Assembly: GCF_004345605.1 (NCBI RefSeq)
Contig: NZ_SLVY01000005.1
Span: 310,001 to 374,000 of the forward strand
Reading direction: 5' to 3'
Origin: Rhodococcus sp. SMB37
GTDB taxonomy: Bacteria; Actinomycetota; Actinomycetes; Mycobacteriales; Mycobacteriaceae
Length of the DNA: 64,000 nucleotides
Shown here piece by piece: positions 1 through 64,000 of this stretch. The position numbers and the translations under genes were made by a program. Position 1 is the stretch's first letter. Each line of letters starts with the position of its first letter. Below the pieces are notes generated by a model. It saw only the letters and a list, made by a program, of their open reading frames with translations, did no database searches and was not told the origin of the DNA.

Positions 1-1
1 C

Positions 2-523
2 GCGGTTGCGGTGCCCGGCGCTGCCACCTCCGAGGGGCATCCGTTCGGCGTGATGGTGGTGGTGCCCGGGTTCGACGACCAGGTGGCGGTCGACATTGCG
101 GCGCACCTCACCGGCGTCGAAGCACCGACGTTCGTCGACGCCGGAGTCGAGCTGGCGGTATTCGGCGCCCACCTGCGGGGTCAGCCGTTGCATTTCCAGC
201 TCGAAGACATCGGTGCCCGTTTCTCCGAGCAGGTGCACACCTCGGACTCGTACCGGTTGATGGCGCTGAACACCACTCCGCCGAAGCCCGGCCTGGTACG
301 CCACAGCGCCGGTGAGGGCGCCGCGATCGTCGGCGAGCTGTTCCGGGTATCCGAGGCCGGGCTGGGCAGGTTCCTCGCGGCCCTGCCGGCACCGATGACA
401 CTCACGAGCGTCGAACTCTCGGATGGTCGCTGGGTCGTCGGATTCGGCTGCACCCACGATGCATCCGCCGACGCCGTCGACATCACCGGATTCGGCGGTT
501 GGGTGGCGTACACGACGAGTTGA
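2..523 (+). CDS. Allophanate hydrolase, C-terminal part (5' truncated by window edge)
   Basis: The reading frame is open from the first bases of the window, so this is the 3' end of a longer gene; about 173 residues are visible. The sequence matches the C-terminal domain of allophanate hydrolases (AtzF/DUR1 type): a GAHLRGQPLHFQL block near the start, PPKPGLVR in the middle and a closing ITGFGGWVAY. In this family the N-terminal amidase-signature domain cleaves allophanate and the C-terminal domain completes its breakdown to ammonia and CO2, as the second step of urea amidolyase metabolism. The amidase half and any urea carboxylase would lie to the left, outside the window. A GTG at position 11 is merely an internal valine. 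Family call is good; substrate specificity rests on the family only. Confidence 0.85.
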   Translation, partial: AVAVPGAATSEGHPFGVMVVVPGFDDQVAVDIAAHLTGVEAPTFVDAGVELAVFGAHLRGQPLHFQLEDIGARFSEQVHTSDSYRLMALNTTPPKPGLVRHSAGEGAAIVGELFRVSEAGLGRFLAALPAPMTLTSVELSDGRWVVGFGCTHDASADAVDITGFGGWVAYTTS

Positions 524-594
524 AAGGCATGTCGTCCGGAGCGGGATACGGCAGGATATCGTTCCCGAGGTAGACGACGAAGGGATGACGGGCG

Positions 595-1284
595 ATGCCG
601 GACCAGGACGAACGATTGAGCCGGATCATGGCTGACCTTGCTCGTTCGATGTCGGACGAGACCGATCTCGAGTCGTCCCTCGAACGCCTGACTGCAGCCG
701 CGGTCGAACTGATTCCCGGTGCCGACACTGCCGGGATCCTGATGGTCACCGGACCGTCCGAGTTCGAGTCACACGCCGCCACCTCCGAGTTGACGAGACG
801 GGTGGACAAGATCCAAGCAGAGCTCGGCGAGGGCCCGTGCGTCGATGCCGCGCTGGAAGCGGAGATGACACACACCGCCGACCTGCGATCGGAGCCGCGG
901 TGGCCGCGGTTCTCCGCAGCAGCGGTCGAGGCAGGCGTGCTCAGCATGTTGTCGTTCCGGCTGTTCACGCATGGCGACGAGTCGGGCGCCCTCAACCTGT
1001 TCGCGGCCGAACCCGGTTCGTTCGATGCCGAGTCGATGCACGTCGGCGGGGTCCTCGCGGCGCACGCCGCGATCGCGGTCCTCTCGTCCCGCAAGGAACT
1101 GCAGTTCAAGTCTGCACTCGCCAGCCGCGACCTGATCGGTCAGGCCAAGGGCATGCTCATGGAGCGGTTTGCCGTGAGGGCCGAACAGGCCTTCCAGATG
1201 ATCGTGCGGCTGTCGCAGGAGACGAATACGCCCGTCTCGGTGATCGCGGCCCGGATTGTGGAGGCCGGTCCGGGCCGCAACTGA
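595..1284 (+). CDS. GAF and ANTAR domain regulator
   Basis: A 229-residue cytoplasmic protein with a GAF sensor domain (about residues 20-160) followed by an ANTAR domain (about 168-222, with the typical DLIGQAKGMLMERF and a hydrophobic helix around VSVIAARIV). ANTAR proteins bind paired RNA hairpins and act as antiterminators; the GAF domain presumably senses a small molecule or redox state. No histidine kinase partner is adjacent, which fits the actinobacterial GAF-ANTAR group that work without phosphorelay. Start chosen at the ATG preceded by AAGGGA. It follows the allophanate hydrolase by 71 bp and is convergent with the cupin gene. Its RNA targets cannot be seen here. Confidence 0.85.
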   Translation: MPDQDERLSRIMADLARSMSDETDLESSLERLTAAAVELIPGADTAGILMVTGPSEFESHAATSELTRRVDKIQAELGEGPCVDAALEAEMTHTADLRSEPRWPRFSAAAVEAGVLSMLSFRLFTHGDESGALNLFAAEPGSFDAESMHVGGVLAAHAAIAVLSSRKELQFKSALASRDLIGQAKGMLMERFAVRAEQAFQMIVRLSQETNTPVSVIAARIVEAGPGRN

Positions 1285-1301
1285 GTGCTACGGGCGACCG
1301 G

Positions 1302-1640
1302 TCAGCGCAGGATCGTCAGCATCACCACGGAGTCGGCGTTGGCAACGAGCTTGTGCATCACGCCCTCGTCGACGTGGACCGCGACACCCGGGACGAGCGA
1401 GACCGTCTTCTCAGCAGTACTGAACGACACGTCGCCGCTCGTCGCCTGCACGAGGATCGGTGCCGGCGCACGGTGGTCCTTCAGTACCTGGCCCTGCGCG
1501 AAACCCATTCGGATCACGGTGGCCCCCGCACCCGAGGCAAGCTTCTCGAGACGCGGGGCGTCGCCGTCTTTCTTGTCGAGGTGCGTGAGCCCCTCGATCA
1601 CGGTCATCGTTCCGGCCGAACCGCTGGAGTCACTCATCAT
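1302..1640 (-). CDS. Small cupin-domain protein
   Basis: A 112-residue single-domain cupin. The body (about residues 40-110) has the cupin beta-barrel pattern, with a GFAQGQVLKDHRAPAP motif 1 region and a PGVAVHVDEGVMHKL motif 2 region; the latter keeps a histidine before the last strand but the first motif has only one histidine, so metal binding may be incomplete. Its start overlaps the stop of the upstream methyltransferase (ATGA arrangement), so the two are translationally coupled. It is the last gene of an ATPase-methyltransferase-cupin operon. Cupins of this size can be enzymes, binding proteins or storage proteins; nothing in the sequence decides among them. Confidence 0.75.
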   Translation of the reverse strand: MMSDSSGSAGTMTVIEGLTHLDKKDGDAPRLEKLASGAGATVIRMGFAQGQVLKDHRAPAPILVQATSGDVSFSTAEKTVSLVPGVAVHVDEGVMHKLVANADSVVMLTILR

Positions 1641-2449
1641 GCCGCCTTCTTGGTCGCGATGATCTCGATCGCGACGAGATGTTTCTTGTACTTCGTGAAC
1701 GTCGAACGCATCTGCAGCACGCGCGCGCGAGCGTCGGAGTCCCGCAGTACGTTTCCCACGAATTTCACAGTACCCACGAGACCTTCATCGGCAAGGATGC
1801 GCTGAGGTTCGAGGAGAGCCATCGGGGCGAAACCCACGGTCTCGACCTCGAATCCGGCGTCGGTGAGGAGCTTCGTCCATTCGGCCGCGGTGAGCGGCCG
1901 CGCGTTGACCTTGATGGACCGTGCAAGCGACTTGCGGATCTCGTTCTTGACCTCGTCATCGACCTCGTCGGGCTCGATCGCGAGTTCGTGGATCGCGTAG
2001 CGCCCGCCCGGACGCAGCACGCGCAGCGCCTCTTCGATGATCTGAGTCTTGTGCTTGTCGGTCTGCATCGTGAGCATTGCCTCTCCGACGACGACATCCG
2101 CGGTCGCGTCGTCGAGCCCGGTCTTCGATGCCTCACCGCTGACCACCGTGCCGGCAGACCCGAGGACCTTACGAGTCAGATCGGCTGCGCTTTCGTCGGA
2201 TTCGACACCGGTATAGCTCTTCGGGGCGAACTCCAGGATGCTCTGCGCGGTTCGCCCCAGCCCGGGAGCGAATTCGACGACATCGACGCCACGCAACTTC
2301 GCGTCGGTCAGCATCCGCGCGGTCAGCTCCTTGCCTCCGGGCCGCAGGACACGCTTGCCGAGCCGTGCAAGCAGCCAGTGTCCGGGCAGATGGGCAGCAT
2401 CCCGATCGGCCAACGGCAGTGCGTCGTCTGCTCCGTGCTTGTCGTTCAT
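1637..2449 (-). CDS. Class I SAM-dependent methyltransferase
   Basis: About 270 residues with a Rossmann-type methyltransferase core: motif I VVEFAPGLGRT (around residues 55-65), an acidic strand-2 end in YTGVESDE, and the post-motif LRVLRPGGRYAIHEL. The family moves a methyl group from S-adenosylmethionine to an unknown acceptor. The ATG at 2449 was chosen over an upstream in-frame codon at 2470 because GAGAGGGG lies just before it. It begins 29 nt after the stop of the ABC ATPase, with no room for a convincing separate promoter, and overlaps the downstream cupin start, so the three genes look like one transcript. A link between methylation and the transported substrate is inferred from this layout only. 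Confidence 0.8.
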   Translation of the reverse strand: MNDKHGADDALPLADRDAAHLPGHWLLARLGKRVLRPGGKELTARMLTDAKLRGVDVVEFAPGLGRTAQSILEFAPKSYTGVESDESAADLTRKVLGSAGTVVSGEASKTGLDDATADVVVGEAMLTMQTDKHKTQIIEEALRVLRPGGRYAIHELAIEPDEVDDEVKNEIRKSLARSIKVNARPLTAAEWTKLLTDAGFEVETVGFAPMALLEPQRILADEGLVGTVKFVGNVLRDSDARARVLQMRSTFTKYKKHLVAIEIIATKKAA

Positions 2450-2477
2450 GGTCGACCCCTCTCGCTGCACATCCTAT

Positions 2478-3089
2478 TTACAGGAATAATGTACGGTAAT
2501 TTCCCATGGTGGTGAATATGTCGGTGATCTCATGCGCGGTCATCAGCACGCCCGCCCCCTCTGCCGCGACTCGCCCCAGCGCAACGCCCACGGTCTTCGC
2601 CGACGCAGAGTCCAGATGCGCGAACGGTTCGTCGGCGAATACCACCGAGGGGCGCGCGAACAATGCTCGGGCGAGAGCCGCGCGACGCTGCATCCCGCCC
2701 GACAATCGGAAGGGCGGTAGATGCGCGACATCTCTGAGCCCGACCTCGTCGAGCGCACTCTCGACGTCCGGGCGGGGCCCCGGCCTCCACACATCTCGTC
2801 CGGGCGCACCGAGCAGAACATTTCTCTCCACGGACATCCACGGCAACAGCCGTGCCTCCTGGAACAGCATTCCCTGCCGCTCGCACCAGCGGGTGACGGT
2901 GCCCGACGACGGTTCGAGCAATCCGGCGGCGGCGTGCAGCACCGTGGTTTTTCCCAGCCCGGACTCGCCGAGTATCACCAGGATTTCACCGGCGTCGAGT
3001 CGTAACGACACGTCGTCGACTATCACGCTGCCTCCGCGGGACAGACCCACCTTGTCGAGTTCGATCAAAGGATCTCCGTGAACCGTCAT
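2478..3089 (-). CDS. ABC transporter ATPase, SsuB/TauB-like
   Basis: A 203-residue ABC ATPase with Walker A GESGLGKTT (residues 41-49), Q-loop glutamine about 77, signature LSGGMQ (129-134), Walker B SVVFADEP (148-155) and H-loop His186. It resembles the nitrate/sulfonate/taurine importer ATPases but is shorter than most of them (about 240-260 residues). The ATG at 3089 has GAGGGG five bases upstream; an adjacent in-frame ATG at 3092 is possible. The 5' ends of this gene and the divergent substrate-binding protein overlap by about 12 bp, so each promoter must lie inside the other gene. It forms the importer with the binding protein and permease on the other strand and is followed by a methyltransferase and a cupin. 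Confidence 0.85.
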   Translation of the reverse strand: MTVHGDPLIELDKVGLSRGGSVIVDDVSLRLDAGEILVILGESGLGKTTVLHAAAGLLEPSSGTVTRWCERQGMLFQEARLLPWMSVERNVLLGAPGRDVWRPGPRPDVESALDEVGLRDVAHLPPFRLSGGMQRRAALARALFARPSVVFADEPFAHLDSASAKTVGVALGRVAAEGAGVLMTAHEITDIFTTMGNYRTLFL

Positions 3090-4103
3090 CATTTCCCCTC
3101 GAGGATTCGCGCACTGGTCGTCACACTGTCTGTCGCCACGATGCTGCTCACCGCATGCGGCACCGACGACGATGCGGCGGCCTGCGGAGCCGAGACCACC
3201 GTGAGCGGCGCCGGCTCGGGCCTGCCCGACTCCCTGAACGTCGGTGTCGCGAACAACGTGGCAATGGCTGCGCCGTTGACCGGGCTCGACGACATCGGGG
3301 TCGCCACCACCTCGACGAGTACCGCGAGTACTCCGGAAGAGTTGCGCACCAACTTCATTGCCGGAAATTACGATCTCGCCGCCATGCCGATCAACATCGC
3401 GGCGAACCTGTGTGCGCAGGGTATCGATCTCGTTCTCGTCGGCACGGTGAGCGGGAACATCGTGTATTTGATGGGCCCCGAAGGCACCACGCTGGACGAT
3501 CTGCGCGGACAGACCGTCCACATCCCGTTCCAGAACGACATCATCGATCTGGTGACTCGGCAGATCCTCGACACCGCCGGGATGACCTATGCCGGCGAAA
3601 ATCCCGATGTGAACCTGCAATACCACCCCACACCACTCGACATCGCGACCGGATTGACGTCGGGGTCGATGCAGTACGCGATCCTGCCGGAGCACCTCTC
3701 GACGGTGGTCGCCGGAGCAAGCGACAACATCGCCGAAGCGCAGAGCATGCAGGACCTGTGGGTGGAGCAGACCGCAGCGTCGTCTCTGCCGTTCGCCGGA
3801 TTCGTGCTCCGCGGCGAAGTAGCGCGCGAGTATCCGGATCTCGTCGGCGCCCTGCAGACCACTCTGCTCGGCTCGGTCATCGAGGTCGTGTCCGACCCTC
3901 AGCAGGGCGCAGTCGCGGTCAGCGACATCGTCCCGATCCCCGCCAACGTGGTCGGGCAGGTCCTGCCGGAATTGCGACCTACCTACCTGCCTGCCGCAGA
4001 GGGACGCGCCGATACAGAGTTGCTCTACGAGTCGCTCATGAGGACGGTGCCGGATTCGATCGGCGGCGAGATGCCTGCCGACGGCTTCTACGGCGCGAGC
4101 TGA
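3078..4103 (+). CDS. ABC transporter substrate-binding lipoprotein, NMT1/SsuA-like
   Basis: A 341-residue lipoprotein: the signal peptide ends in a lipobox LLTAC with the lipidated cysteine at residue 27. The mature part has the periplasmic-binding fold of the NMT1/THI5/SsuA group, with IPFQNDIIDLVTRQIL as the conserved lobe-switch helix. These proteins deliver alkylsulfonates, pyrimidines, riboflavin-like or other small organics to the membrane permease; the ligand cannot be named. GTG start at 3078 with AAAGGA upstream. The permease follows after 5 nt. The gene overlaps the divergent ATPase gene at its 5' end, an unusual arrangement for an importer whose parts must be made together. Confidence 0.85.
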   Translation: MNRHHFPSRIRALVVTLSVATMLLTACGTDDDAAACGAETTVSGAGSGLPDSLNVGVANNVAMAAPLTGLDDIGVATTSTSTASTPEELRTNFIAGNYDLAAMPINIAANLCAQGIDLVLVGTVSGNIVYLMGPEGTTLDDLRGQTVHIPFQNDIIDLVTRQILDTAGMTYAGENPDVNLQYHPTPLDIATGLTSGSMQYAILPEHLSTVVAGASDNIAEAQSMQDLWVEQTAASSLPFAGFVLRGEVAREYPDLVGALQTTLLGSVIEVVSDPQQGAVAVSDIVPIPANVVGQVLPELRPTYLPAAEGRADTELLYESLMRTVPDSIGGEMPADGFYGAS

Positions 4104-4108
4104 CGAGC

Positions 4109-4927
4109 GTGAACGCCTCGTCTGCGGGTACCCGGTCGCCGCTGTACGCGCTCGGCGCCGCGCTGTGCGTCGCCGTCCTTCTGGGGGTCTGGCACTGGTT
4201 GTCACTGGGTCAGTCCCCCGCCGTGATGCCGAGTCCTGTGCAGACACTCGAAGCACTGTGGGACGTCGTGGCCGACGGCTCGCTCGCGACCGAGTTGACG
4301 CTCACGCTCGTGCGCGCCGCCACCGCGACGGTGCTTGCGCTCTGTGTCGGGATCCTGTTCGGATGGGCGGCGACAGTGTCGTCCTTCGCCGACGGTGTAC
4401 TCGCACCGCTCCGCGCGATCCTGCAGGGCCTACCTCCGATCGTGCTGATCGTGTGCCTCGTGCTGTGGATGGGCAGCGACCCGTCGATCACGATCATCGT
4501 GTGTGCGACCGTGATGGTGCCGATCATCGCCTCGGCGACTGCTTCGGCGTTGCAGTCGATCGACCCGAATCTGCTCGAACTCGGCACCGGCCTCCGGTTG
4601 AGTCGCTCGCGACGGCTGGTGTTCATCGTCGTGCCGTCGATCCTTCCTCCGATCGTCGCGGCGACGGGAGCGGTCGCATCCGGGTCGGTGCGTGTCGCGG
4701 TGATGGCCGAACTGCTTTCCGCCCCGGACGGCGTGGGCGCTGCCATCGCGCAGACCCGGACGCTGCTGCAGACACCCGAGTTGTTCGCGTGGACGCTTGC
4801 GATCATCGTCTGCGCGCTGCTGGTGGATCTGGTCATCCGTGTCGTGGTCAAGAGCTGGACCGCCGTGTTCTCACCGAGCGACCGTGCCGCTACCGCACAT
4901 ACCCGGAAGGGCACGAGAATCCGTTGA
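4109..4927 (+). CDS. ABC transporter permease, SsuC-like
   Basis: A 272-residue inner-membrane protein with about six transmembrane segments and the binding-protein-dependent permease domain; the coupling-helix region lies around ASALQSIDPNLLELGTGLRL, as in SsuC/TauC permeases. The GTG at 4109, directly after the binding-protein stop, was taken as start; a much longer upstream extension of the frame is a shadow of the binding-protein gene. Works with the divergent ATPase (3089-2478) and the preceding lipoprotein as a three-part importer. Its 3' end overlaps the 3' end of the convergent Mtb12-like gene by 38 bp. Confidence 0.85.
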   Translation: MNASSAGTRSPLYALGAALCVAVLLGVWHWLSLGQSPAVMPSPVQTLEALWDVVADGSLATELTLTLVRAATATVLALCVGILFGWAATVSSFADGVLAPLRAILQGLPPIVLIVCLVLWMGSDPSITIIVCATVMVPIIASATASALQSIDPNLLELGTGLRLSRSRRLVFIVVPSILPPIVAATGAVASGSVRVAVMAELLSAPDGVGAAIAQTRTLLQTPELFAWTLAIIVCALLVDLVIRVVVKSWTAVFSPSDRAATAHTRKGTRIR

Positions 4928-5672
4928 ACGATGCCACGTCGCACACACTGCGCGCCGACAGCTTCCACATTCCGTCGAGGTATACGAAGGTCAGGCGCAG
5001 CGGTGTCTCGGGACCGGGAGCCCCGGCGAACGTCACCTGGAGGCGACCCGCCGCGGCAGTGCCGTCGAAGTCGATTGGGTCGACGACGCGCGGCTGGACA
5101 ACCTGCAGCATCGTCCCTGCGCGTGCCCCGATCTGTTCGAGAACAGGTCCGGCTTCCGCACCCCGTTCGACATGCGACCGGCGGTACGAGAGCGAGTTTG
5201 CCGGGTCGACCGCCGAGTGGAGCGTCGCAGTGAGCTGTTCGGCGCTGGGTGTGGGCGTCTGCGGTGCGGAGGCCGCAGGTTCGGGCGCCGGGACGGCCGT
5301 CCCCTGGGGCGCCGGAGCGCCGGAAGCGGCAGGCACGGGCCCCGGCGCCACAACTGCCGGCGCAGTTGGAGCGCCCTCTTCCGGAGCAGGCTCGACCTCG
5401 CCTGTCGGCGCGGGTTCGCCGGCGGGAGCCTGCGTGGCCGCGGCGCCTCGGTCGGCGGCGAGCGACTGCAGCGCGGCGAGGATCGCGGCGTTCGACGTCG
5501 ACTCGGCGACCGACTGCCGGTCCTGTCCGTGCACCTCGACGGCGATGAATACCGCCGCGGCGGCGACCACCATCGACGCGACCGCGATGAGTGCCAGGGC
5601 AAGGGTAGCCGCAGTTCCCAGACCTCCGCGGCTCGGTCGTACCGTGGATGGCGAATCGGTCGCTGCCTTCAT
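4890..5672 (-). CDS. Membrane-anchored or secreted Mtb12-like protein
   Basis: About 260 residues: a short cytoplasmic N terminus, one hydrophobic segment (roughly residues 22-45), a long Pro/Ala/Glu-rich linker (about 75-155) and a C-terminal domain (about 160-260) that resembles the low-molecular-weight antigen MTB12/CFP-2 fold. Two cysteines near the C terminus (SVCDV and FSCPSG) could pair outside the membrane. The ATG at 5672 is the best methionine, though it has no strong ribosome site; the frame runs up to 5720, and an AAAAGGAG lies about 20 bases upstream, so a non-ATG start is possible. The promoter side faces the iron-box-like site at 5706-5724. Function unknown. Confidence 0.65.
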   Translation of the reverse strand: MKAATDSPSTVRPSRGGLGTAATLALALIAVASMVVAAAAVFIAVEVHGQDRQSVAESTSNAAILAALQSLAADRGAAATQAPAGEPAPTGEVEPAPEEGAPTAPAVVAPGPVPAASGAPAPQGTAVPAPEPAASAPQTPTPSAEQLTATLHSAVDPANSLSYRRSHVERGAEAGPVLEQIGARAGTMLQVVQPRVVDPIDFDGTAAAGRLQVTFAGAPGPETPLRLTFVYLDGMWKLSARSVCDVASFNGFSCPSGYVR

Positions 5673-5705
5673 GGCGACGACTATAGGGGATTTTTCTCCT
5701 TTTAA

Positions 5706-5724
5706 TAAGGTGACCCTCACCTAA
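5706..5724. promoter_or_regulatory. Candidate IdeR/DtxR iron box
   Basis: TAAGGTGACCCTCACCTAA, a 19-bp near-palindrome that matches the classical DtxR/IdeR consensus TTAGGTTAGCCTAACCTAA at 15 of 19 positions. It lies between the divergent Mtb12-like gene and the SufR-like regulator, 32 bp before the regulator start, so it could control either or both. The match is by eye; binding is inferred. Confidence 0.6.
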
Positions 5725-5755
5725 GGGGCGCCACAAACCGCGACAGGAGTGCGAG

Positions 5756-6439
5756 TTGGCAAGGCGGGTGAAGCAACGCGAGCGAGTGCTCGACATGCTC
5801 CGGGAATCCACGGGACCTCTCGACGCGCACCATCTCGCGGCCGCGCTCGACCTCCATGTCACGACGATCCGGTTCCATCTCTCCGGGCTCGTCGACGAAG
5901 GGCTCGTCCGAATCCGGCCGCTACCGGCCGAGAAGGTCGGACGACCGCGAATGGGCTATCTCGCTGTGAGGGAACCGTCCTACACCGATCTCGTCGCCCT
6001 GCTCGCTGCGCGCATCGGTGGTAGCGCCACCGAACGAGAACGGAAGGCCTTCGAAGTCGGCGACGACTGGGCCGGAATGCTCGGACTCTCCCCGGCCCCC
6101 ACCACCGACGCCGGAGCGCTCGTCATCGAATCGCTCCACCAGCTCGGCTTCGAGACACAGACGGCGACCAACGCGTTCGGCACCCACAGCATCACGCTCT
6201 GCACCTGCCCGTTGGCCGAGATCGCGCGCAGCAACCCCGAAGTGGTACGCGGCATCCAGCGCGGCCTGATCCAGCGCGTCCTCGACGACCATGCCGACGC
6301 ACTCGGAGCCTCGTACACCGTCGACGTGTTTCCCGACCCTCAGGACGGCAACTGCCTCGTCGAGCTCGTATTGCACCCCGCACCGAACAGAGCCGGAACG
6401 ACAGCAGCCCGCGGTGACGGTCAAGTCACCACGGGCTGA
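5756..6439 (+). CDS. SufR-like winged-helix regulator
   Basis: A 227-residue protein with an N-terminal winged HTH (about residues 5-75; LAAALDLHVTTIRFHL) and a C-terminal domain of the SufR/DeoR-ArsR-like type, where the block CTCPLAEIARSNPEVVRG corresponds to the cysteine cluster region of Fe-S-sensing SufR. Here Cys149, Cys151 and Cys200 are present, but the cysteine that usually follows the PE(L/V)V stretch is replaced, so cluster binding is uncertain. TTG start with AGGAG six bases upstream. A candidate IdeR iron box sits just ahead of the gene, tying it to iron supply. Target genes are unknown; no suf operon is in view. Confidence 0.7.
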   Translation: MARRVKQRERVLDMLRESTGPLDAHHLAAALDLHVTTIRFHLSGLVDEGLVRIRPLPAEKVGRPRMGYLAVREPSYTDLVALLAARIGGSATERERKAFEVGDDWAGMLGLSPAPTTDAGALVIESLHQLGFETQTATNAFGTHSITLCTCPLAEIARSNPEVVRGIQRGLIQRVLDDHADALGASYTVDVFPDPQDGNCLVELVLHPAPNRAGTTAARGDGQVTTG

Positions 6440-6477
6440 GCCGGTACATCCGAGCGGGGGTCCACCCGCGCGGAAGG

Positions 6478-7887
6478 TCAGAAGTTGATCATGTGGCCTG
6501 CGAGGCCATGGATGGCTTCCTGCAGCGCCTCACTGAGCGTGGGGTGCGTGTGGACGTTACGCGCCAGTTCGTTGACGGTCAGGTCCCACTTCTGCGCGAG
6601 AGTCAGCTCAGGCAACAGCTCGGAGACGTCGGGGCCGATGAGATGGCCACCGATGAGTTCGCCGTGTGTCTTGTCGGCGATCAGCTTGACGAAGCCGTTC
6701 GGGTCGCCGAGGCCGTGGGCCTTGCCGTTCGCGGTGAACGGGAAGGTCGCGACCTTGATGTCGTAGCCTTCGGCCTTCGCCTGCTCCTCCGTCAGACCGA
6801 ACGACGCGACCTGCGGCTGGCAGAACGTCGCGCGCGGCATCATCCGATAGTCGCCCAACTCGAGGGTCTCGGCATCGCCGATGGTCTCGGCAGCGACGAC
6901 GGCCTGCGCCTCGGCGACGTGCGCGAGCTGCAGCTTGGCGGTGACGTCACCGATGGCATAGACACCGGGGACGTTGGTGCGCATGCGCTCGTCGATCGCA
7001 ATGGCGCCGCGATCGGTGAGGGCCACTCCCGTGTTCTCGAGGCCGTAGCCCTCGACGCGCGGCGCGAAACCGACCGACTGCAGCACCTTGTCGACGGTCA
7101 ATGTCTCGATATTGCCGGACTTGTTGTCCTTGATCTCGACGGTGACGTTCGAGCCGTTGTCGACGATCTTCTGGACACCCGCACCGGTCTTGATGGTGAC
7201 ACCGAGCTTCTTGTACGCCTTGGTGATCTCCTTGGAGATGTCGGCGTCCTCGTTGGGCAGGGCACGATCGAGGAACTCGACGATCGTGACGTCGACCCCG
7301 TAATTCTTCAGGACGTAGCCGAATTCCATGCCGATGGCGCCGGCACCGACGATGACGATCGAGCCTGGGAGCTCGCGGGTGAGGATCTGCTCCTCGTAGG
7401 TCACGACGTTGTCGCTGAGCTGCGTACCCGGCAGCAACTTGGTGACCGAGCCGGTGGCGATGATGACGTTGTCGAAGGTCACCTGTTCTGTGCCGCCCTT
7501 GGTGAGCGCCACCTCGATGGTCTTGGCATCGACGAACGAGCCCTTACCGTCGTACTCGGTGATCTTGTTCTTCTTCATGAGGAAGTGCACACCCTTGGTG
7601 CGACCGTCGGCCACCTTGCGGCTGCGGTCGAAGGCGGCACCGAAGTCGAACGACACGTCTCCCGAGATGCCGAAGGTCTTGGCCTCTTTGGTGAAGAGAT
7701 GTGCCAGTTCGGCATTGCGGAGAAGCGCCTTCGAGGGGATGCAGCCCACGTTGAGACAGACACCACCCCAATACTTCTGCTCGATGATGGCGGTGCTCAA
7801 TCCCAGCTGTGCCGCGCGGATAGCAGCGACGTACCCACCGGGACCGGCTCCGAGGACAACGACGTCATAGTGTGAGGTCACAGCCAT
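6478..7887 (-). CDS. lpd: Dihydrolipoyl dehydrogenase (E3)
   Basis: A 469-residue flavoprotein with the FAD-binding [13 protein letters not shown] at the N terminus, the redox-active disulfide in [16 protein letters not shown], the NAD-binding [10 protein letters not shown], and the C-terminal dimer interface with the His-Glu pair in HTHPTLSEA. It reoxidises the lipoyl groups of pyruvate and other 2-oxoacid dehydrogenase complexes with NAD+, and in mycobacteria also serves peroxynitrite defence. The ATG at 7887 gives the expected N terminus; the frame extends upstream to 7959 without homology. It lies 72 bp after an exporter permease on the same strand; a short dyad at 7931-7944 sits in that gap. 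Confidence 0.95.
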
Positions 7888-7930
7888 ACAGGGTAGTCCT
7901 GCCCGATCCCGCTGTCTGCCGATGGTCCGG

Positions 7931-7944
7931 TTACCCGCCGGTAA
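7931..7944. promoter_or_regulatory. Short dyad upstream of lpd
   Basis: TTACC-CGCC-GGTAA, a 5-bp perfect inverted repeat between the exporter permease stop and the lpd start. It could be an operator or a weak terminator; there is no T-run. Confidence 0.3.
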
Positions 7945-7959
7945 GGTGGATTTGCGCAC

Positions 7960-8775
7960 TCACCGTTGCGCACCGTACTGCCTCACCGCGACAGGCACCG
8001 ACACCGCGAGGATCACCGCGATCCATCCGAATGCCGCGACGACAGGGTGGTGCATCGGCCACGCCGCATCCGCCGCTACCGCAGTTCCCGAGCCGAACAG
8101 TTCCCGTAGCGCCGCCACCACCGCGCTGATCGGATTCCACTCCGCGATCGCGCGAACGACGGACGGCATCGCTTCTGTGGGTGTGAACACGTTCGAGAGC
8201 ATGATGAGTCCGAAGATCATCGGTGCAGCCTGTTGGAGTACCTGTTCGTCACGGATCGCAATGCCGAGCAGGATGCCGAGCCAGCTCAGTGCCGCCCGGA
8301 ATGCGAACAGCAGAAGGACAGCCAGGGCGACATCACCGGCGGGTGCGTCGATACGCCACCCGACCAGGTACCCGATCCCCATCATTGCGGCGAGGGCGAC
8401 CGCACCGATCACGGTCTCGGCGAGTGCGAGCCCCGTCGGCACTCCGGAACGCGCAATGGGCAGGGCACGGAACCGGTCGGTGAGTCCGCTGCTCAGATCC
8501 GCATTGGCAGTGCTCGCCGTGGCCATCGAACCCAGAGACGCGACGAGGACGAACACGCCGGGCATGAGGTACGACCGATACGCCGAGGGGTCGGCGTCAC
8601 CGGCGATGGTGCCGCCGAAGACGTAGCCGAACAACACGACCATGCCGAGCGGCGCTGCGAGCGAGACTCCGAGCAGAGCCGGCGAGTGCCGGTAGGTGGC
8701 GACGGTGCGGCCGAACACCACTCGCGCCGCCGTGGCCGTGCCTACGGAGGGATGCACCTGGGTGTCGATGGTCAT
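7960..8775 (-). CDS. ABC-2 type exporter permease, DrrB-like
   Basis: A 271-residue membrane protein with about six transmembrane helices and the ABC-2 membrane domain (a GVFVLVASLGSMATA segment and a FTPTEAMPSVVRAIAEWNPIS stretch before the last helices are typical of DrrB/daunorubicin-type permeases). Its ATG overlaps the stop of the upstream ATPase in an ATGA arrangement, so the pair is translationally coupled and forms one exporter. The divergent TetR gene probably controls it. The substrate, a drug or lipid, cannot be told. Confidence 0.85.
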   Translation of the reverse strand: MTIDTQVHPSVGTATAARVVFGRTVATYRHSPALLGVSLAAPLGMVVLFGYVFGGTIAGDADPSAYRSYLMPGVFVLVASLGSMATASTANADLSSGLTDRFRALPIARSGVPTGLALAETVIGAVALAAMMGIGYLVGWRIDAPAGDVALAVLLLFAFRAALSWLGILLGIAIRDEQVLQQAAPMIFGLIMLSNVFTPTEAMPSVVRAIAEWNPISAVVAALRELFGSGTAVAADAAWPMHHPVVAAFGWIAVILAVSVPVAVRQYGAQR

Positions 8776-9713
8776 GGTGCGGTGGCCCTTTCAGTGAGCG
8801 CAAGGAAGGCTTCGTCGAGGCTCGCGCGGCGTCTGCCGATGTCGTGGACGTCGATCCCGTCGGCGTCGAGAGCCCGCAGGATCGGGAGGAGTTCCGGTTC
8901 GTCGTCCAGCCCGAACGACAGGCGGATCGAGTCTTCCCGCACGGCAGTGGATCCGACTTCTCGCGCGCCGAATCCGGTCAGGAGCTCCGCTGCCCGGCCA
9001 TGATCGGCAGACGCGACAACCAGATCGAGGCCGACACCGACCGCGGCGGTGATCTCGGCGGGCGTACCGGTGGCGACAGTGCGACCGCCGTCGAGGATCG
9101 TGATGGCGTCCGCTAGGCGTTCGGCCTCGTCCAGATACTGGGTGGTGAGCACCACCGTGGTGCCTTCCGCCACGAAATTCAGGATGTATCCGAATATGTC
9201 GTTGCGACTACGCGGGTCGAGACCGGTGGTGGGTTCGTCGAGGAACAGCACTGCGGGGCGCACGACGGTGCCTGCGAGGATGTCGAGCCGGCGACGCATG
9301 CCGCCCGAATAGCTCCGGATCCGATGGTCGGCCGCCTCGGCAAGATCGAAGCGCTCGAGCAGGTCGCGAGCGTGACGACGAGCGGCACGAGTCCGCATCC
9401 CGGAGAGCCGCGCGAACATCGTGAGATTCTCGGCGCCGGTGAGCCGCGGATCGACGGAGTGGAACTGCCCGACCGATCCGATACGTTGCCGTACCCGAAC
9501 AGCGTCGGCGACGGTGTCGAATCCGAGGACCCGAGCCTTCCCCGAAGTCGGACGCAGGAGCGTCGACAGCATGCGCACGGTGGTGGTCTTACCCGAGCCG
9601 TTCGGCCCGAGCAACGCATGCACCGAGCCTTCCCGCACTCGGAAATCCAGCCCGTCGACGACCGTGCGGTCGCCGTAGCGACGGGTCAAGCCTTCGGTTT
9701 CGATGACGTTCAC
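8772..9713 (-). CDS. ABC exporter ATPase, DrrA-like
   Basis: A 313-residue ATPase with Walker A GPNGSGKTTT, signature YSGGMRRRL, Walker B VLFLDEPTTGLD and the long C-terminal extension of the DrrA (daunorubicin resistance) family, ending in RRASLDEAFLAL. GTG start at 9713 preceded by GAGGAG six bases upstream; an upstream extension to 9797 is discarded. Couples to the DrrB-like permease by a 4-nt overlap. The leader contains two operator-like dyads shared with the divergent TetR gene. Likely exports a hydrophobic compound. Confidence 0.88.
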   Translation of the reverse strand: MNVIETEGLTRRYGDRTVVDGLDFRVREGSVHALLGPNGSGKTTTVRMLSTLLRPTSGKARVLGFDTVADAVRVRQRIGSVGQFHSVDPRLTGAENLTMFARLSGMRTRAARRHARDLLERFDLAEAADHRIRSYSGGMRRRLDILAGTVVRPAVLFLDEPTTGLDPRSRNDIFGYILNFVAEGTTVVLTTQYLDEAERLADAITILDGGRTVATGTPAEITAAVGVGLDLVVASADHGRAAELLTGFGAREVGSTAVREDSIRLSFGLDDEPELLPILRALDADGIDVHDIGRRRASLDEAFLALTERATAP

Positions 9714-9729
9714 GGGAATCTCCTCATCT

Positions 9730-9744
9730 GTGAACAGCGTTCGC
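9730..9744. promoter_or_regulatory. TetR operator, copy 1
   Basis: GTGAACAGCGTTCGC: two arms GTGAAC/GTTCGC around a 3-nt centre, matching in five of six base pairs. It lies 16 bp before the exporter ATPase start and is an imperfect copy of the perfect dyad at 9764-9778, centred 34 bp away. Confidence 0.55.
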
Positions 9745-9763
9745 AGATGCAGTGTAGCGATCC

Positions 9764-9778
9764 GCGAACGATGTTCGC
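9764..9778. promoter_or_regulatory. TetR operator, copy 2
   Basis: GCGAAC-GAT-GTTCGC, a perfect 6-bp inverted repeat with a 3-nt centre, between the divergent exporter ATPase and TetR genes and 28 bp before the TetR start. The position and the duplicated site fit an autoregulated local repressor. Confidence 0.65.
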
Positions 9779-9806
9779 AAATGCCTCCTCGAGGCATGCT
9801 GAGTCC

Positions 9807-10505
9807 ATGCCGACCTCATTGTGGCTGCGATCCGACGAACCGAAGCGCGGCCCCCGCCCCGCACACACGCTCGGCGATATCGCCGCGGTCTGCGTCGACC
9901 TCGTCGATCGAGAAGGCATGCGCGCGCTGTCCATGCGCCGTGTCGCCGAGGCGCTCGGCACCTCGGCCGCATCCCTGTATCGGTACGTGTCCGGGAAGGA
10001 CGATCTGCTCACATTGATGGCCGACCACGTCGCCGGCGAATACGAGTTCGCGCCCCTCACCGGCGACGTGCGTACCGATGTCCTGGCCGCAGCGGAACAA
10101 TCGCGCGCGCTGCACCGGCGCCACCCGTGGCTTCGCGAGGTGCCCGCCACCGACATGGGTCCGAACACCGTCGCCTATCTCGATCACCTCGTCGGAGCAC
10201 TCGCACCGGCGAAGCTCGACACGACATCCACCATGATGGGCGTCGCGCTACTGAGCGGGTGGGTGACGAATTTCGCCGCGCAGGAATCCGCCGGCGACGT
10301 CGCCTCCGAGTCGGGAGGCGGCGCCGAGTACATCGCGGCCATGCTCGGCTACGGTGACTACCCACACCTGAGTGCGCTGTTCGCCAGTACAGGCGAGAGC
10401 TCCCCTACCGCTCCACTCGACAACGACACGGCGTTCACCGCCGGCATCGACGCGATGCTGTTCGGCATCGCGCCACCACACGCCCCCACCCATGACCGAA
10501 GGTGA
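9807..10505 (+). CDS. TetR-family repressor of the DrrAB-like exporter
   Basis: A 232-residue regulator with the TetR HTH at about residues 25-75 (GMRALSMRRVAEALGTSAASLYRYV) after a short N-terminal arm, and an alpha-helical ligand-binding C-terminal domain. Divergent from the exporter operon with two matching dyads (9730-9744 and 9764-9778) between them, so it most likely represses the exporter and itself and releases on binding the exported compound. The ATG at 9807 fits the TetR length; the frame upstream runs antisense to the ATPase gene and is not coding. Ligand unknown. Confidence 0.85.
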   Translation: MPTSLWLRSDEPKRGPRPAHTLGDIAAVCVDLVDREGMRALSMRRVAEALGTSAASLYRYVSGKDDLLTLMADHVAGEYEFAPLTGDVRTDVLAAAEQSRALHRRHPWLREVPATDMGPNTVAYLDHLVGALAPAKLDTTSTMMGVALLSGWVTNFAAQESAGDVASESGGGAEYIAAMLGYGDYPHLSALFASTGESSPTAPLDNDTAFTAGIDAMLFGIAPPHAPTHDRR

Positions 10506-10540
10506 CATTCATGCACTTCGGCGTCATCGAGGTGACATTC
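10501..10540. repeat. Two direct copies of GGTGACATTC
   Basis: GGTGACATTC occurs at 10501-10510 and again at 10531-10540, exactly 30 bp apart, spanning the TetR stop and the short gap before the convergent response-regulator stop. No strong hairpin accompanies it. Origin and role unknown. Confidence 0.6.
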
Positions 10541-10552
10541 GGCCATGCGGAT

Positions 10553-11194
10553 TCAGCCCAGGATGCCTCGCTCGTAGGCCGCGGCCACGGCCGCGGCGCG
10601 GTCCGACACCTCGAGCTTCCCGAAGATGTGGGTGAGGTGCGTCTTCACGGTCGCCTCGCTGATGAACAACACCCGCGCGATCTCGCGATTGGAGGTCCCC
10701 TTCGCCACGAGTGCCAGCACCTCGCGCTCGCGGGAGCTGAGCGACCGTGGAGTATCCGCACCACGCACCCGGGACATCAGGCGCGACGCCACCACCGGCG
10801 ACAGCACCGTTCGCCCCTCCGCGGCCGCGCGCACGGCAGCGAACAGTTCGTCGCGCGGTGCGTCCTTGAGCAGATACCCGGTAGCACCCGCTTCGATCGC
10901 GGGAATGGTGTCGGCGTCGGTGTCGTAGGTCGTGAGCACCAGGACTCGGCTACGGACCTGCCTCGACGAGAGTTCGGCGATCGCGTCGACACCGCCGCCT
11001 CGCGGCATCCGTAGATCCATCAGCACCACATCGGGATCCAGCCGGGCGACGAGTGCCACCGCTTCACGCCCGTCCCCCGCTTCACCGAGGACCGTGAACT
11101 CGCCCGAGGCCGCGAACATTCCGCGCAGGCCGTCACGGACCACAGGGTGGTCGTCGACGATCAGCACGGTGATCCCCTGCGATTCGCTGCTCAC
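10553..11194 (-). CDS. NarL/FixJ-type response regulator
   Basis: A 213-residue two-domain regulator: receiver domain (about residues 8-125) with the acidic pocket in VDDHP, phospho-acceptor Asp in VVLMDLRMP and the conserved Lys in YLLKD; then a LuxR-type HTH (about 148-210, SSREREVLALVAKGTSNREIA). Phosphorylated by the histidine kinase encoded immediately upstream. GTG start; its first bases overlap the kinase stop (GTGA), so the pair is coupled. Last gene of a four-gene ABC exporter/two-component operon and a likely regulator of that operon. Confidence 0.92.
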   Translation of the reverse strand: MSSESQGITVLIVDDHPVVRDGLRGMFAASGEFTVLGEAGDGREAVALVARLDPDVVLMDLRMPRGGGVDAIAELSSRQVRSRVLVLTTYDTDADTIPAIEAGATGYLLKDAPRDELFAAVRAAAEGRTVLSPVVASRLMSRVRGADTPRSLSSREREVLALVAKGTSNREIARVLFISEATVKTHLTHIFGKLEVSDRAAAVAAAYERGILG

Positions 11195-12477
11195 GACACC
11201 GACCCCGCACGCACCTGCGGTACCCGCACCGAGACCGCTGTTCCGGAGCCGATTTCGGACTCGACGTCCATGACACCGGCGACACGGGCGACACGGGAAC
11301 GCATCCCCCTCATCCCGAATCCGTCCGCTGACACCGCCGCCGGATCGAAGCCGATCCCGTCGTCACGGATATCGACGCTCACCTCGTCGCCCATGTACGA
11401 CACTGTGACACCGACGCGGTGCGCCGAAGCGTGCTTGGCGACGTTCGCGAGAGCCTCCTGGGTGATTCGCAGCAACGTTACGGCGATGTCGTCGTGCAGC
11501 GGTTCCGCATCCCCCGTCACTGTGAAGTCCGTCCGGATCGCGTGCTCGACAGACCAGCGATCCACCGACTCGGCCAACACCGATTCGAGTGTGTCGTGTT
11601 CGAGTGCTTCCGGCGCGAGATTCTGCACCGAGCGCCGAGCATCACCGAGGCTGCGCCTCGCGAGGTCTGCCGCCACGGTGACATGGCGCCGCGCCGCATC
11701 GGGATCGTCGGCGTCGCCGGCAGCCTGAAGCTGCGTGATGATCCCGGTGAGACTCTGCGCCAAGGTGTCGTGGATCTCGGCGGCAAGACGACGCCGCTCG
11801 TCGTCGATCCCCGCCTCACGCGCGTGCTGCACCAGCTGGGCATGCAACGCACGATTCTCGGAAAGTGCTTGTTCGAGTCGGGTGTTCATACGTTCGAGTT
11901 CGGCGATGGCCTCGATCCGTTCCTCGGTCCTGCGTAGGTCGCGCTCGCCGATCCGGTACATCACCATCGAGATCACTGCATTGAGCACGAACAGCAAGCC
12001 GAACACTGTCCACTGCATGGAATCCGAAGGAGGTAGACCTCCCGACTGTGACCCGGCCATAGTCACTGCCGTCGCCAGCAGACCGAGACGGGCCCAGCGC
12101 TCGGTGATCAACCACGGTGCATCGAAGTAGCCCACCAGGGCGTAGATCGCGAAGAACGGATTGAACCAGCTCAAGGCGAACGCAATCACAGTCCGCAGGA
12201 TGTAGTACACAGCCCCTGTGCCAGGACCGGTGCGCCACCACCATACTTCCAAGGCGGCCGCGGCCACGGTGAGCACCGACACCGGAATCCATTCGGCGGG
12301 TGTCATCACCAGCGACGCCGTCCCTACACACAGCACGATCCCGAGTGCAAGCAATATCGGTGGGCTCCAGCGGTGGAATCGGCTCCACGAGTCCTCCCCG
12401 AAATGCGATGCCGGTTCCACGCACGATGCTCCCGAATGAGATGTAGTCACAGTCTCCAGGGTGACCGGCGACGCCAT
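11191..12477 (-). CDS. Sensor histidine kinase (HisKA_3 type)
   Basis: About 428 residues. The N-terminal half carries roughly five hydrophobic segments (residues about 40-185), then a coiled-coil linker, the HisKA_3 dimerisation helix with the phospho-accepting His in EIHDTLAQSLTGI, and a C-terminal HATPase domain ending in GFGMRGMRSRV (G2 box). Such NarL-type kinases usually sense membrane perturbation or antibiotics through the membrane segments. ATG at 12477 overlaps the exporter permease stop (TGATG); an upstream in-frame ATG at 12495 is inside the permease gene. Directly followed by its response regulator. Confidence 0.9.
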   Translation of the reverse strand: MASPVTLETVTTSHSGASCVEPASHFGEDSWSRFHRWSPPILLALGIVLCVGTASLVMTPAEWIPVSVLTVAAAALEVWWWRTGPGTGAVYYILRTVIAFALSWFNPFFAIYALVGYFDAPWLITERWARLGLLATAVTMAGSQSGGLPPSDSMQWTVFGLLFVLNAVISMVMYRIGERDLRRTEERIEAIAELERMNTRLEQALSENRALHAQLVQHAREAGIDDERRRLAAEIHDTLAQSLTGIITQLQAAGDADDPDAARRHVTVAADLARRSLGDARRSVQNLAPEALEHDTLESVLAESVDRWSVEHAIRTDFTVTGDAEPLHDDIAVTLLRITQEALANVAKHASAHRVGVTVSYMGDEVSVDIRDDGIGFDPAAVSADGFGMRGMRSRVARVAGVMDVESEIGSGTAVSVRVPQVRAGSVS

Positions 12478-13229
12478 CACTGCCAACGGAACCACTTGAC
12501 TGCGGCTGCAGTGAGCACGATCGCCCAGCCCGCCACCACCGCGACACCGGTCATGCTCGGCCAGCTACCCGACGCCGCCTGGTCGAGGATCTGTGAGGCA
12601 GCACCGAACGGTGTCACTTCGACGACCCGCCGGAGCAGGTCGGGCATCGTCTGCACCGGAAGCCACACTCCCGCGCAGAACATCATGGGGAAGAACACGA
12701 TGGTGCCCACCGTCTGCGCGACCCGCATCGACGACGACACCGCCGCGATCGCCGCCCCCATGCTCAGGGCGGCAGCGAGCGTGAGAACGACGGCCAGCGC
12801 GTAGCCGAACGGTTGTGCCGGTAGCGCGACGTCGAACACGACACGACCCACGAGCAGCGCGAGAACGACGGACACGGCGACAGCCACCGCGTGCACAACG
12901 ATCTGCGCCATCAACAAATACGTGGGCTTCGCGGGGCTCGCCTCCAGCCTCCGCAGGATTCCGCGCTCCCGATACGACGCCAACACACCGGGCATGGTCT
13001 GGATGCCGGCCACAATCATCGCCAGGAGAACGGTGACCGGGACGTACAGGTCGATCAGTCGGAGGCCGCCGAGATTCGGGTCGGTCTCCCGAAACATCGG
13101 AATGACGCCGAGAATCGTCAGCAGCCCCACGGGGAAGATGAGGATCCAGAACATCGCGGCGGGCTCACGCCCGAACAGCCTGGCTTCGGTGCTCAGTACT
13201 GCCACCGCTGGATTGGTTGTGGTCTGCAT
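12477..13229 (-). CDS. ABC-2 type exporter permease
   Basis: A 250-residue membrane protein with about six transmembrane segments and the ABC-2 domain, including the family stretch LASYRERGILRRLEASP and a late FFPMMFCAGVWLPVQTMP. Start placed at the ATG 1 nt after the ATPase stop (TGACATG) with GGGAG upstream; the frame extends far upstream but only as a shadow of the ATPase gene. Partner of the ATPase at 13231-14154 and co-transcribed with the two-component pair downstream, a common arrangement for antimicrobial-peptide or lipid-stress exporters. Confidence 0.87.
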   Translation of the reverse strand: MQTTTNPAVAVLSTEARLFGREPAAMFWILIFPVGLLTILGVIPMFRETDPNLGGLRLIDLYVPVTVLLAMIVAGIQTMPGVLASYRERGILRRLEASPAKPTYLLMAQIVVHAVAVAVSVVLALLVGRVVFDVALPAQPFGYALAVVLTLAAALSMGAAIAAVSSSMRVAQTVGTIVFFPMMFCAGVWLPVQTMPDLLRRVVEVTPFGAASQILDQAASGSWPSMTGVAVVAGWAIVLTAAAVKWFRWQ

Positions 13230-13230
13230 G

Positions 13231-14154
13231 TCAGCTCCCTGCATGTCCGGGCTCCGAGGATGTGATGTCGAGGAATGCGTCGTCGAGCGTGGCGTCGGTG
13301 ACGCGAAGTCGCTCGGCGGACAGTCCGCGTCGCGCGAGTAGTGACAGCACCGCGTCGACGGTGTCGTCGCTGCCCTCGATGACGATCCGCTCGCCGTCGC
13401 CCCGCACCGCCGATGCGCCGGGAAGTGTTTCGAATTCGGACCGATCGAGCGGCGACCCACCGGTCGGTCGGAACGACACGACAACGGCCGAGGCCGACCG
13501 TCCGACCAGCTCGGTGGGGCTGCCGAGGGCCTTGATCGCACCCGCGTCGAATACGGCGACGCGGTCGCACAAGCGCTGAGCTTCTTCCATGAAATGGGTG
13601 ACGAGCAGAACCGTCACCCCCGAGTCGCGGACCTCCTCGATCAGCGACCAGGTTTCCCGTCGACCGCGCGGGTCCAGGCCTGTGGTGAGCTCGTCGAGCA
13701 CCACCACGCGCGGCCGTCCGATCAAAGCGAGGGCAATGAACAGCCGCTGTTGCTGACCACCCGACAGCTGCGCGAATCGGGTGCCGAAGACCGGCGCGAG
13801 ACCGAGTCGCTCCGCGAGCGCCATGCCGTCGGCGGGATCGGGATAGAACGACGCGTACAAACCCAGCGCCTCGCGCACGGTCAGCTTCGGTTGCAGCGCA
13901 CTCTGCTGAAGTTGCGTGCCGAGTATTTCGGTGACGGCGTGATGGTCGGCGACGGGATCGAGCCCTGCTACACGGACTGTGCCGCGGTCGGGTACCCGGA
14001 GGCCGGACACACATTCGACGGTGGTGGTCTTCCCCGCCCCGTTGGGGCCGAGGATCCCGAAGATCTCTCCGTCGCCGACGTCGAAACTGACGCCGTCGAC
14101 GACCGTGCGTTCTCCGTACGATTTGTACAGGTCTGTCACTTCTACGATGGGCAT
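13231..14154 (-). CDS. ABC exporter ATPase
   Basis: A 307-residue ATPase with Walker A GPNGAGKTTT, signature LSGGQQQRL, and a Walker B VVVLDELTTGLD in which the usual proline after the catalytic Glu is leucine. A C-terminal extension (about residues 215-300) is of the DrrA/ABC-2 exporter kind. ATG start at 14154 gives a normal N terminus (MPIVEVTDLYKSYG). First gene of the exporter-kinase-regulator operon; a near-perfect 26-bp dyad lies 55-80 bp upstream. Confidence 0.88.
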   Translation of the reverse strand: MPIVEVTDLYKSYGERTVVDGVSFDVGDGEIFGILGPNGAGKTTTVECVSGLRVPDRGTVRVAGLDPVADHHAVTEILGTQLQQSALQPKLTVREALGLYASFYPDPADGMALAERLGLAPVFGTRFAQLSGGQQQRLFIALALIGRPRVVVLDELTTGLDPRGRRETWSLIEEVRDSGVTVLLVTHFMEEAQRLCDRVAVFDAGAIKALGSPTELVGRSASAVVVSFRPTGGSPLDRSEFETLPGASAVRGDGERIVIEGSDDTVDAVLSLLARRGLSAERLRVTDATLDDAFLDITSSEPGHAGS

Positions 14155-14208
14155 GCGTCGAGCGTGCCCGCCGGCACCGGGTCTTCACATCGACCGAGCG
14201 GGTCGGAT

Positions 14209-14234
14209 CCGCATCAACCGATCGGATGATGCGG
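14209..14234. promoter_or_regulatory. 26-bp dyad: terminator or operator
   Basis: CCGCATCA and TGATGCGG flank an inner CCGATCGG, giving a 26-bp inverted repeat with one mismatched pair. It lies 19 bp after the stop of the SDR gene and 55-80 bp before the exporter ATPase, so it could end the SDR transcript or be the target of the exporter's response regulator. There is no T-tract on the SDR sense strand. Confidence 0.5.
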
Positions 14235-14252
14235 GTGGGCGGGCACAGCGTG

Positions 14253-15092
14253 TCAGGGACGGAAACGGAACATCTGGAGCAGGTATCGGGGAAGGCCACT
14301 GAGCGGAACGGCAACGGGCCAGTCCCCGGACCGGAAATACGCCTCCGTCCCGCCGTCGACGGTCACCACGCTGCCCACCATGAAATCCGCCGTGCGCGAC
14401 AGCATGAACTCGACCCACTCGGCGATCTGCTCGGCGTCACCGAAACCACCGATCGGCACGGGAAAACCTTCGACCCGTTTCGCCTGCGGACCGGCCAGCT
14501 GCGTTTCGAGCAGGGGAGTCGAGACTGCGCCCGGGGCAAGGACATTGAGCCGGATTCCGGATCCCGCCCAGTCGTCGGTGACCGCGGCGCGACGAGCCCA
14601 GCGGGTCACCGCGATCTTCGTCGCCGCGTAGGTGAACGGCGCGGCGGCGGCGCGGATGCGGCTCGCGCGCTTGACGCCCTTGTCGAGGTCGCCCGCGAGG
14701 AACGACCGCACAGCGGACTTCGGCACACCGGGTGTCGCGGTTGTCGAATTCGATCCGAACACCACGACCTTGCTGTTACCGGTCGCGGCGAGGGCAGGCC
14801 GCCAGCCCACCAGCAGCTCGATCACGCCCCGCACATTGACCTCGGCGATCACCTTTTCCTTTCCTGCAATCGGGCCCAGTCCGGCCGCGAGCACGGCGCC
14901 GTCGAGGAGTCCGTCGGCACGATCGAGAGTCTTGCGGATCGCGGCCGACCGTCCTGCCGTTGTCGACAGATCCGCGACGATGTCGGTGTCCCGCAGATCG
15001 ATCCCGATCACCGTGTGCCCTGCGGCGCGCAGTCGTTCCGCGCTCGCCCTACCCATACCGGATGCAGCACCGGTCACTACGTATGTACCCAT
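14253..15092 (-). CDS. SDR oxidoreductase, 3-alpha-hydroxysteroid dehydrogenase-like
   Basis: A 279-residue short-chain dehydrogenase with the glycine-rich GAASGMG near the N terminus, the catalytic YAATK pair and the IDLRD...DLSTTAGR cofactor region typical of the 3-alpha-HSD/carbonyl reductase subgroup. Reduces or oxidises a carbonyl/hydroxyl group with NAD(P)(H); a steroid or xenobiotic substrate is an inference from the subgroup. ATG at 15092 with AAGGGGG upstream. The start overlaps the 3' end of the upstream MerR gene by 16 bp, so the regulator and enzyme are co-transcribed. Confidence 0.85.
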   Translation of the reverse strand: MGTYVVTGAASGMGRASAERLRAAGHTVIGIDLRDTDIVADLSTTAGRSAAIRKTLDRADGLLDGAVLAAGLGPIAGKEKVIAEVNVRGVIELLVGWRPALAATGNSKVVVFGSNSTTATPGVPKSAVRSFLAGDLDKGVKRASRIRAAAAPFTYAATKIAVTRWARRAAVTDDWAGSGIRLNVLAPGAVSTPLLETQLAGPQAKRVEGFPVPIGGFGDAEQIAEWVEFMLSRTADFMVGSVVTVDGGTEAYFRSGDWPVAVPLSGLPRYLLQMFRFRP

Positions 15093-15868
15093 GTGTCCCC
15101 CTTCACGTCGTGCCGACCAGTACAACATGTCGCCTGCACAGCCTCGTGTGAGGTGATGATCTCGGCGAGTACGGACCCGGCACGCAGCAGCGAGAGGGTT
15201 CGCGCTGCGATGTCGTCGACCCTCGTGTCCAACGCCCTCAGCGACGCCTCGATATCCTGGAGGTCACGGAGTGCTGTGAGGGCTCTACGGACGTCGGGTA
15301 TGCGGTAGCCGGAGGCCCGCAGCCCTGCCACGATGCGAGCCTCACGGATCGCCGCCAGCGGATAACGACGGGCCGATCCTGCGCGCGTGGCCACTCGATG
15401 TGGCGTCACGAGTCCCTCTGTCTCCCAGAATCGCAGAGTCGAGGCCCGAACACCGAGTGCGCCTGCGAGTTCGGTGATCGTCATGGTGTCGCTCTCTGCG
15501 GGTTCGAGCTCGATCGCAGCTTCCGCGCGGATGACGACAAGCGCGCGCCGGGCCTCGAGCACGTGGTCGCGCTCGCGAGTGAGTCCGGTGTGGAGCGAGG
15601 CCACCAGCGCGGCTGCCTCGTCGCGCACGAGAACACGGATCTGCCGCATGACCCGCCGTGCCTCCACCGGACCGACAGCACGAGCGAGGTCGCGGTATGC
15701 ACGCAGATCTCGAACGTGTCGAGTGGAGAACACCCGGTACCCGTTGGCTTTCCTAGGAGCGCACTCGACGACGCCGCGAGCCTCGAGGTCGCGGATCTGC
15801 TGTGCCGAGTAGCCGGTCGCCGCCGACACGGCGGCGGTCCTCAGTTCGATGTCGTCGCCATGGGCCAT
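15077..15868 (-). CDS. MerR-family regulator with two HTH domains
   Basis: A 263-residue protein that carries two MerR-like winged-helix domains: one at about residues 10-78 (SAATGYSAQQIRDLEARGVV...GYRVFSTRHV) and a second at about 129-200 (ITELAGALGVRASTLRFWET...RRYPLAAI), separated by a helical stretch. Ordinary MerR proteins have one HTH and dimerise through a coiled coil, so this may bind DNA as a monomer with pseudo-dimer symmetry. Start at ATG 15868 with GGAGGG seven bases upstream; ATG 15883 is an alternative. A Cys-Cys pair near the C terminus (ATCCTG) might bind a metal. Overlaps the SDR gene it probably controls. Confidence 0.8.
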   Translation of the reverse strand: MAHGDDIELRTAAVSAATGYSAQQIRDLEARGVVECAPRKANGYRVFSTRHVRDLRAYRDLARAVGPVEARRVMRQIRVLVRDEAAALVASLHTGLTRERDHVLEARRALVVIRAEAAIELEPAESDTMTITELAGALGVRASTLRFWETEGLVTPHRVATRAGSARRYPLAAIREARIVAGLRASGYRIPDVRRALTALRDLQDIEASLRALDTRVDDIAARTLSLLRAGSVLAEIITSHEAVQATCCTGRHDVKGDTWVHT

Positions 15869-15909
15869 TGCCGAACCCTCCATAAGGACTTCAACCGCAC
15901 ACTCGAACC

Positions 15910-16362
15910 ATGAGTATGGAGCAGATTCTCGAGACGGTGCGCGGATTCGACGGGATTCTCGAACTCGCACCCGTCGAAGGAAGTGGGTTCCCCGAGGTCG
16001 CATGGGGCGATCATTTCTTCTACTACGCCCCCGACGGTCAGGTCCCGCTGCGGACGCAGCCGTTTGCGACGATCGTGACGAAGGACTGTCCCGGCGACAC
16101 CGAGTCCGAGCTGGACCTACCGGACCGGTGGCGCTTGAACATCCACGTCGGCAGGGCGAGATTTGCCGAGCTCACCGGCGAGGAACCACGGGCCGCACAA
16201 TCCTCGGTGGACTTCAGCGTCGCCGACACCGTTCTTCCACATCCGGTCTATCGGACTCAGGGGTGGATTGCGATCGTCAATCCTGGCGTCCGGACCTCGA
16301 CCATCGCACCCGACCTCCTTCGTCATGCCTACGAGGACGTCCGACGACGAGCCACCCGATAA
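15910..16362 (+). CDS. DUF6194 family protein
   Basis: A 150-residue cytoplasmic protein. The pattern VAWGDHFFYYAPDG, FATIVTKDCPGDTESELD and RWRLNIHVGR matches the DUF6194 family known from actinomycetes. No signal peptide or membrane segment. Divergent from the MerR gene with a 41-bp gap and convergent with the WS/DGAT gene. Function unknown. Confidence 0.7.
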   Translation: MSMEQILETVRGFDGILELAPVEGSGFPEVAWGDHFFYYAPDGQVPLRTQPFATIVTKDCPGDTESELDLPDRWRLNIHVGRARFAELTGEEPRAAQSSVDFSVADTVLPHPVYRTQGWIAIVNPGVRTSTIAPDLLRHAYEDVRRRATR

Positions 16363-16365
16363 CGC

Positions 16366-17694
16366 TCAGTCGCAGAGCGCTGCCGCGACCTCATCGATCG
16401 CTTCACGCAGCATCGCCTCGTACTCGTCGAGGTCGGGCACCGCGCGGGGACTCGAATTGATCCCGATCGTGACGGTCTCACCGAGGCCGTACACGCCGTG
16501 GGTCAATGCCATCACCGGTGACAATCCCGGAAACCCCGCGCTGAATACGACCGGGGCGCCCGCTATTTCGAGATCTGCGGGGCCTCGGTTCACGCTCGAC
16601 ACCACCGTGTTCCCGGTGACGGTATCGGGAATCTCGTCCAGCGAGTAGCGATCGACCCCGAACTTCAGCAGCGGCGCCGGGACGAACTCTTCGGCCGAAT
16701 CACGTTGCGCCAAAAGCCGGCTCGATAGCCTTGTGCGACGATCCGCAATCTCGACGGCGATCCGAGCAGCCCGTGTACGCAGGTCGGGTTCGGCCACGAA
16801 CAGGTCGACGCCGGCGTTGCGATAGTTGTTGCGGGACGCACCCGTGGCGTCGACCACGATGGTGACTTCGGCGCCGAGCCGATCCGGCACCGGCTCACCG
16901 CGCAACTCCAGAAAGCGGGGCAGGGCGATGGAAATCGCTGTCAGTGCCGACACAGTGACAGTGACGCCGGCCCCGCGGAAGACCTCGGCGGGGCACACCA
17001 CCATCCGCACGGCCCGATCGTCCCCGGGGGCGGTATTGACGCCGACGAGAGGACGGCCTGCAGCCGGCGCGGGAATCTCTCCTGCGGTTGTCGCGTCGGT
17101 CAGCGCCCGGTCGGCAGCGGCAGCCCTGCGTCCGGCCGCGACGAGTCGCGCGAACTGGACCGGAAACCGGAGCAACCGCGCCAGCATCGTCGATATCGGG
17201 ACCGGTTCCGGAGCCGACGAGCGCGGTGGTTCCTCCGCACCGAACAGCGCGCGCACCAGTTCCGTCGCCCGAGCACCGTCGGCGAATGCGTGCGACACCT
17301 GGAACACCACGACAGCGGCGGACCCGTCACAGCGAGGAGCGCCGCGAACACCGGCGAAGACGTGCACCCTCCACGGGCTCATCCGGGCATCGATCGAGGT
17401 GGCCACGAGCGACCCCAACGCCGCCTGCAACCCCGCCCACGATGCGTCTGCGAGCCGGTGCTCGACGACCTGGTCGTCGCTGTACTCCCGCGGCTCCCAG
17501 TACGGATAGTCGAGGCTGCCCGGGACGGCGCGGATCCTGTATCGAAGATCCCCCATCCGCGCGACACGTCGCCGGACGACCACACGCACCGCATCGGCGT
17601 CGACGTCGCCCGCGAAGCAGTACAGCAGGAATTGATCGCTGCGAATTCGCTCGGCGAGCCAGTACATCTGCGCGTCGGAGGGGGTCAGCTGCAC
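16366..17694 (-). CDS. WS/DGAT-family acyltransferase
   Basis: A 442-residue wax ester synthase/diacylglycerol acyltransferase-type protein. The N-terminal half holds the condensation-type active site HAFADG (His135, Asp139; consensus HHxxxDG with the first His replaced by Ser), and the C-terminal half has SSVNRGP (consensus NVPGP) and SPVMALTHGVYGLGETVTIGINSS. The family esterifies fatty alcohols or diacylglycerol with acyl-CoA for storage lipid, and is expanded in Rhodococcus and Mycobacterium. A GTG start fits the family's N terminus (QLTPSDAQMYW). Single gene between convergent DUF6194 and divergent prolyl oligopeptidase. Confidence 0.87.
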   Translation of the reverse strand: MQLTPSDAQMYWLAERIRSDQFLLYCFAGDVDADAVRVVVRRRVARMGDLRYRIRAVPGSLDYPYWEPREYSDDQVVEHRLADASWAGLQAALGSLVATSIDARMSPWRVHVFAGVRGAPRCDGSAAVVVFQVSHAFADGARATELVRALFGAEEPPRSSAPEPVPISTMLARLLRFPVQFARLVAAGRRAAAADRALTDATTAGEIPAPAAGRPLVGVNTAPGDDRAVRMVVCPAEVFRGAGVTVTVSALTAISIALPRFLELRGEPVPDRLGAEVTIVVDATGASRNNYRNAGVDLFVAEPDLRTRAARIAVEIADRRTRLSSRLLAQRDSAEEFVPAPLLKFGVDRYSLDEIPDTVTGNTVVSSVNRGPADLEIAGAPVVFSAGFPGLSPVMALTHGVYGLGETVTIGINSSPRAVPDLDEYEAMLREAIDEVAAALCD

Positions 17695-17837
17695 ATCGGC
17701 CAGCGTACTGAGCCCCGCACAGGCTCGCAGTTTCGTTCGCCTCGATCAGCACTGCGCCGGGGATTCATTCGCTCACACCCCGGCGGGCGACACCGGCCGG
17801 TCCGAGGTCAGGAGCCACGGCAGGTAGAAATAGGTAC

Positions 17838-19847
17838 ATGAGCGACAGCACGACCGACCCCCACCTCTGGCTCGAGGACGTCACCGGCGAGAAGCAACTC
17901 GACTGGGTGCGCTCCCGCAACGACCGCACGGTCGACGCCTACACCCGCACCGACGACTTCACGACGCTGGAATCCCGGATTCGGGAGATCCTCGACACCG
18001 ACGCACGCATCCCCTACGCCCGACGCCGCGGCCGGTACCTGTACAACTACTGGCGCGACGCCGAGCACGTACGCGGCCTGTGGCGGCGCACCACCCTCGA
18101 CCAGTACGTCCTCGACGACCCCGAGTGGGAAATCCTCGTCGATCTCGACGCCCTGGCTGCGGAAGAGGGCGAAAACTGGGTGTGGTCAGGAGCTCAGGTT
18201 CTACGACCCGACCAGAACCGTGCACTCATCAGCCTGTCGCGCGGCGGTGCCGACGCAACCGTCATCCGCGAGTTCGATCTGGTCGCACGACGGTTCGTGT
18301 CGGGTACCGACAGTTTCGAACTTCCCGAGGCGAAAACCGACATCAGCTGGATCGACGTCGACACAGTCTTCGTCGGAACGGATTTCGGCGCCGGATCCCT
18401 GACCGATTCGGGCTACCCGAGGATCGCGAAGCGCTGGCGACGTGGAACACCGATCGCCGACGCCGAGACGGTGTTCGAGGGAGAAACCACCGACGTAGCC
18501 GTCGGCGCCGGCTACGACAACACTCCCGGGTACGAACGCAGCTTCGTCGACCGCGCCATCGACTTCTACGCCGCGTACCAGTACGAACTGAAGCCCGACG
18601 GCACCCTGGTCAAGCTCGACGTACCGGACGATGCGCGGGTGAGCGTGTACCGCGACCACATGCTGGTCCGGCCCCGGTCCGAGTGGCTCGGCTATCCGGC
18701 GGGCTCCTTGCTCGCAACCGACTACCCGTCGTTCCTCGAGGGCTCGCGAGACATGACGGTGCTGTTCACTCCCGACGAGCACACGTCGCTCGAGCAGTAC
18801 ACGTGGACGCAGAACCATCTGCTGATGGTGACCTTGCGAGACGTCCAGACCCGCATGCGCGTCCTCACTCCGGGACCCGACGGGTGGACCGACGAGGAAC
18901 TCGACGGGCTCCCGGATGCCACGACGACGTCGGTCATCGATGTCGACCCGCGCGAGGGCGACGATTTCTTCCTCAACTCGAGCGGCTTCACGACCCCTGC
19001 AACCCTGTTGTCGGGGACGGTCGGGCAACGGCTCGAGGCCATAAAGCAGGCGCCGTCGTTCTTCGACTCCGGCGACATCACCGTCACGCAGCATTTCGCG
19101 ACCTCCGACGACGGCACTCAGGTCCCCTACTTCGTCGTCGGCAGCAATACGGACACGGCGTCGCCGACGCTGTTGTACGGGTACGGCGGATTCGAGAATT
19201 CGATGGTGCCTGCATACAGCGGCGGTGTGGGCCGGGCGTGGCTCGAACGCGGAAACACCTATGTGATCGCGAACATCCGCGGTGGCGGTGAATACGGCCC
19301 CACCTGGCACACGCAAGCATTGAAGGCGAACCGCCACAAGGTGTTCGAGGACTTCGCCGCGGTCGCGAAAGATCTTGTTGCGCGGGGTATCACGACGACC
19401 GAACAACTCGGGGTCCAGGGCGGAAGTAACGGTGGCCTGCTGATGGGGGTGATGCTCACCCGATATCCGCAGTTGTTCGGCGCGATCGTGTGTCAGGTGC
19501 CGCTGCTCGACATGTTGCGTTACCACCTGCTGCTCGCCGGAGCGTCGTGGATGGCGGAGTACGGCGACCCCGACAACCCGGATGAGTGGAAGTTCCTGTC
19601 GGAGTATTCGCCGTATCAGAACACCGATCCCGACGTGGCCTACCCACCGATCCTGATCACGACGTCCACCCGCGACGACCGTGTGCATCCCGGGCATGCT
19701 CGCAAGATGGTGGCGCTCCTCGAGGAGCAGGGCCACGAGGTCTGGTACTACGAGAACATCGAAGGTGGGCACGGCGGCGCCGCAGACAACGCGCAGGCGG
19801 CGTTCAAATCGGCGCTGACCTTCACTTTCCTGGCCGAGAAGCTGTAG
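17838..19847 (+). CDS. Prolyl oligopeptidase family serine peptidase (S9)
   Basis: A 669-residue protein without a signal peptide: an N-terminal seven-bladed propeller region (about residues 70-400) and a C-terminal alpha/beta-hydrolase domain with the nucleophile in GGSNGG (Ser530), the acid in TRDDRVHPGHA and the histidine in GGHGG. Cytoplasmic S9 peptidases cut short peptides after proline or basic residues. ATG start at 17838. Its transcript likely ends at the hairpin 19855-19888, shared with the convergent hydrolase. Confidence 0.9.
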   Translation: MSDSTTDPHLWLEDVTGEKQLDWVRSRNDRTVDAYTRTDDFTTLESRIREILDTDARIPYARRRGRYLYNYWRDAEHVRGLWRRTTLDQYVLDDPEWEILVDLDALAAEEGENWVWSGAQVLRPDQNRALISLSRGGADATVIREFDLVARRFVSGTDSFELPEAKTDISWIDVDTVFVGTDFGAGSLTDSGYPRIAKRWRRGTPIADAETVFEGETTDVAVGAGYDNTPGYERSFVDRAIDFYAAYQYELKPDGTLVKLDVPDDARVSVYRDHMLVRPRSEWLGYPAGSLLATDYPSFLEGSRDMTVLFTPDEHTSLEQYTWTQNHLLMVTLRDVQTRMRVLTPGPDGWTDEELDGLPDATTTSVIDVDPREGDDFFLNSSGFTTPATLLSGTVGQRLEAIKQAPSFFDSGDITVTQHFATSDDGTQVPYFVVGSNTDTASPTLLYGYGGFENSMVPAYSGGVGRAWLERGNTYVIANIRGGGEYGPTWHTQALKANRHKVFEDFAAVAKDLVARGITTTEQLGVQGGSNGGLLMGVMLTRYPQLFGAIVCQVPLLDMLRYHLLLAGASWMAEYGDPDNPDEWKFLSEYSPYQNTDPDVAYPPILITTSTRDDRVHPGHARKMVALLEEQGHEVWYYENIEGGHGGAADNAQAAFKSALTFTFLAEKL

Positions 19848-19854
19848 GGATGAA

Positions 19855-19888
19855 GTGTGGATCCGAGTCCGATTGCTCGGATCCGCAC
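19855..19888. terminator. Bidirectional terminator hairpin
   Basis: Arms GTGTGGATCCGAG and CTCGGATCCGCAC pair in 12 of 13 positions around an 8-nt loop, between the convergent peptidase and hydrolase stops. There is no T-run, which is common in high-GC actinobacteria. Confidence 0.6.
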
Positions 19889-19904
19889 TGTGGATCCCAG
19901 GATC

Positions 19905-20765
19905 TCAGCGGTCGCGCAGCCACGCCACGACCCGCTCGACCGTGTCGTCGTTGTCGCGGATCCAGCCGTTGTGACCGAGCGACCGACCCAGATGCCACGT
20001 GGTGACGTCGGCCGCGGGCAGCTTCTCGAGCAGATGCCGAGCCGAGGCGACCGGCGTCAAATCGTCACCCTCGACCGTGATCGAGAGAATCGGAATATCC
20101 AGCCGAGCGAGACGCTCCTCGTAGTCGATATCGGCCCCGGCCGGCTCGAACCGGCCACTACGGGCGAGCCTCGCCCAGTCCGAAATCAAGGGACGCGACT
20201 GCCGTCCGAAGCCCGCTACACCGAACCGGTCGCCGGGCCAGAATCCGGCGACGCTCGCGGTGAGCGACATCGCCGTCGAGCCGAACAGGAGCCCTGGCCC
20301 GCGCGCCCCGGGGAAATGGCGGTAGTACGGGGTGCCGGAGGCCACGAGCACAAGCCCACCGAGGCGACCGCGAATACGCGCGGCGTACAGCACGCCCAGC
20401 TGACCGCCCATCGAATGCCCGAGCAGGTACGGGGTGGAGTCGGGGAATCGTTCACGCACGACCTCGAACATCGCGGGGAAATGCACCGCGACGATGTCCT
20501 GGTAGCCGTAGGTACTGTCGGGTCCGGGCTTCGGGCGGCTGTCGCCCTGACCGGCGAGCTCGCAGATCGCGGCGTCGAATCCGTGTTCGGCGAGGGCGTG
20601 CGCGAACGGTTCGTAGTACCCCGCCGGGATCCCGAGGCCCGGGACGATCACTACGACGGTCCGCGACGAGTCGAGCCGGCTCTCGTGGTCGTGATCCGGC
20701 CCCGGGAACAAGCGGACCGCGGTCGTCGTGCTGTCGGGAAGCTGGATCGGTACGGTCTCCACCAA
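19905..20765 (-). CDS. Alpha/beta hydrolase
   Basis: A 286-residue alpha/beta-fold hydrolase: oxyanion-hole region VPGLGIPAGYYEPFA, nucleophile elbow GHSMGG and a C-terminal SLGHNGWI histidine. No signal peptide. Resembles serine aminopeptidase/monoacylglycerol-lipase-like enzymes. The start is a TTG at 20765 or GTG at 20762, one or a few bases after the patatin stop, so the two lipolytic-type genes form an operon. Substrate unknown. Confidence 0.8.
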   Translation of the reverse strand: MVETVPIQLPDSTTTAVRLFPGPDHDHESRLDSSRTVVVIVPGLGIPAGYYEPFAHALAEHGFDAAICELAGQGDSRPKPGPDSTYGYQDIVAVHFPAMFEVVRERFPDSTPYLLGHSMGGQLGVLYAARIRGRLGGLVLVASGTPYYRHFPGARGPGLLFGSTAMSLTASVAGFWPGDRFGVAGFGRQSRPLISDWARLARSGRFEPAGADIDYEERLARLDIPILSITVEGDDLTPVASARHLLEKLPAADVTTWHLGRSLGHNGWIRDNDDTVERVVAWLRDR

Positions 20766-20766
20766 T

Positions 20767-21843
20767 TCAGACTAGGCCCGAATCGCCCTCCTGGTCAGCA
20801 GACCGAGGTGCGGGGGCTCCGTATCCTGCGGCGTCGAGGGTGGTCTCGGTGAGCGATCGTCCCAGGGCGATCATGTCGACGGCCTTGTGGAAATCGAGGC
20901 TGCGGCACGCGGTGCGTGGGACCTCGACCAGTACATCCGGCGGATACGCCGCGAGCTGGTGGCGAGCGAGAGCCGACTGCATGATGTCCAGCGAACGGTT
21001 CATCACTGCAACCCGGCTGAACTTCGGAGCCGCGATCTCCTCGTTGCCGTCCTGGATGCCGGCGTCAGCGTCGTCTGCCGGGTCGGCGTCGGTGTCGTCT
21101 GCCGGGTCCGTGTCGATGTCTTCGCGGCCGAGTTGTTCGTCGGTCGCTCCTGCACCGAACCGGCCGACGACCGAGCGAACGATGTCGCTGTCGAGCAGCA
21201 GCGATGCAGACCGCCGGAAGCGTCCGACCCATTCTTCCGCCGGCTGCGGTTCCGCACTCGCGTTCTCCGGCGCGTGTGTACGACCGCGTTCCTCGGCGCC
21301 GAGGCTGATCCCGATCGTCAGATCGGACGAGACACCGACCGTCGGAGCCACCGGCAGCGGAGTGAGCGTGCCACCGTCGGTGAGGACACGGCCATTGAGG
21401 ACGTACGGCGTGATGACACCGGGGATCGCGATCGACGCGCGGATCGCAACGTCGACCGGTCCCCGCTGGAACCACACCGGGCGACCTGCCGCCAGGTCGG
21501 TCACCACAGCTGTGAACGGGATCGGGAGATCTTCGATGACGACATCCCCGATGAGGTCGCGAACTTTGTTGAGGACCTTCTCCGCGTGGATGACACCCGG
21601 GGACGTGACCGACACGTCCAACAGCCGGACGACATCGAGTTGGGTCAGGCTCTCCGCCCACTGGGTGTATTCGTCGAGTTTTCCCGCGGCGTAGACCCCG
21701 CCGACAAGGGCGCCCATCGACGAGCCGGCGATGCCCACGATCTCGAATCCGCGCTCCTCCAGAACCTGGATCGCGCCGATGTGGGCGTAGCCTCGCGCGC
21801 CCCCACTACCGAGGGCGAGGGCAACACGCATCCGATCGGCCAT
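20767..21843 (-). CDS. Patatin-like phospholipase, RssA type
   Basis: About 358 residues. The patatin catalytic dyad is clear: glycine-rich GSGGARGYAHIGAI, nucleophile GSSMGAL and a DGG aspartate motif (LTDGGTLTPLP). After the catalytic domain comes a strongly acidic low-complexity insert (about residues 245-275) with repeated DPADD/DADPADD units, then a conserved C-terminal helical part. Such proteins hydrolyse acyl esters of phospholipids. ATG at 21843 was chosen because the long upstream frame is non-homologous; ATG 21831 is an alternative. Operon with the following hydrolase. Confidence 0.82.
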   Translation of the reverse strand: MADRMRVALALGSGGARGYAHIGAIQVLEERGFEIVGIAGSSMGALVGGVYAAGKLDEYTQWAESLTQLDVVRLLDVSVTSPGVIHAEKVLNKVRDLIGDVVIEDLPIPFTAVVTDLAAGRPVWFQRGPVDVAIRASIAIPGVITPYVLNGRVLTDGGTLTPLPVAPTVGVSSDLTIGISLGAEERGRTHAPENASAEPQPAEEWVGRFRRSASLLLDSDIVRSVVGRFGAGATDEQLGREDIDTDPADDTDADPADDADAGIQDGNEEIAAPKFSRVAVMNRSLDIMQSALARHQLAAYPPDVLVEVPRTACRSLDFHKAVDMIALGRSLTETTLDAAGYGAPAPRSADQEGDSGLV

Positions 21844-21939
21844 GGTCCGATGGTGCCATGGCCGGACGGTCCGCGGCGCGACGGAGACTCTACGCCGCAA
21901 TACGCGGCACAGCGGGTCGACCGGAGATACCCTGACACC

Positions 21940-22329
21940 ATGATCAGGCTGCTCGCCACCACAGTTGTTGCGTTGATCGCCAATGCGATTGCTTTGATCG
22001 TCGGAGCCTGGGTCCTCCCCGGCATGACGCTCAGCTCGTTCGCGTTCGTCATCGCCGTCGCGATCTTCACTGTCGCCACGGTTCTCCTCGATCCCTTCAT
22101 CCGACAGGTTGCGATGACGAAGACCCCGGTGCTCATCGGGAGCAGTGCGCTGATCTCGACCCTCCTCGCTCTCATCGTCACTGCGATCGTGAGCGACGGA
22201 CTGCGGATCGATGGCATCACGACCTGGATTCTCGCTACCGTCATCGTCTGGGCTGTGGCATTGATCGCGCGCTTGTTGCTGCCGTACATCGTCTTCAAGA
22301 AGACACTCGCCAAACGCAGAAGTGCCTGA
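21940..22329 (+). CDS. Phage holin family (PF04020-type) membrane protein
   Basis: A 129-residue protein with four hydrophobic segments (about residues 5-28, 32-50, 60-85 and 95-118) and a basic C terminus, in the pattern of the small 4-TM 'phage holin family' proteins that are widespread housekeeping membrane proteins in actinobacteria. There is no phage context. ATG at 21940; the long upstream frame is antisense to patatin. A hairpin at 22358-22389 ends it. Function unknown. Confidence 0.75.
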   Translation: MIRLLATTVVALIANAIALIVGAWVLPGMTLSSFAFVIAVAIFTVATVLLDPFIRQVAMTKTPVLIGSSALISTLLALIVTAIVSDGLRIDGITTWILATVIVWAVALIARLLLPYIVFKKTLAKRRSA

Positions 22330-22357
22330 CGCTCTCCGTCGAGAACAACACACTCGA

Positions 22358-22389
22358 AGCACCCGTACGGGAAGTTCCGTGCGGGTGCT
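22358..22389 (+). terminator. Terminator hairpin after the holin-family gene
   Basis: AGCACCCGTACGG and CCGTGCGGGTGCT pair in 12 of 13 positions around a GAAGTT loop, 28 bp after the stop. No T-run follows. Confidence 0.65.
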
Positions 22390-22410
22390 GTCGTAGAGAA
22401 CCCTGACCGA

Positions 22411-22448
22411 AAGTTCAGGGTACGAACGGGGGTCTGTCCCCGATGTGC
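22411..22448 (+). promoter_or_regulatory. Conserved upstream element, copy A
   Basis: A 38-bp block starting AAGTTCAGGGT and ending GATGTGC lies 72 bp before the PASTA-like gene. A second copy of the same length (23190-23227), 28 of 38 identical, precedes the second PspC gene. The ends are identical and the spacing is kept, as expected of a promoter or operator of one stress regulon. Confidence 0.5.
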
Positions 22449-22520
22449 CCGAAGTGGTCCGAGGCGCAAGATCGATGCATCGGTTCGACAAGCCCCCTAC
22501 AGCCACTTCGGGAGATTGAA

Positions 22521-22841
22521 ATGCGTAAGACCATCATGACCGCACTGCTCACCGGCGCCGCAGCTCTGACGATCGGAACAGGATTCGCCGCAGCCGATTC
22601 CGCGCCCAGCGTCGTCGGAATGGAAGAGCACGCAGCCGCCTCCACGCTCTCCGCCAACGGTACGCCGTACTCGGTCACCAACCGCTCGGGGAACATCTCC
22701 GGCACCTGCGCGGTGACCGAGCAGCGCGACCGCGGCTACCGGACCGAGACCGAATCGACGTACAACTCCCGCACCGACAGCTGGGAAAGCAAGGAAACCA
22801 AGATCTGGCGCGGCATCGGATTGACCATCGTATGCCGCTGA
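22521..22841 (+). CDS. Small secreted PASTA-like protein
   Basis: A 106-residue protein with a Sec signal peptide (MRKTIMTALLTGAAALTIG, probable cleavage after AAA about residue 30). The mature part opens with PSVVGMEEHAAASTLSANG, which has the spacing of a single PASTA repeat, and ends with a Cys pair (GTCAV and the C-terminal IVCR) likely to form a disulfide. PASTA domains bind peptidoglycan fragments or beta-lactams. ATG at 22521 with GGGAG nine bases upstream. Followed after 77 bp by a PspC microprotein and preceded by element A, suggesting an envelope-stress cassette. Confidence 0.7.
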   Translation: MRKTIMTALLTGAAALTIGTGFAAADSAPSVVGMEEHAAASTLSANGTPYSVTNRSGNISGTCAVTEQRDRGYRTETESTYNSRTDSWESKETKIWRGIGLTIVCR

Positions 22842-22918
22842 CACCCAGCGTTGTCTCCGACGTACCGATGCCCACCCACTCGACTGTTCACATATCCCAC
22901 AAGGAGGACGAAAACCTC

Positions 22919-23119
22919 ATGACCTTCGACAACAACCCGCCGCGTCCGTTCATCCGCTCGACCTCGCAGCGCATGCTCGGTGGCGTATGCGGCGGAATCG
23001 CCGAATACTTCGGTATCGATACCAATCTCGTACGGGCCGGCGCGGTCCTCACTGCCTTCCTCACCGGCGGCACCGCAGTCCTGCTGTACCTCGCACTCTG
23101 GATCATTCTGCCGGAATGA
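22919..23119 (+). CDS. PspC-domain microprotein 1
   Basis: A 66-residue protein made of one PspC domain: a basic N terminus, SQRMLGGVCGGIAEYFGID amphipathic region and one transmembrane segment (about residues 42-64). PspC proteins are inner-membrane parts of phage-shock/envelope stress responses. ATG at 22919, with AAGGAGG twelve bases upstream. Probably co-transcribed with the PASTA-like gene; differs from PspC microprotein 2 at about 15 of 66 positions, so the two arose by tandem duplication. Confidence 0.85.
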   Translation: MTFDNNPPRPFIRSTSQRMLGGVCGGIAEYFGIDTNLVRAGAVLTAFLTGGTAVLLYLALWIILPE

Positions 23120-23189
23120 CATATTCGGCGTCGACGCTGAGCAGTGGCTGCACCGCTGAAGGACGCCCGGCGCACGAGACCCCGAGAAG

Positions 23190-23227
23190 AAGTTCAGGGT
23201 GAAGATCGGGGCGTGGCCCTGATGTGC
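23190..23227 (+). promoter_or_regulatory. Conserved upstream element, copy B
   Basis: A 38-bp block with the same ends (AAGTTCAGGGT ... GATGTGC) and length as element A at 22411-22448, placed 29 bp before the second PspC gene. It suggests that this gene has its own promoter answering the same signal. Confidence 0.5.
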
Positions 23228-23256
23228 ACACACTCGACAAGGAGCACGATTACCTC

Positions 23257-23457
23257 ATGACCTTCGACAGCAACACACCCCGCACCTTCACCCGCTCGAC
23301 CTCCAAGCGCATGCTCGGCGGCGTCTGCGGAGGAATCGCCGAATACTTCGGCATCGACGTCAACATCGTCCGTGCCGCTGCCGTGGTTGCGTCCTTCATC
23401 ACCGGCGGCACCGCAATCCTGCTGTACCTCGCACTCTGGGTGATCATCCCAGAATGA
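23257..23457 (+). CDS. PspC-domain microprotein 2
   Basis: A 66-residue paralogue of the preceding gene, with the same SKRMLGGVCGGIAEYFGID block and a single C-terminal transmembrane segment ending in LWVIIPE. ATG at 23257 with AAGGAG upstream. It has its own copy of the conserved upstream element and is followed by a shared hairpin terminator. Full-length PspC proteins of mycolate bacteria are far larger, so these are minimal forms. Confidence 0.85.
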   Translation: MTFDSNTPRTFTRSTSKRMLGGVCGGIAEYFGIDVNIVRAAAVVASFITGGTAILLYLALWVIIPE

Positions 23458-23463
23458 CAGCGC

Positions 23464-23503
23464 AAAGGCCGTGAATCCCGGAGAGACGAGATCCACGGCC
23501 TTT
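23464..23503. terminator. Bidirectional terminator between PspC2 and the micro-ORFs
   Basis: AAAGGCCGTG and CACGGCCTTT form a perfect 10-bp stem around a 20-nt loop. With A-rich and T-rich ends on either side, it can end both the PspC transcript (+) and the micro-ORF transcript (-). Confidence 0.75.
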
Positions 23504-23516
23504 CAACACTTCCGAC

Positions 23517-23609
23517 CTACAGCGACCCGGTGAGTAGCGCCGGCGCAATGGCCAGTACGAGCCCAATGAGCTGGTTGATGACTTCGAGACCGCCGGTAAT
23601 ACTGCCCAT
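23517..23609 (-). CDS. Unannotated hydrophobic micro-ORF of 30 codons (porin-peptide-like)
   Basis: ATG at 23609 preceded by GGAGGAAAG at ideal distance; 30 codons to a TAG. The peptide starts MGSITGGLEV, is hydrophobic in the middle (LIGLVLAIAPALL) and ends TGSL, with almost no charge apart from one Glu. It shares the MGS start and the Ser near the C terminus with the upstream micro-ORF. Such tiny hydrophobic peptides beside groEL2 recall the PorA/PorH cell-wall channel peptides of Corynebacterium, which are mycoloylated on serine. No sequence match is claimed; the ribosome site, promoter and context are the evidence. A toxin-type or leader peptide is the main alternative. Confidence 0.65.
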   Translation of the reverse strand: MGSITGGLEVINQLIGLVLAIAPALLTGSL

Positions 23610-23627
23610 CTTTCCTCCAGTGTGTCG

Positions 23628-23648
23628 CCGGAAGCCTCACACTTCCGG
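23628..23648 (-). other. Intercistronic hairpin between the two micro-ORFs
   Basis: CCGGAAG-N7-CTTCCGG, a perfect 7-bp stem between the two micro-ORFs and just ahead of the second ribosome site. It may set their relative amounts by attenuation or mRNA protection. Confidence 0.5.
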
Positions 23649-23674
23649 ACGTCGGATCAACAGATTCAGTGGAT

Positions 23675-23752
23675 TCAGCTGAGGAATTCTGCGCTCTGCG
23701 AAAGCAACGAGAAGATGAAGGTGATGATTTCGGTGATGGTAGTGCTACCCAT
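23675..23752 (-). CDS. Unannotated amphipathic micro-ORF of 25 codons (porin-peptide-like)
   Basis: ATG at 23752 with AGGAGG seven bases upstream; 25 codons to TGA. The peptide begins MGSTTITEII, continues with a Phe/Ile/Leu face and five serines (residues 3, 15, 18, 20, 25), and ends in AEFLS. It is the first gene behind a good sigma-70-type promoter (23825-23853) and is followed 65 bp later by the 30-codon micro-ORF. Both peptides lie downstream of two mycolyltransferases and groEL2 on the same strand. By analogy with Corynebacterium PorA/PorH, it could be one subunit of a two-peptide mycomembrane channel; this is inference. Confidence 0.65.
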   Translation of the reverse strand: MGSTTITEIITFIFSLLSQSAEFLS

Positions 23753-23824
23753 TGATCCTCCTACGCCCGGATGGTTGAGGTGATGCGGCACTGACGAACT
23801 CGATAACACGGTGTGCCGTAACTC

Positions 23825-23853
23825 ACATTACGACACGGCATCGGAAGCGTCAA
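23825..23853 (-). promoter_or_regulatory. Sigma-70-type promoter of the micro-ORF operon
   Basis: On the minus strand, TTGACG (23853-23848) and TAATGT (23830-23825) are separated by exactly 17 bp. This gives a start near 23818 and a leader of about 65 nt before the first micro-ORF. It is among the best promoter matches in the window, implying strong expression. Confidence 0.65.
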
Positions 23854-23977
23854 TGATGTTGCGTAAGAATTTATTTGAAACTACAAGACCCGAACATAGT
23901 GAACTGCACTAGATCTCGATTACGACACCAAAGGTAGGCCGCCCCGCCGGAAGCCGGGCTGCGAGCAACTCACGCGA

Positions 23978-24979
23978 TCACAATCCGATAGAACCCGCGA
24001 TCATCGGCCAGGAGGCGTGGAGGTCGTCCTGCCAATAGCCCCACGAATGCGTTCCATGGGAGCGGAATTCGAATGTCGCGGGGATGTCCAGTTCCTCGAG
24101 CCGGGTCGCCAGGCGATGCGTACAATCGTTCACCGCAGCCTCGATGACACCCCCGACAACGATCTGATTCAACAAAAGCCCAGGATCGCCCTCGACCGAT
24201 CTCGCCCCCAGGTTCTCGTGCGCCCCCGGCAGCCCGGTCGCAGACGAGATGTACAGGTCGATACCCCGCAACTTCTCCGCGTTGACGTACGGGTCGTTCG
24301 CGGCCCAACCGGGCCCATCGAGCGGGCCCCACATGTTCTCGACGTCCGCCTCCCCACGACTCTCGACGACGGTACGGACATAGAGTTGCCCCAGCTCCGT
24401 ACTGGTCTCGGCACACCCGCTGTACGCCCCGACCGCCTCGTACAGCGACGGTTCCTCGATCGCCAGACTCAAGACCGATGTACCCGACATCGACAGACCC
24501 GCAATCGCGTTCACACCCGTGGTGCCGAACGCCTCGTCCACGATCGGCGGCAGCTCCTGCGTAAGGAACGTCGTCCATTTGTTGCGGCCGAGCGCCGGAT
24601 CGTCGCGTTCCCAATCGGTGTAATAGGTGAACGACCCATCGAGCGGCGTGACGACGTTGACATTCTTGTCAGCGAAGAACTCGTCGATATCGGTACGGGC
24701 GTCCCATGTGGCCTTCCCCTCCCCGCCTCCTGCCCCATTGAGCAGGTACAGCGTGGGCCGCGGAACGCTCGCGTCGGCCGGTGTCCGCACCCGGAGAGGG
24801 ACGACCCGATCCATCGCCGCCGAGTAGACGTGCGCGACGACCGTACGATCTGCCTCGATCTCGATGCGAGACAGACTCGAAACGGGTTCGGCGGCAACTT
24901 CACTCGCGAATACCGCTGACGACACACATGTAAGAGCGGCAACCGACAACGCCGCACACGTTCGCCGGAACGAGACCAC
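23978..24979 (-). CDS. Mycolyltransferase, antigen 85/Cmt family (copy 1)
   Basis: A 333-residue exported alpha/beta hydrolase: signal peptide (about residues 1-31, ending VAAEP), oxyanion region YLLNGAGGG, nucleophile GLSMSG, and the catalytic histidine in HGTHSWGYW near the C terminus. These enzymes move mycolic acids between trehalose monomycolate and arabinogalactan, trehalose or, in Corynebacterium MytC, serines of small porins. Two cysteines (GCAETS, NDCTHR) probably pair. Closely related to the next gene upstream (same YTDWERDD, NKWTTFLT blocks). Preceded by a GTCAC-N6-GTCAA direct repeat shared with that paralogue. Located between it and the micro-ORFs. Confidence 0.9.
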   Translation of the reverse strand: MVSFRRTCAALSVAALTCVSSAVFASEVAAEPVSSLSRIEIEADRTVVAHVYSAAMDRVVPLRVRTPADASVPRPTLYLLNGAGGGEGKATWDARTDIDEFFADKNVNVVTPLDGSFTYYTDWERDDPALGRNKWTTFLTQELPPIVDEAFGTTGVNAIAGLSMSGTSVLSLAIEEPSLYEAVGAYSGCAETSTELGQLYVRTVVESRGEADVENMWGPLDGPGWAANDPYVNAEKLRGIDLYISSATGLPGAHENLGARSVEGDPGLLLNQIVVGGVIEAAVNDCTHRLATRLEELDIPATFEFRSHGTHSWGYWQDDLHASWPMIAGSIGL

Positions 24980-25082
24980 CCGACCGTCCTCCCGAATCCT
25001 CGGACCCCACTGAGCGAACGTCGATCACGACACCCCACCCAGCCGTAGTGAAATCATTTCTACACTATGAAGCTCCGCAATA

Positions 25083-25098
25083 GTCACGAAACGGTCAA
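25083..25098. promoter_or_regulatory. Direct-repeat site upstream of mycolyltransferase copy 1
   Basis: GTCACGAAACGGTCAA: two GTCA half-sites with an 11-bp period, the spacing typical of OmpR-family regulators. The same site occurs at 26366-26381 before the paralogue. A second shared block, TTTCTACAC (25057-25065), lies 17 bp away on the gene side. Confidence 0.5.
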
Positions 25099-25129
25099 AT
25101 TCGCGGAATCCGAGTTGCAGACACCGAAC

Positions 25130-25160
25130 GGCGAGGGCCGGCTCTGAGCCGGCCCTCGCC
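25130..25160 (-). terminator. Terminator of mycolyltransferase copy 2
   Basis: GGCGAGGGCCGGCT-CTG-AGCCGGCCCTCGCC: a perfect 14-bp stem with a 3-nt loop, 70 bp after the stop and upstream of the promoter region of copy 1. The two mycolyltransferases are therefore separate transcription units. Confidence 0.8.
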
Positions 25161-25179
25161 GAAGATGGGTGAGGACGCT

Positions 25180-25255
25180 ACAACCCGATGGGTACCGCCG
25201 CCGTCACAACCCGATGGGTACCGCCGCCGTCACAACCCGATGGCTGCCGCCATCA
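25180..25255. repeat. 26-bp tandem repeat at the 3' end of mycolyltransferase copy 2
   Basis: Two identical 26-bp units (25180-25205 and 25206-25231, beginning ACAACCCGATGGGTACC) abut a third diverged unit (25232-25255) that is the gene's own last codons. Each unit carries a stop triplet at the same place on the gene strand, so the coding end has been copied twice downstream. Confidence 0.85.
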
Positions 25256-26252
25256 TGGGCCACGACTTGTGCAGATCGTCCTCCCAGTAATCCCACGAAT
25301 GCGTACCGTTCCGCCATTCGAAGTGAGCGGGAATCTCCAACTCCTCGAGCCGCTCCGCGAGGCGCGTCGTGCAGTGGTGCACGGCCGCTTCGATGCTCCC
25401 GCCGACGACGAGCTGCCCCACGAGACCGAGCGGGTCGTAGTTGATCGACCTCGAACTCAACTGATCGTGCTCCCCTGGAAGGCCTGTTGCCGCCGACACG
25501 TACAACTCGACCCCGCGGAGCTTCTCCGCATTGAGATACGGGTCGTTCTCGATCCACCCCGGCCCACCGACCGGGCCCCACATGTTCTCGGGGTCGCCGC
25601 CCTTGGCCCGCACTACGGCCTGGACGTACGCCTGCCCCACCGGAGTACTCGTCTCTGCGCAGCCACTGTAGGCACCGACAGCGCGGTACAGCTCGGGTGC
25701 GGCGGTCGCCAGGCCGAGCACCGATGTGCCCGACATCGACAGACCCGCAATCGCATTGGCTCCAGTGGTCTCGAACTGCTCGTCGATGATGGGCGGCAAC
25801 TCCTCGGTGAGGAACGTCGTCCACTTGTTGCGGCCGAGCTCCGGATCGTCCCGCTCCCAGTCGGTGTAGTAGCTGTAGCGTCCGCCCAGCGGAGTCACCA
25901 CGTTGACGTTCTTGTCGGCGAAGAACTCATCGACGTCCGTCTGCTCGTCCCACGTGGCAATACCCTGGCCACCGCCCGATCCGTTGAGCAGATACAGCGT
26001 GGGCCGTGGCTCACTGGTGTCGGCCGGCATCCGCACCCGGAGCGGCACGACGGTATCCATCGACGCCGAATACACGTGCGCGATGACCGTACGGTCGTTC
26101 TCCACCTCGATGTGCGACAACTCCGAGGTTCGCTCACCGGCGGTCGACGATCCCGGACCGGGTTCGGCCGATGCCCCCGCCGGTACACACACAGCGGCCG
26201 CCAGTCCGACCGTCACCGCACCACACACACGTCGGAACCACATCGACCCCAT
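25230..26252 (-). CDS. Mycolyltransferase, antigen 85/Cmt family (copy 2)
   Basis: About 340 residues with a signal peptide (cleavage near GASAEP), oxyanion region YLLNGSGGG, nucleophile GLSMSG and histidine in NGTHSWDYW. Very similar to copy 1 over the whole mature region, so the pair is a duplication. Exports to the periplasm/mycomembrane and transfers mycoloyl groups. ATG at 26252 is preceded by GGGGTGGG; ATG 26243 is an alternative. Its 3' end carries an odd 26-bp tandem repeat of the stop region. The promoter region shares a GTCAC-N6-GTCAA repeat and a TTTCTACAC block with copy 1. Confidence 0.9.
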   Translation of the reverse strand: MGSMWFRRVCGAVTVGLAAAVCVPAGASAEPGPGSSTAGERTSELSHIEVENDRTVIAHVYSASMDTVVPLRVRMPADTSEPRPTLYLLNGSGGGQGIATWDEQTDVDEFFADKNVNVVTPLGGRYSYYTDWERDDPELGRNKWTTFLTEELPPIIDEQFETTGANAIAGLSMSGTSVLGLATAAPELYRAVGAYSGCAETSTPVGQAYVQAVVRAKGGDPENMWGPVGGPGWIENDPYLNAEKLRGVELYVSAATGLPGEHDQLSSRSINYDPLGLVGQLVVGGSIEAAVHHCTTRLAERLEELEIPAHFEWRNGTHSWDYWEDDLHKSWPMMAAAIGL

Positions 26253-26365
26253 GAACCCACCCCTTCGCAAACTGCCTGATCCCACGACACATCACGACGA
26301 CCCGCCCAGCGCTCCCCGACAAGCCCCGAATTACACGCCTGTTTCTACACGATCCCCACCGGAAG

Positions 26366-26381
26366 GTCACGAAAGGGTCAA
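26366..26381. promoter_or_regulatory. Direct-repeat site upstream of mycolyltransferase copy 2
   Basis: GTCACGAAAGGGTCAA, differing by one base from the site before copy 1, with the shared TTTCTACAC block 16 bp away (26342-26350). The parallel layout in both leaders points to one regulator, perhaps of the MtrA/PhoP class; this is inference. Confidence 0.5.
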
Positions 26382-26424
26382 GATCTTGGTACGGAACACA
26401 GGGGCGGAACCCACACCACGAGAC

Positions 26425-26458
26425 GAGGCCCGACCCCACCGAAGTGGGATCGGGCCTC
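26425..26458 (-). terminator. groEL2 terminator
   Basis: A 15-bp stem with one G-T type mismatch pair closed, on the RNA strand, by a UUCG tetraloop (arms GAGGCCCGATCCCAC and GTGGGGTCGGGCCTC). It lies 34 bp after the groEL2 stop. UUCG loops on long GC stems are typical of strong intrinsic terminators. Confidence 0.85.
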
Positions 26459-26492
26459 GCGACGAGCTACCTGGCGTGTGCCGGGGGCTGGA

Positions 26493-28199
<1,707 letters not shown>

Positions 28200-28257
28200 T
28201 CAGTGCCCGCGACGGACGACCAGGGGTGTCGATATTTCCCGGTCTCACCGTCCCGAC

Positions 28258-28284
28258 CTGGCACTCGCTTGTTGTGAGTGCCAA
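28258..28284. promoter_or_regulatory. CIRCE element 1 (HrcA operator)
   Basis: TGGCACTC-N9-GAGTGCCA with the exact 9-bp spacing of CIRCE (consensus TTAGCACTC-N9-GAGTGCTAA). It lies just downstream of the expected transcription start of groEL2. Confidence 0.85.
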
Positions 28285-28289
28285 CTGCA

Positions 28290-28318
28290 TTTTTAGCACT
28301 CGAGGGTGGCGAGTGCAA
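28290..28318 (-). promoter_or_regulatory. groEL2 promoter
   Basis: On the minus strand TTGCAC (28318-28313) and TAAAAA (28295-28290) with a 17-bp spacer. Both hexamers are inside or touching CIRCE element 2, so HrcA binding would block polymerase directly. Confidence 0.7.
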
Positions 28319-28319
28319 G
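28293..28319. promoter_or_regulatory. CIRCE element 2 (HrcA operator)
   Basis: TTAGCACTC-N9-GAGTGCAAG: eight of nine positions in one arm and seven in the other follow the CIRCE consensus with the correct 9-bp spacer. It overlays the groEL2 promoter. Confidence 0.85.
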
Positions 28320-28378
28320 GTTACCGGCACTCGACCACCCTCGTCACGGTGCAGAAGGCTCCTGCACCGACCCATCGA

Positions 28379-28906
28379 CTAGCGAGGCGTGGAGCCCACA
28401 CCCACGGCGCACCACTGCCCCGTGGCGGTGTTGACCGCGAACGACTGAGCACCGATGCACGTGACACCGGTCGTGTCGGCCGTCGCTCCCGAACCCCAGC
28501 CCGCCACCGACAACGTGGTCGCCGGACCCTGCGCCCACGAATGGCTCAGACCGCCGCCGAGCGCGTACGCGTACGAGCGGCCGCCGTCGCGCGCCGCACT
28601 GAGCGCCGTGCCGAACCCGGTTGCCTGGGATTCGGCGGCACCCGCGGACTCGGCGACCGACACCGCAGTGCCGCTGTCGGCTGCCGATGCCCGCGCGAAG
28701 CCCTCGCCGGTGGTCGTCGCACCACAGCTCGCCGTATCCGACACCAGGATCTGATTCTCGGACGGCGGCGACACACACGTCACCGGCGCGGCCGACGCCG
28801 TACCCGCGCCCACCGAGGCGAACGATGCTGCGCCGACGGCAATCGCCGCGAATGCCTGCGCAACACGACGGCCGGAGAAGACGGACCGGAGAGAACGAAT
28901 GGACAA
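28379..28906 (-). CDS. Secreted Ala/Gly/Thr-rich protein, DUF6764-like
   Basis: About 175 residues: a Sec signal peptide (basic SIRSLRSVFSGRR then a hydrophobic stretch ending ASAAP) followed by a small domain rich in Ala, Gly, Thr and Ser, with four cysteines (VTCVSP, ASCGAT, VTCIGA, QWCAVG) likely to form two disulfides. The repeating short polar/small pattern resembles the DUF6764 family of Corynebacteriales; this assignment is tentative. TTG start at 28906 with AGGAG six bases upstream. Sits upstream of the groEL2 promoter on the same strand. Function unknown. Confidence 0.65.
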   Translation of the reverse strand: MSIRSLRSVFSGRRVAQAFAAIAVGAASFASVGAGTASAAPVTCVSPPSENQILVSDTASCGATTTGEGFARASAADSGTAVSVAESAGAAESQATGFGTALSAARDGGRSYAYALGGGLSHSWAQGPATTLSVAGWGSGATADTTGVTCIGAQSFAVNTATGQWCAVGVGSTPR

Positions 28907-28992
28907 GAAGTGCTCCTCTGCGCTGGAAGAAGGAGGGAGAATGCCCCCGGGGCGCAGGGTACCGGGCTCAGGTGCGGCGCGCGAGAGCCTGA

Positions 28993-29769
28993 TCACACCG
29001 ATCGAAGCAACTCCGGAAGATCGGCGACCGAGTCGATCACATGGTCGGGCCGGTCGACGGCGAGCTCGAGCACGGACCGGCGGAATTTTCCGGTGCGCAC
29101 CAGGACTCCCATCATTCCGAGCCGCTGCCCAGGCAGCACCTCGCCGTACAGATCGTCACCGACCACGACCATGCGCGACGGGTCGACATCCATGATGTCC
29201 GCGGCCGCGAGGAAGCCCTGCATCGACGGCTTTCCCACCGTCACCACCGATTGACCGCTGAGCTCCTCGAGCCCGGCAAGATAGGCACCCGTGTCGAGGC
29301 GCAGTCCGTCGGGCCCCTGCCAGCTGGCCGCGCGGTGCATCGCGACGACGGGGACACCGTCGAGCATCAGCTCGGCAACCCGACTCATCGTCCGATGCGT
29401 GAATTGCTCCCCCGCACCGCCGAGCACCACCACATCGGGATCGAGGTCGTCGCGCTCGATCCCGTCGAGATCGGCATCGACGTCGCCGGCGTTGAGCACC
29501 CAGCACCGGCGCCCCGGGTACGTCTGCTTCAGATACTCGGCTGTGAGCGACGCGGCCGTGACGATCTCGCTCGGCTCGACGGGCATGCCGAGATCGCTGA
29601 GCGTTGCAGCGATCTCGGCACACGTCCGTGACGTGGTGTTGGTCAGGAACGCCCGCGGCACCCCACTCTCGCGGAGCTGCGCGAGGACGTCGGCGGCGCC
29701 GGGCACCGGCTCCCACGACGTCACGATCACGCCCTCGATATCGAACAGCACTCCCGCCACGTCGCTCAT
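28993..29769 (-). CDS. HAD-superfamily IIA hydrolase (NagD/LHPP-like)
   Basis: A 258-residue phosphatase of the HAD IIA group: motif I FDIEGV, motif II Thr in FLTNTTSRT, the cap domain in the middle, Lys in GKPS, and motif III GDDLYGEV. The second acidic residue of motif I is Glu instead of the usual Asp; LHPP-type relatives also vary here. Cytoplasmic; probably acts on a small phosphorylated metabolite. ATG at 29769. Gap of 31 bp to the htpG stop upstream; may be co-transcribed with htpG. Confidence 0.85.
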   Translation of the reverse strand: MSDVAGVLFDIEGVIVTSWEPVPGAADVLAQLRESGVPRAFLTNTTSRTCAEIAATLSDLGMPVEPSEIVTAASLTAEYLKQTYPGRRCWVLNAGDVDADLDGIERDDLDPDVVVLGGAGEQFTHRTMSRVAELMLDGVPVVAMHRAASWQGPDGLRLDTGAYLAGLEELSGQSVVTVGKPSMQGFLAAADIMDVDPSRMVVVGDDLYGEVLPGQRLGMMGVLVRTGKFRRSVLELAVDRPDHVIDSVADLPELLRSV

Positions 29770-29800
29770 ACCCCCGAGCCTATAGCCCGAGTGAACCGGT

Positions 29801-31726
29801 TCAGACCGTGCGGGCGAGCCGGTCCGCGAGCAGATGCGTGAAGCGTGCGGGATCGTCGACCTCGCCGCCCTCGGCGATCAAGGCCATCCCGTACAGCAGC
29901 TCCGCGGTCTCGGCGAGCGCCGGGTCGTCGGTGCGGCCATCGTGCGCCGCGCGCAGCCCCGACACGAGCGGGTGCCCCGGGTTCAGTTCGAGGATCCGCT
30001 TGGTGTGCGGCACCGGCTGACCCGACGCCTTGTACATGCGCTCGAGCGCCGGCGACATGCTGAATGTGTCGCCCACGATGCACGCCGGCGACGTCGTCAG
30101 GCGCGACGACAGACGCACCTCCTTGACGTGCTCGTCGAGGGTCTCCTTCATCCACGTCAGGAGATCACCGAACTCCTTCTCCTGCTCCTCGCGTTCGGCT
30201 TCGGCCGCCTTCTTCTCGTCCTCGGTGTCGAGGTCCACCTCGCCCTTCGCGACCGACCTGAAGGCCTTGCCCTCGAATTCGGGAACCGACGTCACCCACA
30301 TCTCGTCGACGGGGTCGGTCAGCAACAGCACCTCGATGCCCTTCGCCGTGAACGCCTCCATGTGAGGGGAACTCTCGAGCAACTGACGGGACTCGCCGGT
30401 GATGTAGTAGATCTCGTCCTGGCCGTCCTTCATTCGCTCGACATATCCGGCGAGCGTGGTCTGCTCGTCGGCGCTCGCCGTGGAATCGAACGACGTGATC
30501 GCGAGCAACGTGTCGCGGTTGTCGGTGTCGGAGATCAGACCTTCCTTGAGTACGCGCCCGAACTCGTTCCAGAAGGTGCGGTACTTGTCTGCGTCATGGG
30601 TCGCCATGTCCTTGACGGTGGACAGGACCTTCTTCGTGAGACGACGACGAATGGCCCGGATCTGGCGGTCCTGCTGCAGGATCTCACGGGAGACGTTGAG
30701 CGACAGGTCCTGCGCATCGACGACACCCTTGACGAAACGCAGGTATTCAGGGATGAGGTCTTCGCAGTCGTCCATGATGAACACGCGCTTGACGTAGAGC
30801 TGGATGCCCGTCTTGCGCTCGCGGGCGAACAGATCGAACGGGGCGTGCGTCGGAATGAACAGCAACGCTTGGTATTCGAATGTTCCCTCGGCACGCATCG
30901 GGATGATCTCGAGCGGTTCGTCCCACGCGTGGGCGACGTGCTTGTAGAACTCGTGGTACTCGTCGTCCGACACCTCGTCGCGCGAACGCGCCCACAACGC
31001 CTTCTGCGAGTTGAGGGTCTTGGTCTCGAAGGTGACCTCGTCGGCGCCGTCCTCACCCTTGGTGGTCCGGGAGACCTCCATGCGGATGGGCCACGCGATG
31101 AAGTCCGAGTACTTCTTGACGATCTCCTCGAGCTTCCACTGCGACGTGTAGTCGTAGAGATGGTCGTCGGTGTCCTCGGGCTTGAGATGGAGCGTCACCG
31201 AGGTTCCCTGCGGCGCATCCTCGACGTCTTCGATCGTGTAGGTGGATTCGCCGCTCGACTCCCACCGGGTTCCTGCATCCTGACCCGGCTTGTGTGTCAC
31301 GAGCGTGACCTTGTCGGCCACCATGAACGCCGAGTAGAAACCGATACCGAACTGGCCGATCAGCTCCTCGGACGCTGCCGCGTCCTTCGCTTCGCGCAGC
31401 TTCTTGCGCAGCTCACCGGTGCCGGATCGGGCGAGCGTGCCGATCAGGTCGACGACCTCGTCGCGCGACATGCCGATGCCGTTGTCGCGGATGGTGAGGG
31501 TGCGGGCGTCCCCGTCGACATCGAGCTCGATGTGCAGGTCGGACGTATCGACGTTCAGGTCCTTGTTCCGGAACGCCTCCAGACGGAGTTTGTCCAGCGC
31601 ATCGGACGCATTGGAGATCAACTCACGCAGGAAGGTGTCCTTGTTGGAGTAGATCGAGTGGATCATCAGATCCAGCAGCTGGCGCGCCTCGGCCTGGAAC
31701 TCGCGCTGTTCGACGTGTGTACTCAA
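29801..31726 (-). CDS. htpG: Molecular chaperone HtpG (Hsp90)
   Basis: A 641-residue Hsp90 with the N-terminal GHKL ATPase motifs NASDALDKLR, DNGIGM and GQFGIGFYSAF, the middle domain (SLNVSREILQQDR) and the C-terminal dimerisation domain. ATP-dependent cytosolic chaperone. The best start is a TTG at 31726 with AAGGGGAC upstream, giving STHVEQREFQAEARQLLDLM; the frame extends to 32176 only as a shadow of the divergent oxidoreductase gene. No CIRCE is seen in its leader, so it is not obviously under HrcA. Confidence 0.95.
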   Translation of the reverse strand: MSTHVEQREFQAEARQLLDLMIHSIYSNKDTFLRELISNASDALDKLRLEAFRNKDLNVDTSDLHIELDVDGDARTLTIRDNGIGMSRDEVVDLIGTLARSGTGELRKKLREAKDAAASEELIGQFGIGFYSAFMVADKVTLVTHKPGQDAGTRWESSGESTYTIEDVEDAPQGTSVTLHLKPEDTDDHLYDYTSQWKLEEIVKKYSDFIAWPIRMEVSRTTKGEDGADEVTFETKTLNSQKALWARSRDEVSDDEYHEFYKHVAHAWDEPLEIIPMRAEGTFEYQALLFIPTHAPFDLFARERKTGIQLYVKRVFIMDDCEDLIPEYLRFVKGVVDAQDLSLNVSREILQQDRQIRAIRRRLTKKVLSTVKDMATHDADKYRTFWNEFGRVLKEGLISDTDNRDTLLAITSFDSTASADEQTTLAGYVERMKDGQDEIYYITGESRQLLESSPHMEAFTAKGIEVLLLTDPVDEMWVTSVPEFEGKAFRSVAKGEVDLDTEDEKKAAEAEREEQEKEFGDLLTWMKETLDEHVKEVRLSSRLTTSPACIVGDTFSMSPALERMYKASGQPVPHTKRILELNPGHPLVSGLRAAHDGRTDDPALAETAELLYGMALIAEGGEVDDPARFTHLLADRLARTV

Positions 31727-31850
31727 CTCACTGTCCCCTTCGACAAGCAGATTTCCCCCTCGAATATTAGGACGGCCGGCGCCACGCGTGCACAAGCCCC
31801 CGATAGAGCCATGATGGAGGGACGTACCTCTGCGTCGACAGGAGTTGGTC

Positions 31851-33119
31851 ATGACGATTCGTCGAGTGGCCGTGGCCGGTGCCGGCATCGTGGGGCTGTC
31901 CACCGCGTGGTTTCTGCAGGACCGAGGTGTGGCCGTCACCGTCGTCGACAGGACCGGAGTCGCGACGGACGCCACCGACCCGACCGGACGCGAACGCGCC
32001 TCGTGGGGCAACGCCGGGTGGCTCGCGCCCGCCCTGACACTGCCCCTACCGGAGCCGTCGGTACTGAAATACGGGCTGCGCGCGATGTTCGACCCGTCGT
32101 CACCGGTGTATGTGCCGCCCACGCTCGACCCCAAGCTGATCCGCTTCCTCGCGGATTTCGCCCGGCACTGCACCACACGGCATCAGATGGCGGCCCTGGA
32201 GGCGTTTGCCCAGGTCAACAGGGTTGCACTGGGGGCATACGACGACCTCGCGGACGGCGGCGTTGCCGAGCAGACCCGCGACGCCGACCCCTTCCTCGCG
32301 GCGTTCACCGCGGAAACCGACCGCGACCGCCTGCTCGAGGAATTCGATCACGTGCAAGCTACGGGAGGGGAGGTCGACTACGAGGTCCTCGACGCCGAGG
32401 CGGTGCACTCGCTCGAACCCCTGCTCAGCGACAAGGTGCGCGCGGGAGTGAGGATCCGCGGTCAACGATTCATCGATCCACCACGGTTCGTCGCCTCGCT
32501 CGCGGATGCGGTGCGAGCACGCGGTGGTGAGATTCTCACCGGGTTCGACGTCACCGAGGTGCGCGACCCCGGCAACGGCGTGGTGGACGTGATCTCCACG
32601 AACGGGGACAACGTGTCCGTCGATGCGGTAGTCCTCGCGACCGGAGCGCACCTGAACGCACTGGCCCACGACTTCGGGGTGCGCACCCTGGTTCAGGCCG
32701 GTCGCGGGTACAGCTTCAGTGTGGTGCCCGACGAACTTCCCAAGAACCCGGTGTATTTCCCCGTGCAGCGCGTGGCCTGCACTCCCCTGCACGATCGGTT
32801 CCGCATCGCCGGAATGATGGAGTTCCGCAACCCCGACGCGCCCCTCGATCCGCGGCGGATCCGCGCGATCGTCGACACGACCCGTCCGCTGCTGCGCGAC
32901 GTCGACTGGGACGACCGGAGCGAGGCATGGGTCGGGTCGAGGCCGTGCACGGCCGACGGGCTGCCGCTGATCGGTGGCACTCGGTCGCCGCGGGTGTTCG
33001 TCGCAGGCGGTCACGGTATGTGGGGTGTCGCGCACGGACCGCTGACGGGTCGGCTCCTCGCGGGTGCGGTGACCGGCCACACCGATCCGGTGCTACGGCA
33101 TTTCGATCCGCTCCGTTGA
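31851..33119 (+). CDS. FAD-dependent D-amino-acid dehydrogenase-like oxidoreductase
   Basis: A 422-residue DAO-superfamily flavoprotein: N-terminal dinucleotide fold VAVAGAGIVGLSTAWFL, an SWGNAGWLAP block typical of DadA, and a C-terminal FAD-contacting GGHGMWGVAHGP. Oxidatively deaminates D-amino acids or related amines with transfer of electrons to an acceptor. ATG at 31851 with AGGAG seven bases upstream. The end overlaps the end of the convergent padR gene by 27 bp. Exact substrate unknown. Confidence 0.87.
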   Translation: MTIRRVAVAGAGIVGLSTAWFLQDRGVAVTVVDRTGVATDATDPTGRERASWGNAGWLAPALTLPLPEPSVLKYGLRAMFDPSSPVYVPPTLDPKLIRFLADFARHCTTRHQMAALEAFAQVNRVALGAYDDLADGGVAEQTRDADPFLAAFTAETDRDRLLEEFDHVQATGGEVDYEVLDAEAVHSLEPLLSDKVRAGVRIRGQRFIDPPRFVASLADAVRARGGEILTGFDVTEVRDPGNGVVDVISTNGDNVSVDAVVLATGAHLNALAHDFGVRTLVQAGRGYSFSVVPDELPKNPVYFPVQRVACTPLHDRFRIAGMMEFRNPDAPLDPRRIRAIVDTTRPLLRDVDWDDRSEAWVGSRPCTADGLPLIGGTRSPRVFVAGGHGMWGVAHGPLTGRLLAGAVTGHTDPVLRHFDPLR

Positions 33120-33650
33120 CGGACTCTGCTGCCGGCTCGCGAGACGTGCGTCCATGCCCTCGAGCCACGTGAGCGCCGCGCGTTCGTACGCGATTCCGAA
33201 CTCGACGGTGGCAGCGGAGAAGTCCGGCAGGTCGTGGTGGGCCATGAGGTCTTCGTAACCGGCGAGCTGCTTCTCGTGTTCGGCCCGATAGTGCGCGAGT
33301 ATCTCCGCGAGCCGTTCCGGACGCAGGTGGTCGGCGAAAGCGACGGTGAGGAGCAGCGGGTGCCGGATGTTCTCCGGTCCGGGGTCACGATCGATCCATT
33401 CGGCGAACGCCTGCCTGCCGGCGTCGGCGAGTGTGTAGGGCTTGCGGTCGCGCGGACCCTTCTCACCCGGCACGATCAGGCCGTCTCGTTCCATCGCGGC
33501 AAGTTCCCGATACACCTGGCTGGTAGTGAGCGACCAGAACTTGCCGATCCGCTCCTGCGCCGTGGTCACCAGGTCCCATCCCGTCATCGGACCCTCGTGC
33601 AGAAATCCCAGCAGCGACGCTGCGGTCGCGTTGAGCGGACGTCCGGCCAT
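33093..33650 (-). CDS. PadR-family transcriptional regulator
   Basis: A 185-residue regulator with the PadR winged helix at the N terminus (LLGFLHEGPMTGWDLV...SLTTSQVYRELAAMERDGLI) and a helical C-terminal domain (Vir_act_alpha_C type). ATG at 33650, with GGAG six bases upstream; a GTG just before it is possible. Two dyads (33707-33717 and 33728-33740) lie in the gap to the divergent DUF1707 gene and are probable operators. PadR proteins repress a neighbour and respond to phenolics or drugs; the ligand here is unknown. Confidence 0.87.
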   Translation of the reverse strand: MAGRPLNATAASLLGFLHEGPMTGWDLVTTAQERIGKFWSLTTSQVYRELAAMERDGLIVPGEKGPRDRKPYTLADAGRQAFAEWIDRDPGPENIRHPLLLTVAFADHLRPERLAEILAHYRAEHEKQLAGYEDLMAHHDLPDFSAATVEFGIAYERAALTWLEGMDARLASRQQSPSTERIEMP

Positions 33651-33706
33651 CACGCGCTCCCTTCATCCCGTCATCCAGAAAAGCGTTGACATTCCACTGT
33701 GTCATA

Positions 33707-33740
33707 TCCATCATGGAAGCAACGATGTTCCACAATGGAA
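33707..33740. promoter_or_regulatory. Candidate PadR operators
   Basis: TCCAT-C-ATGGA (33707-33717) and TTCCA-CAA-TGGAA (33728-33740), two related dyads in the leader between padR and the divergent DUF1707 gene. A TTGACA hexamer at 33686-33691 lies beside them. Binding is inferred from position and symmetry. Confidence 0.5.
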
Positions 33741-33776
33741 GCTCATAAGGGCAGGAAATCTCTGCTGGAGGACCTC

Positions 33777-34376
33777 ATGGCCACCGAGAACCCCTACATT
33801 CCCGACTCCGACAGGATCTCCGATTCCGAACGCGAGCGGTTCGTCGACGAACTTGCACAGCACGTCGGCGCCGGGCGCCTCACCATCGACGAGTTCGACA
33901 CCCGCGCCTCCGCCGTCTACGCATCGACGACCGTCGCGGAGGCGCGCGCGCAGTTCACCGGCCTTCCCCGGTCTGCTCCTCCAGCGCCGACCACAGCACG
34001 TGCTCGTCGGCGGCTTCCCGTCCATCAGAGGATCGAGTGGACTGCGTGGCTCGGCGTGAGCGCGATCAACGTGCTGGTCTGGGCATTGGTGTCACTCGGG
34101 ACGGCATCGATGGTCTACCCGTGGCCGCTGTGGGTCATCGGACCGTGGGGCCTGGTACTCCTCGGCCGGACCGTGCTCGGAATCGAAGGAGGCGGATGCT
34201 CCTCGCGCGCACCGGACGCACGACGAGAGGCCGCCCGGGCCGCCATGCTCGCCCGCCGGGAGTCGATGCGCGCCCGTTCGATCGCGCACCGCGAGGCCAT
34301 GCGTGCCCACTCGATCGCGCACCGGGGACAGCTCCGCTGCGCACCGCTCGCCGCAACCTCGCATCGGCGTTGGTGA
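33777..34376 (+). CDS. DUF1707 and 2TM domain membrane protein
   Basis: About 199 residues: an N-terminal DUF1707 (SHOCT-like) domain (about 14-65; RISDSERERFVDELAQHVGAGRLTIDEFDTRA split by family positions), two transmembrane helices (about 88-135) and a basic cytoplasmic tail containing a repeated 11-residue unit (MRARSIAHREA, MRAHSIAHRGQ). ATG at 33777 with GGAG six bases before it. Divergent from padR with operator-like dyads between, so probably repressed by it. Function unknown. Confidence 0.75.
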   Translation: MATENPYIPDSDRISDSERERFVDELAQHVGAGRLTIDEFDTRASAVYASTTVAEARAQFTGLPRSAPPAPTTARARRRLPVHQRIEWTAWLGVSAINVLVWALVSLGTASMVYPWPLWVIGPWGLVLLGRTVLGIEGGGCSSRAPDARREAARAAMLARRESMRARSIAHREAMRAHSIAHRGQLRCAPLAATSHRRW

Positions 34377-34455
34377 CTCCGTCCGCGAGGTAGCCGTCAG
34401 CTGTCACCCGCGTCTGCCATAGTCGGGCAACGACACCACGTGGGAGGCGGCGCCG

Positions 34456-37400
34456 ATGTTTCTGCTCGACGATGTGCTGGTCTACAGCTCGCGCGATCTG
34501 GCCGATGCCGCTCAGTGCGAGTTCTCACTGCTCAGCACGGTCGACGCCGTCCTCGGTCGCGGGCCGCGACCCACGGCCGTGGACGATCCGATGCTCGACC
34601 GCACCGCCCGTCTCGGCAACGCCCACGAGCAACGCATCCTGGACCGGTACCGCGACGAATTCGGCGACGGTGTCGTGCGGCTCGCCCGCCCCGACCACAC
34701 CCGCGAGGGCTACGAAGCGGCTGCCCGCGCCACAGTCGAGGCCGCCCGATCGGGTGCCGACGTGATCTACCAGGGCACGTTCTTCGACGGCCGGTTCGTG
34801 GGGTTCTGCGATTTCCTCGTCCGCACCGGCGAGACGTACGCCGTATATGACACGAAACTCGCCCGACACGCGCGAGTCGAGGCACTGTTGCAGCTCGCCG
34901 CATACGCCGATGCCCTCGCACACACCGGAATCCCGGTCGCGCCGCACGCACACCTGATCCTCGGCGACGGCACGATCGCGTCGTACCCCCTCGCCGACGT
35001 CGCTCCCGTCTACTCACAACGCCGGCTGCATCTGCAGCACCTGGTCGACGGCCATCACGACGCCGGCGCTCCCGTGGGCTGGACCGACGCGGGGCACACC
35101 GCGTGCGGTCGCTGCAACACGTGCGAACCGCAGGTGGCGGCCCACCGCGACCTGCTGCTGGTCGCGGGAATGCGGTCCATGCAGCGCGCCCGCCTGATCG
35201 CCGGCGGCATCACGACGATCGAGGATCTCTGCGCGCGGGAGGAGCCCGTGCCGGGAATGTTTCATCGCACATACACCGCACTGCGTGCACAAGCGCTGGT
35301 GCAGCTGCGGCAAGAGCAGACCGGCAAACCGGTCGTCGACGTCTACGAACCGGGTTCCCTTGCCGCGCTACCCGGCCCGGACGACGGAGACATCTTCTTC
35401 GACTTCGAGGGCGACCCGCTGTGGTGCGAGGACGGCGGTCCGGACTGGGGACTCGAGTACCTGTTCGGTGTGCTCGAAGCACACGGTTCGGGCCCGAGTG
35501 CGACCGATCCGACGTTCCGCCCGTTCTGGGCTCATACGCGCGCCGAGGAGCGACGCGCACTGCTCGATTTCCTCGAGTACGTCGAGCAGCGCCGTCGAAC
35601 GCACCCGAAGATGCACGTCTATCACTACGCACCGTACGAGAAGTCCGCACTGCTGCGCCTGGCGGGCCGGCACGGCGTGGGCGAGGAGGGAGTCGACGGC
35701 CTGCTCCGCGACGGCGTTCTGGTCGACCTGTATCCGATTGTGCGCGCTGCACTTCGGGCCGGTGGGTCGTCGTACAGCATCAAGAAGCTCGAGCCGCTGT
35801 ACATGCCGGCGCGGCAGGGCGAGGTGCTCGATGCCGGTGCGTCGATAGTCGCGTATGCGGACTACTGCGACCTCCGCGACGCCGAGCGGACCGAAGAGGC
35901 CGCGAAGCTGCTCGACTCGATCGCGTCGTACAACGAGGACGACTGCGTGTCGACGTGGCGGCTGCGCAACTGGTTGCTCGACCGGGCCGCAGAGCACGGT
36001 ATCGCCACTACCGGGATCACACACGAGGAGGCCACGCTCCCCCTCGAACCGCACCCCGCGGAGGTCACGCTCTGGGAGTTCGCGGGCGAGGCAAAGGGCG
36101 AGCGCACCGACGACCAGCAGGCCGCAGCATTGATGGCGGCTTCGCTCGGCTACCACCGGCGGGAACGGAAACCGTTCTGGTGGGCCCACTTCGATCGCCT
36201 GTCGAATCCGGTGGACGAATGGGCCGACACCCGCGACACGCTCGTCGCGACCTCCGTCGAGGTCGAGGACGACTGGCACCTGCCGCCGCGCAAGCGCAAG
36301 GCACGGCGTCATCTGGTCGTCACGGGAGATTTCGACACCGGGAGCACGGTGCGCGCCGGCGATTCCGTGTTCCTGCTGTACGAAGCGCCGGCACCGGACG
36401 GGCTGCCCGACGGCGGCCCGTGGACGAGGGCGTGGTCGGGCGGGAAGATCCTCGAACGCCGGTCCGGCAGCGATTTCCATGATGTGCTCGTGATCGAGGA
36501 GTTGCTGCAGACCGACGAGGAGTATTCGGCTCTGCCGATGGCGATCACGCCCGGGTCCCCGATCGGGGCGGTCAGTATCGAGAAGGCGATCGAATCGACG
36601 GCGGGCGCCATGTGCGCGTCACTGCCGGATCTGCCGTGCACGGCCGGTGTCGACATCCTGCGAAGGACCCCGCCACGCACGCGTTCCGGCGCGCTCCCTC
36701 TGGTCGGCGACGGCGGGTTCCCCGCCGCGATCACCGCTGCCGTCCTCGACCTCGACGACTCGTACATCGCCGTGCAGGGCCCACCCGGCACCGGGAAGAC
36801 GTACACGGGATCCCGCGTCGTCGCCGCACTCGTCCGCGAACACGGCTGGCGGGTCGGAGTGGTCGCACAGTCGCACTCCGTGGTCGAGAACATGCTCGAC
36901 GGCATCGTCAAGGCGGGCGTGCCGGGCGAGCTCGTCGCGAAGGCCAAGGCAAGGACCGGCGAGCCGACATGGACACCCGCGAAGGACACCAAGGCCCTGA
37001 CGGGGTATCTGGACGGACTCCACGACGGCTATGTCGTCGGCGGCACCGCATGGGATTTCACGAACACGAACTGCATCACGCCGGGCAGCCTGGATCTGCT
37101 GGTCATCGACGAGGCCGGGCAGTTCTGCCTGTCCAACACCGTCGCCGTCGCGACGAGTGCACGGAACCTGTTGCTCCTGGGCGATCCTCAGCAGTTGCCT
37201 CAGGTCAGTCAGGGTACGCACCCCGAACCCGCCGACGAGTCGGCCCTCGGCTGGCTCGCCGAGGGGCACGGCGCACTGCCCGCCGACCGGGGATTCTTCC
37301 TCTCGCGCACGTGGCGCATGCATCCCGACCTGTGCGCGCGGGTGTCGGATCTGTCGTACGACGGGCGGCTGCTGTCCCAATCCGAGCACACCACCGCGCG

Positions 37401-37926
37401 TGCCCTCGACGGGCTCTCTCCCGGGGTGCACACGGTGACGGTCGAGCATTTCGGCAACGCGACGTGCTCGGTCGAGGAGAGCGATGAGGTGGTACGCCGG
37501 GTGCAGATGCTCCTCGGCACCCAGTGGCGCGACGATACGGAGGCCGCACAGAATCCGATCAGCGCCGAGTCCGCGTCACGACCCATAGAAGAGAAGGATG
37601 TGCTCGTTGTCGCGCCGTACAACGCGCAAGTGGCGATGATCCGGTCCGGCCTGTCCGATGTCGGGCTGACCCGGGTGGATGTAGGCACGGTCGACAAATT
37701 CCAGGGTCGTGAGGCTCCGGTGGTGATGATGTCGATGACGGCGTCGGCGATCGAGGACGTACCGCGCGGGATGTCGTTCCTGCTCTCGCGCAACCGGCTC
37801 AACGTCGCACTCTCGCGGGGTCAGTGGTGTGCGATCGTGATCCGCTCGAGTGCATTGACCGATCATCTCCCGTCGACACCCGACGAACTGGTCGACCTCG
37901 GAGCGTTCCTGCGACTGACCCGGTGA
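34456..37926 (+). CDS. TM0106-type RecB-like nuclease fused to SF1 helicase
   Basis: A 1156-residue protein with several modules. Residues about 1-240: PD-(D/E)XK RecB-like nuclease (YDTKLARHARVEALLQL) with a CGRCNTCE cysteine cluster; about 245-300: helix-hairpin-helix-like stretch; about 310-520: RNase H-like 3'-5' exonuclease fold (FFDFEGDP, HYAPYEKSALLRL, SIASYNEDDC); about 770-1150: SF1 DNA2/NAM7-type helicase with Walker A GPPGTGKT, Walker B VIDEAGQF, and motifs in GDPQQLPQ and VGTVDKFQGREAPVV. Probably processes nucleic acid ends, in repair or defence; no partner gene is adjacent. ATG at 34456 after GGGAGGCGGCG. Confidence 0.85.
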   Translation: MFLLDDVLVYSSRDLADAAQCEFSLLSTVDAVLGRGPRPTAVDDPMLDRTARLGNAHEQRILDRYRDEFGDGVVRLARPDHTREGYEAAARATVEAARSGADVIYQGTFFDGRFVGFCDFLVRTGETYAVYDTKLARHARVEALLQLAAYADALAHTGIPVAPHAHLILGDGTIASYPLADVAPVYSQRRLHLQHLVDGHHDAGAPVGWTDAGHTACGRCNTCEPQVAAHRDLLLVAGMRSMQRARLIAGGITTIEDLCAREEPVPGMFHRTYTALRAQALVQLRQEQTGKPVVDVYEPGSLAALPGPDDGDIFFDFEGDPLWCEDGGPDWGLEYLFGVLEAHGSGPSATDPTFRPFWAHTRAEERRALLDFLEYVEQRRRTHPKMHVYHYAPYEKSALLRLAGRHGVGEEGVDGLLRDGVLVDLYPIVRAALRAGGSSYSIKKLEPLYMPARQGEVLDAGASIVAYADYCDLRDAERTEEAAKLLDSIASYNEDDCVSTWRLRNWLLDRAAEHGIATTGITHEEATLPLEPHPAEVTLWEFAGEAKGERTDDQQAAALMAASLGYHRRERKPFWWAHFDRLSNPVDEWADTRDTLVATSVEVEDDWHLPPRKRKARRHLVVTGDFDTGSTVRAGDSVFLLYEAPAPDGLPDGGPWTRAWSGGKILERRSGSDFHDVLVIEELLQTDEEYSALPMAITPGSPIGAVSIEKAIESTAGAMCASLPDLPCTAGVDILRRTPPRTRSGALPLVGDGGFPAAITAAVLDLDDSYIAVQGPPGTGKTYTGSRVVAALVREHGWRVGVVAQSHSVVENMLDGIVKAGVPGELVAKAKARTGEPTWTPAKDTKALTGYLDGLHDGYVVGGTAWDFTNTNCITPGSLDLLVIDEAGQFCLSNTVAVATSARNLLLLGDPQQLPQVSQGTHPEPADESALGWLAEGHGALPADRGFFLSRTWRMHPDLCARVSDLSYDGRLLSQSEHTTARALDGLSPGVHTVTVEHFGNATCSVEESDEVVRRVQMLLGTQWRDDTEAAQNPISAESASRPIEEKDVLVVAPYNAQVAMIRSGLSDVGLTRVDVGTVDKFQGREAPVVMMSMTASAIEDVPRGMSFLLSRNRLNVALSRGQWCAIVIRSSALTDHLPSTPDELVDLGAFLRLTR

Positions 37927-38004
37927 CCGCCACCACATCATCGGATAGGATCGACGCCAGATCTTTTTGTAACCTCTAGTACCACACACCGAGCAGGAGC
38001 AGAC

Positions 38005-38469
38005 ATGTCGAAGACACTCGAAGCCACCATCGACGTCGCAGCAGACCCGAACCGGGTGTGGAGTGTCGTCTCGGATCTGCAGCGTATGGGTGAGTGGAGT
38101 CCCCAGTGCCGCAAGATGATCATCCGCGGCGGCAGCGTCGGCGCCGGAACCTCGACGATCAACATCAACCGCAAGGGCATCCTGGTGTGGCCCACCACGT
38201 CCAAAGTTCTCACGTTCGAACCCGGTCGCGAACTACGCTTCCGTATCAACGAGAACCGTTCGATCTGGTCGTTCGTCCTCGAGCCCACCGAGACGGGCAC
38301 GCGGATCGTGCAGCGGCGCGAGGCTCCCACCGGCACCAGCAAGGTCTCGCAGACCCTCATCAAGTACGTCCTCGGAGGTCAGGAGAACTTCGACGACGAC
38401 ATGGTCGTCGGCATGAATTCCACACTCGCCCGGATCAAGAACGAAGCCGAGGCACGCGCATCCGTCTGA
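38005..38469 (+). CDS. SRPBCC-family protein
   Basis: A 154-residue protein with the START-like SRPBCC fold: EATIDVAADPNRVWSVVSDL at the start, a central beta-sheet (GAGTSTINI, LRFRINENRSIWSFVL) and a long C-terminal helix. The fold binds hydrophobic ligands, and actinobacterial members include polyketide cyclases and activator-like proteins. ATG at 38005 with AGCAGGAGCAG upstream. Monocistronic between the helicase and psd. Ligand unknown. Confidence 0.8.
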   Translation: MSKTLEATIDVAADPNRVWSVVSDLQRMGEWSPQCRKMIIRGGSVGAGTSTININRKGILVWPTTSKVLTFEPGRELRFRINENRSIWSFVLEPTETGTRIVQRREAPTGTSKVSQTLIKYVLGGQENFDDDMVVGMNSTLARIKNEAEARASV

Positions 38470-38554
38470 CCACGCACCTCTGTACTCACGTACTCTCAGG
38501 TGTCCTGGGGGCGGCCCGGCCGGGCAACCCGATGAGCGTGAGTGAAGAGGAGCC

Positions 38555-39283
38555 GTGGCACGTAAGCCCACACCCGCTGGAACACCACCGACCAGCGGTG
38601 CAGCGCATGTCGTCGACCTGATCAAGAAGGCTGTTCCGCCGCTTCACCCGGGCGGTGTGCCGTTCGTCGCCGCACCCTTGGTCGTGGCCGCACTCGGCCG
38701 CAACCGCAAGTGGGTCCGCCGTGCGGGCCTCGCATCCGCCGCCGCGACCGCGACGTTCTTCCGGCACCCGCACCGGGTGCCGCCGAACCGGGTGGGCATA
38801 GTAGTCGCACCCGCCGACGGTGAGGTCGCACTCGTCGACACGGCCGTGCCGCCCGCCGAACTCGGCCTCGGCACCGAGCCGCTCCCGCGCGTGAGCATCT
38901 TCCTGTCGGTGCTCGACGTGCATGTGCAGCGCAGCCCCGTGGGCGGCATCGTCCGCAAGGTCGTGCACCAGCCCGGGAAGTTCCTCTCCGCCGATCTCTC
39001 CGACGCGAGCGAGGTCAACGAACGCACGAGCATGCTGCTCGAGATGCGCGACGGCACTCTGGTCGGGGTAGTGCAGATCGCCGGTCTGCTGGCGCGACGC
39101 ATCGTGTGCGACGCACAAGTGGGCGACACGCTTCCCATCGGCGACACGTACGGACTCATCCGCTTCGGCTCCCGCGTCGACACGTATCTGCCCGCGGGCA
39201 GCACGCTGCTCGTCGAGCGCGGTCAGCGCACGATCGGCGCCGAGACGGTCATTGCCGCGCTGCCGTCCGCTCCGGTGCTGTGA
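38555..39283 (+). CDS. psd: Phosphatidylserine decarboxylase proenzyme
   Basis: A 242-residue short-form Psd with an N-terminal hydrophobic segment and the self-cleavage site in IRFGSRVD, where chain splitting at Gly-Ser makes the pyruvoyl group. Converts phosphatidylserine to phosphatidylethanolamine at the membrane. GTG start at 38555 with GAGGAG just upstream. Its stop overlaps the pssA start (GTGA), so both steps of PE synthesis are translationally coupled. Order psd-pssA-AAA ATPase is the same as Rv0437c-Rv0435c in M. tuberculosis. Confidence 0.93.
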   Translation: MARKPTPAGTPPTSGAAHVVDLIKKAVPPLHPGGVPFVAAPLVVAALGRNRKWVRRAGLASAAATATFFRHPHRVPPNRVGIVVAPADGEVALVDTAVPPAELGLGTEPLPRVSIFLSVLDVHVQRSPVGGIVRKVVHQPGKFLSADLSDASEVNERTSMLLEMRDGTLVGVVQIAGLLARRIVCDAQVGDTLPIGDTYGLIRFGSRVDTYLPAGSTLLVERGQRTIGAETVIAALPSAPVL

Positions 39284-40203
39284 CTCCCCTCAAACCGAGT
39301 GTCCCCGCAGGGGACGCCAGCGGAGAGGCTCGCAGTCGCCCGGCGGCAGTGCGCCTGCTTCCGAGCGTGATCACGATCCTCGCGCTGTCGGCAGGATTGT
39401 CGGCCGTCAAGTTCGCCCTCGACGGGGAGCTCGGCATAGCCCTCGGAATGATCGGGGCCGCGGCGATCCTCGACGCCCTCGACGGTCGTATCGCGCGCTT
39501 ACTCGACGCGACCAGCAAGATCGGCGCCGAGCTCGACTCGCTGTCGGATGCCATCGCATTCGGCGTCGCACCCGCACTCGTGCTGTATGTCACGTTGCTC
39601 GACGGCAGCGCGTTGGGCTGGATCATCGCGTTGTTGTACGCGGTGAGCATCGTTCTGCGCCTGGCCCGCTTCAACACCTTGCTCGAGGACGACTCCATCC
39701 CCGCGTACGCCCGTGAATACTTCGTCGGCGTGCCGTCACCTGCCGGCGCCATCATCGCACTGAGCCCGATCGCGGCGTACATCCAGTGGGGCGAGGGATG
39801 GTGGACGTCGTTTCCGCTCGTCGTGGCGTGGACGCTCTTCTCCGGTGGTCTGATCGTCAGCAGAATTCCCACCCTCGCCATGAAGTCCATGTCGGTGCCG
39901 CCACGCCTCGCGATCGGCCTGCTCGCGCTCGTCGCAGCCGGCGCGGCAGCGCTCGTCACCTATCCGTTCGTCCTGATGCTGGTACTGGTGGGCGTGTACC
40001 TGCTGCATATCCCGTTCGCGATCCGCTCGCAGCGGTGGGTCGCCGCACGCCCGGCGACCTGGGACATCAAGCCCTCGGAACGACGGGCGATACGCGCCGA
40101 GACGCGGGCTCTGAGGCCCCGGCGCGCCGTCGGCCGACGCATGCTCAACGCGACAGGACGTTCCTCGGCGCGCCTCGGGCTGCGTCGCCCGCGCGGACGC
40201 TGA
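39280..40203 (+). CDS. pssA: CDP-diacylglycerol-serine O-phosphatidyltransferase
   Basis: A 307-residue membrane protein with the CDP-alcohol phosphotransferase signature DGRIARLL...GAELDSLSD (DGx2ARx8Gx3Dx3D) and about eight hydrophobic segments; the C-terminal 45 residues are very basic (ETRALRPRRAVGRR). Makes phosphatidylserine from CDP-diacylglycerol and serine, the substrate for Psd. GTG at 39280 overlapping the psd stop was chosen; the upstream frame is a shadow of psd. Confidence 0.93.
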   Translation: MTPLKPSVPAGDASGEARSRPAAVRLLPSVITILALSAGLSAVKFALDGELGIALGMIGAAAILDALDGRIARLLDATSKIGAELDSLSDAIAFGVAPALVLYVTLLDGSALGWIIALLYAVSIVLRLARFNTLLEDDSIPAYAREYFVGVPSPAGAIIALSPIAAYIQWGEGWWTSFPLVVAWTLFSGGLIVSRIPTLAMKSMSVPPRLAIGLLALVAAGAAALVTYPFVLMLVLVGVYLLHIPFAIRSQRWVAARPATWDIKPSERRAIRAETRALRPRRAVGRRMLNATGRSSARLGLRRPRGR

Positions 40204-40224
40204 CCACAATCTAGGCTCGTTCGG

Positions 40225-42423
40225 GTGACCACCCCACAACTCGCGCTGACCGTCCGGCTCAACACTTCCGCGGCTGATGCCCGCCGCGGGGTCGTCCGTC
40301 TGCACCCGGAGGTACTCACCGCTCTCGGGCTCCGCGAATGGGATGCGCTCGCGCTCACCGGGGCGCGACGCACCGCGGCCGTCGCCGGGCACGCACCGGC
40401 CGGCACTCCCACCGGGACGATCCTCCTCGACGACGTCACCCTCTCCAACACCGGACTTCGCGAAAATGCCACCGTGGTCGTCGCACCCGTGACCGTGTAC
40501 GGGGCACGCGCAGTGACGGTCTCCGGCTCGACCCTCGCCAGCACCTCGATCCCCGCCGCGACTCTGCGTCAGGCGCTGCTCGGCAAGGTCGTCAGCGTCG
40601 GCGACGCGGTGTCGCTCCTGCCGCGCGACCTCGGTCCCGGCACCAGCAGCGCCGACACCACGCGTGCACTGTCGCGCACCTTCGGTATCGCGTGGACGAC
40701 AGAATTGCTCACCGTCTCGGCCGTCGATCCGTCCGGGCCGGTCAGCATCCAGCCGAACACTGCGGTGTCCTGGAGCACAGGGAACATCACCGGCGCTCGA
40801 CCTGGACCCGTCGCACCGTCGATCACCGCACCGTTCTCCGAGCACACTCCCGAGACGGAGACGCAACGGCCGTCGGCGCCCCCCGTCGAAGATCTCGTCG
40901 GACTGCAGGCGCAGGTCGGCAAACTCTCCGAATGGCTCAAGCTCGCCCTCGACGAGCCGGAACTGCTGCGCACCCTCGGCGCGTCCCCCCACCTCGGTGT
41001 GATGGTGACCGGGCCCGCAGGGGTCGGTAAGACCACGTTCGCGCGGGCGGTGCTCGCGAACCGCCGTGTCGTCGAAGTCGACGGCCCGAGTATCGGCGCG
41101 CTCGCCGCAGAGGATCGGCTGGCGCGGATCAACGCGGCCGTCGACGCGGTTCGGAGCGGGGGCGTGCTGCTCGTCACCGATGTGGACACCGTCCTGCCCG
41201 CCGACGCGGAGCCGGTGGCGACGCTGATCCTCGAACAACTCCACCGCGCGATCGAGACCGACGGTGTGGCACTGGTCGCGACTTCCGCCACACCCGACAG
41301 CGTCGATCCTCGGGTGCGGACACCCGAGATCTGCGACCGCGAGCTGTCTCTGCCGCTGCCCGACGGCGCCACCCGCCGTGCCCAGCTCGAGGTGCTGTTG
41401 AGATCGGTGCCTTCCACCGGCCTCGACCTCGATGCGATCGCCGAACGCACCCCCGGTTTCGTGGTCGCCGACCTGGCCGCGCTGTGCCGCGAGGCCGCGC
41501 TGCGGGCCGCGTCCCGCGCAAGCCGCGACACCGACGAACCGAAGCTGACGCAGGACGACCTGATCGGCGCGCTCGAGGTGATCCGGCCGCTGTCCCGTTC
41601 CGGATCCGAGGAACTGGCGATCGGCAGCGTGAGCCTCGACGACGTGGGCGACATGGTCGAGACGAAGCAGGCACTGACCGAGGCCGTGCTGTGGCCACTG
41701 CAGCATCCCGACTCGTTCGCACGACTGGGTGTCGATCCGCCTCGCGGGGTGCTGTTGTACGGCCCGCCCGGCTGCGGCAAGACGTTCCTTGTGCGCGCAC
41801 TGGCGAGCACCGGCCGGCTCAGCGTGCACGCAGTCAAGGGCGCCGAACTGATGGACAAATGGGTCGGTGCGTCGGAGAAGGCGGTGCGAGAACTGTTCCA
41901 GCGCGCACGCGACTCCGCGCCCTCGCTCGTATTCCTCGACGAGATCGACGCCCTCGTGCCACGCCGTGGACAGAGTTCGGACTCCGGTGTGTCGGATCGG
42001 GTCGTGGCGTCGTTGCTGACCGAACTCGACGGTGTCGAGCCTCTGCGCGACGTCGTGGTGGTCGGGGCGACCAACCGCCCTGACCTGATCGATCCGGCGC
42101 TGCTGCGCCCCGGGCGCCTCGAGCGGCTCGTGTTCGTGCCGCCGCCGGACGCCGAGGCGCGCGCCGCGATCCTGAAGACCGCCGGTCGCTCGGTGCCGTT
42201 GGACGACGACGTCGACCTCGACGCACTCGCCGAGGAACTCGACGGCTACTCGGCGGCGGACTGCGCCGCGGTACTGCGCGAGGCTGCGCTCGCCGCGATG
42301 CGGCGGCGGGTCGATGCGGCCGCGGTGACCTCCGCGGACGTCGTCGCGGCCCGCAAGGCCGTGCGTCCGTCGCTCGATCCCGTCCAGGTCGAGCATCTGC
42401 GGGCGTACGCGGACGGACGCTGA
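40225..42423 (+). CDS. CDC48/p97-like tandem AAA ATPase
   Basis: A 732-residue protein: a CDC48-type N domain (about residues 1-190; double-psi barrel LTVRLNTSAADARRGVVRLHPEV), then two AAA modules. D1 has Walker A GPAGVGKTT but its Walker B reads LLVTDVD, lacking the catalytic Glu. D2 has Walker A GPPGCGKT, Walker B LVFLDEID and a full second region of homology. Probably unfolds proteins, with D2 as motor and D1 as regulatory ring. GTG start; 21 bp after pssA. Equivalent of Rv0435c beside pssA/psd in M. tuberculosis. Confidence 0.9.
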   Translation: MTTPQLALTVRLNTSAADARRGVVRLHPEVLTALGLREWDALALTGARRTAAVAGHAPAGTPTGTILLDDVTLSNTGLRENATVVVAPVTVYGARAVTVSGSTLASTSIPAATLRQALLGKVVSVGDAVSLLPRDLGPGTSSADTTRALSRTFGIAWTTELLTVSAVDPSGPVSIQPNTAVSWSTGNITGARPGPVAPSITAPFSEHTPETETQRPSAPPVEDLVGLQAQVGKLSEWLKLALDEPELLRTLGASPHLGVMVTGPAGVGKTTFARAVLANRRVVEVDGPSIGALAAEDRLARINAAVDAVRSGGVLLVTDVDTVLPADAEPVATLILEQLHRAIETDGVALVATSATPDSVDPRVRTPEICDRELSLPLPDGATRRAQLEVLLRSVPSTGLDLDAIAERTPGFVVADLAALCREAALRAASRASRDTDEPKLTQDDLIGALEVIRPLSRSGSEELAIGSVSLDDVGDMVETKQALTEAVLWPLQHPDSFARLGVDPPRGVLLYGPPGCGKTFLVRALASTGRLSVHAVKGAELMDKWVGASEKAVRELFQRARDSAPSLVFLDEIDALVPRRGQSSDSGVSDRVVASLLTELDGVEPLRDVVVVGATNRPDLIDPALLRPGRLERLVFVPPPDAEARAAILKTAGRSVPLDDDVDLDALAEELDGYSAADCAAVLREAALAAMRRRVDAAAVTSADVVAARKAVRPSLDPVQVEHLRAYADGR

Positions 42424-42424
42424 C

Positions 42425-43603
42425 ATGTCGCCGACCTCGACGTCCGTGCGGGCAAGTGCACCGGCCGCGCTCGCCGCGGCGGCATGTGCCTCCGCGGTCG
42501 CGGTGTTCGTCCTGATGGTCGGTGAGACGGCGCTCCCGACGGGCACCCGCAGCGACTTCTCACCGATGATCACGGCGGTCCTCGCCGTGGTGTCGGTGGT
42601 GGGTCTGCAACGGTCGGGTTCACCGCGGACGGCATGGTCGTTGGGTGCCGGCGCTGTCCTCGTGCTGGGCTCCATCCGGTACCTGGTGCCGGCGGGGGCC
42701 TCGGCCGACACTCTCACCACGGTCGGGCTGGTCACCTCCGGGACCACCGGAGTACTGCTCGGAGCGGCGGTCGCCGGAGCATGGGCGGGGTCGAACGGAC
42801 CGTGGGCACTGCTCACAGGTGCGTGGTCTGCGTTCCTCACCGCCGCCGCAGTCGGTGTCCAGGTACCGGTCGATCCGGTGCAATGGACGATCACCCAGTG
42901 GCTGCTGGCGATCGCGCTGGTGGCGCTCGTTGCGGCGGCACTGACCGCGACGCCCGGAGGCCGGACGCAGGGGTTCGACCCCCGGCTACTGATGGTCACA
43001 GCGCTCGCTGCGGGCGTGTTGGCCGTCGGTTACCGGCTGCTCGGCGAACTGGTGACCTCCGAGGCCGGGGCCGGTGGAGCACGGATGTGGTTCGCCGCAG
43101 TGGGTGCTCTCGTGGTGATGGTGATCGGCGCCGAGGTCACCGCCCGCGTCGTGCCGTCGGGAGACGACCGGTTCGTGCTGGCGGTCACCGGCGCGGTGGC
43201 CGCGGTGTACCCGGTGATGCTCGAGTTGTTCGGCAGCGGACAGTGGTGGCTGCCGTTGCTCGTGGTCGCGGCCGCCGCCGTCGGCGTGTGCTGTTCCCCG
43301 TACGTTCCGTACGCGGCCGCCGGGCTCGTCGTGGCGCTGGCGGTTTCCACCGCTGCGGTGCTGTGGCCGCAGTTCGCCGAGAACGTTCCCCTGCCGGTTC
43401 GACTGGCGCTCATCGCCGCGGGAACCGGGCTGGCGCTCGCATCGTCGCTGCCCGGATCGGCGGCCGTCGCTGCACTGGGCCTGTCGCTACCGTTGCCGCT
43501 GACCGCCGTCATCGGAGCTGTCTGGCTGCTGCCGGCAGACACCGCGTGGACAGCGCTCGCACTCGCTGCAACGGGTGCCGTGTGCGCCTGGCAGGTGCGC
43601 TGA
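42425..43603 (+). CDS. Multi-pass integral membrane protein, unknown
   Basis: A 392-residue very hydrophobic, Ala/Val-rich protein with about 11 to 12 predicted transmembrane segments and no recognised catalytic motif. ATG one base after the AAA ATPase stop (TGACATG), so it is translated with that ATPase and may be its membrane partner. No family can be named from the sequence. A short hairpin at 43633-43648 follows. Confidence 0.7.
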   Translation: MSPTSTSVRASAPAALAAAACASAVAVFVLMVGETALPTGTRSDFSPMITAVLAVVSVVGLQRSGSPRTAWSLGAGAVLVLGSIRYLVPAGASADTLTTVGLVTSGTTGVLLGAAVAGAWAGSNGPWALLTGAWSAFLTAAAVGVQVPVDPVQWTITQWLLAIALVALVAAALTATPGGRTQGFDPRLLMVTALAAGVLAVGYRLLGELVTSEAGAGGARMWFAAVGALVVMVIGAEVTARVVPSGDDRFVLAVTGAVAAVYPVMLELFGSGQWWLPLLVVAAAAVGVCCSPYVPYAAAGLVVALAVSTAAVLWPQFAENVPLPVRLALIAAGTGLALASSLPGSAAVAALGLSLPLPLTAVIGAVWLLPADTAWTALALAATGAVCAWQVR

Positions 43604-43632
43604 GTCACACCTTTTACGCGCGCAACCCCCGA

Positions 43633-43648
43633 TTCGCAAGGATGCGAA
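43633..43648. terminator. Short hairpin in the gap before mnhA
   Basis: TTCGCA-AGGA-TGCGAA, a perfect 6-bp stem 29 bp after the membrane-protein stop. It may end that transcript. The rest of the 233-bp gap (43604-43836) holds the mnh promoter region; a TTGACA hexamer at about 43745 has no clear -10 partner. Confidence 0.35.
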
Positions 43649-43836
43649 GCCTCTCGTTAGTATGGGTGCATTCCGATTTGCCCATTAACGGCGAACGGCG
43701 CGCATGTCGGGGCGTCCCGCGTTTCGGCTCTTGTGTCGAACGCATTGACAATTCTGCAACGGTCATCGCCGCTGCAGACTGCTGAGAACAGAACAGTTTC
43801 ACGCCGCCGACTGGCCCGACCCCGACGGAGTGCCTT

Positions 43837-46674
43837 TTGCTCGCCATACTCATCGCTCACGCGGTCGCCGCGATTCTGGCACCGCCGCTGGTCAGAGTCA
43901 TGGGGAGAAATGCATTCCTGCCGTTGGCGCTCGTCCCGCTGGCAAGCCTCGGCTGGGTCATCACGAACTGGGGCACCGAGCAGACACTGAACATCCAGTG
44001 GGCCTCCGCAGTGTCGATGGATCTCGACATGCGATTCGATTCGCTCTCCGCCGTCATGTGCCTGCTGGTGCTCGGTATCGGCTCCCTGATTCTGCTCTAC
44101 TGTGCGCGCTACTTCCAGGACGACGAGCCTCGTCTGGGGATCTTCGCAGCGGAGATGGTGGCATTCGCCGGCGCAATGTTCGGCCTGGTCACCAGCGACA
44201 ACATGCTGGTGCTCTACACCTTCTGGGAATTGACGACGGTCCTGTCGTTCCTGTTGGTCGGCCACTATGCCGAACGTGCATCGAGTCGCCGCGCCGCGAC
44301 ACAGGCACTGCTCGTGACCACGGCCGGTGGTCTCGCGATGCTCGTCGGCATCATCATCCTCGGCCAGCTCGTGGGCAGCTACAACCTGTCCGCGGTGATC
44401 GAGGCCGCGCCCGACGGCTGGCTGCCCGCTGTCGCCATCGTGCTGGTGCTCATCGGCGCACTGTCGAAGTCCGCGGTGGTGCCTCTGCACTTCTGGCTGC
44501 CCGGCGCGATGGCTGCCCCGACTCCCGTCTCCGGATATCTGCACGCCGCCGCGATGGTGAAAGCCGGCATCTATCTGGTCGCACGTTTGGCACCGGCCTT
44601 CGCCGACGTGGCACCGTGGCGACCGATCGTGATCACCCTGGGCCTCGCCTCGATGATCCTGGGCGGCTGGCGCGCCTTCCGTGCGTTCGACCTCAAGCTG
44701 ATCCTCGCGTTCGGCACCGTCAGTCAGCTCGGGTTCCTCATGGCGCTTGTCGGCATCGGTAGTCGTGAAGCCGCACTGGCCGGACTGACGATGGTGATCG
44801 CGCACGCCATGTTCAAGGCATGTCTGTTCATGGTGGTCGGAATCATCGACCACTCGACGGGCACCCGTGACATCCGCAAGCTCGCGCACCTCGGGCTGAG
44901 AGCCCCGGTCCTGGCGGTGGTGGCGGCCTTGGCCGCGGCGAGCATGGCCGGGCTACCACCGCTCATCGGTTTCGTCGGCAAGGAAGCCGCGCTCGAAGCA
45001 GCACTGGTCGCCGAAGTACTTCCGGACTGGGCGCGCATCGCCACGGTCGCGGGAATGGTGTTCGGTTCGATCCTCACCCTCGCCTACAGCATCCGGTTCA
45101 TCTGGGGGGCCTTCGGTCGCAAGCAGCTCAAGCGGCCCAGCCCGGCGGTACAAGACCTTCACGCTCCCGGCTGGTTGCTGCTGTCGGCGCCGTCGCTGCT
45201 CGCGGTCTCCGGCCTGGCGGCCGGATTCGCGGCGCCCTGGGTCGATACTCTCGTCGCGCCCTACGCCGACACACTGCCGGCCTCGCTGGCCGAGCCTTAC
45301 CACCTCGCGCTGTACCACGGGTTGACGTTGTCGCTTGCCCTGACCGCCGTCGTGATCGTGGCCGGAATCAGCCTGTACCTCGCACACCGCACAGTCGCAC
45401 GATTCCGATTCGAGCACCCGCCGCTCGGCAACGCCGACCGAATCTACGACGCGACGCTGCGTGGCATGGACACCATGTCGACGCGGTTGACTAGTTTCAT
45501 CCAGCGAGGTTCGCTGCCGCTGACCCAGGCCACGATCCTCATCACCCTGGTGGTTCTGCCCTCTGTGCTGCTGCTCACTTTCGGGGCCAGGGACACACCG
45601 GAAGTGCGTGCGTGGGACACCCCGTGGCAGTTCACCGTCGGCGTGATCATGATCGGCACAGGACTGGCCGCGACGGTGATGCGGAACCGGCTCGCCAGCG
45701 TCCTGATGGTCGGTGTCACCGGCTACGGCCTCGGTGTCCTGTTCGCCCTGCAGGGGGCCCCCGACCTGGCGCTGACGCAGTTCCTCGTAGAGACCGTCAC
45801 CCTGGTGATGTTCGTGCTGGTGCTGCGGAAGCTGCCTCCCGAGAGCGATCGACAAGCCGAGATCGGCAAGCGCGGCCCCCGGGCCCTGCTCGGTGTCGCG
45901 GTGGGTTCGGTGGTGACCGTCGTCGGAGCATTCGCTGTGGCTGCGCGCACCGCCGAGCCGATCTCACTGCAACTTCCCGAGCTTGCGTACGAACTCGGCC
46001 ACGGCAAGAACGTGGTGAACGTGCTGCTCGTCGATATTCGTGCCTGGGACACCCTCGGTGAGATCTCGGTGCTGCTCGTCGCCGCGACCGGCGTGGCGAG
46101 CCTGGTATTCCGCACCCGCCGCTTCGGGACCGCACCGCGCGTTGCCGACGCACCCGCCGCCCAGCTCGACGCGGCCGGGGCGAACTCCGAGATCACGTGG
46201 CTGCGCGGCGGTGATCTCATCGATCCGCGCTACCGGTCGCTGATCCTGGAAGTCACCACCCGACTGGTGTTCCCCACGATGATGGTGCTGTCGGTGTACT
46301 TCTTCTTCGCCGGTCACAACGCCCCGGGCGGCGGCTTCTCCGGAGGTCTCGTCGCCGGGTTGGCGCTGGTCCTGCGCTATCTGGCCGGTGGACGCTACGA
46401 ACTCGGAGAGGCGGTTCCCATCGACGCCGGCAAAATCCTCGGCCTCGGCCTGACCTTCGCCGCCGGTACCGGACTGTTCTCGCTGTTCCTCGGCGCGCCT
46501 GTGCTCTCGTCCGCGGTCCTCGAAGTGACACTGCCGTTGATCGGCGAGATCAAGCTCGTCACCGCGCTGTTCTTCGACCTCGGTGTGTACCTGATCGTCG
46601 TCGGCCTGATCCTCGATGTGCTCCGAAGTCTCGGCGCCCGGCTCGACGCCGAGGTCGTGGGTGAGCGCCGATGA
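43837..46674 (+). CDS. mnhA: Mrp Na+/H+ antiporter subunit A with fused MnhB domain
   Basis: A 945-residue membrane protein. Residues about 1-760 are MnhA/MrpA (ND5-like; Lys/Glu-containing helices such as FWLPGAMAAPTPVSGYLHAA), and the C-terminal part from about 800 is a complete MnhB domain (FAGHNAPGGGFSGGLVAGLALVLRYL, divided by a Gly run), so a separate mnhB is absent. The Mrp complex exchanges cytoplasmic Na+ for H+ and is related to complex I. TTG start at 43837 with GGAG eight bases before it. The stop overlaps the mnhC start. Confidence 0.92.
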   Translation: MLAILIAHAVAAILAPPLVRVMGRNAFLPLALVPLASLGWVITNWGTEQTLNIQWASAVSMDLDMRFDSLSAVMCLLVLGIGSLILLYCARYFQDDEPRLGIFAAEMVAFAGAMFGLVTSDNMLVLYTFWELTTVLSFLLVGHYAERASSRRAATQALLVTTAGGLAMLVGIIILGQLVGSYNLSAVIEAAPDGWLPAVAIVLVLIGALSKSAVVPLHFWLPGAMAAPTPVSGYLHAAAMVKAGIYLVARLAPAFADVAPWRPIVITLGLASMILGGWRAFRAFDLKLILAFGTVSQLGFLMALVGIGSREAALAGLTMVIAHAMFKACLFMVVGIIDHSTGTRDIRKLAHLGLRAPVLAVVAALAAASMAGLPPLIGFVGKEAALEAALVAEVLPDWARIATVAGMVFGSILTLAYSIRFIWGAFGRKQLKRPSPAVQDLHAPGWLLLSAPSLLAVSGLAAGFAAPWVDTLVAPYADTLPASLAEPYHLALYHGLTLSLALTAVVIVAGISLYLAHRTVARFRFEHPPLGNADRIYDATLRGMDTMSTRLTSFIQRGSLPLTQATILITLVVLPSVLLLTFGARDTPEVRAWDTPWQFTVGVIMIGTGLAATVMRNRLASVLMVGVTGYGLGVLFALQGAPDLALTQFLVETVTLVMFVLVLRKLPPESDRQAEIGKRGPRALLGVAVGSVVTVVGAFAVAARTAEPISLQLPELAYELGHGKNVVNVLLVDIRAWDTLGEISVLLVAATGVASLVFRTRRFGTAPRVADAPAAQLDAAGANSEITWLRGGDLIDPRYRSLILEVTTRLVFPTMMVLSVYFFFAGHNAPGGGFSGGLVAGLALVLRYLAGGRYELGEAVPIDAGKILGLGLTFAAGTGLFSLFLGAPVLSSAVLEVTLPLIGEIKLVTALFFDLGVYLIVVGLILDVLRSLGARLDAEVVGERR

Positions 46675-47357
46675 CCACGAATCTCACATTGGTCGCCATC
46701 GTCGGTGTTCTGGTCGCCTGCGGTGTGTACCTCCTGCTCGAACGAAGCATCATCAAGATGCTGCTCGGCCTGCTGTTGATCGGCAACGGCGTCAATCTGC
46801 TGATCGTCACGCTCAGCGGCCCCGCCGGGGACCCCCCCGTCATCGGGGCCGACAACGTGAGACAAGAAGGCATGGCCGACCCGCTCGCACAGGCCATGGT
46901 GCTCACATCGATCGTGATCACGATGGGTGTCGCTGCATTCGTGCTCGCACTGACCTACCGCTCGTACACGTTCCGTGCACGTGACGAGGTCGAAAACGAC
47001 CCCGAGGACACCATGGTGTCGCAGCGGCGAACCCTCGCCGATGCACCCGGTCGCGACCGCTCCGACGACCCCGTCACCGGCGAACCGAGCAAGAGCGGCG
47101 ACGCGTTCGACGCGGAAGGCAATCCGATCCCGCTCGAGGCACTCACCAACATCGAGGACCTCGAGGTCTACGAGGACCTGCACGACGGCGATTTCGACGA
47201 CCCCACAGACTCCGCGTACAGCGATCCGCGCAACCCCGGCAGCGGAAACCCGCGGCCCGCGCCGAAGGACGAAGTCGAAAGGAAAGCGCAGGACGAAGAC
47301 AGCGTCAGAGAAGACGAGAGCAAGACCGAGGACGACGGTAAGGAGGACGACCGATGA
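46671..47357 (+). CDS. mnhC: Mrp antiporter subunit C with long acidic tail
   Basis: A 228-residue protein. Residues 1-105 are a normal MnhC/NuoK-like subunit with three transmembrane helices (LLLIGNGVNLLIVTLSG, ADPLAQAMVLTSIVI). The remaining 120 residues form a hydrophilic, highly charged and largely acidic cytoplasmic tail (runs such as EDLEVYEDLHDGDFDD and DDGKEDDR) that common MnhC proteins lack. ATGA overlap with mnhA and mnhD indicates translational coupling. Confidence 0.9.
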   Translation: MTTNLTLVAIVGVLVACGVYLLLERSIIKMLLGLLLIGNGVNLLIVTLSGPAGDPPVIGADNVRQEGMADPLAQAMVLTSIVITMGVAAFVLALTYRSYTFRARDEVENDPEDTMVSQRRTLADAPGRDRSDDPVTGEPSKSGDAFDAEGNPIPLEALTNIEDLEVYEDLHDGDFDDPTDSAYSDPRNPGSGNPRPAPKDEVERKAQDEDSVREDESKTEDDGKEDDR

Positions 47358-48940
47358 CCTTGGACACCGCCGTCCTCATCCCGCTGCCGATTCTCGTTCC
47401 GCTGCTCGCTGCCGCGGTCACCCTGATCCTGGGCCGACGTCCGCGCGCTCAGCGGTTTGTCACCGTCGTCGCGCTGGTTGCGTCGCTCGCGGTCGCAGTC
47501 GCGCTGTTGTACTTCGCCGACCAGGACGGCATCGAAGTCGTGCAGGTCGGTGGATGGGACGCACCGTTCGGCATCTCACTGGTGGCCGATCGACTCGCTG
47601 CCCTGATGCTCGTGATCGCAGCAATCGTGTTGCTGTCCGTCATGTTGTTCGCCGTCGGCCAGGGCATTCACGACGGCAACGAGCAGCAGCCGGTGTCGAT
47701 CTTCCTGCCGACCTATCTCGCACTCACGGCAGGCCTGAACATCGCGTTCCTCGCCGGCGACCTGTTCAACATGTTCGTCGGATTCGAGGTGCTCCTCGCA
47801 GCGTCGTTCGTGTTGCTGACACTGGGAGCGAGCGCCGACCGCGTCCGCGCCGGGATCTCGTACGTCATGGTCTCGATGGTGTCGTCGATGGTCTTCCTGA
47901 TGGGCATGGCCTTCGCCTACGCCGCGACGGGAACGTTGAACCTGGCACAGATGGCGTTGCGGATGGACGACGTGGCTTCCGGGACTCGCACCGCAATCTT
48001 CGGTGTGCTGCTGGTGGCCTTCGGCATCAAAGCCGCGATCTTCCCGTTGTCGTCGTGGCTGCCCGACTCCTACCCGACCGCCCCCGCCCCCGTCACCGCG
48101 GTCTTCGCGGGCCTGCTCACCAAGGTGGGCGTGTACGCGATCATCCGTGCGCACACCCTGATCTTCCCGCAGGGTGAGCTCGACAACGTCCTGCTCGTCG
48201 CCGGTCTGCTCACGATGGTCATCGGCATCCTCGGTGCGATCGCGCAGAACGACATCAAACGTCTATTGTCGTTCACCCTCGTCAGCCACATCGGCTACAT
48301 GGTGTTCGGTATCGCACTGTCGAATCAGGCCGGGCTCGGCGGTGCGGTCTTCTACGTAGCGCACCACATTCTCGTCCAGACCACGCTGTTCCTGGTGGTG
48401 GGACTGATCGAACGGCAGGCCGGATCGGCGTCGCTACGTCGACTCGGCTCCCTTGCGGTGACGAGTCCGCTCCTGGCCATCCTGTTCCTCGTCCCCGCCC
48501 TCAATCTCGGGGGCATTCCACCGTTCTCCGGTTTCATCGGCAAGGTTGCACTGCTGCAGGCCGGCGCCGAGGACGGATCGGTTCTCGCCTGGATCCTCGT
48601 TGCCGGCGGCACTCTCACCAGCCTGCTGACGTTGTACGCGGTAGCCCGGGTCTGGTCCAAGGCATTCTGGCGCGCCCGCGCCGACGCGCCCGAAGGCGAG
48701 CTCGCCGACATCGGACCGTCGGCATTGATCGACGAATCCGAAGCCGACATCGCGTTCGAAGAGCGGGCCGACGTCGGGAAGATGCCACCCGGCATGCTGA
48801 TCCCCACCATCGCGCTCGTGGTGATCGGGCTGGGAATGACCGTGTTCGCTGGGCCGCTCCTGGACATCAGCGGCCGCGCCGCCGAGAATCTGCGTGACCG
48901 CTCGGTGTACATCGAGGCCGTGTTGGGAGAAACGCCATGA
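47354..48940 (+). CDS. mnhD: Mrp antiporter subunit D
   Basis: A 528-residue ND2/ND4-like membrane subunit with about 14 helices and the proton-antiporter signature region (GIKAAIFPLSSWLPDSYPTA, KVGVYAIIR, NDIKRLLSFTLVSHIGYM). Conducts protons within the Mrp complex. Start overlaps the mnhC stop and the stop overlaps the mnhE start. The loop around residues 440-475 is acidic (EGELADIG, DESEADIAFEERAD). Confidence 0.93.
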   Translation: MTLDTAVLIPLPILVPLLAAAVTLILGRRPRAQRFVTVVALVASLAVAVALLYFADQDGIEVVQVGGWDAPFGISLVADRLAALMLVIAAIVLLSVMLFAVGQGIHDGNEQQPVSIFLPTYLALTAGLNIAFLAGDLFNMFVGFEVLLAASFVLLTLGASADRVRAGISYVMVSMVSSMVFLMGMAFAYAATGTLNLAQMALRMDDVASGTRTAIFGVLLVAFGIKAAIFPLSSWLPDSYPTAPAPVTAVFAGLLTKVGVYAIIRAHTLIFPQGELDNVLLVAGLLTMVIGILGAIAQNDIKRLLSFTLVSHIGYMVFGIALSNQAGLGGAVFYVAHHILVQTTLFLVVGLIERQAGSASLRRLGSLAVTSPLLAILFLVPALNLGGIPPFSGFIGKVALLQAGAEDGSVLAWILVAGGTLTSLLTLYAVARVWSKAFWRARADAPEGELADIGPSALIDESEADIAFEERADVGKMPPGMLIPTIALVVIGLGMTVFAGPLLDISGRAAENLRDRSVYIEAVLGETP

Positions 48941-49488
48941 TCAAACGCGGCAATCTTCTGCGTATATCCGTGATCCTCTGGATGGCGTTCGTGTGGGTGA
49001 TGCTGTGGGGCACCCTCAGCATCGCCAACGTCATCGGCGGGCTCCTCGTCGCGGGATTCCTCGCGGTACTGCTGCCACTGCCGAAGGTTCCGGTGGAAGG
49101 TCGCGCCCACCTGCTGTCGGCACTGCGGCTCGGGGTCTACATCTTCTACGAGTCGATCAAGTCGACGATCTCGGTCGCGTGGCTGGCGATCCGGCCTGCA
49201 GCGCCCCCGGTCACCGGTGTGCTGCGGTGCCGGCTGACGATCAAGTCCGATCTGGTGCTCACCCTGTGGACGGACATCATGAACAACATCCCGGGCACGA
49301 TGGTGCTCGAAATCGACCAGGTTCGGCGGATCATGTATGTGCACGTGCTCGATGTCAGTACCGACAAGGCCGTTGCCGATTTCTACCGCTCGGCACGGTT
49401 GATCGAACGTCTTCTCATCGACACATTCGAACGGGACTCGGAGTGGCAGCCCAGCCCGTGGAGAAGCGGGACGGAGGAAACGATATGA
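48937..49488 (+). CDS. mnhE: Mrp antiporter subunit E
   Basis: A 183-residue MnhE with two to three N-terminal hydrophobic segments (VILWMAFVWVMLWGTL, VIGGLLVAGFLAVLLPLP) and a cytoplasmic domain containing the family ITLTPGT-like block here as LVLTLWTDIMNNIPGTMVL. ATG overlaps the mnhD stop. Needed for assembly and activity of Mrp complexes. Confidence 0.9.
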   Translation: MIKRGNLLRISVILWMAFVWVMLWGTLSIANVIGGLLVAGFLAVLLPLPKVPVEGRAHLLSALRLGVYIFYESIKSTISVAWLAIRPAAPPVTGVLRCRLTIKSDLVLTLWTDIMNNIPGTMVLEIDQVRRIMYVHVLDVSTDKAVADFYRSARLIERLLIDTFERDSEWQPSPWRSGTEETI

Positions 49489-49745
49489 CCATCATTCTCG
49501 TGGTGTCGGGCGTTCTGCTGTTCGTGTCGGCTCTCCTGATCGGCTATCGGGTTCTCGCCGGGCCCAACTCGCTCGACCGCCTCGTCGGAGTCGATGCCCT
49601 ACTGGCCATTGCCATCTGCGGACTGACGATCTGGATGGTGTACACGCGCGACACCACCCTTGCGCCGGGCGTGGTGGCACTGACGCTCGTCGGTTTCATC
49701 GGATCGGTCTCGGTGGCACGATTCCGGGTGCGTGACGAAGAATGA
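49485..49745 (+). CDS. mnhF: Mrp antiporter subunit F
   Basis: An 86-residue subunit with three transmembrane helices and the family block RVLAGPNSLDRLVGVDAL. ATG at 49485 with GGAGGAAAC upstream overlaps the mnhE stop (ATGA). Its own stop overlaps the mnhG start. Confidence 0.9.
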   Translation: MTIILVVSGVLLFVSALLIGYRVLAGPNSLDRLVGVDALLAIAICGLTIWMVYTRDTTLAPGVVALTLVGFIGSVSVARFRVRDEE

Positions 49746-50077
49746 GCCACTTCTTCGACGTCGTCGGGCACGTCTTCATCCTCATCGGGTCGGTCATCTC
49801 ACTGACCGCTGCGATCGGCGTCGTCCGCTTCCGCGACCTGCTCTCCCGAATGCACCCTGCAACGAAGCCTCAGGTCATCGGTCTGCTGTTCGTACTCGGC
49901 GGGGCGATGCTCAACCTGTGGGGCTCGTTCGACGTGTGGATGCTGGCGTTGGCGGGCATGTTCATGGTGCTCACCGCGCCCGTGATCGCGCACCGTGTGG
50001 GCCGCATCGCCTACCGGGAACAGCTCGGCCGTGACGGGCTGCTCGACGACGAGGACTTCCCCCAGTACCGGGCCTAA
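49742..50077 (+). CDS. mnhG: Mrp antiporter subunit G
   Basis: A 111-residue subunit with three helices and the conserved VRFRDLLSRMHPATKPQVIG and VLTAPVIAHRVGR blocks of MnhG. Last gene of the six-gene mnhA(B)CDEFG operon, all joined by 4-bp stop-start overlaps. Convergent with the GCS2 gene 28 bp away. Confidence 0.92.
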   Translation: MSHFFDVVGHVFILIGSVISLTAAIGVVRFRDLLSRMHPATKPQVIGLLFVLGGAMLNLWGSFDVWMLALAGMFMVLTAPVIAHRVGRIAYREQLGRDGLLDDEDFPQYRA

Positions 50078-50105
50078 ACGTGTGCCGTCCCCGGCTGGGG
50101 GGTGC

Positions 50106-51254
50106 TCAGCCGCGCAGTTCGTCGACCCGCAGTTCGTCGACCAACGAATCGACGACCGCGAGCAGGCTTCCACCGTTGCTCTCTGCGACGCGTCGCTGAC
50201 GTTGGTACGACGCGCCCCGAACGGGGATGTCTGCGACGGCAGCGAGTTCGTCGGCGCAGCCCAGCCGCACCGCTGTCGGGGTGAGTTGCTCGAGCAGGTC
50301 GTGCAGATCATCGGTGACCAGTCGCTCATGACATGCGGGGTCGAGAATCACCTCGGCGTCGAGCCCGTAGCGGGCCGCCCGCCACTTGTTCTCCTTGACG
50401 TGCCACGGCTGAAGCGTCGGGAGTTCTTCGCCGCGGTCGAGGCATTCGTCGTAGTAGACCACGAGGCAGTGGACGAGAGCGACCAGCGCCGAGAGCTCGG
50501 TCACGTTGGTGATGCCGTCGAAGACCCGGACTTCCAGCGTGCCCCACTTGGGTGCCGGCCGGATGTCCCAGTGCATCCCGCCCGGCTTGCTGATGACACC
50601 CGATCTGAGCTGGTCTTCGATGAACCGGGTGTACTGCTCCCAGTCCGCGAAGTGGTAGGGCAGGCCCGCCGTGGGCAACTGCTGGAACATCAGTGCCCGG
50701 TTGCTCGCATACCCGGTGTCGAGGCCGGCCCAGATCGGTGACGACGCCGACAGCGCCAGCATGTGGGGGTATCTGACGAGGAGGGCGTTGAGAATCGGAA
50801 TGACCTTGTGCGACGACGACACCCCCACGTGGACGTGCACACCCCAGATCAGCATCTGCCGACCCCACCATCGAGTACGTTCGATCATCTCGTCGTATTC
50901 GGGTGATTGGGTGACGACCTGGTCGGTCCACTGGGCGAACGGGTGGGTGCCCGCGCACATCAGGTCGACGCCCAGCGGATCGGCGGCGCGACGCAGCAGA
51001 TTCAGCGATTCCTTCAGGTCGTCGACGGCCTCACCCACGGTGTCGTGCACGTCGGTGACCAGTTCGACGGTGTTGCGCAGAAATTCCTTGGTCAAGCGCG
51101 GTGTGTCACCAGGAAGTTCGCCGACCGCATCGAACACGACCGCGGCGGTGTTGGACAGTTCGCGGGTCGTCTTGTCGACCAGCGCAATCTCCCATTCCAC
51201 ACCGAGTGTCGGGCGCGGAGAACCCGGAAATTCGACAACCACCACTCGATCCAA
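50106..51254 (-). CDS. Glutamate-cysteine ligase family 2 (carboxylate-amine ligase)
   Basis: A 382-residue GCS2 protein (YbdK/Rv0433 type) with the family blocks LGVEWEIALVD, LRNTVELVTDVHDT, WGRQMLIWGVHVHVGV and MHWDIRPAPKWGTLEVRVFD. Joins glutamate to an amine, such as cysteine, with ATP; the physiological substrate is uncertain in actinomycetes that use mycothiol. The start is unclear: TTG at 51254, or GTG at 51245 or 51242. A perfect 18-bp hairpin (the sodC terminator) ends only 1 bp before the TTG, leaving no ordinary ribosome site. Confidence 0.88.
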   Translation of the reverse strand: MDRVVVVEFPGSPRPTLGVEWEIALVDKTTRELSNTAAVVFDAVGELPGDTPRLTKEFLRNTVELVTDVHDTVGEAVDDLKESLNLLRRAADPLGVDLMCAGTHPFAQWTDQVVTQSPEYDEMIERTRWWGRQMLIWGVHVHVGVSSSHKVIPILNALLVRYPHMLALSASSPIWAGLDTGYASNRALMFQQLPTAGLPYHFADWEQYTRFIEDQLRSGVISKPGGMHWDIRPAPKWGTLEVRVFDGITNVTELSALVALVHCLVVYYDECLDRGEELPTLQPWHVKENKWRAARYGLDAEVILDPACHERLVTDDLHDLLEQLTPTAVRLGCADELAAVADIPVRGASYQRQRRVAESNGGSLLAVVDSLVDELRVDELRG

Positions 51255-51255
51255 C

Positions 51256-51298
51256 CACAGGGCCCGCCCGACCGAGTGCCGGTCGGGCGGGCCCTGTG
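51256..51298 (-). terminator. Very strong hairpin after sodC
   Basis: CACAGGGCCCGCCCGACC and its perfect complement, an 18-bp stem around a 7-nt loop, lie 22 bp after the sodC stop and touch the start region of the next gene on the same strand. Confidence 0.85.
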
Positions 51299-51320
51299 AG
51301 CGGAATTACGGGCGGTGTAC

Positions 51321-51971
51321 TCAGGACACGACGCCGCAGGCGAGACGGCTACCGGCGTTGTCCTGATGCACGACCACCGAAGTGCCCTGATCACCCTGGA
51401 GATCCTCGAGAGTGAACTCGGCGGTGGTGACCGTCGCGGTCGCGGAGCCGTCCTCGTGGACGACGACGGAGAGCAGGTCGCCGCTCTCCGGGACGGCAGT
51501 GTGGCCGGGCGCCTGCAGGTGGCCACCGGCGGACAGGAACGCACCCGGTTCGCCACCGGCCGGAGGTGCCGACTCGGGCTCGCACACGCCGAACTCGTGG
51601 ACGTGGACGCCGTGGTATCCGGGTTCGAGGCCCTCGACGTCGATGGTCACCTCGACGTTGCCGTTGCGCTCCGCGAAGGTGACCGTGCCGGCGGACTCAC
51701 CCGCGACGGTCTCCAGGTCGGCGGTGAGCGCCGTACCCGACGCGGTCGCGCCGTCACCGTCGGACGCGTTGGCCTCGGCCTCGCTGCCGTGTGTATCGCT
51801 GCCGTGCGATTCGCCTTCCGGCGCAGGAGACCCCGTCCACACCGGCGGCGTGGTGCCCGGCACGCTGGTGGCTTCCTCGCTGTTCGAGCACGCGCTCAGG
51901 CCCACCGCGGCGATCGCGACGATCGGGGCCAGGGCACGCCAGGTCATGCGACGAGTGGAACTGGGGGCCAT
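51321..51971 (-). CDS. sodC: Cu-type superoxide dismutase lipoprotein
   Basis: About 216 residues: lipobox LSAC (Cys28-29), a Gly/Glu/Ala linker, then the SodC domain with copper ligands in GVHVHEFG, SAGGH and VVVHQ, the disulfide cysteine in GVCEPE, and a closing SRLACGVV with the catalytic Arg. As in the zinc-free SodC of M. tuberculosis, the third zinc histidine (before GDL) is missing. In addition the electrostatic loop between the last copper His and the Arg is only a few residues long. ATG at 51971 with AAGGAG upstream. Removes superoxide at the cell surface. Confidence 0.9.
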   Translation of the reverse strand: MAPSSTRRMTWRALAPIVAIAAVGLSACSNSEEATSVPGTTPPVWTGSPAPEGESHGSDTHGSEAEANASDGDGATASGTALTADLETVAGESAGTVTFAERNGNVEVTIDVEGLEPGYHGVHVHEFGVCEPESAPPAGGEPGAFLSAGGHLQAPGHTAVPESGDLLSVVVHEDGSATATVTTAEFTLEDLQGDQGTSVVVHQDNAGSRLACGVVS

Positions 51972-52068
51972 CAAACCGCTCCTTCGAAGTACCGAAAAGT
52001 CACCTGATCATAGCGGGGCCCGTTTGCGTGTCCTGTCGTGATGGCCGTGTCGTCCGTCTCGGCCGGTT

Positions 52069-52710
52069 TCACGGTTCCGCGACGATGACGATCACGCCCG
52101 GTGCCGAATCCGCGATTCCGTCGAAACGCGGCTGTGCGGTGACCCCGAGGGCATCGGCCACGGACTCCGCGGTTTCCTGCTCGCCCGAGCCGGTGCCGTA
52201 GTAAACGGAGGTCTGTGCCAGGAGGCCCTCGCTGTAGTTCCCCGTCTCGGCGATCGCGAAGCCCTCGTCTTCGAGCAGAGTGGCGGTCTGCGCGGCGAGC
52301 CCGGCGATGTTGCTGTTGTTGTAGACGCGCACGCTCGCCGACGACGCAGTTGCTCCGGAGCCCCTCGAACCCGGCGATTCCGTATCCGAGGACGCTCCGC
52401 CGCCTGCAGCCCCCGCACCCAGGGATGATCCCGACAGGGTTTCCGAAGTTGCCGGTGCCGACGCGGTGCCCGCAGCCCCGGCCGGCGAGGCGGGAGTCGG
52501 GGCGGTCGCGGGCGCCGGCGCCGCGGAGGTCGTCTCGGTGGTGGCTGCCGCTGTCGACGCTGTGTCGTCGTCCGAACCGCCGAGTGATGCGAATCCGAGC
52601 CCGGCGAAGAGGATCGCCAGGGAGATCAGCAGCATCGCAATGGCTCGTAGCGGTAACCCGGAGGATCCCCGGTTCACGTTCTCTGCGGTTCTGCTCACGC
52701 CCTCGACCAT
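52069..52710 (-). CDS. Membrane-anchored LytR C-terminal domain protein
   Basis: About 213 residues: one transmembrane helix (about 22-45), a Thr/Ala/Pro-rich linker and a C-terminal LytR_C domain (about 125-205; VRVYNNSNIAGLAAQTATLLEDEGF, split by family residues). Equivalent of Rv0431, a protein linked to envelope/vesicle regulation in M. tuberculosis. Start at ATG 52710; GTG at 52698 would match the Rv0431 N terminus better, and neither has a clear ribosome site. Lies 31 bp after the DUF3263 gene and before sodC on the same strand. Confidence 0.8.
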   Translation of the reverse strand: MVEGVSRTAENVNRGSSGLPLRAIAMLLISLAILFAGLGFASLGGSDDDTASTAAATTETTSAAPAPATAPTPASPAGAAGTASAPATSETLSGSSLGAGAAGGGASSDTESPGSRGSGATASSASVRVYNNSNIAGLAAQTATLLEDEGFAIAETGNYSEGLLAQTSVYYGTGSGEQETAESVADALGVTAQPRFDGIADSAPGVIVIVAEP

Positions 52711-52741
52711 AGTTGGCCGATCGGCCGGCACGTGTCGCGCG

Positions 52742-53107
52742 CTAGCGTGTCGTCTCGAATCCGAGGCGACGAGCTGCGCGCGCCTTCTGCCGGCTGGACC
52801 GCAATCGACGGAGTCGCTTGACGAGCATCGGATCGGCGGCGAGAGCTTCGGGACGGTCGATCAGGGCATTGAGCACCTGGTAGTAGCGGGTTGCGGACAG
52901 CCCGAACAACTCCTTGATCGCTTCTTCTTTGGCACCGGCGTACTTCCACCACTGCCGCTCGAACGCGAGGACGTCGTGCTCCCGGCGACTCAGGCCGTGC
53001 TCGCCGATATCGTTCGGGCTCCCGCTATCGATCGGGCTGCCCTCGGCACCCGGACGCGGATCTTCCGCTTCGGATGGGTTCGTGCCATGCGCTGCTGCGC
53101 CGTCCAT
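52742..53107 (-). CDS. DUF3263 protein
   Basis: A 121-residue cytoplasmic protein: acidic N-terminal extension followed by the DUF3263 domain (LSRREHDVLAFERQWWKYAG...RYYQVLNALIDRPEAL), which has a helix-turn-helix-like character, and a basic C terminus. Equivalent of Rv0430. ATG at 53107 with GGAGTGAG directly upstream was preferred to the longer frame. Divergent from def. Function unknown. Confidence 0.82.
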   Translation of the reverse strand: MDGAAAHGTNPSEAEDPRPGAEGSPIDSGSPNDIGEHGLSRREHDVLAFERQWWKYAGAKEEAIKELFGLSATRYYQVLNALIDRPEALAADPMLVKRLRRLRSSRQKARAARRLGFETTR

Positions 53108-53242
53108 CTCACTCCTCGACTGCTTCGAATCACACCGTAACGACAATTACACCTGTGTGTTTCCGCGACTTATTCAATCACGGGGGTGTGACACATACGG
53201 GCCGGACGAGGCGACGACTCGCGCGCATTATCCTGGTTCACC

Positions 53243-53848
53243 ATGGCCATCCTTCCCATCGTCATCACCGGCGACCCCGTTCTGCACAACCCCACCGAAC
53301 CGGTGACCGAAACACCCGCGGAACTCGCGCAATTGATTGCCGACATGTACGAGACGATGGACGCCGCGAACGGCGTCGGCCTCGCGGCGAACCAGGTCGG
53401 GCTCGCCAAGCGCCTGTTCGTCTACGACTGCCCCGATCGCGACGAATCCGGCAAGGTGATCCGCCGACGCGGTGCCGTGATCAACCCGGTGCTCGAAACA
53501 TCCGAGATCCCGGAGAGCATGCCCGACCCGGAGGACGACCTCGAGGGGTGCCTGTCGGTTCCGGGTGAGAACTTCCCCACCGGGCGCGCCGACTGGGCGA
53601 AGGTGACCGGCACCGACGAGAACGGCGACCCCGTGGAGATCGAGGGGCACGGGTTCTTCGCCCGGATGCTGCAGCACGAGGTCGGGCACCTCGACGGCTT
53701 CCTGTACGTCGACGTCCTGATCGGCCGCAACGCCCGTGCCGCGAAGAAGACGATCAAGCGCGCGGGCTGGGGCGTGCCCGGTCTGACGTGGCTGCCGGGG
53801 AGCGTCGACGACCCGTTCGGTCACGATGATGACGAAGATGACGACTGA
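53243..53848 (+). CDS. def: Peptide deformylase
   Basis: A 201-residue deformylase with motif 1 [10 protein letters not shown], motif 2 EGCLSVPG (metal-binding Cys) and motif 3 QHEVGHLDG (HExxH). Removes the N-formyl group from new proteins. The C terminus is extended and very acidic (HDDDEDDD), overlapping the start of the next gene. ATG at 53243. First gene of a def-GNAT-xthA run, as in Rv0429c-Rv0427c. Confidence 0.96.
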
Positions 53849-54818
53849 CAGCCAGGCCGGAACACCGTGGCCGGCGATCCCGCTCGGCACGCGGGTCGTC
53901 GTCCGGTACCGCCTGCCCGCGGGGTACAGCCACCCGATGACCGATGTCATCGGTGATCTGGTGTCGGTGGAACCGGTGGTCGTCGTGCGTACCGCCGAGA
54001 AGAAACTCGTCCAGGTCGCTCCGAATACCGTCGTCGCGCTCAAGGCGCTGTCCGCACGCCCGATCCGCACCGCCGAGATCCGCTCGCTCGAACACGCCAT
54101 GGCCGCCGGATGGCCGGGTCTCGAGCAGGCGTGGATCGACGGCTGGTTCCTGCGCGCCGGTGGCGGATTCACCGGGCGGGCGAATTCCGCGACACCTCTC
54201 GGACCGCGCGGCACCGTCGCCGATCCCGATGATCCCGACGTGCGGGCACGTTTGCGTGGATGGTTCGCCGACCGTGGGCTGCCGCTGCGGTTGCTGCTCC
54301 CCGACCGGCTCGCGCCGAGCCCCGAGGGTTGGGTTCCCAGCTCCGGCCCGGCCCAGGTGATGGCGGCCGATCTCGACAATGTTCCGCTTCCCCCGGGCCT
54401 CGGTCCGGTGGCGGTCTCTGCGGAACCCGACGCCGACTGGATCGCGCTCTACCGTGGCGGCAATCTCCCGGACGTCGCTGGTGCGGTGCTCGGCGCGGTC
54501 GTCGCTGGCACGCTCGGTTTCGGACGCATCGGTACACCCGGTACACCGCCGATCGCGATCGGACGGGCCGCGATCACCGACGCTCCCGACGGCCGGCGTT
54601 GGGTCGGCCTGAGCGCGATCGAGGTTGCTCCCGAGCACCGTCGTCAGGGTGTCGGCACGTTGCTCAGCGGATCACTGCTGGAGTGGGGCCGTGAGCTCGG
54701 CGCGTCCCATGCCTACGTCCAGATCGAGGCCGGCAACACCGCCTCCCGTGAGCTGTATTCGGGGTTGGGTTTCGTCGACCATCACCGCTACGGGTACCTG
54801 ACAGAACCCGTCGGATAG
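53826..54818 (+). CDS. GNAT acetyltransferase (Rv0428c type)
   Basis: A 330-residue protein: an N-terminal barrel-like domain ([14 protein letters not shown]) and a C-terminal GNAT domain with the acetyl-CoA loop RRQGVGTLL and [11 protein letters not shown]. Overlaps the def end by 23 bp; ATG 53826 or ATG 53838 are both possible starts with no clear ribosome site. Substrate unknown; constant pairing with def suggests action on protein N termini, which is inference. Confidence 0.82.
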
Positions 54819-54828
54819 GTCGCCTACA

Positions 54829-55641
54829 GTGGGTGCCGTGCGCCTCGCTACCTGGAATGTGAACTCAGTCCGTGCCCGTACCGATCGGATCGTCGATTGG
54901 CTGCAGCGAACCGACACCGACGTGCTCGCGATGCAGGAAACGAAGTGCAAGGACGAGCAGTTCCCGTACGCCCGGTTCGAAGAACTCGGCTATCAGGTGG
55001 CGCATGTCGGCCTGAGCCAGTGGAACGGCGTCGCGATCCTCTCCCGCGTCGGACTCGACGATGTGCAGATCGGTTTCGAGGATCAGCCCGGATTCTCGAA
55101 GGACCCCGAGGTCTCCCCCGTGCGTGAGGCGCGCGCGATCGGTGCCACCTGCGGAGGTGTCCGGGTATGGAGCCTGTACGTGCCCAACGGCCGCGAGCTC
55201 ACCGATCCCCATTACGCCTACAAGCTCGATTGGCTCGCGAAGCTGCGCGCCGACGCTCAGGGCTGGCTCTCCGCCACCCCAGACCTACCGGTCGCGCTGG
55301 TCGGCGACTGGAACGTCGCACCCACCGACGAGGACGTGTGGGATCCGGCGTTCTTCGAAGGCAAGACCCACACCTCGCAGCCCGAGCGCGACGCATTCTC
55401 GGCGTTCGCCGAGGCCGGGTTCGTCGATGTCGTGCGCCCGCATACGCCCGGGCCCGGCGTGTACACGTACTGGGATTACACGCAGCTGCGTTTCCCGAAG
55501 AAGCAAGGTATGCGCATCGACTTCATGCTCGGATCGCAGGCCTTCGCCGCGAAGGTCACGTCCGCGTCGATCGACCGCGACGAGCGCAAGGGCAAGGGCG
55601 CGAGCGATCACGCACCGGTGATCGTCGACCTCTCCGAGTAA
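54829..55641 (+). CDS. xthA: Exodeoxyribonuclease III
   Basis: A 270-residue endonuclease/exonuclease/phosphatase-fold enzyme with LATWNVNSVRAR, the metal Glu in QETKC, LYVPNGRE, GDWNVAP and the terminal GASDHAPVIVD. Class II AP endonuclease and 3'-5' exonuclease in base-excision repair. GTG at 54829 or, more in line with the family, GTG at 54838. Its end overlaps the convergent membrane-protein gene by 34 bp. Confidence 0.94.
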   Translation: MGAVRLATWNVNSVRARTDRIVDWLQRTDTDVLAMQETKCKDEQFPYARFEELGYQVAHVGLSQWNGVAILSRVGLDDVQIGFEDQPGFSKDPEVSPVREARAIGATCGGVRVWSLYVPNGRELTDPHYAYKLDWLAKLRADAQGWLSATPDLPVALVGDWNVAPTDEDVWDPAFFEGKTHTSQPERDAFSAFAEAGFVDVVRPHTPGPGVYTYWDYTQLRFPKKQGMRIDFMLGSQAFAAKVTSASIDRDERKGKGASDHAPVIVDLSE

Positions 55642-56270
55642 GCCGGGGCGTCGACCGGGTTCACGTTTCCGGCCCGGTCCGATTTCACGAGTTCGTACGC
55701 GACCCACGCGCAACCGATCAGCATGAGGACGCCGTGCGCGATCCGCAGCGTCGGCGATACGAAGAACTGCGGGATGTACAGGAGATATCCGGCCGCCGAT
55801 ATGCCTGCCGGAAGCACCGAGATCCATCTCGCACGGACCGCTGACACGAGCACGACGATCGCCCCGACGGCGACGAGCAGCAGCCCCACACCGAACGCGA
55901 TCATCGCCGCTGTTCCGGTGCGGATCAGTTCGGCAAGCTCGAGCGCGGTCTCGCCGTCGACGGCGGTGAGCTCGTGCAGCGCGAAGGTCTCGGCCCCGAA
56001 GTACAGCAGGGTCAGAGCGCTACCGACCCCGATCGCCGCGGTCGCGAGCGGAGCAATGCGCAATTCCGCGAACGCGAGTGCCGTCAGGATGAATGCCGCG
56101 GCGCCTGCGAGATGCGCGAGCGTCCACCAGATCGAGCCGAACTGTTCGAGGGTGTCTGCACCACCGCCGGGCGCGAACGGCCGGGTGAGTGGGAAAAGAG
56201 CGAACAGGATGCCTGCGACCACCAGCAGCGTTGCGGCGACCGTCCGTCCCTGGGGATTTTCGTGATTCAT
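55608..56270 (-). CDS. Five- to six-TM membrane protein, unknown
   Basis: About 220 residues with roughly six hydrophobic segments and few charged residues. No catalytic motif recognised. ATG at 56270 with GGGAG nine bases upstream; the frame extends to 56303. Its leader contains two inverted copies of GTGAACAC/GTGTTCAC and a related third site, so expression is probably regulated by a DNA-binding repressor encoded elsewhere. Function unknown. Confidence 0.7.
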   Translation of the reverse strand: MNHENPQGRTVAATLLVVAGILFALFPLTRPFAPGGGADTLEQFGSIWWTLAHLAGAAAFILTALAFAELRIAPLATAAIGVGSALTLLYFGAETFALHELTAVDGETALELAELIRTGTAAMIAFGVGLLLVAVGAIVVLVSAVRARWISVLPAGISAAGYLLYIPQFFVSPTLRIAHGVLMLIGCAWVAYELVKSDRAGNVNPVDAPAYSERSTITGA

Positions 56271-56286
56271 GGCGAGATCTCCCGAA

Positions 56287-56356
56287 TAGTGAACACCGAC
56301 CACTTCCGAGATCAGTGTTCACTCTTTGGGGCGATCAATCAAGAGCAGTGCTCACA
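56287..56356. promoter_or_regulatory. Operator cluster upstream of the membrane protein
   Basis: AGTGAACAC (56288-56296) and GTGTTCACT (56315-56323) are exact reverse complements 18 bp apart; a third related GTGCTCAC follows near 56349, inside the small dyad GAGCA-G-TGCTC. They lie 18-86 bp ahead of the gene at 56270, in a promoter position. Confidence 0.5.
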
Positions 56357-56364
56357 TTTTCGGG

Positions 56365-56709
56365 TCAGGACCTCCGGGCAGGCTCGATCGGCACGATCAC
56401 ATCGCGATAGCCCGGATTCGACGTGAGATACCGCTGCACGTACGTGCACACCGGCCGCACTCGCCAACCTCGCCTCCGCGCGATGTCGAGCGAGCCGCCG
56501 ACAAGGATGCCGGCAAGGCCACGATGCCCGAAGTCTTCGACGATCACGGTGTGCAGGAAATCGACGACGGGACGCCCCCTGCCGGGGATGCCCGCCGGAT
56601 GCTCGGAATCGAAATACCCGAGAATACCCACGAGGTCACCGTTGAGACGCAACTCGAATCGGTTCTGATCGGCATTGTCGGACACCTCCGCCGTCGACAA
56701 GTTGATCAC
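56365..56709 (-). CDS. Small GNAT-like N-acetyltransferase (GCN5-related, CG type)
   Basis: A 114-residue minimal acetyltransferase of the YidJ/PF14542 kind: FELRLNGDLVGILGYFD, then HTVIVEDFGHRGLAGILVGGSLD with the acetyl-CoA-binding RGLAG loop, and VCTYVQRYL with the conserved cysteine. GTG at 56709 with GGAGG five bases upstream was chosen over the longer frame. Divergent from thiD. Substrate unknown. Confidence 0.8.
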   Translation of the reverse strand: MINLSTAEVSDNADQNRFELRLNGDLVGILGYFDSEHPAGIPGRGRPVVDFLHTVIVEDFGHRGLAGILVGGSLDIARRRGWRVRPVCTYVQRYLTSNPGYRDVIVPIEPARRS

Positions 56710-56846
56710 GAACGCCTCCCCGAACCTCAATACTTGATGTGACGCACGCCACTATAGAACACGTGCGCGCAGCGCTGGGCCGCCACTCCCCCGCCGGCGC
56801 GCCGACACCGGCAGCTACCCGAACGACGACCGGTAGGGTCACCTCC

Positions 56847-57695
56847 GTGCAGCTGCTTCCCCTGGCCGAACAAGGCCACACCCCAATTCGTGTGCTCACC
56901 ATCGCCGGCACGGACTCCGGAGGAGGCGCGGGCATCCAGGCCGACTCGCGCACGATGGCGATGTGCGGTGTCCACGCCTGTGTCGCGGTAGCCGCGGTGA
57001 CCGTGCAGAACTCGGTCGGGGTGAGCGGCTTCCACGAGATCCCACCGGAGACGGTGGCAGCCCAGGTGCGATGCGTCGTCGACGACATCGGAGTGGCCGC
57101 GGCCAAGACGGGCATGCTCGCGTCGACGGAGATCATCGAAGCGGTCGCGGACGTGTGCTCGGAGGTCGGCATCGGCCGCGACACCGCCGTTCCACTCGTC
57201 GTGGACCCCGTGTGCGCGTCGATGCACGGCGATCCCCTGCTGCATGCGAGCGCACTCGAGGCCGTCCGCTCAGCGCTGATCCCGCTGGCCACCGTCGTCA
57301 CCCCCAACCTCGACGAGATCCGGCTCATCACCGGCATCGAGGTGGTCGACGACCGCACCGCAAGGCAGGCTGCGGAAGCACTGCACGGGCTCGGTGCACA
57401 GTGGTCGATCGTGAAGGGCGGTCATCTGCGCACTTCGGAGTCGAGCACCGATCTGCTGTTCGACGGCGACCGGTTTCTCGAGTTCCCGAGTCCGCGTCTC
57501 GCCACGGGTAACGACCACGGTGGCGGCGACACGCTCGCCGCGGCGCTCGCATCGGCGCTCGCCCACGGCCGGTCGGTGCCGGACGCCCTGGCGTTCGCGA
57601 AGGAATGGGTGACGAAGTGCCTCGAGTGGTCGTACGACCTCGGCCACGGACACGGACCGGTCAACCCGCTGTGGCGACTCCACGAACATCCCTGA
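56847..57695 (+). CDS. thiD: Hydroxymethylpyrimidine/phosphomethylpyrimidine kinase
   Basis: A 282-residue ribokinase-fold enzyme: IAGTDSGGGAGIQAD near the N terminus, KTGMLAS, VVDPVCASMHGDPLL and a C-terminal anion hole NDHGGGDTLAAA, where Asp replaces the Cys of enterobacterial ThiD, as in mycobacteria. Phosphorylates HMP and HMP-P for thiamine synthesis. GTG at 56847 gives a typical N terminus; the frame upstream lacks homology. No TPP riboswitch was found in its leader, unlike thiO-thiS-thiG. Confidence 0.93.
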   Translation: MQLLPLAEQGHTPIRVLTIAGTDSGGGAGIQADSRTMAMCGVHACVAVAAVTVQNSVGVSGFHEIPPETVAAQVRCVVDDIGVAAAKTGMLASTEIIEAVADVCSEVGIGRDTAVPLVVDPVCASMHGDPLLHASALEAVRSALIPLATVVTPNLDEIRLITGIEVVDDRTARQAAEALHGLGAQWSIVKGGHLRTSESSTDLLFDGDRFLEFPSPRLATGNDHGGGDTLAAALASALAHGRSVPDALAFAKEWVTKCLEWSYDLGHGHGPVNPLWRLHEHP

Positions 57696-57729
57696 CGGAC
57701 CAGCCCCGACCGCTCCCCTGTAGGACCGA

Positions 57730-59196
57730 TTACTCCGTGAATGCAGCGCGCGCCTCGGTGCGCGCCGCCCCGCTCGGAACTCCGTCCGGGCCGCCGAGCG
57801 AGCCGGCGTAGACCGCGGTGCTGTAGGCGACGGACGCCGCGGCGACCGCGAAGGCGTCGCGGTCGATGTTGTCCACCGTGTCCTCCGGGCTGTGGTAGTT
57901 CGGGTCGTAGTCCTCGTCCGCAGCGCCACCCCAGTTGTCGGCCTGTTCGGGGGACTTCTCTTCGTCGGCGCCGGTGAACGTGCCACCGGCGGGGATTCCG
58001 ACCGACATGAACGGGCCGTAATCGGAGCGACCATCGAAATCGGTGCCGCCGGCGTCGATCCCGCGCTCGGCGAAGAAGCGGGAGAGGGTGCGCTCGATGC
58101 CGGCCGATCCCTCGGGCCCCGGTCCGGCACCTTGCGTATCGGAGTCGTCGCCGTCCAAGAGGAGATAGCCGGGGTTCGGCGAGCCGATCATGTCGAAATT
58201 CAGGTAGAGGGCGATCGCGTCGCGCTCCTCGGGAGACAACGACGCGACATACTCGCTCGACCCCACGAGCCCGATCTCCTCGGCGCCCCAGAATGCGAAC
58301 CGCACGGCGTTGGTGACGTCGGGTTCGTTGCCGAGCTGCAGCGCGGTCTCGAGGACCGCCGCGACACCGCTGCCGTTGTCATTGATCCCCGGTCCTTCGG
58401 GCACGCTGTCGAGATGTGCACCGACGAGCACCACATCGTCGGTCGAGCCCGTGGCGGTCTGCGCAAGGACGTTGCGGGAGCGCTGCGTCTCGGTCTTCGT
58501 GTCGAGGACGAGGTCCACCGACGGCGACGCCGCAATCCGCTCACCGTCGGCCGGACCGATCCCGGCGACGGGAATTCGTCGCTCCACGGTCTCATCGAGA
58601 GTCGCACCTGCGAGGGGACCGTCCTCGGTGTTCACCACGAGCAGCGCCGCAGCCTCCGCATCGGCGGCGAGGGTCTCCTTCGACGAGAACGTGCACACGC
58701 CACGGTCGACCACCACGATCGCTCCCGCAACGTCGAGACCGTCGTAGTCGGTGGCCTCGCATCCCGGAGTGTCGTCGGTGGGCACCCGCACGACGGGTGC
58801 GGTCAGCCCCTCGGATCCGGTGCTGGGCGACAGACCCAGTGCCCGCACGTCGAGGGGTTGTCCGTCGATCTCGAGCCTCTGGGCTTCGACCTCGAAGGTG
58901 GTGGCGTCGAATTCGGGTGTCTGCACGTCGAATCCGGCGTCGCGCAACGCGCCCGCCACGTAGTCGACACTCGCGTCGTAGCCGGCGGTACCGAGCGCAC
59001 GGTTACCGTCGTGCTCGGCTGCAATGCGGTCGAACTCGGTGAGGTGGCCCATCAGGGCGTCGATCTGCACACTGTCGGCGAGCGCGGCCGGATCGACGGG
59101 TGCCGCATCGGTACCGCCATCGTCGGCGCAGCCTGCGAGCACCACGGCCGCCACCACGAACATCGCGGCGCGGCGGCCGATCACCGTGTCGATCAT
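57730..59196 (-). CDS. M28 family zinc aminopeptidase, lipoprotein
   Basis: A 488-residue exported peptidase: lipobox VLAGC (Cys about 23), a PA domain insert (about 135-245; VDRGVCTFSSKE) and the M28 catalytic domain with metal ligands in GAHLDSV, NDNGSG (Asp), GAEEIGL (Glu-Glu), NFDMIG and the late YHSPEDT histidine. Resembles LpqL (Rv0418), which sits next to thiG in M. tuberculosis as here. Cleaves N-terminal residues outside the membrane. ATG at 59196. Confidence 0.9.
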   Translation of the reverse strand: MIDTVIGRRAAMFVVAAVVLAGCADDGGTDAAPVDPAALADSVQIDALMGHLTEFDRIAAEHDGNRALGTAGYDASVDYVAGALRDAGFDVQTPEFDATTFEVEAQRLEIDGQPLDVRALGLSPSTGSEGLTAPVVRVPTDDTPGCEATDYDGLDVAGAIVVVDRGVCTFSSKETLAADAEAAALLVVNTEDGPLAGATLDETVERRIPVAGIGPADGERIAASPSVDLVLDTKTETQRSRNVLAQTATGSTDDVVLVGAHLDSVPEGPGINDNGSGVAAVLETALQLGNEPDVTNAVRFAFWGAEEIGLVGSSEYVASLSPEERDAIALYLNFDMIGSPNPGYLLLDGDDSDTQGAGPGPEGSAGIERTLSRFFAERGIDAGGTDFDGRSDYGPFMSVGIPAGGTFTGADEEKSPEQADNWGGAADEDYDPNYHSPEDTVDNIDRDAFAVAAASVAYSTAVYAGSLGGPDGVPSGAARTEARAAFTE

Positions 59197-59223
59197 TGCC
59201 CGAGCGTACTGTCCCCGCACAGC

Positions 59224-60003
59224 TCAGGCGTCGCGTTTACCGACCACCGCGAGCGACACCCCGAAGACGACCGCTGTGAACAACGCGAAGTACAGCAGCG
59301 AACCCCACGGCCCCCAGTGGAAGTCGACGCCCTGTTCCATGCCGAGGAAGTTGTTGATGTTGGCGAACGGCAGGAACGGCTGAATTTCACGACCGACCCG
59401 ACCGAACAACGAGAATAACGATTCGATGAGCAGAGGCCACAGCAGCAGGAGCGCGATCGTGCCGGCCGACTGGCGCAGTAATGTCCCCACACCCACAGCG
59501 AGGAACACCGCCAGGAACGCGTAGAACGGAATGCCGTAGATCGCGCGCCACGTGTCGCCCTCGAGGACGAGGTCGCGTCCGGCGTCGGAACCTGCGAGCG
59601 CCTTCGCGACGTACACGGCGATCAGGCCCACCACGCCGGTGACCACAGCGCCGATCACCCCGATCAACACCGATTTCACGGTCAGCACGAGGGAACGGTT
59701 GGGAGTCGCGATGAAGGTGGTACGGATGACACCGAAGCGATACTCACTCGTGACCGACAGTGCCGCGAGGATCATCAGGACCATGATGCCGAAGCCCGTC
59801 ACACCGGTAGCGGCGATGTCGGGGGTCAGATAGAACCGGGCGGCCTCGTCGTCGAGCGACATGGAGCTGCGGGCCACCGCCCCCATCATCGCGGCGAAAC
59901 CGATGCCCAGGGCGACGATCACCGCCAGGCACCAGAACGGAGATTGCACCGATGTGAGCTTGATGCGTTCCGCGCGCAAGGTGTCCACTGCTGGTGATGC
60001 CAT
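59224..60003 (-). CDS. ABC-2 type exporter permease
   Basis: A 259-residue membrane protein with about six transmembrane segments (VIVALGIGFAAMMGAV, GFGIMVLMILAALSV and others) and the layout of ABC-2 permeases that follow BcrA-like ATPases. ATG at 60003 overlaps the ATPase stop (TAATG). The much longer upstream frame is a shadow of the ATPase gene. Substrate unknown. Confidence 0.85.
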   Translation of the reverse strand: MASPAVDTLRAERIKLTSVQSPFWCLAVIVALGIGFAAMMGAVARSSMSLDDEAARFYLTPDIAATGVTGFGIMVLMILAALSVTSEYRFGVIRTTFIATPNRSLVLTVKSVLIGVIGAVVTGVVGLIAVYVAKALAGSDAGRDLVLEGDTWRAIYGIPFYAFLAVFLAVGVGTLLRQSAGTIALLLLWPLLIESLFSLFGRVGREIQPFLPFANINNFLGMEQGVDFHWGPWGSLLYFALFTAVVFGVSLAVVGKRDA

Positions 60004-60932
60004 TACAGGCTGCCCTTCATCACGTCGTCGAAACCGGTGCCGTGGAACTCCACGTCGCCTCCGGTCAGTTTCATGAACGCATCCTCGAGGGACGCATGGC
60101 GGCTCGCCAGCTCGTGCAGGACGATCGAGCGTGCTGCGGCGAGCTCGCCGATCTCTGCGGCACCGGCGCCCGATACGTGCAATGCCCCGTCCACATCGAC
60201 CGCGGCGTGTCCGCGTTCGGTGAGTGCGGTGCGCAGGTCGTCGAGTTGGGGACTGCGGACCACCACGAGGGATTCCGACGCGCGATCGACGAAGTCCTTG
60301 ACCGAAGTGTCGGCGATGAGCTTGCCTCGCCCGATCACGATGAGGTGGTCGGCAGTCTGGGCCATCTCCGACAACAGGTGACTCGACACGAGCACTGTGC
60401 GCCCCTCTGCGGCCAGGGCCTGCATGAATCGGCGGATCCACACGATGCCCTCGGGATCGAGGCCGTTGACGGGTTCGTCGAACAGCAGCACCTTCGGGTC
60501 GCCGAGCAGCGCCCCCGCCAGGCCGAGGCGCTGCGACATGCCGAGCGAGAAACCGCCGGCACGCTTGCCTGCGACTTCGGTCAACCCGACCTGACGTAGT
60601 ACTTCGTCGACGCGAGAGCCGGGCAATCCGTTGGAGGCGGCCAGCCACCGCAGGTGCGCGCGCGCCGATCGGTTCGGATGAACCCACTTCGCGTCGAGCA
60701 GCGCGCCGACGGTCTGCAGCGGCCGGGTCAGTTCCCGATACTGCTTTCCCTCGATGAGCGCGGTACCCGATGTCGGACGGTCCAACCCCAGGATCATGCG
60801 CATCGTCGTCGACTTGCCCGCCCCGTTGGGGCCGAGGAATCCGGTGACAATTCCCGGTGGGACGGTGAACGTCACGTTGTCGACGGCAGTGGTTGAACCG
60901 AAGGTCTTGGTCAGTCCGGTCACTTCGATCAT
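60003..60932 (-). CDS. ABC exporter ATPase, BcrA-like
   Basis: A 309-residue ATPase with Walker A GPNGAGKSTT, signature FSLGMSQRL, Walker B VLLFDEPVNGLDP and a C-terminal domain ending in the ASRHASLEDAFMKLTGG element of bacitracin-type exporters. ATG at 60932 gives MIEVTGLTKTFG. It starts 58 bp after thiG on the same strand, so it might be read from the thi transcript, though a separate promoter is possible. Confidence 0.88.
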   Translation of the reverse strand: MIEVTGLTKTFGSTTAVDNVTFTVPPGIVTGFLGPNGAGKSTTMRMILGLDRPTSGTALIEGKQYRELTRPLQTVGALLDAKWVHPNRSARAHLRWLAASNGLPGSRVDEVLRQVGLTEVAGKRAGGFSLGMSQRLGLAGALLGDPKVLLFDEPVNGLDPEGIVWIRRFMQALAAEGRTVLVSSHLLSEMAQTADHLIVIGRGKLIADTSVKDFVDRASESLVVVRSPQLDDLRTALTERGHAAVDVDGALHVSGAGAAEIGELAAARSIVLHELASRHASLEDAFMKLTGGDVEFHGTGFDDVMKGSL

Positions 60933-60990
60933 GGTCCACAGAGTGCCGTAAATCCGGCCGCAGCGCAGCACCACGACCGTGACCAGGGCC

Positions 60991-61989
<999 letters not shown>

Positions 61990-61993
<4 letters not shown>

Positions 61994-63063
61994 CGCACAC
62001 TCTCTTTCACGAATCGTCGGGGATCTGCATGTGTCGCTTCGGGGAGCGGGGCGCCGGCGAGTTCGGCGAGTACCGCATCGGCGGTGAGCGCGGTGAGCAG
62101 GATCCCGTTGCGGCCGTGCCCGGTCGCGGCGATCACGCGATCCGACAACCTGCCGATCAGCGGCAGGTTGTCGGGGGTCATCGGGCGTAGGCCGGCGCTC
62201 GCCTCGTGCAGTTCGTACTCGCCGATCGCGGGGAACAGCATTTCGGCGTCGGCAATCAGGTCGCGTACTCCCGCCACCGTGACCTCGGTGTCGCCTGCTT
62301 CGTACTGGGTCGCGCCTACAACGAGCCCGTCGGCGCGCGGCACCAGATACGCGGGGCGTCCGTGCACACTGCCGCGCACGGTGTGCTGAGGCGGCGGAGT
62401 CGCACCGGGCCGCACGCGCAGCCGCAGGATCTCACCCTTGACCGGACGGACGGGAAGACCCGGCCACAGTGTCGCCGAGGCGGACCCGGCCGCAAGGACG
62501 ACGCGGTCCTCGCGCAGTGCGTCGAGGTCTCCCACGGAAGTGTGGACGAACTGCACGCCCGCAGCGACAGCAGCGCGTTGCAGCGCCTCGACGAGTCTTC
62601 TGTTGTCGACGGACAGTTCGGTAGGAGCGAGCAGGCCGAGCCTGATCCTCGGGCCGAGCGACGGTTCGAGATCGCGGATCTCGGCCCGCGTGAGGATCCG
62701 CATCTCGTAGCCCTGCTCCCCCACCCACGACGCGATCGTGCGCAGGTCCGCAGCGTCCGCAGCGTCCAGTGCGACGGTCAGCGACGCTCCCGCTGTGAAG
62801 ACGTCGATGCCGGTCTCGCGTTCGAGGGCGTGCGCGAACTCCGGCCAGCGCTGCAGCGACGCCGCTCCGAGACCGAGGACGTGTTCTTCCCCCGGCCACC
62901 CCTCCGACAGCGGCGCGAGCATTCCACCGGCCACCCATGAAGCGCCCGACCCCGGATCGGGGTCGTGGACGGTGGCCGTCCACCCCGCGCGGGCCGCACG
63001 CCACGCGACGGACAGACCGATCACACCGCCACCGATGACAGCTACTGTCGACACGACATCCAC
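61990..63063 (-). CDS. thiO: Glycine oxidase ThiO
   Basis: A 357-residue FAD enzyme of the DAO family: GGGVIGLSVAWRAA at the N terminus, a GASWVAGGMLAPLSEG block and the C-terminal GHGRNGILLTALTAD. Oxidises glycine to the imine used by ThiG. GTG at 63063 with GGGAG just upstream; that ribosome site is the 3' arm of the TPP riboswitch. GTG 63054 is an alternative. Confidence 0.94.
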
Positions 63064-63067
63064 CTCA

Positions 63068-63156
63068 CTCCCTGCGCCGGCATGATCCGGTTCAGGTCAT
63101 AACGGTCGGGGCCGGCAGGCCCCCTCTCAGCCCCGCGTTCCTCGGGACTCCCGTGT
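63068..63156 (-). promoter_or_regulatory. TPP riboswitch (thi box) of thiOSG
   Basis: Reading the minus strand, the leader contains ACGGGAG, then GGGGCTGAGAGG, then ACCTGAACCGGAT and ATGCCGGCGCAGGGAG in the order and spacing of the TPP aptamer. The last GGGAG is also the thiO ribosome site, so TPP binding should hide it and stop translation. Confidence 0.95.
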
Positions 63157-63184
63157 TGTCACTTCCGAGGTAGAGGCTACCGTC

Positions 63185-63892
63185 TTGTCCGTGACGACCT
63201 ACCGGACCACCTACCGCGGCAACCATCCTGACCCCCGTGGACGCCTCGCGACCGCGCGGTTGTACCTGTGCACCGATGCCCGTCGCGACACCCGTGACCT
63301 CGCCCGGTTCATCGAAGAAGCCCTGGTCGGCGGCGTCGATATCGTGCAGTTGCGCGACAAGGATTCCGCAGGTGAGAAGAAGTTCGGCCGACTCGAGGCC
63401 GGTGAGGAACTCGCCGCACTCGAAGTGATCGCCGATGCGTGCGCACGCCACGGTGCGCTGCTCGCGGTCAACGACCGGGCCGACATCGCGCTCGCCGCCG
63501 GCGCCGACATCCTGCACCTCGGGCAGGGCGACCTTCCGGTGAAGCAGGCGAGGCGGATCCTCGGCGACGACATCGTCATCGGCCGGTCGACTGCCAGCCG
63601 CGCGCAGGCCGTCCTCGCCGACGGCGAGGACGGCGTGGACTACTTCGCGTCCGGTCCGGTGTGGGACACCCCGACGAAGCCGGGACGCTCGGCAGCGGGG
63701 CTCGACGTGATCCGCGAGGTGCACGCGTCGCATCCGCAGCGGCCGTGGTTCGCGATCGGCGGCGTGGATCTCGAACGTCTCCCGCAGGTGCTCGACGCGG
63801 GCGCGCAGCGCATCGCCGTGGTGCGAGCAATCACGAAGGCCGACGACCCCCGCGCTGCTGCGGCGGCGCTCAAGGCTGCGCTGCCGGCCTGA
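63185..63892 (+). CDS. thiE: Thiamine-phosphate synthase
   Basis: A 235-residue TIM-barrel enzyme with QLRDKD, a [24 protein letters not shown] stretch split by the family's conserved Asp, GRSTAS and FAIGGVD. Joins HMP pyrophosphate with thiazole phosphate. TTG at 63185 with AGAGG eight bases before it, or GTG at 63191. Divergent from thiO; the riboswitch lies on the other strand, so thiE is not under it. Confidence 0.94.
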
Positions 63893-63896
63893 CTCG

Positions 63897-64000
63897 CTAC
63901 AGCCAGCCGAGCACCGTCGACGGGGACAACGCGACCGTGTCCTGGGGTAACCGATCACGCAGGCCGCGATCGGCGGTCACCACCACCGTCACCGCCGGAT
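63897..64000 (-). CDS. C-terminal end of an unidentified gene (truncated by window edge)
   Basis: An open minus-strand frame enters from the right edge and stops at 63897; 34 codons are visible, with VTVVVTADRGLRDRL followed by a short tail ending VLGWL. The TADRGLR pattern resembles the last part of NYN/PIN-type putative nucleases, but so short a piece cannot be assigned with certainty. Convergent with thiE, 4 bp apart. Confidence 0.55.
   Translation of the reverse strand, partial: PAVTVVVTADRGLRDRLPQDTVALSPSTVLGWL

Follow-up and report, generated by a model that had tools for sequence, protein, structure and literature searches.

Two tandem micropeptide genes downstream of groEL2 in Rhodococcus, candidates for a mycoloylated mycomembrane peptide pair

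Two micro-ORFs that lie in tandem on the minus strand of the window (the whole 64-kb stretch of Rhodococcus sp. SMB37 DNA that was analyzed) are almost certainly real protein-coding genes. We propose, with a probability of about 0.7, that they are a co-transcribed pair for tiny alpha-helical mycomembrane peptides, which would be mycoloylated and would assemble into a small oligomeric channel. Taken separately, and judged from sequence, it is quite likely that the products are mycoloylated mycomembrane peptides, and about an even bet that the peptides form a channel pair. Protein O-mycoloylation and helical micro-porins have so far been worked out in Corynebacterium; if the pairs described here are mycoloylated, both the modification and the micro-porin strategy extend to rhodococci. 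Micropeptides of this size are of the kind that gene callers tend to miss.

Expression signals and coding evidence of the two micro-ORFs

The two micro-ORFs, of 25 and 30 codons, have strong Shine-Dalgarno (SD) sites, and their minus-strand coordinates in the original prediction were confirmed (Table 1). Also present, as had been claimed, are a TTGACG-17-TAATGT promoter, which starts 101 nt ahead of the peptide 1 ATG, and a 7-bp hairpin, which folds as described. The promoter is kept at 8/8 congeneric loci although much of the surrounding sequence has diverged, and the spacer between the -35 and -10 elements measures 17 nt in seven of these loci and 18 nt in one; none of eight more distant loci matched the pattern. 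Six of the eight congeneric loci (all except G004 and G012) have a stem with a 5-nt loop ahead of the peptide 2 SD site in their minimum-energy fold. The claim of a terminator held in part: the long stem 3' of peptide 2 folds, and such a stem lies at most 90 nt after peptide 2 in the minimum-energy folds of all eight congeneric loci, but a T-run is absent and a generic consensus scan of positions 23400-24000 reported neither a promoter nor a terminator. Because the final stem lacks a T-run, its label as a terminator comes from its position and recurrence.

Table 1. Features of the locus, with positions in the window
Feature	Position	Strand	Evidence
Peptide 1 gene (predicted), 25 aa, MGSTTITEIITFIFSLLSQSAEFLS	23675..23752	-	ORF list, codon-level conservation
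Peptide 2 gene (predicted), 30 aa, MGSITGGLEVINQLIGLVLAIAPALLTGSL	23517..23609	-	ORF list, codon-level conservation
Shine-Dalgarno AGGAGG of peptide 1	23757..23762	-	AGGAGG in 8/8 aligned congeneric loci
Shine-Dalgarno GGAGG of peptide 2	23614..23618	-	Sequence
-35 element TTGACG	23848..23853	-	TTGAC[G/C] at 8/8 congeneric loci
-10 element TAATGT, 17 nt past -35	23825..23830	-	TA[AGT][TG]GT at 8/8 congeneric loci
Intergenic hairpin, 7-bp stem, just 5' of the peptide 2 SD	23628..23648	-	Minimum-energy fold
Long stem-loop 3' of peptide 2, probable terminator, without T-run	23464..23503	-	Fold
groEL2-type chaperonin ORF heading the locus	26493..28151	-	Pfam Cpn60_TCP1
Second Cmt1-type mycoloyltransferase (predicted)	25230..26285	-	Pfam Esterase, 119 bits
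Cmt1-type mycoloyltransferase (predicted), immediately upstream of the peptides	23978..24979	-	Pfam Esterase, 104 bits

Both peptides begin with Met-Gly, and the predicted masses of the window copies without Met are 2606 and 2804 Da. The net charge is -2 for peptide 1 and -1 for peptide 2, and Lys and Arg are absent from both. Their best alpha-helical moments over 18 residues were matched by 0.5% (peptide 1) and 0.8% (peptide 2) of 5000 shuffles, and the beta moments of both were ordinary in comparison with shuffles. When the alpha-helical test was applied to six micropeptides from other clades, two passed clearly.

A filter for ATG micro-ORFs with an SD site and a hydrophobic product retained six ORFs in the 64-kb window (the pair, one within a PspC gene, and three others) versus one in the reversed window. 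Conservation of the reading frames with synonymous bias, on which the original prediction had staked itself, was found among the eight congeneric copies: both frames are intact in 8/8, change is biased toward third codon positions, and pN/pS is low. The minimum numbers of substitutions at codon positions 1, 2, and 3 are 10/4/20 for peptide 1 (position-3 excess, shuffle test, P = 0.002) and 18/8/31 for peptide 2 (P = 0.0003). Relative to the window copy, pN/pS ranges from 0.02 to 0.24 in the six congeneric peptide 1 copies that differ (the seventh is identical), from 0.16 to 0.66 in the seven congeneric peptide 2 copies, and up to 0.79 in copies from other genera, all of these comparisons being non-independent because they share branches. 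Residues Met1, Gly2, Ser3, Thr4, Thr5, Phe12, Phe14, and the C-terminal Ser25 are invariant in 15 peptide 1 sequences, as are Met1, Gly2, Ser3, Gly7, Leu17, Pro23, Thr27, Ser29, and Leu30 in 12 peptide 2 sequences. The very short length of the ORFs, together with the absence of a match for either peptide in Pfam (E up to 1, PF09203 included) and NCBIfam (E up to 10, models for PorA, PorH, and PorACj included), would fit chance ORFs within an untranslated or regulatory region, but the frame-specific constraint, the intact frames, and the recurrence in other genera make that explanation hardly credible.

A longer peptide 1 frame, starting from the GTG at position 23809, is not favored, since the stretch ahead of the SD site is gapped and shows little identity, whereas the SD site and the ATG stay fixed. 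We also rejected the whole-genome occurrence of an SD site followed by ATG-Gly-Ser as evidence, because the pattern has 70 matches versus 62 in a backward control and is uninformative.

Layout and distribution of the locus

The source assembly of the window comprises 6.2 Mb in 52 contigs. In the order of minus-strand transcription, the locus consists of the groEL2-type gene, two Esterase-domain genes, peptide 1, and peptide 2, and the two mycoloyltransferase genes are the only sizable genes identified between groEL2 and the micropeptides. Matches to the groEL2-type ORF in the fetched loci of the family sample are 81 to 99% identical; the true start of this ORF may be a Met 11 codons inside the listed frame. 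Two tandem PspC-domain ORFs (22832-23119 and 23224-23457, plus strand) are convergent with the micropeptide genes, and PspC matches lie inside the stretch at 8 of the 12 named loci described below.

Compared with solved structures, the product of the mycoloyltransferase gene nearer to the peptides scored 268 bits against Cmt1, 157 against PS1, and 105 against Ag85-A, and that of the second gene scored 249, 162, and 100 bits, respectively. No solved structure matches either enzyme better than Cmt1 does, PS1 and Ag85 included, and by this measure both enzymes are of the Cmt1 type. Four other mycoloyltransferases of the genome were compared in the same way; two are nearest to Cmt1 (292 and 259 bits) and two to PS1 (184 bits versus 176 for Cmt1, and 329 versus 151). 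In eight stretches around 9 of the 11 other matches in the same genome, no convincing micro-ORF was seen; one ORF, at L219, passes the micro-ORF filter. Given the two further Cmt1-type paralogues and the lack of a convincing micro-ORF in the eight stretches, the strong claim that the upstream enzymes are dedicated to the peptides was rejected.

To map the pair beyond the window, a profile of peptide 1 was run against 301 family genomes and gave rows in 33 of them at E up to 1. Seventeen of the 301 genomes are counted as carriers, namely, 16 with E below 1e-4 and G029, where E is 0.014 and the peptide 2 match reaches 5.5e-7; the other 16 weak rows were taken as chance matches. One weak row, at L055, falls in a different array of small peptides. 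A second small peptide lies just behind peptide 1 in 17/17 carriers. In 14 carriers, the peptide 2 profile matches it and covers 29 or all of the 30 positions; in the remaining ones, it is cut by the contig end (G283) or is divergent and was recognized by inspection (G122 and G144). A further peptide 2 row (below 1e-3) in G191 lies within a 549-residue frame and was not counted. Within the genus of the window, 8 of 18 genomes, the window's included, have the pair and 10 do not.

A scan for the motif MGSTT[ILV][TV][ED][ILV][IV] in a species-level genome collection, which may omit records very close to the window, matched 17 stretches, 12 of which were confirmed. These 12 loci come from Jongsikchunia kroppenstedtii and from 11 Rhodococcus records, among which are a metagenome-assembled genome and R. 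coprophilus, R. jostii, R. rhodnii, R. spelaei, and R. marinonascens. Peptide 1 is identical to the window copy in Rhodococcus sp. HNM0563 and JCM 9791, and R. jostii NBRC 16295 is among the carriers of the pair. Nine of the 12 named loci have groEL2 at most about 6 kb upstream, and 10 have a mycoloyltransferase at a distance of up to about 6 kb (a weak partial match at L077 and a divergent one at L075); L073 sits at a contig end, and at the Jongsikchunia locus (L078) both groEL2 and a mycoloyltransferase are absent within 6 kb. In Rhodococcus sp. HNM0569 and R. rhodnii, the peptides start 338 and 1036 bp past groEL2, respectively, and no mycoloyltransferase intervenes. The mycoloyltransferase closest to the R. 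spelaei pair is divergent, and groEL2 probably lies about 21 kb away.

In two genomes of the window's genus, G004 and G008, the pair is located away from groEL2. The G008 pair is accompanied by a MEIFEIIKLVGS... micropeptide a few kilobases upstream (L226, 6643-6765, minus strand), and groEL2 is about 29 kb off. Apparent duplications occur in R. rhodnii, which has two copies of peptide 2 (L074, 6152-6356), and in R. marinonascens, which has two pairs and one further small ORF (L077, 6001-7714). A search of literature titles gave, among the matches listed, none on such Rhodococcus peptides, a negative that is no proof of absence because subscription journals are thinly covered.

Known systems, proposed mechanism, and rival explanations

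In Corynebacterium, the porH-porA genes are located between groEL2 and ppk2 (PMC3792995, PMC5944148). The O-mycoloylation sites mapped there include Ser15 of PorA, Ser56 of the 57 residues of PorH, and the penultimate Ser37 of ProtX (PMC5310785); PorA Ser15 sits in a loop between helices (PMC11927696), and Cmt1 of C. glutamicum is described as the enzyme that O-mycoloylates PorA and PorH. As far as the accessible text of these sources goes, PorH and PorA of C. glutamicum are two small alpha-helical peptides without an identifiable signal sequence, as the window pair may be, and resemble the pair in being encoded by adjacent genes past groEL2; the acceptor serine of PorH is penultimate, as is the conserved Ser29 of the 30 residues of window peptide 2. 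They differ in length (57 and 45 residues versus 25 and 30) and in gene order, since two mycoloyltransferase genes separate groEL2 from the peptides in the window, whereas Rhodococcus sp. HNM0569 and R. rhodnii have none in that position, like porH-porA. With the NCBIfam models, no homology of the window pair to PorA or PorH is detectable. Because neither PorA, PorH, nor PorACj models match, the peptides are not filed in those families, but they may work like them. The original prediction of a PorA/PorH analogue is in line with a conserved pair downstream of groEL2 that has Cmt1-type neighbors, an alpha-amphipathic character by moment analysis, and invariant serines, and it does not extend to homology.

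Short channel formers are also described in other corynebacteria. PorACj of C. jeikeium (40 aa) and PorACur of C. urealyticum (37 aa) are groEL2-linked and predicted to be alpha-helical as well, but they are reported as single-peptide channels and are longer than the window peptides, which the NCBIfam model PorACj_fam leaves unmatched. Within the text available from the literature surveyed, PorACur is the smallest channel former, and both window peptides are shorter. ProtX (cg2875), compared by description, is likewise a tiny mycoloylated mycomembrane peptide with its acceptor at a penultimate serine; its gene lies apart from porH-porA (Cgp_3009/3008), and the passages at hand describe no partner.

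Three matches to the MspA family (PF09203) were found in the genome of the window. MspA-type porins have a beta-barrel fold. The Rhodococcus channels that appear in the accessible parts of the literature surveyed are MspA-like; PorARr, PorBRr, and PorARc are, as proposed for the pair, mycomembrane channels of Rhodococcus, but they are far larger (180 and 234 aa in mature form in R. ruber) and have signal peptides. Given the three matches, the idea that a missing MspA is the reason for micro-porins was rejected, and the peptides need not be the main channel.

Under the proposed mechanism, both peptides would be translated from a promoter of their own and exported without the help of a classical signal peptide. 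Mycolic acid would be transferred to the serines of the conserved Gly-Ser or to a C-terminal serine by mycoloyltransferases of the Cmt1 type, such as the two whose genes directly precede the pair. The lipidated helices would then insert into the mycomembrane and assemble, most likely together, into an oligomer serving as a small channel. We infer export, mycoloylation, and oligomerization from the placement of the serines (Gly2-Ser3, the end of peptide 1, and the penultimate position of peptide 2) combined with the mapped sites and the O-mycoloylome, and the pairing and the porH-porA-like position suggest a two-subunit assembly.

The locus evidence fits equally well mycoloylated mycomembrane proteins that are not channels and have a structural or anchoring role, similar to ProtX, a small mycoloylated peptide to which the text available assigns no function, and the three MspA-family matches are compatible with such a role. 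The presence of two different, paired peptides in a porH-porA-like position argues against it, and we regard this alternative as rather unlikely but deserving of serious weight. Less probable still are explanations in which the peptides have no connection to the mycomembrane. Inner membranes commonly contain small hydrophobic peptides, and the window peptides could be small proteins of the inner membrane or type I toxins; given the linkage to mycoloyltransferases, the porH-porA-like position, and the absence of any Rfam family on either strand of positions 23400-24000 (E up to 1), we consider this improbable.

A secreted, leaderless two-peptide bacteriocin or a membrane-active toxin pair would also consist of two small hydrophobic amphipathic peptides encoded in tandem, without leaders and with a Met-Gly start. 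Leaderless bacteriocins are, however, mostly cationic, and the window peptides are negatively charged and free of Lys and Arg. With the purifying selection, the recurring chromosomal locus, and mycoloyltransferase genes as the only sizable ones identified between groEL2 and the peptides, a bacteriocin or toxin pair becomes very improbable, and a mycoloylated channel pair remains the explanation that we prefer.

Micropeptides downstream of groEL2 across the family

In each of 111 genomes, a stretch of at most 6.5 kb past the groEL2 gene was surveyed; the set is made up of the window, 10 congeneric genomes, and 100 of 121 from the family sample. The 100 family genomes were picked before the stretches were inspected (20 were left out, and the remaining one is represented by the window); the congeneric G010, in which groEL2 is fragmented, is outside the 111. 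Candidates were defined as hydrophobic, Lys/Arg/His-poor micro-ORFs of 18 to 70 codons with an SD-preceded ATG and were counted at positions 200-4000. The 111 stretches hold 77 candidates on the groEL2 strand versus 8 on the opposite strand. Among 109 stretches (two shorter than 2500 bases were dropped), a candidate is present in 29 of the 38 with a mycoloyltransferase versus 10 of the 71 without (Fisher's test, P = 1e-10, which ignores phylogeny). On the opposite strand, which served as a control, the counts tilt in the same direction (7/38 versus 1/71), partly owing to ORFs antisense to the enzyme genes that get through the filter. At least one candidate was found in 11 of 30 genera, a few of these candidates looking spurious, and none in the other 19 genera.

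The micropeptides at the groEL2 site differ between clades. Candidates and a mycoloyltransferase occur together in seven genera (g1, g4, g10, g14, g22, g24, and g26) other than g3. Genus g3 may be Corynebacterium-like, to go by one PorH match: among four of its groEL2-downstream peptides that were tested, one scores 34.6 bits with the NCBIfam PorH model, above the cut-off of 30, one touches a PorA model below the cut-off, and two are without any match. In the genus to which the window belongs, four genomes have a single peptide type that begins with MEIIELIGS or MDVIELIGS. In these genomes (G003, G005, G009, and G013; L016-L019, L109, L207, L208, and L210), one peptide of 35 to 36 aa, MEIIELIGSALELLGG... 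or MDVIELIGS..., replaces the pair. An unrelated tandem pair, MGSLADIIGW... and MIGSLLDLITP..., is seen in G001 and G007 (L214 and L215), with one extra peptide ahead of it in G001. No micropeptide was seen downstream of groEL2 in G006 and G017.

The dipeptide Gly-Ser recurs among the groEL2-downstream micropeptides, in which it is enriched about 3-fold. In 45 of the 77 candidates, retained after removal of close relatives, Gly-Ser occurs 65 times versus a shuffle mean of 23.4 and a maximum of 38 (2000 shuffles). It is present in 38 of the 45 peptides, and the reverse order, Ser-Gly, is below expectation (14 versus 23.5). The 45 still include many related sequences; under a stricter rule that disregards Gly-Ser-containing triplets and leaves about 13 peptides per draw, Gly-Ser occurs 16.4 times versus 5.5 expected, and a count as high as the observed one came up in 2 of 20,000 shuffles. 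In a rough control of long ORFs from the same stretches with relatives in other genera, antisense ORFs included, Gly-Ser is less frequent than Ser-Gly (422 versus 561). Most of the few g3 peptides are without Gly-Ser.

These patterns lead to a broader hypothesis, which we advance tentatively and hold to be somewhat short of probable. The groEL2 locus could be a family-wide site of fast-changing mycoloylated micropeptides of about 20 to 60 residues, unrelated-looking across the seven non-g3 genera with a mycoloyltransferase in the stretch, in which the shared, directional Gly-Ser would be the O-mycoloylation acceptor, and the Rhodococcus peptides would be smaller than any outer-membrane channel subunit known so far. 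Were Gly-Ser shared in this way, acceptor sites could be sought by bioinformatics. In the accessible text on the O-mycoloylome, the sites are described amid Ser, Gly, and Ala with no strict consensus, and the Gly-Ser enrichment of the micropeptides agrees with the Ser/Gly-rich surroundings reported there (PMC11066868). Ser15 of PorA and Ser56 of PorH in C. glutamicum are, going by the same kind of partial text, not preceded by Gly, which makes Gly-Ser as the acceptor a guess. In the last draw, the residue that follows Gly-Ser is mostly Leu, Ala, or Ile.

Genus g4 has one to three pairs of peptides of about 47 to 58 aa between groEL2 and the mycoloyltransferase (L189-L194 and L196), and one g4 peptide has a weak PorACj_fam match below the cut-off. 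A third type of peptide, in which MGSI is followed by a short hydrophobic stretch that contains ELY, was observed in two genera (L045, L052, L116, and L118) and lies near either the pair or a mycoloyltransferase.
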